Origin: an uncultured Syntrophobacterales bacterium
GTDB lineage: Bacteria > Desulfobacterota > Syntrophia > Syntrophales > UBA5619
DNA: 34,368 nt
NCBI GenBank assembly: GCA_903928915.1
Contig: CAIYSL010000013.1
Coordinates: 1 to 34,368 of the forward strand
Reading direction: 5' to 3'
Below the pieces are notes generated by a model. It was not told where the DNA came from, ran no database searches, and saw only the letters and a program-made list of their open reading frames with translations. Positions 1 through 34,368 of this stretch are shown piece after piece. The translations under genes were made by a program, and so were the position numbers. Position 1 is the stretch's first letter; the number at the start of each line of letters is the position of its first letter.

Positions 1-1
1 C

Positions 2-406
2 GCCCTGGCCCTGGCCTCCAAGGTAAACGAGGACAAGGTTCAGTTTCTCGGCTACAGCAACTTCAAGATCCGCTTTCTCGGGTTCATCATCGCCAACGTG
101 ACGACTGCCCTGGCCGGCTCGCTGTACGCGATCTACCTGGGGTTCGTCAGCCCCGAAATGACCAGCGCGCACCGCGCCGCCGACCCGGTCGTGGTGACGA
201 TCCTCGGCGGCGTCGGCACGCTGTACGGTCCCCTGGTAGGCTCGGTCGCCTTTACGGGAATGAAGGACCTGATCGCGGGGTTGATCGGCAACTGGGAGCT
301 GTTCATCGGATTCCTCTTGGTGTTCATCATGCTCGCCGGGGAGCGGGGCATCTGGGGATCGCTGGAGCCGCGGCTGGCGAAGCTGTTTTCCAGGAAGAGC
401 GCCTGA
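2..406 (+). CDS. livM: Branched-chain amino acid type ABC transporter permease LivM, C-terminal part
   Basis: This is the C-terminal end (134 residues) of an inner-membrane permease of the LivM family, which carries branched-chain amino acids or related carboxylated substrates together with LivH, two ATPases and a periplasmic binding protein. The frame is open to the left edge, so the start lies outside the window. Visible family features are the cytoplasmic loop with KVNEDKVQFLGY, which matches the LivM stretch that ends in FLGY, the following segment GFVSPEM, and the glycine-rich ILGGVGTLYGPLVGS motif before the last two membrane helices. It ends in a short basic tail. livH follows 52 bp downstream on the same strand. 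The family is clear; the substrate is not, because the binding protein and ATPases are not in view. Confidence 0.9.
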   Translation, partial: ALALASKVNEDKVQFLGYSNFKIRFLGFIIANVTTALAGSLYAIYLGFVSPEMTSAHRAADPVVVTILGGVGTLYGPLVGSVAFTGMKDLIAGLIGNWELFIGFLLVFIMLAGERGIWGSLEPRLAKLFSRKSA

Positions 407-458
407 CGGCATGTCGAACGGGATTGAGAATTAACGACGAGGGGAAACAAGGTTCGCT

Positions 459-1328
459 ATGGACACACAACTGCTGATTTCCGGCGTCATCTTCGGGTTG
501 AGCATCGGGAGCATCTACTTCCTGACGGCCATCGGTCTATCCCTCTGCTTCGGTCTGATGCGGATCATCAGCCTCGACCAGCTGTTCTACTATGCCATCG
601 GCGCGTACATGACCTATGCCGTGAGCCTGTACACGGGCAACGTGTGGCTGGGGGCCCTGGTGGGGCTGGTGGTCGCGGGGGTACTCAGTTTTGCCGTGGA
701 GCGGTTCATCTTCCTGCGCATCTACGAGCGGGACATCGCCTTCACCATGATCACCTCCTTCGGCATCCTGATCGGCGGCGTGGGCATCATCAAGGCGATC
801 TGGGGACTCGTTCCCCGGCCGGTGGTGATGCCGGTCATGGCCCAATGGACGATCCTGGGCACCGAGATTCCCGTCTACCGCCTGATCGTCGTGGTCATCG
901 CCGCCCTCGTGTACGCCGGCATCTGGCTCTTCCTGAACCGGACCATCACCGGCAAGGCGATCCGGGCGGGCATCGAGAGCGTCGAGCACGTCGAGGGGCT
1001 CGGGATCAACGTCTACCGCCTGTTCACGATCACCTTCATCCTCGCCGGGACCCTCTCCGGCCTGGCCGGGGGGCTGCATGCCCCGCTGATCATGGTGGAC
1101 CCCCAGATGGGGCTCGAGGTGATGCCGTTCATCTTCATGGTCGTCATCATCGGCGGCCTGGGCAGCATCAAGGGGACGCTGATCTCGGCGCTGCTCGTCG
1201 GTCAGGTCGTCTCCATCGGCTCGCTCATCTACGCCCCGCTGGCGCAGATGGCCCCCTTCGCCATCATGCTCCTGATCCTCCTGGTGAAGCCCACGGGGCT
1301 GTTCGGGAGCACGATGCTGAAGCGGTAA
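459..1328 (+). CDS. livH: Branched-chain amino acid type ABC transporter permease LivH
   Basis: This 289-residue hydrophobic protein is the partner permease of the preceding LivM. Its length is normal for LivH. It has many membrane helices, the N-terminal LSIGSIYFLTAIGLSLCFG segment and the conserved VIIGGLGSIKGTLISALLVG stretch near the C-terminus, equivalent to the GGLG motif of LivM. The ATG at 459 gives a normal N-terminus starting at a membrane helix, and a purine-rich stretch lies upstream. The order livM then livH is the reverse of the most common order. Genes for the binding protein and ATPases probably lie upstream, outside the window. The stop is followed after about 20 bp by a strong stem-loop, so the transporter transcript may end or be processed there. 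The substrate remains unknown. Confidence 0.9.
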   Translation: MDTQLLISGVIFGLSIGSIYFLTAIGLSLCFGLMRIISLDQLFYYAIGAYMTYAVSLYTGNVWLGALVGLVVAGVLSFAVERFIFLRIYERDIAFTMITSFGILIGGVGIIKAIWGLVPRPVVMPVMAQWTILGTEIPVYRLIVVVIAALVYAGIWLFLNRTITGKAIRAGIESVEHVEGLGINVYRLFTITFILAGTLSGLAGGLHAPLIMVDPQMGLEVMPFIFMVVIIGGLGSIKGTLISALLVGQVVSIGSLIYAPLAQMAPFAIMLLILLVKPTGLFGSTMLKR

Positions 1329-1350
1329 GCGGCGGTTCAGGCAGTACGGC

Positions 1351-1386
1351 GTGAAGCTCTCCGCGGCATCCCCCGGGGAGCTTCAC
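1351..1386 (+). repeat. 12-bp inverted repeat downstream of livH
   Basis: The arms 1351-1362 and 1375-1386 pair over 12 bp with a single G-T wobble and enclose a 12-nt loop. No run of T follows, so it is not a canonical intrinsic terminator. Its position just after livH suggests 3' end protection or Rho-associated termination between the permease genes and the DUF362 gene. Confidence 0.5.
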
Positions 1387-1487
1387 TGCTTCGGGAACGA
1401 TATCCTTCGGCAGTCGCTCGCCCATCCCCTGCACGTAGCCAGGGGGGGTGCGGCCCCTGCCGAAAGCACGGGAGGTACAGGGAGAGG

Positions 1488-2624
1488 ATGGGAAGCAGCA
1501 GTAGAGTCGTCATCATCGAAAGCACCTATGCCACGTGCGCCCAGGCGGTGGAGCAGGCCTTTGCCGCCTTTCCGGTGGCGGTGGCAGGGAAGCGCGTCGT
1601 CGTCAAGGTCAACGCCATCCGCGCCTGCGATCCCGACAACTCGGCCATCGTGACGCATCCGGCGCTGCTCAAGGCGGTGATCGCGAAGCTGGAGACCCTG
1701 GGGCCGCGCGAGATTATCGTCGGCGATTCGGTCGGGACGGAGTCCTACGGCAATTCCCGGCAGGTCTTCGACACCACGGGGCTGATCGCCGCCGCGGGGC
1801 CCCACTACCGCAACCTGTCTCTCAACCTGAAGATGGTGGATGTGGAGCGGCCGTTCAAGCGCAGCGTCGCCGTGCTCAGGGACGTCCTGGAGGCCGACGT
1901 CTACATCTCCCTGGCGAAGATGAAGACCCACGGCATGACCATGCTCAGCGGGGCGGTCAAGAACAACTACGGGCTCTTGGCCGGGGCGCAGAAGTCCTGG
2001 TACCACTACTACTCCGAGCGGCCGGAGCTGTTCGCCGAGATTCTGATCGAGATGTACCGGCTTGCGGTGCCGGATCTGGTGATCATGGACGGGATCCTCG
2101 CCATGGAGGGGTACGGCCCTTGCTCCCCCGAGGTCCGCCGGGTGAACAAGGTGCTGGCCTCGAACGACGCGGTGGCGCTCGACGCGGTCATCGCCCGGAT
2201 GATGGGGTTCGCCAAGGACGAGGTGCCGTACCTGCGGATTGCCCGCGAGCAGGGGCTCGGCGAGACCGACCTGGACGCCATCCGGATCGAAGGCGACTGC
2301 GCGCCCATCGCGGGGTTCAACCGGCCCACGGTCACCCCGGAGTCGACCTACTGCTACCTCTCCGGCGTCGGGGGGGGGAAGACCAGCCGGACCTTTTTCG
2401 CCGACCGGGTGTGCTACCGGCCGGTGTTCCGGGCGGAGTGCTGCACCCCCGGGTGCACGGCCTGCGTCGATGCCTGCCCCGTCGCGGCCCTGAAGCCGGG
2501 CATCCCCCCGGAGCTGCTGTCGGAGCGCTGCAACCTCTGCAGCGCCTGCCGGGAGTCCTGCACCCACGACGCGGTCCGCTTCGTCCCCGACCCGGCGCTG
2601 CTCGGAGAGCTCTCCCGCACCTGA
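1488..2624 (+). CDS. DUF362 domain protein with C-terminal double 4Fe-4S ferredoxin domain
   Basis: This 378-residue protein belongs to the DUF362 family of iron-sulfur proteins of largely unknown function. Residues of about 1-310 form the DUF362 region, with a VVVKVN strand, a VGDSVG segment and the LAKMKTHGMTMLSGAVKNNYG stretch typical of the family (here split: LAKMKTH, then GAVKNNYG). The C-terminus carries two cysteine clusters: C-x3-C-x2-C-x3-CP and C-x2-C-x2-C-x3-C, suited to two 4Fe-4S clusters. The first cluster has x3 where ferredoxins usually have x2. There is no signal peptide, so it is probably cytoplasmic. A purine-rich ribosome site precedes the ATG at 1488. It faces the tct operon tail to tail with a 51-bp gap. 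A redox or electron-transfer role is likely; a specific reaction cannot be inferred. Confidence 0.85.
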   Translation: MGSSSRVVIIESTYATCAQAVEQAFAAFPVAVAGKRVVVKVNAIRACDPDNSAIVTHPALLKAVIAKLETLGPREIIVGDSVGTESYGNSRQVFDTTGLIAAAGPHYRNLSLNLKMVDVERPFKRSVAVLRDVLEADVYISLAKMKTHGMTMLSGAVKNNYGLLAGAQKSWYHYYSERPELFAEILIEMYRLAVPDLVIMDGILAMEGYGPCSPEVRRVNKVLASNDAVALDAVIARMMGFAKDEVPYLRIAREQGLGETDLDAIRIEGDCAPIAGFNRPTVTPESTYCYLSGVGGGKTSRTFFADRVCYRPVFRAECCTPGCTACVDACPVAALKPGIPPELLSERCNLCSACRESCTHDAVRFVPDPALLGELSRT

Positions 2625-2675
2625 TCGCCGGCGGGATCCCCGCAACCGTTTCCCGCGTTCGCTCGCCCGTTCGTT

Positions 2676-4175
2676 CTACCGGGTCGCGAGCCGCCGCTTG
2701 ACCAGGCGGATCACCCCCGGCAGGACGATCGACAGGAGGGCCACCGCCCACATGACCATGCAGAGGGGGGATTCCCAGAGGCTCTCGACGCGCCCGCCGG
2801 AGATGATCAGCGTCTGCCGGAAGGAGCGCTCCATCACGGGACCCAGGACCAGACCCACCACCAGCGGGGCCGGCTGATAGCCGTACTTCCGCATCACGTA
2901 CCCGATCACCCCGGCCCCCAGCATCACCCAGACGTCGAACAGCGCGCCGTTGTCCCCGTAGGTGCCGATCGCGCAGAGGACCAGGATGATCGGCATCAGG
3001 TACCGGGGGGGGACCCGGACGAGCTTGGCGAACAGGCCGACCAGGGGCAGGTTCAGGATCAGGAGCATCATGTTGCCGAGGTAGAAACTGCCGATGACCC
3101 CCCAGAAGACGTCGGGGCGGTCGCGCAGGAGGAAGGGGCCCGGGGTGATCCCGTGCAGGAGCATCCCGCCCAAGAGGACCGCCGTGGCCGGGGTGAAGGG
3201 GAGCCCCAGGGAGAGCAGCGGGATCATGGCCCCGCCGGAGGCGGCGTTATTGGCCGCTTCGGGACCGGCGACCCCTTCGATCTGGCCGGTTCCGAACCGC
3301 TCGGGGTGGTGGGAGACCAACCGCTCCATGCCGTAGGAGGCGAAGGAGGCCATGGTGGCCGCTGGCCCGGGCAGCAGCCCGATCAGGAATCCCAGCAGGG
3401 AGCCGCGGGCGATCGGGGCCACCGACCGCTTCAACTCCTCTCGGTCGGGGTACAGTTCGCGGAACTTCACGGCCAGGATCTCCACCGGCTTTTCCCGGGC
3501 GGCCACCACCTCGAACACCTCGGCGACTCCGAACAGCCCCGTGGTGATGGCGATGAAGCTGATGCCGCCCTGGGCGGACACGATCCCGAAGGAGAAGCGC
3601 TCCAGGCCGCCGATCGGGTCCATCCCCACGGCAGAGAGGATCAGCCCCGCCATCATCATGATCAGGGAGCGGGTCCGGGACTTCCCCGTGAGGTTCGACA
3701 GGAGCACGACCCCCAGGACGGTGAGGGCGAAGTACTCCGCCGGGCCGAAGGCCAGCGCGGTCCGCGCCAGCAGGGGGGCGAACAACTGCAGGGCGATCAC
3801 GCTGAAGGTCCCCGCGACGAAGGAGGCGATCGCCGCAACGGCCAGCGCCGCCCCGGCGCGCCCCCGCTTCGCCATCTCGTACCCGTCGAGGGTCGTCACG
3901 ACGCTGGCCGGCTCGCCCGGGACGTTGACGAGGATCGAGGTCGTGGAGCCGCCGTACATGGAGCCGTAATAGATCCCCGCCAGCATGATCAGCCCGGCGG
4001 TGGGGCCGAGCTGCAGGGTCAGGGGGATGACCAGGGCCATGGCCGCGGCGGGGCCGAGACCGGGCAGCACGCCGATCAGCGTGCCGATCAGCGCGCCGGC
4101 AAAGCAGGCGATGACGTTGGCGGGCTGCAGCGTGATCAGCAGATGGGACAGGACGCCTTCGGACACCGGGAACAT
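2676..4175 (-). CDS. tctA: Tripartite tricarboxylate transporter large permease TctA
   Basis: TctA is the large membrane subunit (499 residues, about 11-12 helices) of a secondary transporter that imports carboxylates delivered by a periplasmic TctC protein. The family's duplicated glycine-proline motifs are visible: GTLIGVLPGLGPAAAM near the N-terminus and GFLIGLLPGPAATMAS near the middle. It follows tctB by 6 bp and is the last gene of the LacI-controlled operon. The start needs care: the ATG at 4175 sits directly after the Shine-Dalgarno AAGGGGGA, whereas the GTG at 4166 (codon 4) has a better spacing of about 9 nt. Either start gives a normal protein. The substrate is unknown, but the family handles citrate, tartrate, aromatic acids and other carboxylates. 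Confidence 0.95.
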   Translation of the reverse strand: MFPVSEGVLSHLLITLQPANVIACFAGALIGTLIGVLPGLGPAAAMALVIPLTLQLGPTAGLIMLAGIYYGSMYGGSTTSILVNVPGEPASVVTTLDGYEMAKRGRAGAALAVAAIASFVAGTFSVIALQLFAPLLARTALAFGPAEYFALTVLGVVLLSNLTGKSRTRSLIMMMAGLILSAVGMDPIGGLERFSFGIVSAQGGISFIAITTGLFGVAEVFEVVAAREKPVEILAVKFRELYPDREELKRSVAPIARGSLLGFLIGLLPGPAATMASFASYGMERLVSHHPERFGTGQIEGVAGPEAANNAASGGAMIPLLSLGLPFTPATAVLLGGMLLHGITPGPFLLRDRPDVFWGVIGSFYLGNMMLLILNLPLVGLFAKLVRVPPRYLMPIILVLCAIGTYGDNGALFDVWVMLGAGVIGYVMRKYGYQPAPLVVGLVLGPVMERSFRQTLIISGGRVESLWESPLCMVMWAVALLSIVLPGVIRLVKRRLATR

Positions 4176-4181
4176 TCCCCC

Positions 4182-4685
4182 TTAGAACAAGATCCCCCGC
4201 GGAAAGGACAGCTTGATCCAGACCTCGAAGAGCAGATAGCTAAACAGGCCCACGCCCGCGGCGAGGGCGACGGGCCTCCCCCAGCCGCGGTCCTCCACGA
4301 GCCTGCTCACCAGGGCGACGAAGAGGCTCGTGGCGACGAAAAACCCGACCCACTGCATCAGCAGGAGATACAGGACGAGCAGGGCGGTCAGGGTGATGAC
4401 CTTCGCCTCTCCCTGGTTTTCCCTGAGGAACCGCTTCAGGCTGCCGATCCGGCCTTCCGGCGCCCCCGCCTTGTCCGGCGCCTTCGGCGCCAGCAGGGCG
4501 CGGAGCAATACCCCCGCGGCCAACAACAGCAAGAGAGCGCCCAGGATCAGCGGAAAGACCGCAGGGCCCGGATTTTCCCAATCGTCGAGGGGATACCGCG
4601 TCGTATAGACCAGAAAGAGCGCGCTGAAGAGGATCAGCACGAGGCTGCTGGCGATCTCTTTGTGCCGGTCCACAGGGTTGACCAT
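4182..4685 (-). CDS. tctB: Tripartite tricarboxylate transporter small permease TctB
   Basis: TctB is the small four-helix membrane subunit of the TctABC transporter and binds TctA in the inner membrane. This 167-residue protein has the expected length, with an N-terminal hydrophobic hairpin containing LVLILFSALFLVYTTRYP, a cytoplasmic linker rich in charged residues, and two C-terminal helices. A GAAGGTG ribosome site precedes the ATG at 4685. The gene lies between tctC, from which it is separated by two very stable stem-loops, and tctA, 6 bp downstream. This family is poorly conserved in sequence, so position between tctC and tctA is an important part of the call. Confidence 0.9.
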   Translation of the reverse strand: MVNPVDRHKEIASSLVLILFSALFLVYTTRYPLDDWENPGPAVFPLILGALLLLLAAGVLLRALLAPKAPDKAGAPEGRIGSLKRFLRENQGEAKVITLTALLVLYLLLMQWVGFFVATSLFVALVSRLVEDRGWGRPVALAAGVGLFSYLLFEVWIKLSFPRGILF

Positions 4686-4699
4686 GCCGCCGCACCTTC

Positions 4700-4725
4700 T
4701 GGCCCCGGGGGGCGGCCCGGGGCCA
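4700..4725 (-). repeat. Perfect 10-bp stem-loop between tctC and tctB
   Basis: TGGCCCCGGG and its perfect complement enclose a 6-nt loop. It is the second of two GC-rich hairpins in the short tctC-tctB gap on the minus-strand transcript. It ends about 15 nt before the tctB start codon, so it leaves the ribosome site free. Confidence 0.7.
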
Positions 4726-4729
4726 AATC

Positions 4730-4762
4730 CCGGAGCGCCCCCGCCGCGGCGGGGGGCTCCGG
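4730..4762 (-). repeat. Long GC-rich stem-loop just after the tctC stop codon
   Basis: The arms pair over about 14 bp with one bulged base and a tiny CGCG loop. The hairpin begins 5 nt after the tctC stop codon on the minus strand and has no T run. Such hairpins after binding-protein genes often protect the upstream message from 3' exonucleases and lower expression of the permease genes. Confidence 0.7.
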
Positions 4763-4767
4763 TTCGG

Positions 4768-5751
4768 TTACTTCTTCAGGAGCCCCGCCCCTTCCATGAT
4801 CTCCCGCGTCTCTTTGTCGACCGTTGCGACGAACTTGGCGAAGGCCGCCGGGCTGAGGTACCGCGGCGTCGAGCCGAGCCCGGAGGCGAAGTCGATCCAC
4901 TCCTTACTCTCCACGGCCTTCTTCACCAGGGGGCTCAGCTTGTCGACGACGAGCTGGGGCGTCCCCTTCGGGGCGGCGATGCCCCGCCACTGATCGAACT
5001 CCAGGTCGACCCCCATCTCCTTCATCGTCGGGACGTTCGGCCAGATGTTGATCCGCTTCTCGCTGCTCACCGCCAGGATGCGCACCTCGCCGGCCTTGAC
5101 CTGGTTGAACACCTCGGCGGGGTGCTGGCTCGACGAGTCGATCTTCCCGCCCATCAGGGCCGCCATCGCCAGCCCGGTCCCGAAGGGGACGTGGGTGATC
5201 TTGATCCCCGCCTTGGAGGCCATGGCGACGGGCACCATGTGGGTCACGCTCCCCATCCCGGAGTTCCCCATCGTTACCTTGCCGGGGTTCGCCTTCGCGT
5301 AGGCGACGAACTCCTTGAGGTCCTTCCAGGGGGCGTTCTTGGCCACGGCGATCGAAACCGTCTCGATCCCGACCCCGGCGATCGGCTCGAAGGCGGTGTA
5401 GTCGAAGGCGATCTGTTTCCGGGCCGCCAGCGTGTTGATGGCGCCGGAATACCAGATCAGCATGTGGCCGTCGGGCTTCGCCCGGTTCACCTCGGTGTAG
5501 GCGATGGCGCCGCCCGCGCCCAGCACGTTGCGGACCACCATCGGCTGTCCCAGGTCCCGCGAGATGATCTCGGCGAGCTTCCGGGCCTGGATGTCGGCCG
5601 CTGCACCGGCGGCGAAGGGGTTGATCAGCTCCACCTGCCGGGCGGGCCACTCCGCCGCCGCCGCGGTGCCGATGCCCCCGAGCGACAGGAGGGCTGCAAT
5701 CAGGACCAGGATTACCCGGACCGGGCTGAATACGTCTCTTCTTCCGTTCAT
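4768..5751 (-). CDS. tctC: TctC/Bug-family periplasmic solute-binding protein
   Basis: This 327-residue exported protein is the extracytoplasmic solute receptor of the Tct transporter (Bug family). The ATG at 5751 was chosen because a GGGAG ribosome site lies about 9 nt upstream; upstream in-frame codons would add an implausible tail. The N-terminus is a signal peptide with basic residues, a hydrophobic LVLIALLSLGGIGTAAAA core, and cleavage before EWPARQ. Family hallmarks are WPARQVELINPFAAGAAAD, the GAGGAIAYTEVNRAKPDG region and VPTMKEMG. Bug proteins bind small carboxylates, amides and related acids. It is encoded in one operon with five enzymes, so its ligand should be the pathway substrate or a precursor. 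Confidence 0.95.
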   Translation of the reverse strand: MNGRRDVFSPVRVILVLIAALLSLGGIGTAAAAEWPARQVELINPFAAGAAADIQARKLAEIISRDLGQPMVVRNVLGAGGAIAYTEVNRAKPDGHMLIWYSGAINTLAARKQIAFDYTAFEPIAGVGIETVSIAVAKNAPWKDLKEFVAYAKANPGKVTMGNSGMGSVTHMVPVAMASKAGIKITHVPFGTGLAMAALMGGKIDSSSQHPAEVFNQVKAGEVRILAVSSEKRINIWPNVPTMKEMGVDLEFDQWRGIAAPKGTPQLVVDKLSPLVKKAVESKEWIDFASGLGSTPRYLSPAAFAKFVATVDKETREIMEGAGLLKK

Positions 5752-5795
5752 TGGTCGTTCTCCCTTCATCGTCTTGGGCTGTGCTGTTCGTGGGG

Positions 5796-6719
5796 TTATA
5801 CCATCGCCCACGCCTCTTTGATGACCCGTTTCGTGTTGGCGATGACCGCCTCCGATGTCTCCTCGGCGAGCAGCGGCCGCACCTCGGCGCTGAGGACCGG
5901 GCGCTTCGCCGGGTCAAGGAGCTTCAGGTCGAGCAGGAGCCGGAAATAGTCCCGCACCTGGGGGGTGTCCACCTCTCCGCCGGGCATGCCGAACCGGGGC
6001 TGCAGGTCCCCGTAACCGGGGTGGCGCCGGTCGCGGAAGGCGGCGCTGCCGATGTGGAAATGCATCGGGTAGTTCTTCACCAGCGGGATCGCCTCCTCGG
6101 GGGTCGTCCTGAGCAGTGCGAAGTGGGAGAGATCCGCCAGGACGCCGAAGTTCGAAAACTCCCTGTTCACCTCCTTGGCCACGTCCGCCGCGTCCGAGAA
6201 ATCGCCGATCAGGAAGCTCTTGTCGATGTCCTTGTCGAACACCTTCATATAGATCCCCATCGGGCCCTGCTCCTTGGTGTACTGGCAGATCTCCTTCAGG
6301 GAGTCGATCAGGATCTTCTTGCCCTCCTCCTTCTTCTCCTCGCCGGGGTGTTTTCCCGAAAACACCCGCATGCACGAGGCCCCGAGCTGGAAGGCCTCGT
6401 TGACGCCGTTCCGCATCGCGCCGAGCGCCTTCTTCCGCTCCTTGGGATCGGGGTCGTTGACGTTGAGCTTGAGCGTGAACATCCGGGGCTGGTTGGCGTA
6501 GCAGACCTCCAGGTGCGACGTCTCCAGGAGCTTGGTCGCCTCGTGGCGCACCTTGGGGTCCTTCATCCAGCCCACCTCCACGGCGGTCCAGAAGTCGTCC
6601 TCCACGATCTTGCGGAGCGTGTCGACGATGACCTGCCCCTCCCCGTTGGTGCACTCCGGGTAGGCCTTGAAGTGGACGATCCCGAGCTTCATGTATTTGT
6701 AGATCGAAAAGTTTTCCAT
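5796..6719 (-). CDS. Sugar phosphate isomerase/epimerase-like TIM-barrel protein
   Basis: This 307-residue protein resembles the xylose isomerase-like TIM-barrel superfamily (AP endonuclease 2 fold), which includes hydroxypyruvate isomerases, ketose 3-epimerases and inosose dehydratases. The start ATG at 6719 has an ideal AAGGAG site 5-6 nt upstream. Conserved-looking segments include VEVGWM, LADLSHFAL, MHFHIGSA and LSAEVRPLL, whose Glu, Asp and His residues occupy places where the family binds a divalent metal. It lies 14 bp downstream of the alcohol dehydrogenase and 44 bp upstream of tctC. In this operon it probably isomerises or epimerises a keto-sugar acid made by the dehydrogenase. The exact reaction cannot be read from sequence. 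Confidence 0.8.
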   Translation of the reverse strand: MENFSIYKYMKLGIVHFKAYPECTNGEGQVIVDTLRKIVEDDFWTAVEVGWMKDPKVRHEATKLLETSHLEVCYANQPRMFTLKLNVNDPDPKERKKALGAMRNGVNEAFQLGASCMRVFSGKHPGEEKKEEGKKILIDSLKEICQYTKEQGPMGIYMKVFDKDIDKSFLIGDFSDAADVAKEVNREFSNFGVLADLSHFALLRTTPEEAIPLVKNYPMHFHIGSAAFRDRRHPGYGDLQPRFGMPGGEVDTPQVRDYFRLLLDLKLLDPAKRPVLSAEVRPLLAEETSEAVIANTKRVIKEAWAMV

Positions 6720-6733
6720 AGCGTCTCCTTGTC

Positions 6734-7858
6734 CTAAGATACCTTCACCACCACCTTGATCGCATCCTCGATCCGCTCGCGCACGTACCGAAACGCCGTC
6801 GGGAGCTCTTCCAGCGGGAAGGTGTGGGTGTGCATCAGTTTCGCGTCGAACTTCTTCTGGTTCATCATCGCGGCGGCGCGGTGGGTGGCGCTCTTCCCCT
6901 CTCCTCGGATCCCGTAGAGGTAGATGTTGTTCCGGACGATCTTGGCCAGGTCGACCAGGGTTGGCTCGTGGGGGAAGGCGGCCAGGCAGATCCGGCCGCC
7001 CCGCTGGGTCATGTCCATCGCCTCGTTCAGGGCGTTGGGGGCCCCGGAGCACTCCAGGACATAGTTGGCGCCGCGGCCGTGGGTGATCCGCTTGACCGCT
7101 TCGACGGCGTTGTCCTTGTTGATGTTCACCACGTGATCCGCGCCGAGCTTGAGCCCCAGGTTGAGCCGGGAGTCGCGCGTGCCGGTGAGGATGACGGGTT
7201 CGGCGCCGAGGGCCTTGCCCACGGCGACCCCCATCAACCCGATGGGGCCGGGGCCGGTGACCACGAGGCTCTCGCCGGCGATCAGGCCCCCCAGGACGTC
7301 CAGCCCGTACATGGCGGTGCCGGCGGTGACGATCAGGGTCGCCTCCGCGTCGCTCATCTCCGGGGAGACATGGACCAGGGTGTTGATGTGGTTGACCGCG
7401 TACTGGGCGAACCCGCCGTCGGTGGTGAACCCGTTGGCGCGGTGCCCCTTGCTGTGCCCCTCGTAGTTCAGGCCGTAGTTGAGGCAGGAGGTGTACATCC
7501 CCTGACGGCAGCGCTCGCAGCGGCCGCAGCCGGCGTGGATCTCCACGGCGACCCGGTCGCCGATTTTGTACTCGTCCACGCCCGCCCCGAGCTTGACGAT
7601 CGTGCCCATGTACTCATGGCCCGGGGTGAAGTTCTTGTTGAAGGGGGAGCCGCCCCGGACGATGGCGGGGAGCCCCTTGGTGATGATCTCCACGTCGGTC
7701 CCGCAGATCGACACCGCGTCCACCCGCACCAGGACCTCGGCAGGCCCCGGTTCGGGCACGGGCTTTTCCGTCAGCCGGAGTTTCTCCGGGTCGTCGAGGA
7801 CCCAGGCCTTCATCGTCTGGGGAACGGTCAGCGATTTCGCCGGTGATGCTCCGTTCAT
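6734..7858 (-). CDS. Zinc-dependent medium-chain alcohol/polyol dehydrogenase
   Basis: This 374-residue enzyme belongs to the zinc alcohol dehydrogenase family (sorbitol and threonine dehydrogenase type) and oxidises a secondary alcohol with NAD(P). The catalytic zinc site is shown by Cys52 in ICGTD and by His81-Glu82 in GHEY. The structural zinc has four cysteines at 111, 114, 117 and 125. The Rossmann domain has the GPGPIG dinucleotide motif. The ATG at 7858 follows an AAGGAGG site, which decides the start against the internal Met16. It lies between the aldolase (11 bp upstream) and the isomerase (14 bp downstream). Within the operon it is the likely oxidation step that makes a keto intermediate. 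Confidence 0.9.
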   Translation of the reverse strand: MNGASPAKSLTVPQTMKAWVLDDPEKLRLTEKPVPEPGPAEVLVRVDAVSICGTDVEIITKGLPAIVRGGSPFNKNFTPGHEYMGTIVKLGAGVDEYKIGDRVAVEIHAGCGRCERCRQGMYTSCLNYGLNYEGHSKGHRANGFTTDGGFAQYAVNHINTLVHVSPEMSDAEATLIVTAGTAMYGLDVLGGLIAGESLVVTGPGPIGLMGVAVGKALGAEPVILTGTRDSRLNLGLKLGADHVVNINKDNAVEAVKRITHGRGANYVLECSGAPNALNEAMDMTQRGGRICLAAFPHEPTLVDLAKIVRNNIYLYGIRGEGKSATHRAAAMMNQKKFDAKLMHTHTFPLEELPTAFRYVRERIEDAIKVVVKVS

Positions 7859-7869
7859 GGTTTCCTCCT

Positions 7870-8472
7870 TCACTTCTTGATCTGACCGCAGAGGAAGGCG
7901 ATCTTCGCCGTGTCCTCGGTGAGGTCGGAGAGGTAGTAGGCGGTCTTCAGGTCCTGGCCCACGGCCAGGATCCCGTGCTCCTCCATCAACAGCACCCGGG
8001 CGGCGGGGTATTTCAGGAGCCCCGCCTTGACGTACTCGTACAGTTCCGCCGAACCCGACATGGCGCTCTCGATCCGGGGCACCTCCTTGAGGACCCCCTG
8101 GGCCGAGACGGTGACCATCGGCAGTCTGTCGACGCAATTCGAATAGGCCGTCGCGTAGGGGGGGTGGACGTGCGAGACGGCGCCCGCCTCGGGCCGGAGC
8201 TGGTACACGGCCAGGTGGAAGGCCGTCTCCTTCGACGGTTTGAGGTTGCAGGGATTCTCCAGGACAGTCCCGTCGATCCGCATCAGGAGGTTGATCTCCG
8301 GTTCGATGTCCCCGAGCGAGATCCCCGTCGGGGTGATCAGGACGGTGTCCGTGCCGGGGATACGGACGCTGATGTTCCCCCCGGTCCCGCTGACGAGCCC
8401 CCGGTTGAACGAACGCCGGGAAAACTCGGTGAGCTCCTTCCGGAGGCGGATGATTTCCAGTTCCTTGCTCAT
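7870..8472 (-). CDS. Class II aldolase/adducin family protein (FucA-like)
   Basis: This 200-residue protein is a class II aldolase of the L-fuculose-phosphate aldolase and adducin family. Zinc ligands are visible as His101 and His103 in the HVHPP motif and His166 in MEEHG, with the acidic residue Glu82 in SKETAFH. The N-terminal SGTGGNISVR and ITPTG motifs bind the phosphate or carboxylate of the substrate in this family. The ATG overlaps the stop of the upstream UPF0261 gene in an ATGA arrangement, which suggests translational coupling. Family members cleave or decarboxylate sugar phosphates and keto-sugar acid phosphates. No sugar kinase is seen nearby, so an unphosphorylated substrate or a kinase encoded elsewhere must be assumed. 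Confidence 0.9.
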   Translation of the reverse strand: MSKELEIIRLRKELTEFSRRSFNRGLVSGTGGNISVRIPGTDTVLITPTGISLGDIEPEINLLMRIDGTVLENPCNLKPSKETAFHLAVYQLRPEAGAVSHVHPPYATAYSNCVDRLPMVTVSAQGVLKEVPRIESAMSGSAELYEYVKAGLLKYPAARVLLMEEHGILAVGQDLKTAYYLSDLTEDTAKIAFLCGQIKK

Positions 8473-9713
8473 GGTGTGGCACGCTCCTTTTCTAGGTAGG
8501 ACGCCAGGCGGTCGACGCAGGCGTCGACAAAGGCCGCGTCGTTGATGTGGGCGTCGATTTCCGTGACCGCGATCCCCGGGCGGAGGTTTTTCTTGAGCGC
8601 CCCGAGGAGGCGCCGGTTCCCCGCGCCGTCGTGCAGCGGTCCGCCCGGGGAGCCGTACACCGACCACCCCCGGAGCGGCACCAGGACGGCCGTCGGGCCG
8701 GCTGCGGCGTTCAGGCGCTCGGCCATAACCGCTCCCACCGCGGCCATTTCGGCCCGGGAGACCTTCACGTTGGCGTTGAAGGGGTTGTGCATGACGATCC
8801 TTCTGCGGCGGAGCCGCGGGGGGATCGACTCCCGGGGGCCGAAGCAGAGATACTCCAGACCTCCCGTGGAGACCACCTGGGGGATGCCCTTTTTCCCCGC
8901 CGCCGTCATTCTGCCGGGGTTGACGGGCTGGTAGACCCCCGCTGCCAGGACCTCCTCGGTCAATTCGTGGGGGGTCAGGTCGAGCACCCCCTGGATCAGG
9001 CCCGCGGCGATCAGGTCCTCCATGGCCGACCCGCCGGCCCCCGAGGCGTGGAAGGCGACTGCCGGGAATCCCCGCTCCTGAAAGGCCTGCACGGCCCGGC
9101 TCGCCGCAGGTTCGGTGTTCCCCAGGGCGGTTACGGCGATGGTCCGCTCGCCCGGTCGGGGGGTGATGCGGGCGCCGTGCTTCGCCATCCCGGCCACGGC
9201 CGCTGCGGCATTGGCCAGGACCGGTCCGGTCACCGGGTTGAGCCCGCCCAGGAAATCGCCCACCGAAAAGACCATCCCGATGTCCCGATCACCCACGTAG
9301 GGGCGGATGTTGCCCGAGGCGATCGTGGAGACGAGGTACTTGGGAAACCCGAAGGGGAGGCAGCGCATCGCCATCGCCGAGACCGCGGTCCCCTGGTTGC
9401 CGCCCAGGCCGATCGCTCCGTCGATCTTCCCCTGGGAAAAAAGAAGGGAAAGGAGCTTACCCGCCCCTTTCCCCATTGCTTCCATGATCCCGTCGCGTCG
9501 TCCGGTCCGGACGAGCTCCGCGAGGTTCCAGCCGCCCAGGCGCGCCACCTCGTCGCTGGCGTGGTCCGCCCGGACGGCGGGCGGACCCAGCGGGCCGATG
9601 TCGATGACCGTCGCCGTACAGCCCAGGGTTTGGAGGAGCCCCTGCATGGCGGCCACCTCCGCACCCTTCGTGTCCAGCGTTGCCAGAATGGCGATGTTGC
9701 ATCTCGGGGTCAT
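8469..9713 (-). CDS. UPF0261 / Tm-1-like ATP-binding domain protein
   Basis: This 414-residue protein belongs to the UPF0261 family, related to the N-terminal half of the plant Tm-1 virus-resistance protein, and has an ATP-binding fold. The start is the ATG at 9713 behind an AGGGAA site. Typical family segments are IAILATLDTKGAE at the N-terminus, the GAIGLGGNQGTA loop, and the C-terminal LVPLRGWSVYGSPGG stretch. Length is normal. No enzymatic reaction is established for the bacterial family. It is the second gene of the operon and overlaps the aldolase start by 4 nt. Because it binds ATP in related proteins and no sugar kinase is present, a role in activating the substrate is an attractive but unproven idea. 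Confidence 0.85.
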   Translation of the reverse strand: MTPRCNIAILATLDTKGAEVAAMQGLLQTLGCTATVIDIGPLGPPAVRADHASDEVARLGGWNLAELVRTGRRDGIMEAMGKGAGKLLSLLFSQGKIDGAIGLGGNQGTAVSAMAMRCLPFGFPKYLVSTIASGNIRPYVGDRDIGMVFSVGDFLGGLNPVTGPVLANAAAAVAGMAKHGARITPRPGERTIAVTALGNTEPAASRAVQAFQERGFPAVAFHASGAGGSAMEDLIAAGLIQGVLDLTPHELTEEVLAAGVYQPVNPGRMTAAGKKGIPQVVSTGGLEYLCFGPRESIPPRLRRRRIVMHNPFNANVKVSRAEMAAVGAVMAERLNAAAGPTAVLVPLRGWSVYGSPGGPLHDGAGNRRLLGALKKNLRPGIAVTEIDAHINDAAFVDACVDRLASYLEKERATP

Positions 9714-9749
9714 GGTTCCCTGCTGCCTTGTGACGCGAGGATCGGGCCG

Positions 9750-10658
9750 TTAGCCTCTCCAGAACCGCCCCGGCCAATCCCGCTTGTTGTCGGCGACCTT
9801 GAACTTGAATTTCTTGACCTCCTCCAGGAAGGCGGCCAGGTGGTTGCCGATCCGCTCGAAGACCGCGTAGCCCTGCTCGACGCTGGAGCGCAGTGGGTTC
9901 CCGATCGTTGCGGTATCCGAGTACTCATGGTGCAGCATCGGGATGAAGATGTTCTCGGAGCCCTGGAACTTGACGGTGTTGGTGCCGTCGCTCTTGGAGA
10001 AGGCCTTGCCCATCCACTTGGGGGCGTGGGCGCGGTCCTGCTTGGCGCGCTCCATGAAGACCGACCCGTCGTAGATCCCCTTGTCCTTCATGTAGGCCAT
10101 GGTGGTGGAGGTTTCCAACTCGCCCGCGTGCCAGCCCGGCGTCTCCTCGGGGGGGCCCGTCATCAGGTCGGCGACGACGGCGCAGTCACGCTCCGTGGGG
10201 GTCTTGTAGTAGGCGCAGAAGCAGCCCGTCTCTGCCCGGAGGGTCCGGAGCGCGTCGCCCTGCGAGCCCATGTTGGTGCCGTGGTGGGAGACGAAGACCA
10301 GCTTGTTGAACCCGGCGAAGATCATGCTGCGCCCGATCGAGTACAGGACCTGGCGGTAGACCTCGGGCGGGAAGGTGACCGTGCCGGTTCCCCAGCCGGG
10401 CTCGCCCATGTGGTGGGAGGAAACGCCGAAGGGGAGCAGCGGCGTGTGCAGCACCTTGGCCTTCTTCGCGGCGAGCTCGACGCTCCCCATCGTGGTGTAG
10501 GAGTCGACCCCCAGGGGCACATGGTGACCGTGCTTCTCCATGGAGCCTACCGGGATCATGACCGTGTCGTTGCCGGCCTTGATGTAGGCGGCGACGTCGG
10601 TCCAGGGGATTTCATTCAGGTCGTACTTCTTCGGGATTGCTTTTGTGGATTTTGCCAT
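9750..10658 (-). CDS. Creatininase-family metal-dependent amidohydrolase
   Basis: This 302-residue protein belongs to the creatininase family, whose members hydrolyse cyclic or linear amides (creatinine, formamidopyrimidines) or modify peptides, using two metal ions. Metal-binding residues are visible in Glu41, His43 and Asp52 of the VGSMEKHGHHVPLGVD region, in the SHHGTN motif where the family usually has HGGN, and in HAGELETS. The ATG at 10658 was chosen for its AAAGGAG site 7 nt upstream. It is the first gene of the operon, 36 bp before the UPF0261 gene, and is preceded by a strong promoter with a LacI-type operator. It probably opens a ring amide, lactam or related bond in the imported compound. 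Confidence 0.88.
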   Translation of the reverse strand: MAKSTKAIPKKYDLNEIPWTDVAAYIKAGNDTVMIPVGSMEKHGHHVPLGVDSYTTMGSVELAAKKAKVLHTPLLPFGVSSHHMGEPGWGTGTVTFPPEVYRQVLYSIGRSMIFAGFNKLVFVSHHGTNMGSQGDALRTLRAETGCFCAYYKTPTERDCAVVADLMTGPPEETPGWHAGELETSTTMAYMKDKGIYDGSVFMERAKQDRAHAPKWMGKAFSKSDGTNTVKFQGSENIFIPMLHHEYSDTATIGNPLRSSVEQGYAVFERIGNHLAAFLEEVKKFKFKVADNKRDWPGRFWRG

Positions 10659-10706
10659 TGTGTTTCTCCTTTCTGATGTAGGTAGTGCGATTCGTTGAGG
10701 GATTAT

Positions 10707-10720
10707 GGTAAACCTTTTCC
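10707..10720. promoter_or_regulatory. LacI-type operator of the catabolic operon
   Basis: The site reads GGTAAACCTTTTCC on the plus strand and is a near-palindrome of the LacI/GalR type. It starts 3 nt downstream of the -10 box of the minus-strand promoter, over the expected transcription start. An almost identical site (13 of 14 bases, inverted) lies at the same place in the regulator's own promoter at 11783-11796. Confidence 0.75.
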
Positions 10721-10723
10721 AAG

Positions 10724-10752
10724 AGCATAATGGGGGGCACCCCATTTGTCAA
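10724..10752 (-). promoter_or_regulatory. Sigma-70 promoter of the creatininase-Tct operon
   Basis: On the minus strand the -35 box is TTGACA (10747-10752), the spacer is exactly 17 bp, and the -10 box is TATGCT (10724-10729). The operator follows at once, so a bound LacI-family protein would block initiation. The promoter lies between the regulator's stop codon and the first operon gene. Confidence 0.8.
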
Positions 10753-10769
10753 CGTCTATTTTATCGACC

Positions 10770-11759
10770 TCAGGCTGTGGATCCCCGCACGAGGAGTTTC
10801 GTGTTGAAAAGCCGCAGCTTCTCGAACATTCCCCCGCCGAGGAGGTCGATCAGCATCCGCATGGCAGCCACGCCGATGTCGTACATCGGGACCTCGACCG
10901 TGGTCAGCGGGGGGTCGAAATACGACCCCGTGGGGACGTTGTCGAACCCCACGACGGACAGGTCTCCCGGGATGCGCAACCCCAGCTCCCGGGCCGCCTT
11001 GATCGCCCCGATCGCCATCTGGTCGTTGGCGCACAGAAGCGCCGTGGGCCGCGGGTCGCCGGCCAGCAGCTCCCGGGCCAGGCGGTAGCCGCTCTCGGGA
11101 CTCCAGGTTCCCCGCCGGACGAGCCGCGGGTCGAAGGCCATCCCGTTCTGGGCGAGGGCATTGCGGTATCCCGTCAGGCGGTCCTCGGCCGTGGTGGAGC
11201 CCTCCGGCCCGGCGATGCACCCGATCAGCCGGCGGCCGAGGCCGATCAGGTGCTGGACGGCCTGGGTCGCCCCGCCCATATTATCCACCATCACCGCGGG
11301 AAAGTCCACTGCGTGGCGACCGACCACCACGACCCGCTCCTTGAGCTCCTTCAGGATCGAGAGGGTCTCGTACTCGTTGATGATCCCGCCGCTGAAGATC
11401 ACCCCGTCGGCCGATTTTTCCCTGAGCAGATAGATGTAGCGGATGATCCGTTCCTGCTTCCGGTCGGTGTTGTGGAGCATGACGGCATAGCCCGCGCCGT
11501 CGGCCGTGTCCTGGATCCCCCGGACGATCTCGGCGTAGTAGGGGTTGGAGATGTCCGGGATGATGATCCCGATGGTCATCGTCTTTTTCATCAGGAGCCC
11601 CTTGGCCAGGGCGTTGGGACGGTAGTCCAGCTCCCGGATCGCGGCCAGGACCTTCTCCCGGGTGGCGGGGTTGACCTTGTGGTCGCTCTCGTTGACCACC
11701 CGCGACACCGTGGCGATCGAGACGTTGGCCTTGAGGGCTACATCGGAGATGTTCGACAT
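10770..11759 (-). CDS. LacI-family transcriptional regulator
   Basis: This 329-residue regulator has the LacI family layout. An N-terminal helix-turn-helix (NISDVALKANVSIATVSRVV, residues of about 3-22) is followed by a hinge segment ending in YRPNALAKGL and by a periplasmic-binding-protein-like sensor domain beginning with GIIIPDISNPYYAEI. The ATG at 11759 was chosen because LacI proteins begin a few residues before the helix-turn-helix; a longer frame from 11798 would run through the operator. It lies immediately upstream of the catabolic operon on the same strand. Matching operators in its own promoter and in the operon promoter point to autoregulation and repression of the pathway, relieved by a pathway compound. 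Confidence 0.92.
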   Translation of the reverse strand: MSNISDVALKANVSIATVSRVVNESDHKVNPATREKVLAAIRELDYRPNALAKGLLMKKTMTIGIIIPDISNPYYAEIVRGIQDTADGAGYAVMLHNTDRKQERIIRYIYLLREKSADGVIFSGGIINEYETLSILKELKERVVVVGRHAVDFPAVMVDNMGGATQAVQHLIGLGRRLIGCIAGPEGSTTAEDRLTGYRNALAQNGMAFDPRLVRRGTWSPESGYRLARELLAGDPRPTALLCANDQMAIGAIKAARELGLRIPGDLSVVGFDNVPTGSYFDPPLTTVEVPMYDIGVAAMRMLIDLLGGGMFEKLRLFNTKLLVRGSTA

Positions 11760-11782
11760 GGGTACCTGCTGTTGTGTAAAAG

Positions 11783-11796
11783 GGAAAAGCTTTACC
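11783..11796. promoter_or_regulatory. LacI-type operator in the regulator's own promoter
   Basis: The plus strand reads GGAAAAGCTTTACC, nearly a perfect palindrome around AGCT. It lies 2 nt downstream of the -10 box at 11799-11804. It differs from the operon operator at 10707-10720 by one base when inverted. Confidence 0.75.
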
Positions 11797-11798
11797 AC

Positions 11799-11827
11799 TG
11801 CATATACCGTTCTCTTGCGCCTGTCAA
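11799..11827 (-). promoter_or_regulatory. Sigma-70 promoter of the LacI-family regulator
   Basis: On the minus strand TTGACA (11822-11827) is followed by a 17-bp spacer and TATGCA (11799-11804). The architecture copies that of the operon promoter, including the operator directly after the -10 box. Confidence 0.75.
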
Positions 11828-11830
11828 CCC

Positions 11831-11858
11831 TTTACAAATGATCGTTTTTCGGTAGGAT
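11831..11858 (+). promoter_or_regulatory. Candidate divergent promoter for the delta-60 lipoprotein gene
   Basis: TTTACA (11831-11836), a 16-bp spacer and TAGGAT (11853-11858) point towards the lipoprotein gene. It lies back to back with the regulator promoter, with only 3 bp between the two -35 boxes. The match to consensus is moderate. Confidence 0.45.
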
Positions 11859-11895
11859 GTGCGAAAGGAGCTGCGGAAGGAACGGGGAGGGAAGC

Positions 11896-13191
11896 ATGCT
11901 GAAACGGATCTTACTATCATTGCTGGCGATTTTGCTTATCGGGTGTTCCGAAAACGATCCGAAAGGGGCGCGGGGGGTGCTCGACCGCTCGTTCAACCCG
12001 CCGGCCGGGTATGCGCTCCATCAGGGCGCTCCGGGCCAGCAGGAGCGGGGGGTGGAGACGGCGCTCCAGCCCGACGGCCGGATCGTGGTGCTGGGCTACC
12101 GCCATAACGGCCTGAACAACGACATCCTCCTGCTCAGGTACAACGCCGACGGCTCTCCCGATACCTCCTTCGGCACGGCCGGGGCGGCGGTGTTCGACGT
12201 GCCCGGCTCGGAAGACGAGAAGGGGTTGGGCCTCGCCCTGCAGGCCGACGGCAAGATCGTGGTGGCGGGGTACGTCCGCATCAACGGGAAACGGGACGCG
12301 CTCGTGGCGCGGTTCACCGCCGCGGGCGGCCTCGACGGGACCTTCGGGATAGGCGGGTACGTGACCTACGCCGGGGCCGGCGACGGCACGGACATCGCCT
12401 TCGGGGTGGTCGTGCAGGGCGACGGCCGGATCGTCGTGGTCGGGGAGGCGCGGCATCAGGACTCCCAGGACGCGCTCCTTCTCCGGTACAACGCGGACGG
12501 CACGCTCGACCGCACCTTCGGGGCCGGCGGGGTGTTTACGTACAACGGCGGGCCGGGCGCGGCGGACAAGGGGTTTGCCGCGGCGATCGCCCCGGACGGC
12601 GGGATCGTGCTCGCCGGGTCGAGCATCGTGGCGGCGAAGGAGGATGCGCTGGTGCTGAAGGTCACGGCCGACGGCAGGCTCGACCCCTCCTTCGGCGCGG
12701 GCGGCGTCGTGAACTACAGCGGTCCGGGCGACGAGTCGGACTACGGAAACGCCGTGGCCCTGGAGCCCGACGGCCGGATCGTGATCGCCGGGGCGTCGAG
12801 CAGGGGCGGCCAGTTCGACATCCTGCTGCTGCGCCTGAGGGCCGACGGGAGGCGCGACGAATCGTTCGCCGGCAGCGGCGCGACGACCTTCGGCCGTCCG
12901 GGCGATTTGTACGATTACGCCTGGGGGCTGGCGATCCAGCCGGACGGGAAGATCCTCCTGGCCGGGGCGACCTCCAACGGCGCCGACAACGACGCGCTGA
13001 TCCTGCGCTACCTGGCCGATGGGACCCTGGACCGGGGGTTTGCCTCCGGCGGCGTGTTCACCTTCGCCGTGCCCGGCAGCCGCGAGGACAGCCTTGCCGC
13101 CTGTGCCCTCGAGCCCGGCGGCCGGATCGTGGCCGCAGGCCATGCCAACGACGGGCAGCGCGACGGGGTTCTCGTCATCCGCGTTCAATAG
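11896..13191 (+). CDS. Delta-60 repeat lipoprotein
   Basis: This 431-residue protein is an exported lipoprotein built from delta-60 repeats (a roughly 55-65 residue beta-propeller-like unit). The ATG at 11896 has a GGGAGGG site and opens a short basic and hydrophobic signal ending in the lipobox LIGC; Ser at +2 fits outer-membrane sorting. About seven repeats follow, each with a core like LQPDGRIVVLG, a middle DALLLRYNADG and an end LDxxFG. Related proteins are found on the surface of deltaproteobacteria and others, but no function is established. It stands alone, divergent from the LacI regulator and followed by a stem-loop. Confidence 0.88.
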   Translation: MLKRILLSLLAILLIGCSENDPKGARGVLDRSFNPPAGYALHQGAPGQQERGVETALQPDGRIVVLGYRHNGLNNDILLLRYNADGSPDTSFGTAGAAVFDVPGSEDEKGLGLALQADGKIVVAGYVRINGKRDALVARFTAAGGLDGTFGIGGYVTYAGAGDGTDIAFGVVVQGDGRIVVVGEARHQDSQDALLLRYNADGTLDRTFGAGGVFTYNGGPGAADKGFAAAIAPDGGIVLAGSSIVAAKEDALVLKVTADGRLDPSFGAGGVVNYSGPGDESDYGNAVALEPDGRIVIAGASSRGGQFDILLLRLRADGRRDESFAGSGATTFGRPGDLYDYAWGLAIQPDGKILLAGATSNGADNDALILRYLADGTLDRGFASGGVFTFAVPGSREDSLAACALEPGGRIVAAGHANDGQRDGVLVIRVQ

Positions 13192-13195
13192 CGCG

Positions 13196-13227
13196 GCGCC
13201 GGGCGACCGGCGGCGGGTCGCCGGCGC
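13196..13227 (+). repeat. GC-rich stem-loop after the delta-60 gene
   Basis: Arms of 12 bp with one bulged G pair 4 nt after the stop codon. There is no T run. It may protect or end the lipoprotein transcript before the receiver-gene promoter at 13245. Confidence 0.5.
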
Positions 13228-13244
13228 GGCGGCGTAGAGGGGGA

Positions 13245-13273
13245 TTGCAATACCGCGCGATCGGGGCTATAGT
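13245..13273 (+). promoter_or_regulatory. Sigma-70-like promoter of the receiver-domain gene
   Basis: TTGCAA (13245-13250), a 17-bp spacer and TATAGT (13268-13273) form a good promoter about 70 bp upstream of the start codon at 13342. Confidence 0.65.
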
Positions 13274-13341
13274 GTCTCCACCCGGGATCTCCGGCGGGGG
13301 GAACTCACCAGCGATTCTTGCAACCGAAAGGGGGACTGCCG

Positions 13342-13791
13342 ATGTCGAACAATCTCGACGTGATCGTTCTCGACGACGACCCGCAGAACTGTGCGGTGAC
13401 CACCGAGCTCCTGGAGGATTTCTACGTCTGGGGCAAGGTCCATTCCTTCACCGATTACCGGAAGGCCCTGACCTACTGTAGGCGGAGGAAAAGCGGGATC
13501 GCCATCTTCGTCCTGGATGTCTACCTGGGAAAGGAGACGGCCTTCGACTTTCTCGACGCCATCGCCGATCGGTACGCCTGGGCCGCCGAGGACACGATCA
13601 TCATCACCGGAAGGGCCAGCGACGACATCGTCAACGTGTGTCTCGCTTCGCACATCACCTACCTCCTCCAAAAGCCCATCAAGGCCTACACGCTGAAGCT
13701 GGCCGTCCGGGCCATCGTGGACAAGTACCTCGTCTTTGCCCGGAGGCTGCTCGACGACGCCCGTTTCGCCAAGCGCGTGGCGGAGATTTAG
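13342..13791 (+). CDS. Stand-alone response regulator receiver protein
   Basis: This 149-residue protein consists of a CheY-like receiver domain with no output domain. The acidic pocket is Asp11-Asp13 in VLDDDP, the phosphorylated residue is Asp59 in FVLDVYLG, the switch residue is Thr89 in IIITG and the conserved lysine is Lys111 in LQKP, so the domain looks fully active. The ATG at 13342 was chosen for its AGGGGGA site. The C-terminus ends in a short helical tail. It is encoded tail to tail with the transporter-kinase fusion, and their stop codons overlap. Its partner kinase is not obvious; a link to the RsbW-like domain encoded opposite is possible from context only. Confidence 0.9.
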   Translation: MSNNLDVIVLDDDPQNCAVTTELLEDFYVWGKVHSFTDYRKALTYCRRRKSGIAIFVLDVYLGKETAFDFLDAIADRYAWAAEDTIIITGRASDDIVNVCLASHITYLLQKPIKAYTLKLAVRAIVDKYLVFARRLLDDARFAKRVAEI

Positions 13792-15503
13792 GCCCCGTTT
13801 TTCATCGTCAAGGTCAATATGTTCCTGTCGTCGCGGCGGGAGTAACGGACTTCGTCGGCGACCTGGCGGATGAGGTGGATCCCCATCCCGCGGAGGGTCG
13901 CATCCTCCAGGAGGGCGCGCGGATCAGGGGCAGCCACGGCCAGGGGGTTGAAGGCGAGCCCCTCGTCGATGACGTCCACGACGAAGGCCGCCCCCTCGTG
14001 CCGCGCCCGGATGACGAGCTGTCCCGCAGAGCGGTAGGGATAGTTGATGCGGTTGACGGCGGCTTCCTCGAGATAGGCGTAGTGGCAGATGTTGACCACC
14101 GCCTCCTCGACTGCCAGCTGGATGCGAGACTGCTTTTCCGGGGAGAGGCCGGCCCGGAGCGCGTGGACGGCGACGAACTCCATGATATCGGGCAGGAACT
14201 CCACACGCGCCGGGAAGGGGTGCTCTTCGATCCCGGCCAGGACCGCGGACCGCTCCGCAGGGGTTCTCCCGGCCGCCGGCTTCGGCATTCGCCTGTCGAA
14301 CCGGATGAGCAGCGAGACGACCAGGGCCGGGACGAACAGGAGGAGGGAGACGAAGAGGGTCTGGGAGTAGCTCCCCGTCTGTTGGCGGATCCAGGCGGCG
14401 ACCAGGGGACCCGCAAGGCCGGCCGCGGCCCAGGCGGTGAGGATGGCCCCGTGGATCGCGGCCAGGTGCTTCGTCCCGAAGAGGTCGCCGATGTAGGCGG
14501 GTATGCAGGCGAAGCCCCCTCCGTAGCAGGTCATAATCGCGAACAGGATTACCTGGAACAGCAGGGCGTCGGGGGTCCGGGGGAGCAGGAAGAAGGCGAG
14601 GATCTGCAGGACGAAGAAGGCGGTGTAGGTGTTGGCCCTGCCGGCGTAGTCGGAAAGGGCGGCCCACCCGATCCTGCCCCCGCCGTTGAACAGGCCCATC
14701 AGCCCGACCATGGCGGCGGCCTGGGCGGGGCTCAGTCCGGCGATCTCCTGGGCCATCGGGGAGGCGACGGAGATGACGGCGATCCCGCAGGTGATGTTGA
14801 TGAACAGCATCAGCCAGAGGCTCGAGAAGCGGCGGGTCCGGAGGGCCTCACCCACCCCGAGGTTCTCTCCGGCCTGAATCACGCGGGCCGAGACCGCCTT
14901 CGGCGTGTACCCGGTGGGCATCCATCCCGGCGGCGGCGGGGCGAGGTACTGGGAGGAGAGGACCATGACGACGAAGTAGACCGCCCCCAGGGTGAAGAAG
15001 GTTCCCGCCAATCCGACCGTGACGACCAGCTTCTGGATGATCGGGCCGGCGATCAGCGATGCGAACCCGAAGCCCATGATCGCCAGTCCGGTGGCCAGCC
15101 CCCGCCTGTCCGGAAACCATTTGACGAGGGTGGATACCGGCGTGATGTAACCCACGCCCAGACCGATCCCGCCCAGGACGCCGTAGCAGACGTATAACAG
15201 CGTGAGCCTCTCCGCGCTCACGGCCAGACCCGAGCCGGCGATCCCCGCGCCGAAGAAGAGCGCAGCCACCGTTCCCGACACCCGGGGACCGTACCGCTCG
15301 ACGAAGGGGCCCAGCAGGGCCGCCGACAACCCCAGAAAGAGGATGGCGATGCTGAACGTGAACTGGGTGTCGCCGAAGCTCCAGCCCGTCCGGTTGACGA
15401 TGGGCTTGATGAAGACGCTCCAGGCATAGACCGAGCCGATGGAGAGATGGATCCCCACGGCGGAGGCGGCGATAAGCCAGCGATTCTTGGGTGCAGAGTG
15501 CAC
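13788..15503 (-). CDS. OFA-type MFS transporter fused to an RsbW-like histidine-kinase-type ATPase domain
   Basis: This 571-residue protein joins two modules. Residues of about 1-410 are a 12-helix major facilitator of the oxalate/formate antiporter (OFA) type, shown by HLSIGSVYAWSVF, the GVLGGIGLGVGYITP segment and the WFPDRRGLATG loop. After a linker, residues of about 426-571 form a HATPase_c_2 domain like SpoIIAB/RsbW: the N-box LAVEEAVVNICHYAY, the G1 box DVIDEGLAF and the G2 box RGMGIHLIRQVADEV are all intact. The GTG at 15503 was chosen because a GGAG site lies 8 nt upstream and OFA proteins start close to KNRW; an ATG at 15614 would add 37 unusual residues. RsbW-like domains phosphorylate or bind antagonist proteins. 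Transport-linked signalling is inferred. Confidence 0.88.
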   Translation of the reverse strand: MHSAPKNRWLIAASAVGIHLSIGSVYAWSVFIKPIVNRTGWSFGDTQFTFSIAILFLGLSAALLGPFVERYGPRVSGTVAALFFGAGIAGSGLAVSAERLTLLYVCYGVLGGIGLGVGYITPVSTLVKWFPDRRGLATGLAIMGFGFASLIAGPIIQKLVVTVGLAGTFFTLGAVYFVVMVLSSQYLAPPPPGWMPTGYTPKAVSARVIQAGENLGVGEALRTRRFSSLWLMLFINITCGIAVISVASPMAQEIAGLSPAQAAAMVGLMGLFNGGGRIGWAALSDYAGRANTYTAFFVLQILAFFLLPRTPDALLFQVILFAIMTCYGGGFACIPAYIGDLFGTKHLAAIHGAILTAWAAAGLAGPLVAAWIRQQTGSYSQTLFVSLLLFVPALVVSLLIRFDRRMPKPAAGRTPAERSAVLAGIEEHPFPARVEFLPDIMEFVAVHALRAGLSPEKQSRIQLAVEEAVVNICHYAYLEEAAVNRINYPYRSAGQLVIRARHEGAAFVVDVIDEGLAFNPLAVAAPDPRALLEDATLRGMGIHLIRQVADEVRYSRRDDRNILTLTMKNGA

Positions 15504-15735
15504 GGTTCGTGCTCCGATTCCAGGTTTTTGCGGGAAGGAGGTCGGCAAACAGGCAGGGACGATACCCGCGCGACGCTGGGCAACCTTCTTGCCACGCGGG
15601 CACGCGATTGTCAAGAGACATTCCCTCCCGATCTCCTTACGACAACTCCCCCTGTCCCCCGGGGCGCTGCTGTGTTACGCTGAAGGGCATGAGGAAACCG
15701 TCGACGGAAGGAAAGGCCGGGGGGAGAGGGGCGGC

Positions 15736-16161
15736 ATGAGCGCGAACAGCCATCGGGAGAGCAAAAGGCCGGGCCGGGCCGGAATAGCGGGGACGGCTCT
15801 CTTCGTTTCGGCCTTCGCCCTGTTCGTGCCGTTGTCCGCAGGCGCCCTGTACGCCGCCGGTGCGGGGGGCGCCATCCCCCGAGGGGAGGCGGCGCAGGCG
15901 ACGCCCCGGGAGCAGGAGCGGCGCGGGCCGCTTCCATCCGTCGATCGGACGATCCTGCCGCCGCCCGTGCCGCTGCCGCCGCCGGCGCAGGCGCCGGGCC
16001 TCCCGGAAAACCGGGGCGCCGTCAACCCCCGAACGGGCGAGCGCTACCTCCCTTCCGGCACGGGGGTCATCAACCCGCGCACCGGCGAGTACTATCCGCC
16101 CAGCGGCGGTGGGTACATCAACCCCCGGACCGGCGAGTATTTCCCCGCGGTCGATCGATAG
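15736..16161 (+). CDS. Small exported protein with proline linker and three NPRTGE repeats
   Basis: I do not recognise a named family for this 141-residue protein. The ATG at 15736 follows a GGGGAGAGGGG ribosome site. A basic N-terminus and a hydrophobic stretch at residues of about 17-40 look like a signal peptide or membrane anchor. A charged and proline-rich linker with PPPVPLPPPAQAP follows. The last 48 residues are exactly three 16-residue repeats built on the core NPRTGE followed by Tyr/Arg and an aromatic residue. Exported or cell-envelope location is likely. It stands alone, convergent with purQ, separated by 30 bp. The repeat may be a binding or assembly unit; function is unknown. 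Confidence 0.75.
   Translation: MSANSHRESKRPGRAGIAGTALFVSAFALFVPLSAGALYAAGAGGAIPRGEAAQATPREQERRGPLPSVDRTILPPPVPLPPPAQAPGLPENRGAVNPRTGERYLPSGTGVINPRTGEYYPPSGGGYINPRTGEYFPAVDR
16015..16158 (+). repeat. Three tandem 48-bp coding repeats
   Basis: Units at 16015-16062, 16063-16110 and 16111-16158 each encode 16 residues with the invariant core NPRTGE. The third unit ends exactly at the stop codon. The DNA has diverged at third positions, so the repeats are kept at the protein level. Confidence 0.85.
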
Positions 16162-16191
16162 CGGCGCTGAGTGTGTCCCGGTCAACAGTCG

Positions 16192-17016
16192 CTAGAAGGC
16201 GCCGCTCCTGATGAAGTCGGCGGCGTTCCGGAACAGGGCGAGCCCGGCCCCCTCTTCGGGGAGCTCCTCCCGCGTCCAGCGGGGGTGGTTGGTCCGGTGG
16301 AGATACGCCTCGGGGTGGGGCATCAGACCGAAGATCCGGCCCGTCTGGTTGCAGATCCCGGCGACCGCGTCGACGGAGCCGTTGGGGTTTGCCGGGTACT
16401 CCGGCGTCGCCCGCCCGGTCTGCTCGTCGCTGTACTGCAGGCAGATGAGGTGCTCCCGGTGGAGCCGGGCCAGGAGCTCCTCGTCGGCGGGGACGAATTT
16501 CCCCTCGCCGTGGCGGACCGGCAGCGGGAGGCGTTTCAGCCCGTTCGTGAAGACGCAGGGAGAGGCGGGATCGACACGCAGGTGGACCCAGCGGTCCTCG
16601 AACCGTCCCGAGTCGTTGAAGGTGAGCGTGGCGGTCTGCCGGTCGATGCGCCCGTCGAGCCCCGGGAGCATCCCCAGTTTGACCAGCAGCTGGAACCCAT
16701 TGCACACCCCGAGGATCAGCTTCCCGGCGGCGATGAACCGGCTGAACTGGGCGAAGAGCTTCTCGCTGCTCCCGGCCACGGGCGCGTGGAGGATCCGGTT
16801 CGCCCCGGCCTTGGCCGATCCGAGGTCGTCGCCGTCGAGAAATCCGCCGGGGAGGTTCAGGAAGTGGTAGTCGTCGAGCCGCTTCTCCCCCGCGAGGAGC
16901 TCGCTGATGTGGACGATCTGGGCGTCGAACCCGGCGAGCCGGCAGGCGTGGGCCATCTCCATCTCGCAGTTCGTTCCGTTCCCGGTGATGACGATCGCTT
17001 TGATTCGCTCAGGCAT
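16192..17016 (-). CDS. purQ: Phosphoribosylformylglycinamidine synthase glutaminase subunit PurQ
   Basis: PurQ is the glutamine amidotransferase that supplies ammonia to PurL in the fourth step of de novo purine synthesis. This 274-residue protein is longer than the roughly 225-residue PurQ of Bacillus. The catalytic cysteine sits in GVCNGFQLL, and the His-Glu pair in LMPHPEAY, completing the triad. The ATG at 17016 was chosen to begin directly before the first strand (IKAIVITGNGTNCE), with a weak GGGATGGA ribosome site. It lies downstream of the purL fusion on the same strand, separated by 184 bp that contain a repeat-like element. Confidence 0.93.
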   Translation of the reverse strand: MPERIKAIVITGNGTNCEMEMAHACRLAGFDAQIVHISELLAGEKRLDDYHFLNLPGGFLDGDDLGSAKAGANRILHAPVAGSSEKLFAQFSRFIAAGKLILGVCNGFQLLVKLGMLPGLDGRIDRQTATLTFNDSGRFEDRWVHLRVDPASPCVFTNGLKRLPLPVRHGEGKFVPADEELLARLHREHLICLQYSDEQTGRATPEYPANPNGSVDAVAGICNQTGRIFGLMPHPEAYLHRTNHPRWTREELPEEGAGLALFRNAADFIRSGAF

Positions 17017-17071
17017 CGTATTCCATCCCGTTTCTTTACTCGTATGAACTAACGCCGCCGCTGCCCTGCCG

Positions 17072-17138
17072 CCGTCATTCCGGCGCAAGCCTGAATCCAG
17101 CGACTTCCCGGGCGCCGGACTGGATCCGGCATGACAGC
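17072..17138. repeat. Degenerate intergenic palindromic (REP-like) element
   Basis: The left arm has GTCATTCCGG and GAATCCAG, and the right arm has CTGGATCCGGCATGAC, so the outer and inner parts pair as an imperfect palindrome. This resembles the dispersed CGTCATTCC-type repeats seen in many proteobacterial genomes. It lies between the purL fusion and purQ. Confidence 0.5.
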
Positions 17139-17200
17139 GCTGACCCGGGACTGTTCATCCCTTCCGCGATGGGATCGCGCCCATCCGTCGTACGCTCCCC

Positions 17201-20191
17201 TCAGAAGGCGAGCGGTTTGAGCCATGCCGCCTTGAGGGCGGCGCAATCCGCCTCGACGATCCGCTCCCCGCCGAGGCCGTCGATCCTGAGGACGCCTGCG
17301 GCGATCACCCTGCCCACCGGGGCGCAGTCGCAGCCCGCGAGCGCGGCCGCGAAGGCCTCCCGGTTGTCCGGCCGGACGGTCACGACGAAGCGGCTCTGCG
17401 ATTCCGCGAACAACAGCTCGTCGTTCCTGCCGATCCCCTCCGCCGGCACCTGCCGCAGGTCCGCCTCCAGCCCCAGGCCGCCGGCAAAGGCCGTCTCGGC
17501 AAGGGCCACGCCGAGCCCCCCGTCGGAGCAGTCGTGGCAGGAGGCGACCAGCCCCGCGGCCATCGCCCGGTGGAGCGCCTCGTACAGCGCCCGCGCCGCC
17601 GCGGGCCGCACCCGGGGGACGGAGTTTCCGACGGCCCCGTTCAGGGCGTACCACTCCGAGGCGCCGAGCTCCCGGTAGGTCTTCCCCAGGACATACAGGA
17701 GGTCTCCCGGGCGTTTGGCGTCCATCGTCACGGCCCTGCGCACGTCCTCCATCTTCCCCAGGGTGGAGTAGAGCAGGGTGGGGGGGATCGAGATCCGGAC
17801 CGCGCCGATCTGATAGTCGTTCTTCATGCTGTCCTTCCCGGAGATGCAGGGAACACCGTAGGCAGTCGTGACGTCGTAGAGGGCCTGGTTGGCCCGGACG
17901 AGCTGCGCGAGCTTGTAGTCCCCGTCGGGGTTCTTCTCCGAGCGGATCGGGTCGCACCAGCAGAAGTTGTCGAGCCCGGCCAGGCGGTGGAGCGGCGCCC
18001 CGACGGCAATCGCGTTCCGGATAGCCTCGTCGATGGCACAGGCGGCCATGTGGTAGGCGTCGATGTCGCTGTACCGCGGACAGATGCCACTCGCGATCAC
18101 GATCCCCGCGAAGGAGTCCAGGAGCGGGCGGATCACCGCAGCGTCGCTCGGTCCGTCGTTGGCGGCGCCGGTCAGGGGTTTGACCACGCTTCCCCCCTGC
18201 ACCTCGTGGTCGTACTGGCGGACCACCGACTCCTTGCTGCAGATGTTCAGCCTGCCGAGCATCGCTTTCAGCGCCGCCCCGAGGTCGGCCGGTTCGGCAA
18301 AGACCGGTTCCTGATGGCGGGGAGCCGACCAGGCGGCGTTCAGCCGCATCTGCGGGAGGCCGCCGTGGAGAAAGGACATCTCCACGCAGGCCACGGTCTG
18401 GCGGCCGTACCGGATGTGGAACCAGCCCGAATCGGTGTACCGGCCCAGCACCGTCGCCTCGCAGTCCATCTTCTTGGCTAGCCGGAGGAATTCCTCGCTC
18501 CGCTCCGGGGCCACGGCCAGCGTCATCCGCTCCTGGGACTCGGAGATCAGGATCTCCCAGGGGTCGAGCCCCGGGTACTTGAGCGGCGCCTCCGCCAGGT
18601 CGATCTCGCAGCCGCCGGAGAGCTGCGCCGTCTCGCCCACCGACGACGAGAGGCCGCCGGCGCCGTTGTCGGTGATGGCGCGGTACAGCCCCCGGTCGCG
18701 GGCAACGAGCAGGAAATCGGTCATCTTCTTCTGGGTGATCGGATCGCCGATCTGGACCGCCGTCACCGGGGACCCCTCGTGGAGCTCCTCGGAGGAGAAG
18801 GTTGCGCCGTGGATCCCGTCCTTGCCGATCCTGCCGCCGGTCATCACCACCAAGTCGCCGGGCAGGATCTCCTTGGTGTGGGTCGGCTCGCCGTTGATCC
18901 GGGCGGGCATGATCCCGCCGGTGCCGCAGTAGACCAGGGGCTTGCCGAGGTACCGCTCGTCGAACACGAGGCAGCCGTTCACCGTGGGGATGCCGCTCTT
19001 GTTCCCGCCGTGCTCCACCCCCTCGCGCACCCCCTCGTAGATCCGCCGCGGATGGAGGACCCGCGGAGGCAGGGGCTTGTCATAGTCCGGCGGGGCGAAA
19101 CAGAAGACGTCGGTGTTGAAGATCAGCTTCGCCCCCTTGCCGCAGCCGAAGGGGTCCCGGTTGACCCCCACGATCCCGGTGAGGGCGCCGCCGTAGGGGT
19201 CCAGCGCCGACGGGGAGTTGTGGGTCTCCACCTTGAACACGAGGTTCCAGTCGGCGTCGAACCGGATGATCCCGGCGTTGTCCGAGAAGACGGACAGACA
19301 CCAGTCGTTCTCCCCCATCCGCTCCCGGATCTCCCGGGTGGAGCGCTTGATGTAGGTGGAAAACAGCGAGTCGATCTCGGCGACGCCCCCCGCGCCGTCG
19401 TCGTAGGCGATCCGGGCGTTGAAGATCTTGTGCTTGCAGTGTTCGGACCAGGTCTGGGCGAGGCATTCGAGCTCCGCGTCGGTCATCCGGGCGTCCAGGC
19501 CGACCTCCCGGCGGCGGGCGAGGACCGCGGGGTCCTTCAGGTAGTCGCGGAGGATCCGCATCTCCTCGAGCGTCAGGGCGAGCACCCGTTCGTTGCTGAT
19601 CCGGACGAGCTCCTCGTCCGGCCGGTCGAGGTCGATCATCTCCGTGTGGGGGCGGTTCTCCCCGGCGACGCGGGGTACGGTGGGGTTCATCCCCCGGGCC
19701 GCATCCCAGGCCGCGCCCTCGACGATCTCGCAGCGCTCGATCAGGTCGTTGGCCAAAAGCTCCGAGGCGATCCGCTCGGCGTCCGCCCGGGTGAGCACGT
19801 CGCGGGGGCAGCCGCGGTCGACGGCGCCGATTACGTACTGCCGCGACGTGAAGACCTTGACGGGTTTGCCGACCAGCAGGCCGATCGCCTCCCCGGCCGT
19901 CTTGCCTACGTTGTCGGTGACCCCGGGCCGGAACCCCACCTCGACCAGCCAGTCGAACCCGCGGGCCAGCCCCCGGTCGACACTGAAGGTCTGGATCACG
20001 GGGTCGGAGAGCGGGCCGCGCGCGGCCTGCTCCAGCTCCTCCCGGGTCAGGGGGGTGTCGATCGTGTACACCTCGACCGTCTTTACCGAATCCACCTGGA
20101 TGCGGAGATGCTCGACGATCCGTTTCTTGATCTTTTCCCCGAGGGCGTCCCTGATCCCTTCTCTGAACCCGATCTCGATGCGATTTGCCAT
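17201..20191 (-). CDS. purL: PurS-PurL fusion, phosphoribosylformylglycinamidine synthase
   Basis: This 996-residue protein carries out the synthetase part of the FGAM synthase reaction, using ATP and PurQ-derived ammonia. The first 160 residues look like two PurS-like units (MANRIEIGFREGIRD, then FDWLVEVGFRPGVTD), which in other bacteria form the separate PurS subunit. The PurL core follows with TWSEHCKHK, VFKVETHNSPSALDPYGGA, the metal and nucleotide loop GGNKSGIPTVNG, ISESQERM and the C-terminal SCHDCSDGGLGVALAE. The ATG at 20191 follows an AGGAA site. The glutaminase domain is not fused, which fits the separate purQ downstream. It has its own promoter upstream and no frameshift is seen. 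Confidence 0.95.
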   Translation of the reverse strand: MANRIEIGFREGIRDALGEKIKKRIVEHLRIQVDSVKTVEVYTIDTPLTREELEQAARGPLSDPVIQTFSVDRGLARGFDWLVEVGFRPGVTDNVGKTAGEAIGLLVGKPVKVFTSRQYVIGAVDRGCPRDVLTRADAERIASELLANDLIERCEIVEGAAWDAARGMNPTVPRVAGENRPHTEMIDLDRPDEELVRISNERVLALTLEEMRILRDYLKDPAVLARRREVGLDARMTDAELECLAQTWSEHCKHKIFNARIAYDDGAGGVAEIDSLFSTYIKRSTREIRERMGENDWCLSVFSDNAGIIRFDADWNLVFKVETHNSPSALDPYGGALTGIVGVNRDPFGCGKGAKLIFNTDVFCFAPPDYDKPLPPRVLHPRRIYEGVREGVEHGGNKSGIPTVNGCLVFDERYLGKPLVYCGTGGIMPARINGEPTHTKEILPGDLVVMTGGRIGKDGIHGATFSSEELHEGSPVTAVQIGDPITQKKMTDFLLVARDRGLYRAITDNGAGGLSSSVGETAQLSGGCEIDLAEAPLKYPGLDPWEILISESQERMTLAVAPERSEEFLRLAKKMDCEATVLGRYTDSGWFHIRYGRQTVACVEMSFLHGGLPQMRLNAAWSAPRHQEPVFAEPADLGAALKAMLGRLNICSKESVVRQYDHEVQGGSVVKPLTGAANDGPSDAAVIRPLLDSFAGIVIASGICPRYSDIDAYHMAACAIDEAIRNAIAVGAPLHRLAGLDNFCWCDPIRSEKNPDGDYKLAQLVRANQALYDVTTAYGVPCISGKDSMKNDYQIGAVRISIPPTLLYSTLGKMEDVRRAVTMDAKRPGDLLYVLGKTYRELGASEWYALNGAVGNSVPRVRPAAARALYEALHRAMAAGLVASCHDCSDGGLGVALAETAFAGGLGLEADLRQVPAEGIGRNDELLFAESQSRFVVTVRPDNREAFAAALAGCDCAPVGRVIAAGVLRIDGLGGERIVEADCAALKAAWLKPLAF

Positions 20192-20243
20192 AGCGCTTCC
20201 TAAAGAGGTTTGCCCGCGAGGGTGCGGGCGTGATGTTTGGGTG

Positions 20244-20272
20244 TTCATACCAGATACGGGCGGAAAAAACAA
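20244..20272 (-). promoter_or_regulatory. Candidate sigma-70 promoter of the purL fusion
   Basis: On the minus strand TTGTTT (20267-20272) is separated by 17 bp from TATGAA (20244-20249). The leader would be about 45 nt and contains the inverted repeat GCCCGC/GCGGGC. Confidence 0.55.
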
Positions 20273-20432
20273 TCGTGCTTCCGGAGACAGGGCAGGGGCG
20301 GCGGCGAATGCGTGCTGAGCAGGGGCATCCTCACTGCTGCTGCGCGCCTGCATCGTGCGATAGGGCGGCCACTTCTCGCGCACGCCTCCCTCTGCGGCCC
20401 TGGCAGGTAAATCTCTGTCAAGAGCAAACCCC

Positions 20433-20461
20433 TTGACAGCGACAATGAACTTCTCTAGGAT
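20433..20461 (+). promoter_or_regulatory. Sigma-70 promoter of the Fur/PerR-like gene
   Basis: TTGACA (20433-20438), a 17-bp spacer and TAGGAT (20456-20461) form a strong promoter. The dyad at 20467-20489 begins about where transcription would start. Confidence 0.75.
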
Positions 20462-20466
20462 GGAAC

Positions 20467-20489
20467 CAAACCGGAATGGTTCCGGTTTG
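20467..20489. promoter_or_regulatory. Perfect 10-bp-arm dyad, probable operator of the Fur-like protein
   Basis: CAAACCGGAA and its perfect complement flank a 3-bp TGG centre. The site sits on the transcription start of the Fur-like gene. Its core GGAATGGTTCCGG recurs with one change upstream of katG. It is not a classical A/T-rich Fur or PerR box. Confidence 0.65.
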
Positions 20490-20564
20490 CCTTTTGGGCC
20501 CGGGGAGTTGGACCTCCCGGAAGGTCCGCAGGCGGGGCGTGCGATACGACCCGGAGCGAGTCCT

Positions 20565-21017
20565 ATGACGCGGGAAGGGATGATCGAGAGTCTGCGCGAG
20601 AAGGGGCTGAAGGTTACCTCCCAGCGGCTGGCGGTTATCGACATCCTCATGGAACAGCGGGTTCTCCACCCCAGCGCCGCCCGGGTGTTCGCCGCAGCAA
20701 CAGGCCGGGGATATCGACTGAGCCTTTCCACCGTCTACGCCACGCTCCACGAGTTTTCCCGGCACGGCCTCATCAAGACCCTTGAGTTCGACCAGAGGGA
20801 GAACCGCTACGAGATGAACCCCGAGGAGCACATCAACTTGATCTGCGAGGGGTGCGGGAGGATCAGCGATTACCCCGTCTCCCGGGCTGTCAGCGAGGAA
20901 ACCCTCCTGGCGGACAGGGGGTTTCGGGTGCGCCGGACCAGGATGGAGTATTACGGCTTCTGCCGGGGGTGCCTGCGCGGCGGTTCGTCCAGGAAACCCC
21001 GCGCGGGCAAGACCTGA
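20565..21017 (+). CDS. Fur-family peroxide-type regulator (PerR-like)
   Basis: This 150-residue regulator belongs to the Fur family, which includes iron (Fur) and peroxide (PerR) sensors. The ATG at 20565 is preceded by GGAG. The winged helix covers SLSTVYATLHEF. Structural zinc cysteines are complete: Cys94-Cys97 and Cys133-Cys136. A gapless alignment from memory with Bacillus PerR gives His35, Glu83, His89, Asn91 and Asp102 at the regulatory metal positions (His37, Asp85, His91, His93, Asp104 in Bacillus). The Asp102 marks PerR rather than Fur, while Asn91 replaces a histidine ligand. katG follows 222 bp downstream, and a shared dyad lies before both genes, so it probably represses itself and katG and responds to peroxide. 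Confidence 0.88.
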   Translation: MTREGMIESLREKGLKVTSQRLAVIDILMEQRVLHPSAARVFAAATGRGYRLSLSTVYATLHEFSRHGLIKTLEFDQRENRYEMNPEEHINLICEGCGRISDYPVSRAVSEETLLADRGFRVRRTRMEYYGFCRGCLRGGSSRKPRAGKT

Positions 21018-21051
21018 TGCCGGCGGCGGGCCATTTTTTTTTGCCTGTCGT

Positions 21052-21066
21052 CTGGAATGATTCCGG
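21052..21066. promoter_or_regulatory. Second copy of the Fur-like operator, upstream of katG
   Basis: The sequence CTGGAATGATTCCGG shares 12 of 13 core bases with the dyad at 20471-20485. It lies in the 222-bp gap between the Fur-like gene and katG, after a run of nine T at 21034-21042. I cannot place a convincing promoter here, so its exact relation to the katG start of transcription is open. Confidence 0.6.
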
Positions 21067-21209
21067 ATACCATCGGCCGGGGCGAAGAAAAGGACCCGGG
21101 AAGAGGGGCAGATCACCGTGAAAATGGAGAGGCGCCGCATGTGCCCTGCCACAGCCCTACGGGTGGCCTGGCACGGCCGGGCTTCCCCGAGCGCAGGTCA
21201 TGCCGTTGA

Positions 21210-23435
<2,226 letters not shown>

Positions 23436-23436
23436 G

Positions 23437-23466
23437 TGCCGCCTGGAGGGCTTCGGGCAGGCGGCA
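23437..23466 (+). repeat. 9-bp stem-loop at the end of katG
   Basis: TGCCGCCTG and its perfect complement enclose a 12-nt loop, starting directly after the katG stop codon. There is no T run after it. Confidence 0.55.
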
Positions 23467-23493
23467 GGAAACAGGGAAACGGTCAGCCAACGG

Positions 23494-23532
23494 CCGGTTC
23501 AGCGGACGGCAGAGCAGTCGCCGCTGAACCGG
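23494..23532. repeat. Perfect 12-bp inverted repeat between katG and the AAA ATPase gene
   Basis: CCGGTTCAGCGG (23494-23505) and its exact complement (23521-23532) enclose 15 nt. It lies in a non-coding 223-bp gap and is not followed by T residues. It could be a second RNA stem or a protein-binding site. Confidence 0.6.
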
Positions 23533-23623
23533 ACCGTCGTGCCCTGTGCCGGAGGTTCACCGCCTGTTTCTTCGGGAAGCGGGACCGCGCCGCGGTATTC
23601 GCGACCGCGTCGCGGCGGGGCGG

Positions 23624-23652
23624 TTGATTTTTCCCCGGCGCTGTTCTATAAG
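23624..23652 (+). promoter_or_regulatory. Candidate promoter directly before the AAA ATPase start
   Basis: TTGATT (23624-23629), a 17-bp spacer and TATAAG (23647-23652) look like a promoter, but the -10 box lies only 6 nt before the ATG at 23659. If used, the message would be leaderless or nearly so. Confidence 0.4.
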
Positions 23653-23658
23653 GGGCGC

Positions 23659-24363
23659 ATGCATCTCACCGGCGTAACGCTCCATCCTGCGAAGTACCCC
23701 ACCCGGAGTTTCTATCCCTTCAGCCTGCCGCTGTTTCAGCAGACGGAACGGATCGCCTTCACGACCCCGGTCACCCTGTTCGTCGGAGAAAACGGTTCGG
23801 GGAAATCGACCCTGCTGCGGGCGATCGCCCGCGCCTGCGGGATCCACATCTGGCAGGAAGCGGAGCGGCGCCGCTTCGCCCCGAACCCCTACGAGGAGGC
23901 GCTGGGCGACTACCTGAGCGTCGAATGGGTGGACGGGAACGTTCCCGGCTCGTTCTTCGGTTCGGACAGTTTCCGCCACTTTCGCCAGGTCCTCGACGAA
24001 TGGGCGGCAGCCGACCCGGGCCAGCTCGACTACTTCGGGGGCCGCTCGCTGATGACCCAGTCGCACGGCGAATCGCTGATGTCCTTCTTCCGTTCCCGGT
24101 ACCGGATCAAGGGGCTGTATCTGCTCGACGAGCCGGAGACAGCGCTTTCGCCCAAGAGTCAGCTCGGGCTCCTGGAAGTGATGCAGGAGGCCGGCCGGGG
24201 CGGTCAGGCCCAGTTTCTGATCGCCACCCACTCGCCGCTGCTGATGGCGGCCCCGCAGGCGGCGATCTACAACTTCGATCGGATTCCGCTCGGGCAGATC
24301 GCCTATGGAGAAACGGAGCACTACCGCATCTACCGGGATTTTCTCCAGCACCCGCCGAAATAG
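23659..24363 (+). CDS. Small ABC-type AAA family ATPase (COG3910-like)
   Basis: This 234-residue protein is a compact stand-alone ATPase of the ABC/SMC-like AAA type. Walker A is GENGSGKS (residues 43-50), a degenerate signature QSHGES lies at 134-139, Walker B is LYLLDEPE (about 153-160), and the switch histidine is His191 in IATHSP. The ATG at 23659 follows AAGGGG. There is no membrane partner gene beside it, so it is unlikely to be a transporter component. It resembles predicted ATPases of the COG3910 group whose role is not established. It lies between katG and mdh, with gaps of more than 200 bp on both sides, so it is probably its own unit. Confidence 0.82.
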   Translation: MHLTGVTLHPAKYPTRSFYPFSLPLFQQTERIAFTTPVTLFVGENGSGKSTLLRAIARACGIHIWQEAERRRFAPNPYEEALGDYLSVEWVDGNVPGSFFGSDSFRHFRQVLDEWAAADPGQLDYFGGRSLMTQSHGESLMSFFRSRYRIKGLYLLDEPETALSPKSQLGLLEVMQEAGRGGQAQFLIATHSPLLMAAPQAAIYNFDRIPLGQIAYGETEHYRIYRDFLQHPPK

Positions 24364-25599
<1,236 letters not shown>

Positions 25600-25624
25600 C
25601 CCCTTCCCGCTGTCCTGCGCGCAC

Positions 25625-25653
25625 GGCCTCCCCGCTCGGGGAGGCCTTTTTTT
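25625..25653 (+). terminator. Intrinsic terminator of mdh
   Basis: A perfect 9-bp stem (GGCCTCCCC with its complement) and a GCTC loop are followed by seven T residues. It begins 26 bp after the mdh stop codon. Confidence 0.95.
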
Positions 25654-25667
25654 CGGCTGCGCACGAG

Positions 25668-25686
25668 TGGTAGGTATCGCCTACCA
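25668..25686. repeat. Perfect 7-bp dyad upstream of the cbb3 locus
   Basis: TGGTAGG and its complement flank TATCG. It lies 15 bp after the mdh terminator and upstream of the FNR-like box, so it could be a regulator site for the oxidase operon. Evidence is only the symmetry. Confidence 0.35.
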
Positions 25687-25692
25687 GTTCCC

Positions 25693-25706
25693 TTACGAAC
25701 GATCAA
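25693..25706. promoter_or_regulatory. FNR/FixK-like half-conserved box before ccoN
   Basis: TTACG-AACG-ATCAA matches 7 of 10 positions of the FNR consensus TTGAT-N4-ATCAA with the right spacing. It lies just upstream of a possible -35 box, which is where an FNR-type activator would sit. cbb3 oxidase operons are commonly under FNR/FixK control. Confidence 0.4.
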
Positions 25707-25708
25707 CG

Positions 25709-25737
25709 TTGTGCTCAGGCTGACCATCGCTTAGCAT
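25709..25737 (+). promoter_or_regulatory. Candidate promoter of the cbb3 oxidase locus
   Basis: A poor -35 box TTGTGC, a 17-bp spacer and TAGCAT form a weak promoter that would need an activator. The leader to ccoN would be about 150 nt. The rest of the 291-bp gap holds nothing else I can support. Confidence 0.4.
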
Positions 25738-25890
25738 ACGGCCAGGCGTTTTTCCGTCTCCGGACCTCGACGGTCAACCGCCGCCGGTTGCTACAGGTTA
25801 CCCCTGAACGGGTATGGTCGCCGGTGCGCTGCCTCAGCGTATCGCCCCGGGGGAGAACGTCATCGAATTCGCTCAGGACGGCAGGTACGC

Positions 25891-27252
25891 ATGGCTGAAA
25901 ACGGCACCGGCAACATCGATCTCGTCGACAGGGGGATTGTGCGGTCCTGGCTGACCTGGGGGTTCTTCTGGGCGGTGTTGGCCCCGATCATCGGCCTCAT
26001 CCTCTCGCTGATGTTCAACTATCCCACCTTCCTGAGCACCCAGTACAGCCATTTCGGACGCCTGCGCCCGCTGCACGTCAACGGCGTGATCCTGGGGGTC
26101 TTTTCCGCCCTCTTCTTCGGGCTTGCCTACTACATGGTCCCGAAGCTCACCGGCATCAGGATGCACCGGGAGGGATGGTCGCGGTACCCCCTGTACCTCT
26201 GGAACGGCACCCTGCTGGCTGCCTTTACGCTGCTGCTGATGGGCTACAACAAGGGGCTCGAAGTAGCCGAGTTTCCCAACCCCTTGCCCGTCCTGTTGGC
26301 GCTGGCCCTGTTCGTCATCGCCTACCAGGTGTTCATGACGATCGCCCGGCGGAAGGAGGAGAAGATCTTCGTTTCGCTGTGGTACATCATCTCCGCCCTC
26401 GTTTGGACCGGGATGAACCTCCTGTACGGGAACCTGGTGATTCCCTATGTGGCCCCGGGGATCAACAACGTGGCGCTCCACGGGCTGTACATCCATTACG
26501 TGGTCGGCCTCTGGATCACCCCGGCGGGGCTGGCGGTGATCTATTTCTTCCTGCCGGCAGCGGCGCGAAGCCCGCTGTACAGCCACAAGCTCTCGCTCGT
26601 CGGGTTCTGGTCGCTCGCCTTCTTCTACCCCTTCGTGGGCATCCACCACTATCTGTACAGCCCGATCCCGGCCTGGACCCAGACCGTGGCCATCTTCGCC
26701 AGCATGATGCTCATCATCCCGGTGCTGACCGTGGTGGTCAATTTCTTCGGGACCCTGAAGGGGAACTGGGGCTCCTTCCAGCGGGATTTCACCGTCAAGC
26801 TGATGATCTTCGGGGCGGCGATGTACTTCATCGGCAGTGTCCAGGGCTCCTTCGAGGCGCTCCGGAGCCTGCAGCAGCCGACGCACTTCACCGACTTCGT
26901 GATCGCCCATTCCCACGCCACGGTGTTCGGGGGGTACGTCATCTTTGTCCTGGCGGCCTGCTACTACGTCTGGCCGAGGGTCGCCGGGGCTCCCTTCCAT
27001 GCGCCCACGGCACAGTGGAGCACCTGGATGATCATGGGGGGGATCTCCGCGATGATCCTCATCCTCGTCACCCAGGGGCTGATCCAGGGAACGGCGCTGA
27101 TGGCCGGGGCCGAATTCGTCGACACCGTCGCATCGATGAAGCCCTACTGGTTCCTCCGCATGCTGGCCGGCCTGACCATGGACGTGGGGATCGCCCTGGT
27201 CGGGATCAACCTGTACCTGACGGCGAGAAGGGCCGGGGAGGGTAGGCCGTGA
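25891..27252 (+). CDS. ccoN: cbb3-type cytochrome c oxidase catalytic subunit CcoN
   Basis: CcoN is the membrane subunit that holds heme b and the heme b3-CuB centre where oxygen is reduced. This 453-residue protein has the expected length and about 12 helices. Histidine-rich motifs are in place: LRPLHVNGVILG, ALHGLYIHYVVGLW, the CuB pair in GIHHYLYSP, and FVIAHSHATVFGGY. The ATG at 25891 follows a weak AGGACGG site. The gene overlaps the GTG start of the next gene by 4 nt, so the two are translationally coupled. It heads a long plus-strand locus for oxidase structure and assembly. Confidence 0.95.
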   Translation: MAENGTGNIDLVDRGIVRSWLTWGFFWAVLAPIIGLILSLMFNYPTFLSTQYSHFGRLRPLHVNGVILGVFSALFFGLAYYMVPKLTGIRMHREGWSRYPLYLWNGTLLAAFTLLLMGYNKGLEVAEFPNPLPVLLALALFVIAYQVFMTIARRKEEKIFVSLWYIISALVWTGMNLLYGNLVIPYVAPGINNVALHGLYIHYVVGLWITPAGLAVIYFFLPAAARSPLYSHKLSLVGFWSLAFFYPFVGIHHYLYSPIPAWTQTVAIFASMMLIIPVLTVVVNFFGTLKGNWGSFQRDFTVKLMIFGAAMYFIGSVQGSFEALRSLQQPTHFTDFVIAHSHATVFGGYVIFVLAACYYVWPRVAGAPFHAPTAQWSTWMIMGGISAMILILVTQGLIQGTALMAGAEFVDTVASMKPYWFLRMLAGLTMDVGIALVGINLYLTARRAGEGRP

Positions 27253-28532
27253 AGCGGGCAAAAACGATCGCCCTCGTCGCGGGGTTCGGGTTCTTCTTCC
27301 TGGCGCTTCTGCTGCAGGGGATCCTCCCCTACCTGATGGAGGAGAACCGGGTGACCACCGTCGCCAAGACGGTGCGGACCCCCCTCGGCGAGATGGCCGA
27401 GGTCACGGCCGCGGCGCTCCCCTACACCGACCTCACGGCCCGGGGGAGACAGGTGTACATCCGCGAGGGGTGCTGGTACTGCCATTCCCAGTATCTGCGG
27501 CCGACCGCGGGGGAGACGCGGCGCTGGGGGCCCGTGTCGGAGTTCGGCGAATACGCCCATGACCTGCCCCATCTGTTCGGGACGCGGCGGATCGGCCCCG
27601 ACCTCACCCGCGTGGGCGGGAAGTACGGCGACGACTGGCACGCGGCCCATTTCTTCGATCCCCGGATGGTCGTCCCCGATTCGGTCATGCCGCGGATGGA
27701 CTGGCTGTTCGCGCCGGACGCGGTGGCGGGCAGGCGCGTCCTGAGCGACGAGGGGAAGGCGGTGACGGCCTACGTGCAGAACCTGGGGATGAACAAGGGC
27801 AAGTGGCGGGACAATTTCCCCTACCAGATCGCGGAGCGCGGCTCGTCGTCGCTCGAAAGCGCCGCCGCCATCCGCCACGGCAAGGCGGTGTATGCGCGGC
27901 GCTGCGCCGGCTGCCACGGGGACAAGGGGGACGGCAAGGGGGCTGCCCCCGCCGCGGTGCTGTTCGGCGTCGCCCTGCCCAGGGACTTCACCGCGGGCGC
28001 GTACAAATTCCGGACGACCCCCACGGGCTCGGTCCCGCTCGATGCGGACCTCGAGCGGACGATCGCCGTGGGCATCCGGGGGACCGCCATGCCGCCCTGG
28101 TTCAACCTGGCCGATGAGGAACGCCGGGACGTGGTCCATTTCATCAAGACCTTCTCCCCGGATTTCATCCAGTATCCGCCGGACGCGCCGATTGCGATCG
28201 GCCGGCCGCCGAAGCCGACGCCGGAGCTGATCAGCCGGGGGAAGCAGGTGTTCGCGGAGATGCAGTGCGAGGTCTGTCACGGCTCCGAAGGCAGGGGCGA
28301 CGGGCCGTCGTCGCAGGAGCAGGTCGACGATTCCGGCAACAAGATACCGCCGGCGAATTTCACCCGCGGGGTGTTCAAGAGCGGCCCGCGGCCCGGGGAC
28401 ATCTTCCGGACCTTCATGACGGGGTTGAGCGGCACGCCCATGCCCTCCTTCGGAGATTCTTTCGAATCCCCGGATGACGGGTGGGCGCTGACCTATTTTG
28501 TTTTGAGCCTTTCGGCGGACGGGAAGCCATGA
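27249..28532 (+). CDS. ccoO: CcoO fused to a CcoP-like diheme cytochrome c (triheme subunit)
   Basis: This 427-residue protein passes electrons from periplasmic cytochromes to CcoN. The N-terminus has one membrane helix (TIALVAGFGFFFLALLLQGI) and a CcoO domain with heme motif CWYCH at residues 75-79. The second half adds two cytochrome c domains with CAGCH (219-223) and CEVCH (340-344), like the diheme part of CcoP. CcoO alone is about 200-240 residues, so this is a fusion. The CcoP N-terminal membrane segment is missing; a separate small gene at 31131 encodes a similar one. The start is GTG at 27249, overlapping the ccoN stop as GTGA. Its stop overlaps the ccoS start as ATGA. Confidence 0.92.
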   Translation: MKRAKTIALVAGFGFFFLALLLQGILPYLMEENRVTTVAKTVRTPLGEMAEVTAAALPYTDLTARGRQVYIREGCWYCHSQYLRPTAGETRRWGPVSEFGEYAHDLPHLFGTRRIGPDLTRVGGKYGDDWHAAHFFDPRMVVPDSVMPRMDWLFAPDAVAGRRVLSDEGKAVTAYVQNLGMNKGKWRDNFPYQIAERGSSSLESAAAIRHGKAVYARRCAGCHGDKGDGKGAAPAAVLFGVALPRDFTAGAYKFRTTPTGSVPLDADLERTIAVGIRGTAMPPWFNLADEERRDVVHFIKTFSPDFIQYPPDAPIAIGRPPKPTPELISRGKQVFAEMQCEVCHGSEGRGDGPSSQEQVDDSGNKIPPANFTRGVFKSGPRPGDIFRTFMTGLSGTPMPSFGDSFESPDDGWALTYFVLSLSADGKP

Positions 28533-28729
28533 TCGAGCAGACGGTCGTGTACGGATTTCTGATCTCCCTGAGCATGGGATTGAGCGCCCTGGCCTTCTTC
28601 GTCTGGGCGGTGCTCGCGAATCAGATGGACGACACGGAGGACGTGAAGCATCGCATCCTGGAGCGGGAACTGGAAGAGGAGGGGCGTATGCCATCGATGA
28701 CAGAGGGGTGGAATGATGAAGAGATCTGA
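28529..28729 (+). CDS. ccoS: cbb3 oxidase assembly protein CcoS
   Basis: CcoS is a small one-helix inner-membrane protein needed to insert cofactors into cbb3 oxidase. This 66-residue protein has the hydrophobic segment YGFLISLSMGLSALAFFVWAV followed (after AV) by NQMDDTED, the typical acidic motif behind the helix. The ATG at 28529 overlaps the preceding stop codon. The C-terminus is longer than usual and overlaps the next gene by 17 nt. Confidence 0.92.
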   Translation: MIEQTVVYGFLISLSMGLSALAFFVWAVLANQMDDTEDVKHRILERELEEEGRMPSMTEGWNDEEI

Positions 28730-29441
28730 TGGGGTTGTCGCGGCGGCGCTGGCCGTTCTGCTCTGCCTGCCGGGAGGGGCGGCGGCTGCTGCCTACCAGG
28801 AGGCAGCGGTTGCGGACGGCGCGGTGATCAAGGGGAGCGTGGTGTTCACCGGCAGCGTCCCGATGCGGAAGATCATCCCGACAAAGGATCAGGAGGTCTG
28901 CGGGGGAGTTCGGGACGAGCCGCAGGTCACCCTGGGCTCGGGAAACGGGGTCGTGGACGCCGTCGTATACCTGAAGGACGTTGCCAAGGGGAAGAAGTGG
29001 GACCGTCCGAAGAAGGCCCCGGAGATCGTCAACAAGGATTGCCGGTTCCATCCGCGCATCCAGGTGGTCCCCGCCGGCACGAAGCTGGCGATCGTCAACG
29101 CCGACCCGGTGCTGCACAACACCCACGGGTTTTTGATCAAAACGACGGTGTTCAACGTGGCCATGCCCAAGAGCGGCATGCGCGTGGAGCGGCCCCTCCA
29201 GAAACCGGGCGTCGTCCGCGTGGAATGCGACGCCCACGGCTGGATGCTGGCCTGGATCTACGTGGCCGACAACCCCTACTACGCCCTGACCGGCAAGGAG
29301 GGGGCCTTCACCATCGGCGACGTCCCGCCGGGGAACCACACCCTGGTGGTCTGGCAGGAGCACCTCGGGACCAAGGAGATCGCGGTGACGGTGAAGCCGA
29401 AGGAGACGGTGACGGTGCCGGCGATCGAACTGAAGAAGTGA
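28713..29441 (+). CDS. Exported cupredoxin-like protein with possible type 1 copper site
   Basis: This 242-residue protein begins with a signal peptide (basic start, VVAAALAVLLCLPGGAAAA). Possible copper ligands are His135 or His138 in LHNTHGF, Cys172 and His175 in ECDAHGWM, and Met178, the C-x2-H-x2-M spacing of type 1 copper proteins. The C-terminal third (AFTIGDVPPGNHTLVVW) resembles carboxypeptidase-regulatory-like folds. Two adjacent ATG codons (28713, 28716) are possible starts behind AGGGGTGGA; it overlaps ccoS by 17 nt. Within the oxidase locus it could be a periplasmic electron carrier or copper carrier. The copper site is inferred from spacing only. Confidence 0.8.
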   Translation: MMKRSDGVVAAALAVLLCLPGGAAAAAYQEAAVADGAVIKGSVVFTGSVPMRKIIPTKDQEVCGGVRDEPQVTLGSGNGVVDAVVYLKDVAKGKKWDRPKKAPEIVNKDCRFHPRIQVVPAGTKLAIVNADPVLHNTHGFLIKTTVFNVAMPKSGMRVERPLQKPGVVRVECDAHGWMLAWIYVADNPYYALTGKEGAFTIGDVPPGNHTLVVWQEHLGTKEIAVTVKPKETVTVPAIELKK

Positions 29442-29482
29442 CCCCCGCCCTCCAGGCGGGACGCACAAAAAAGGAGGGAACC

Positions 29483-30595
29483 ATGGATACACCGGAGAGA
29501 GAGAAACGGAGCATACCGAGCATCGACCCTGCGGCGGCCGGCGGGGAGGGGATAACCCGGCGCGCCTTCATCCACCGCTCGCTGGTTGCCGGCGCCGCCC
29601 TCGGCGCTGCTTCCCAGGCGCTGTTCCCGCTGATCAGCACCCTGGACGTGGCCTACGGCGCGCAGGAATTCCGGTTCGCCTGGATTTCGGACACCCATCT
29701 GTACCCCAAGACGCTCAACACCCGGTTCGTCGAAAAGGCGGAGCGGGCGGTGAACGACGTCAAGGCGATGAAGCCGGCGCCCGATTTCCTGATCTTCGGC
29801 GGCGACCTGGCGCAGCTCGGCGATCCGGTGGAGCTGCAGCTCGGCGCCGACATCCTGAAGAACCTTTCGCTCAAGAAGTACTTCATCCCGGGCGAGCATG
29901 ACTGGTACCTGGACATGGGCGCTACCTGGGAGAAGCTGTTCGGCAAGCAGCCCTGGAGTTTCGACCACAAGGGGGTGCGGTTCATCGGGCTCGACACGGT
30001 GAGCCGCGGGCCCGACTACTGGTCGGCCAAGAAGATGACGCCGGCAGAGCGGATGGGGCACATGGCGACCCTCGACGGGTCGGTGGCGGGGCCCTGGGCG
30101 GGCGTCGGCGCCGATCAACTCCAGTGGCTGGCCAAGACCCTGTCGAACTGGCCGAAGGACAAGCCGGTGATCCTGTTCAGCCATAACCCGCTGTACGAAT
30201 ACTACCCCCCCTGGAATTTCTGGGTGCGCGACTGGCGCGACGTCCAGGAGGTGCTCCGGCCGTACACTAAGGTCACCAACATCCACGGCCATACCCACCA
30301 GGTGCTGTACAACGAGATCGGGACGATGCGCTCGATCGGGATGCTCGCCACCTCCTGGAACTGGCCCTATCCGCCCCAGGGGGTCCCGGCGCTGACCGTG
30401 CCGATGGTCCGGGTCGATCCCGGCGATCACTTCGACGGCGTGGGATGGGGGAAACTGACCATGACCGCCAAGGAGCGGGTGGACTACCAGTACATGATGT
30501 GGCGGAAGGATGTGTTCAGCCAGACCCAGGTCGATTCCGGGACGGGCGACAACATGAACCAGATCCTCAGTCCCCGGTTTGCGGACCGGCCGTAG
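29483..30595 (+). CDS. Tat-exported calcineurin-like metallophosphoesterase
   Basis: This 370-residue enzyme is a metallophosphoesterase exported folded by the Tat system. The Tat motif TRRAFIHRS (residues of about 25-33) is followed by a hydrophobic segment and likely cleavage after VAYGA. All active-site motifs are present: Asp70-x-His72 in WISDTHL, GGD at 106-108, GEHD in place of the usual GNHD, FSHNP and HGHTH. The start at 29483 has an AAGGAGGGAACC site, the best in the locus. It lies 41 bp after the cupredoxin-like gene. Its substrate is unknown, and its presence inside an oxidase locus is unusual. Confidence 0.9.
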   Translation: MDTPEREKRSIPSIDPAAAGGEGITRRAFIHRSLVAGAALGAASQALFPLISTLDVAYGAQEFRFAWISDTHLYPKTLNTRFVEKAERAVNDVKAMKPAPDFLIFGGDLAQLGDPVELQLGADILKNLSLKKYFIPGEHDWYLDMGATWEKLFGKQPWSFDHKGVRFIGLDTVSRGPDYWSAKKMTPAERMGHMATLDGSVAGPWAGVGADQLQWLAKTLSNWPKDKPVILFSHNPLYEYYPPWNFWVRDWRDVQEVLRPYTKVTNIHGHTHQVLYNEIGTMRSIGMLATSWNWPYPPQGVPALTVPMVRVDPGDHFDGVGWGKLTMTAKERVDYQYMMWRKDVFSQTQVDSGTGDNMNQILSPRFADRP

Positions 30596-30668
30596 CGGAG
30601 ATGAGCCGGGTGGTATACCACGAGCGCACCTGCACGCCCTGCGGCGTGCCCATCAGGAGGAAGCTGCC

Positions 30669-31121
30669 ATGAAAAAAGGTTGGATATACGCGGTGATCGT
30701 TTGCTCAGTCTCCCTGGGGATCGGCCTCCTCGGGGCCGGTATCGGCGGGGCCCACAAGGTCAAGCACACCCCCGAACAGCTCAAGGCCTTCGAAGACGTA
30801 TTCATGGAGCAGGTAAAGATCGGCGATCTGCTCTTCCACGGCGACGCTGCCACGGAAAAGAAGCTGGGGACCAAGCTCTCCCGGACCGGGATGGCCTGCG
30901 CCATGTGCCACCCCTTCGCGGTCGACACCCATCCCTACGAGTTTCCCAAGTTCCAGGAGCAGATCAATAAATTCTCGACCCTCCGGGACATGATCAACTG
31001 GTGCATCGAGAAGCCCAACGAGGGGGAGATCCTCGGCGCGGACTCGGATGCCATGAAGGCCCTCGAGGCGTACATATACTGGTCGAACCGGGGCAGCAAG
31101 CTGGACCCGGGGAGACACTAA
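30669..31121 (+). CDS. Monoheme c-type cytochrome (SoxA-like region)
   Basis: This 150-residue protein has an N-terminal hydrophobic segment (IYAVIVCSVSLGIGLLGAG) serving as a signal or anchor, and a single heme motif CAMCH at residues 77-81. The part after the heme, with DTHPYEFPKFQEQ and the C-terminal SDAMKALEAYIYWSNRG, resembles the SoxA or thiosulfate-dehydrogenase type of cytochrome, where a distant Cys or Met acts as ligand. Cys102 region (INWCIEKP) is worth noting as a possible ligand. The ATG at 30669 follows AGGAGGAAG. It is probably a periplasmic electron carrier for the oxidase. Confidence 0.85.
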   Translation: MKKGWIYAVIVCSVSLGIGLLGAGIGGAHKVKHTPEQLKAFEDVFMEQVKIGDLLFHGDAATEKKLGTKLSRTGMACAMCHPFAVDTHPYEFPKFQEQINKFSTLRDMINWCIEKPNEGEILGADSDAMKALEAYIYWSNRGSKLDPGRH

Positions 31122-31130
31122 CGGTGTAGC

Positions 31131-31286
31131 ATGGAGCACAAGGCCAAGGAGCGGTACGCGCCCGACGTGGAATCCTACGAGGGCCGCATCCCGGCGTGGA
31201 TGGCTGTCGTGTATGGGGGCCTGATCGCCTGGGGCATCTACTACCTTGTCGCGTACTGGGACGGCGGCCCTGTCCCGGGAGGCTGA
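31131..31286 (+). CDS. 51-residue FixP_N-like membrane peptide
   Basis: This short gene encodes a 51-residue protein with a hydrophilic start, then YEGRIPAWMAVVYGG and one membrane helix ending in YYLVAYW. This is the layout of the N-terminal anchor domain of CcoP/FixP (tyrosine-rich acidic stretch, proline, then a Trp-containing helix). The ATG at 31131 lies 9 bp after the cytochrome gene's stop, and the stop codon is followed at once by the next ATG at 31287. It may replace the missing anchor of the fused CcoO-CcoP subunit, or act as a CcoQ-like subunit. The match is by eye only. Confidence 0.72.
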   Translation: MEHKAKERYAPDVESYEGRIPAWMAVVYGGLIAWGIYYLVAYWDGGPVPGG

Positions 31287-31811
31287 ATGGGGACCGGAAA
31301 AGACCGCAGGAAGAGGCTCCTGGCGATCGCTGCCGTTGCCGCCGTGCTCGGCGCCGCGGGAGGCGCCGGGCTGGGCAGGGCAGAGCCGAGCCCCTGCGAC
31401 TACAAGGAGTTCGGGTTGGATGCGGCGAAATTCTTCGTCTACCTGACGAAGGACAGCCCCTATCGATCGTGGCGGCACTGGCCGGGCAGGGAGGCCACGC
31501 GTCCGCAGGGGCCGCACGGTCCCCGGGCCGTCACCTATGTCAATCCCGCGGCCTACGAAGCGATCGTGCGGAAGGATACGATGGCGTTCGGTTCCCTGAT
31601 CGTCATGGAAAACCGCGACCCTGACGGGAGCCTCCGCAGCCTCAGCGTCAGGATCAAGATCAAGGGATACAACCCGGAGGGGGGCGATTGGTACTGGTTT
31701 GCCTTTGCCCCCGACGGGGCGGCACAGGCGGAGGGAAGGGCGGGTGTGTGCCTGGGATGCCACGGGAAGGGGAAGGCCGACGACTACGTCATGGGCTCTC
31801 CGGCGAGATAG
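31287..31811 (+). CDS. Cytochrome P460-like periplasmic heme protein
   Basis: This 174-residue protein has a signal peptide (RKRLLAIAAVAAVLGAAGGAG) and a C-terminal heme motif CLGCH at residues 155-159. The body with RAVTYVNPAAYEAI, AFGSLIVMEN and GGDWYWFAFAPDG looks like the cytochrome P460/c'-beta family, in which the heme c attaches near the C-terminus. P460 proteins in ammonia oxidisers act on hydroxylamine or NO; related proteins elsewhere bind NO. The ATG follows directly on the preceding stop codon, so the two genes are coupled. Its role here, perhaps in NO or redox handling near the oxidase, is open. Confidence 0.8.
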   Translation: MGTGKDRRKRLLAIAAVAAVLGAAGGAGLGRAEPSPCDYKEFGLDAAKFFVYLTKDSPYRSWRHWPGREATRPQGPHGPRAVTYVNPAAYEAIVRKDTMAFGSLIVMENRDPDGSLRSLSVRIKIKGYNPEGGDWYWFAFAPDGAAQAEGRAGVCLGCHGKGKADDYVMGSPAR

Positions 31812-32268
31812 CGGTCTGCCGGCGCGGCGCGCCGCAGTAATTTCCCTCTGCCTCCTGGCGGCCGTGGCGTCGCCTGCGGCCTGCGGCCGGGAGGCGGCAA
31901 TCGACTGCGCCATCGACAACGGTTCCTGTACGACGGTCCTGGCCACAGAGGGGCTGTCCGTAACCTTCGACATCACCCCGAAACCCGTCGCCGCGATGAA
32001 GACCCTCGCCTTCCGGATCGACATCAACCGCGGGGCCGCCCCGGTGACGGACGGCGAGGTGACCGTAGACCTGTCGATGCCCGGCATGGCCATGCCGCCG
32101 AACCGGGTGGCGTTGCTCCATCAGGGCGGAGGGTGCTACGCAGGGCGGGGGGTGATCGTCCGCTGTCCCAGCGGGAAAGCGGTCTGGCGCGCCGAGGCCC
32201 GCATCCGCCGGCCCGCCTGGGGGGACGGACAGCCGCGGCAGGCAGTATTTACGTTCAGGGTGAAGTAG
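31744..32268 (+). CDS. FixH/YtkA-like exported protein
   Basis: The C-terminal two thirds resemble the FixH/YtkA domain found near cbb3 assembly genes: VTVDLSMPGMAMPPN is followed by the GCYAGRGVIVRCPSG and WRAEARI segments. A hydrophobic segment (AVISLCLLAAVASPAACG) precedes it and is probably a signal or anchor. The start is uncertain. No ATG is available; the GTG at 31744 has a GGAGGGAAGG site but overlaps the previous gene by 68 nt and gives a long leader of 33 residues, while a CTG at 31816 would give a normal signal peptide. FixH/CcoH supports assembly of the oxidase; a copper-related role for the MPGMAMP loop is inference. Confidence 0.75.
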   Translation: MCAWDATGRGRPTTTSWALRRDSGLPARRAAVISLCLLAAVASPAACGREAAIDCAIDNGSCTTVLATEGLSVTFDITPKPVAAMKTLAFRIDINRGAAPVTDGEVTVDLSMPGMAMPPNRVALLHQGGGCYAGRGVIVRCPSGKAVWRAEARIRRPAWGDGQPRQAVFTFRVK

Positions 32269-32270
32269 CG

Positions 32271-32939
32271 GTGGACAGCCTCGTGTTTCTCTCCTTCGCG
32301 ACGGGGTTTTTCGGCGGTTTCGGCCATTGCCTCGGGATGTGCGGCCCGATCGTCGCCGCCTTCGCGCTGCCCGCCGGGCAGGGGGGCGGCGCATGGGGGG
32401 GGCTGCGGCCGCAGCTCATCTACGGCGTCGGGCGAATCACCGCTTACGCCTTCGTGGGCGCCCTGATGGGGCTCGGCGGGACCTTCGTCGACACCGCGGG
32501 CAAGCTGGCGGGCGTCCAGAACCTCGCGGCGGTCCTGGCCGGGCTGTTCATGGTCGGCGCGGGTCTGCGCATCACCGGTCTTCTGCGGCGGCCGGCCCGT
32601 GCCGGATGGGGCGAAGCCGGACTGCTGCGGGCCGCGCGGATCGTCGCCGAGACCGAGTCGGCGTGGAAGTACTATCCCCTCGGCATCCTCCTGGGGTTCA
32701 TCCCCTGCGGGCTTTCCTACTCGCTGTTCATCGCGGCGGCGGGATCGGGCGGCGTCCTTGCGGGGATGGCCGCGTTGATCTCCTTCGGCATCGGCACCCT
32801 CCCGGCCATGCTGCTTTTCGCCTCCCTGGTCACTGTGTTCGGCAGCAGGCTCAAACAGCGGCTTTCCGCCGCGGGCGGCATCGCGGTCATCGCGATGGGA
32901 TTGGTATTTCTCAGCCGGGCGGTGCGGTTGTATGGGTAG
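32271..32939 (+). CDS. TauE/SafE or UreH-type membrane protein, probable cbb3/copper accessory
   Basis: This 222-residue protein has about six membrane helices and belongs to the UreH/DsbD-like group often annotated as sulfite exporter TauE/SafE (COG2836). Two cysteine motifs typical of the group are present: FGHCLGMCGP in the first helix and FIPCGLSYS in the fourth. Members next to FixI/CcoI genes are thought to help copper or heme delivery to cbb3 oxidase. The start is GTG at 32271, 2 bp after the preceding stop codon. Its end overlaps the next gene by 8 nt, so it is co-translated with the copper ATPase. Confidence 0.88.
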   Translation: MDSLVFLSFATGFFGGFGHCLGMCGPIVAAFALPAGQGGGAWGGLRPQLIYGVGRITAYAFVGALMGLGGTFVDTAGKLAGVQNLAAVLAGLFMVGAGLRITGLLRRPARAGWGEAGLLRAARIVAETESAWKYYPLGILLGFIPCGLSYSLFIAAAGSGGVLAGMAALISFGIGTLPAMLLFASLVTVFGSRLKQRLSAAGGIAVIAMGLVFLSRAVRLYG

Positions 32940-34368
32940 GTGCGGCCACTGCCTTTCTGAATTCCCCGACAACGACGCGCTCGCGGACGACGCGGACGGG
33001 CAGCGGCGGGTGTTCTGCTGTGCCGGGTGCCGCAGCGTATACCGGCTGATCCACCGGGAGGGGCTGGGCAGGTTCTACGAACGCCGCAGCTGGGAGGCCG
33101 GCGGCCCGGCCGTCCCCTCCGGGGGCGACGGCATCGATTGCTCCCCCTTCTCCGGATTGGTCAGACAGGCGGAGGGAAAAAGCGAGATCGACCTGCTCAT
33201 CGAGGGGATCCGGTGCGCCTCCTGCGTCTGGCTGAACGAGCGAATGCTGGAGAGGCTGCCGGGGGTCGACACCGTCAGGGTAAGCTACGCCACGCACCGG
33301 GCGCGGATACGCTGGGACCCGAACCGGGTAGATCTCGGGCGGATCCTCGGCCGGATCGCGTCGGTCGGGTACCGGCCCAAGCCCTTCTCGGAGTCGGAAC
33401 AGTTTCGGGAGCGCACGGCAGAGCGGCGGGACCTCCTCGTCCGGTTCGGCACGGCGGCCTTCCTTTCGCTGCAGCTGATGACGGTAAGCACCGCCCTGTA
33501 CGCGGGATACTTTCAGGGGATCGACGGGACCGTGAAATTCACCTTCGAGGCGATCTCCCTGCTCCTGACACTGCCGGTGCTCCTGTACGCCGGTCGCCCG
33601 TTCATCGCCGGGGCGGCCACTTCGCTGGGCAGGCTGCGGTTTACGATGGATTCGCTCGTGACGCTCGGCGCCGGGTCGGCCTTCGCCTACAGCCTGATCG
33701 CTCTGTTCACCGGCGGGGAGGTCTACTTCGATACGGCCGCCATGATCATCACCTTCGTCCTGCTCGGCCGGCTGGTCGAAGCGACCGCCCGGGGGAAGGC
33801 GTCCGACACGATCGAGCGGCTGGCGGGGCTCAGGCCCCGGGAGGCGCGGGTGATCCGCGGCGGCGCACGGCTCCGGGTGCCGCTGGAATCCGTGGCGCCG
33901 GGGGAGCTCGTAGAAGTCGTTCCCGGCGAGCGGATACCCCTCGACGGCGTCGTCCGGAGCGGCTGTTCCGAGGCGGACGAATCGCTCCTCACCGGGGAAG
34001 CCCGGCCGGTCCCGAAGGGGGAAGGCAGCCGGGTGATCGGGGGGAGCATGAACCTCTACGGGGCCTTCGTCCTGGAGGTGGACCGGAGGGGGACGGAGGG
34101 GGTGCTCGCCGGCATCATCCGGGCGGTGGAAGAGGCCCAGGTAAGCAGGCCGCGGATCCAGACCGCGGCCGAGCGGGTTGTGGGATACGCCGTCCCGGCG
34201 GTCCTCGCCGTTGCCGTCGCGGCGTTGATCGCTCATCTCCTGAACGGCGCCCCCCCCGAGCGGGCACTGATGATCGCCATATCGGTCCTGGTCATCGCCT
34301 GCCCCTGCAGCCTCGGCCTGGCGACGCCGCTGGCCCTGATGATGTTCGCCACCCGGGCCTCGGCGATA
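32932..34368 (+). CDS. ccoI: Heavy-metal P1B-type ATPase of the CcoI/FixI type, N-terminal part
   Basis: This frame (479 codons) stays open to the right edge. The N-terminus has the CcoI-type metal-binding region with CGHC (4-7) and FCCAGCRSVYRLI, then a heavy-metal-associated domain with CASC (95-98). Membrane helices follow, with the actuator motif TGE (354-356) in LLTGEARP and the transport site CPC (457-459) in ACPCSLGLATP, which is the copper-type signature. The phosphorylation motif DKTG should lie just outside the window. CcoI exports copper for loading into cbb3 oxidase. The ATG at 32932 overlaps the previous gene. It is cut only by the window, not broken. Confidence 0.93.
   Translation, partial: MGRCGHCLSEFPDNDALADDADGQRRVFCCAGCRSVYRLIHREGLGRFYERRSWEAGGPAVPSGGDGIDCSPFSGLVRQAEGKSEIDLLIEGIRCASCVWLNERMLERLPGVDTVRVSYATHRARIRWDPNRVDLGRILGRIASVGYRPKPFSESEQFRERTAERRDLLVRFGTAAFLSLQLMTVSTALYAGYFQGIDGTVKFTFEAISLLLTLPVLLYAGRPFIAGAATSLGRLRFTMDSLVTLGAGSAFAYSLIALFTGGEVYFDTAAMIITFVLLGRLVEATARGKASDTIERLAGLRPREARVIRGGARLRVPLESVAPGELVEVVPGERIPLDGVVRSGCSEADESLLTGEARPVPKGEGSRVIGGSMNLYGAFVLEVDRRGTEGVLAGIIRAVEEAQVSRPRIQTAAERVVGYAVPAVLAVAVAALIAHLLNGAPPERALMIAISVLVIACPCSLGLATPLALMMFATRASAI

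Follow-up and report, generated by a model that had tools for sequence, protein, structure and literature searches.

The DNA analysed here (the window) is the whole stretch of 34,368 nucleotides from an uncultured Syntrophobacterales bacterium. Its minus strand carries, at 13788-15503, a gene with a GTG start that encodes an MFS-HATPase_c_2 fusion protein of 571 amino acids (plus stop), delimited by its frame, its Pfam matches and its homologues; all parts of this gene mentioned below lie on the same strand. The open frame, 13788-15614(-), contains no internal stop. The GTG at 15503 is probably the start of the gene, because a GGAG ribosome-binding-like site (15512-15515, seen in the sequence) precedes it by 8 nt and because it agrees with the fused homologues, whose N-termini lie at about the same point, ahead of an invariant stretch KNRWLIAASAVGIHLSIGSVYAWSVF. 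Pfam matched the protein to MFS_1 with 115 bits (E 4e-33), far over the cut-off, and to HATPase_c_2 with 85 bits against a cut-off of 27.4 (E 6e-24), and the GC content by codon position is coding-like in the MFS half, the linker and the kinase half. The extent of the gene and its pairing of an MFS with a kinase domain, as proposed in an earlier note, were thus confirmed by the stop-free frame and by Pfam. In the alignment of fused copies, the two halves are joined by a poorly conserved Pro-rich linker (residues 403-430, 14214-14297), which varies among the copies and in which a coupling element is not evident.

The neighbours of the fusion gene are a receiver-domain gene, a gene for a delta-60 repeat protein and purine genes. 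The first, at 13318-13791 (+), encodes a response regulator consisting only of a receiver domain; it is convergent with the fusion gene, and the two stops overlap by 4 nt. It was set aside as a partner of the fusion, since none of the scanned genes around the fusion in the other three genomes was seen to encode a response regulator. The gene at 11857-13191 (+) encodes a secreted-looking protein with six delta-60 repeats (TIGR02608). On the other side, a 1176-aa open reading frame (17201-20731, minus strand) has a PurS domain (aa 184-252) ahead of PurL linker and AIRS domains and is, judging from this domain order, likely to be a PurS-PurL fusion; a separate PurQ-like gene (16192-17088) adjoins it. 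No partner-switch genes (STAS, SpoIIE) adjoin the fusion gene in the window, so that a partner would need to act in trans. PADLOC gave no result.

The transporter half and its probable ligand

Residues 1-402 (14298-15503) form a transporter half with 12 transmembrane segments (Pfam MFS_1 match 14406-15446) that resembles SfMCT in NCBIfam and structure comparisons. The top NCBIfam model was that of the L-lactate MFS transporter SfMCT (NF049980), with 430.8 bits against a cut-off of 320, whereas the OFA subfamily model (205 bits, cut-off 375) and the OxlT model (171.8 bits, cut-off 335) fell short. Among solved structures SfMCT (6g9x) likewise ranked first, ahead of OxlT. The former label of an oxalate/formate-type transporter is therefore right only loosely, and we replace it with a monocarboxylate, lactate-like one.

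The tested substrate-contact residues of SfMCT are present. Y119, N276, R280 and Y331 of SfMCT correspond to Y119, N273, R277 and Y327 of the fusion and are kept in all four fused copies known to us, as is Y383; D257 is replaced by Glu in all four and D378 by Gln or Glu. In SfMCT, neither binding nor transport of lactate survives the mutation R280A, and the mutants N276A, D257A, D378A and Y383A are inactive (PMC6573034). K355 of OxlT aligns with W358 of the fusion. The retained Arg, Asn and Tyr residues, together with this Trp, point to a monocarboxylate as the likely ligand. Within the proton site of SfMCT, to which D257, D378 and Y383 also belong, H250 is replaced by Val or Ala in every fused copy and R256 is not retained, and proton coupling in the fusion may differ from that in SfMCT. 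The fusion thus passes the curated model of the SfMCT/SLC16-like L-lactate transporters (NF049980; PDB 6G9X) and keeps their substrate residues; SfMCT itself, however, is a carrier of about 420 aa and has no kinase domain.

The kinase half

The HATPase_c_2 domain, of the RsbW/SpoIIAB kinase type, occupies 13806-14216, as indicated by Pfam, profile comparison and the predicted fold. All three boxes that the earlier note had read as signs of an intact domain were found: the N box LAVEEAVVNICHYAY (14073-14117, by alignment and profile), in which E467 and N471 correspond to E46 and N50 of SpoIIAB, and, by alignment, the G1 box DEGLAF (13950-13967) and the G2 box GMGIHL (13872-13889), which lies in RGMGIHL. 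E466, E467, N471, D513, G515, F518 and G541 are invariant in the four fused homologues, and the G2 box deviates from the GGLG of stand-alone relatives. In the alignment of homologues, the segment directly after the N box, LEEAAVNRINYPYRS (14028-14072), holds an insertion of 10-12 residues that is present in every fused copy (4/4) and in none of 56 stand-alone or SpoIIE-fused homologues.

A domain profile built with 26 homologues found B. subtilis RsbW (6m36) as its best PDB match (E 7e-13), followed by SpoIIAB (E about 1e-5). The predicted model of the domain (pLDDT 86) gave Z scores of 17.2 with RsbW, 15.9 with SpoIIAB and 12.6 with SiaB; histidine kinases scored 9.9 (DesK, the best) and lower, and Pfam reported no histidine-containing dimerisation (DHp) domain in the fusion. 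Profile and predicted fold therefore bear out the RsbW/SpoIIAB-like character seen earlier from the letters and support the assignment of this half as a Ser/Thr kinase domain of that type. Both NCBIfam RsbW equivalog models were missed (24.6 bits against a cut-off of 145, and 21.5 against 155), and we consequently regard it as an RsbW-like domain, which may function as RsbW does, and not as an RsbW orthologue. It shares with the anti-sigma kinases RsbW and SpoIIAB the profile and fold match, the Bergerat N, G1 and G2 boxes and the catalytic Glu and Asn, the Asn being the Mg-binding residue; unlike them, it contains the 10-12 residue insertion and is tethered to a 12-TM carrier. No sigma factor was identified for the fusion.

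Homologues, descent and genetic context

Full-length fused copies, 60-66% identical, were found in three other genomes of the phylum (G169, G635 and G684), belonging to three other classes. The MFS half of the window copy is 68-73% identical to those of the other fused copies and the HATPase half only 43-49%; for the G169 copy the values are 68% (MFS) and 43% (kinase). The earlier note had looked to homologues of the same architecture for a verdict on the fusion and had named a missed stop codon between the domains as one way in which it could prove false. The three additional copies, each in another class and one of them in a genome that is a single contig of 3,655,731 bases (G169), exclude both a missed stop and a chimeric contig, and the fusion is not an artefact.

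The fusion is rare: about 1,000 genomes of the phylum yielded four copies, and the 155 genomes of the window's own order yielded one. The search for the full fusion was made within this one phylum, mostly on samples, and in two large samples scoring was confined to the top three candidates of each genome; all GTDB contigs were scanned with short peptides from the window kinase domain, a query that divergent copies would escape. The long frames among the Clostridia matches (L008, L014, L016 and similar) turned out to be SpoIIE-HATPase proteins and no transporters. No plasmid record reached 80% coverage, no relative was confirmed on viral contigs, and phages gave distant MFS matches only.

In the tree of MFS sequences, the four fused copies form one clade (100/100) together with an unfused carrier of 419 aa from a further genome (G850, L118:1486-2745), far from the unfused carriers of the window's order. 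This carrier is probably the sister of the fused copies, at a weak support of 87/55, and in that position would probably represent the state before the fusion, or else a descendant that lost the kinase domain. In the kinase tree, three fused copies form a clade (100/99) and the G169 copy is unplaced. The simplest reading is that the fusion arose once and was afterwards spread or lost in a patchy manner.

The genetic context differs among the four loci. STAS and SpoIIE neighbours are absent from three of them, namely those of the window, G169 and G635. In G684 the genes for a kinase, a STAS antagonist and a PP2C phosphatase occur together: one strand encodes in succession a STAS protein, a stand-alone RsbW-like kinase, an NMT1/THI5 binding protein, a Cache-HAMP-SpoIIE phosphatase and the fusion, whose ATG overlaps the stop of the phosphatase gene by 4 nt. 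After the fusion come an ABC_sub_bind protein, another STAS protein, which has 406 aa, and finally an ABC permease and an ATPase. The overlap with the SpoIIE gene and the STAS genes of this operon lend genetic support, from this one genome, to a role of the fusion in partner switching. The 406-aa protein (L120:3809-5029) has an N-terminal STAS domain followed by about 300 aa without a Pfam match, and sits between the ABC_sub_bind protein, built of three repeats, and the permease that belongs to it.

Stand-alone homologues of the kinase domain lie mostly beside STAS and SpoIIE genes. Around them the same four genes (STAS, RsbW-like kinase, NMT1/THI5, Cache-HAMP-SpoIIE) recur as a cassette, with their order either kept or rearranged, in Azonexus, Allochromatium, Chlorobiaceae, Syntrophus and others, ranging from Desulfobacterota to Pseudomonadota and Chlorobiota (L001, L004, L005, L007, L011 and L128). 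No description of this cassette was found in the literature searched. The window's genome has it on another contig (C52, L100:4464-8377), where the genes for STAS (110 aa) and kinase (142 aa) are divergent from those for NMT1 and SpoIIE (a 665-aa open frame). A third contig of that genome (C111, L103:2235-3752) encodes a protein of 505 aa in which a HATPase_c_2 domain at the N-terminus is followed by a long C-terminal part.

A transceptor acting in a partner switch as the favoured reading

With moderate confidence, we favour the reading that the fusion is a transceptor for monocarboxylates and that its Ser/Thr kinase domain takes part in a partner switch. The SfMCT-like proton/monocarboxylate carrier would read whether a small monocarboxylate, such as lactate or pyruvate, is present or in flux, and its conformation would be relayed through the short linker to the cytosolic kinase domain. 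This domain would phosphorylate, or release, a STAS-domain antagonist, and a Cache-HAMP-SpoIIE PP2C phosphatase would undo the phosphorylation, so that the partner choice of the STAS protein would report carbon supply to a downstream target, be it a sigma factor, a diguanylate cyclase or another; the ligand, the direction of coupling, the phosphotransfer to STAS and the target are here what we infer. As the fusion recurs in three genomes that are only distantly related, and in one of them shares an operon with phosphatase and target, the protein is probably a sensor reporting on a carbon source. More tentatively, and as a possibility we hold somewhat doubtful, the transport cycle of the lactate/monocarboxylate carrier may directly gate the anti-sigma-type kinase, in which case carbon uptake itself, and not a separate sensor, would determine how far a STAS protein is phosphorylated on which the Cache-SpoIIE phosphatase and a second, soluble kinase also act.

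Several observations speak for the transceptor reading: four fusions in four classes, their common MFS clade, the insertion specific to them, E467 and N471, the SfMCT residues, the G684 operon, the RsbW-type profile and predicted fold, the STAS and SpoIIE genes next to most stand-alone kinase homologues, and the cassette on contig C52 of the window's genome. Against it stand the three loci of four without a STAS or SpoIIE neighbour, the lower conservation of the HATPase half, the G2 box that departs from GGLG and the variable linker. The suggestion of the earlier note, that transport or substrate binding is turned into a partner-switching signal, is thus strengthened by the kinase type, the conservation in four classes and the G684 operon, and weakened by the window locus, which lacks partner genes. 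As the G684 operon already has a stand-alone kinase, the fused domain may also be a decoy or modulator, with the main kinase elsewhere.

The main rival reverses the coupling: the HATPase domain would be an intramolecular regulator of the carrier. On binding ATP/ADP, or a STAS protein, it would gate the uptake of lactate, in a way comparable to the control that STAS domains are believed to exert over SulP/SLC26 transporters. Such a self-contained regulated carrier would suit the single-gene locus in three of four genomes, the tethering of the domain at the cytoplasmic side, the kept carboxylate-binding residues and the better conservation of the MFS half. We nevertheless consider it unlikely, since a pure nucleotide sensor would need only partly the kinase Glu and Asn that all four copies retain, since the SpoIIE and STAS genes of the G684 operon indicate signalling, and since SfMCT transports without any HATPase domain.

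The G684 operon could also be taken to mean that the MFS half is a mere membrane anchor or dead receptor that senses no ligand and places the RsbW-like kinase near a membrane SpoIIE. The gene of the fusion overlaps there with that of a SpoIIE protein whose Cache and HAMP domains mark it as membrane-bound, and the loss of the proton-site His from all four copies would agree with such a role. Nonetheless, a whole carrier with substrate-contact residues and 68-73% identity exceeds the needs of an anchor, Y383 and an acidic residue at the position of D257 are retained, and the conserved binding site makes this explanation less likely still. That the two domains were joined by chance and have no common function, or that the gene is an error of annotation or assembly, would fit the rarity of the architecture, overall and in the window's order (1/155), but this is already contradicted by the full-length homologues in other classes, of which one comes from a genome that is a single contig, as well as by the shared kinase-domain insertion and the invariant catalytic residues, and we regard it as very improbable.

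Known transceptors use histidine kinases, as in CbrA, and known partner-switch kinases leave the sensing to other components; with a carrier and an RsbW-type kinase in direct fusion, a single molecule would tie the flux of a nutrient to partner switching. The nearest working analogue is CbrA, in which an SLC5 transporter is followed by STAC, PAS and histidine kinase domains; SLC5-kinase transceptors serve in the sensing of carbon and nitrogen sources (PMC13022988). Like CbrA, the window copy and its three homologues join a transporter to a signalling kinase, with an N-terminal transporter and a C-terminal cytosolic GHKL-fold kinase in one chain. Unlike CbrA, they have an SfMCT-like MFS carrier and a kinase of the RsbW/SpoIIAB Ser/Thr type, neither a DHp/His domain nor a STAC domain was found in the fusion, and the linkage is to SpoIIE/STAS and not to a response regulator. 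The nearest partner switch responsive to carbon supply is SiaABC(D) of Pseudomonas aeruginosa, in which a PP2C phosphatase opposes a kinase on a STAS-like protein in answer to carbon availability (PMC7647112), but in which the kinase has no transporter attached. The SulP/SLC26 anion transporters bear a STAS domain, a domain of the partner-switch type (PMC8256260), and carry the antagonist, the mirror image of the fusion's kinase, on a transporter of an unrelated family.

The earlier note did not know the fusion as a characterised system, and the open-access literature searched yielded no description of an MFS carrier joined to a kinase of the RsbW type or to a HATPase_c_2 domain; papers on STAS domains and partner switches turned up, but none that dealt with a fused transporter. 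Domain databases may list the MFS plus HATPase_c_2 architecture without comment. If the transport cycle does gate the kinase, the fusion would be a first transporter-coupled partner switch. It would also be a compact system, with structures of lactate transporters at hand, for measuring how transport is coupled to a kinase. It also suggests a carbon-source input for the widespread and apparently uncharacterised STAS/HATPase/NMT1/Cache-SpoIIE cassette.
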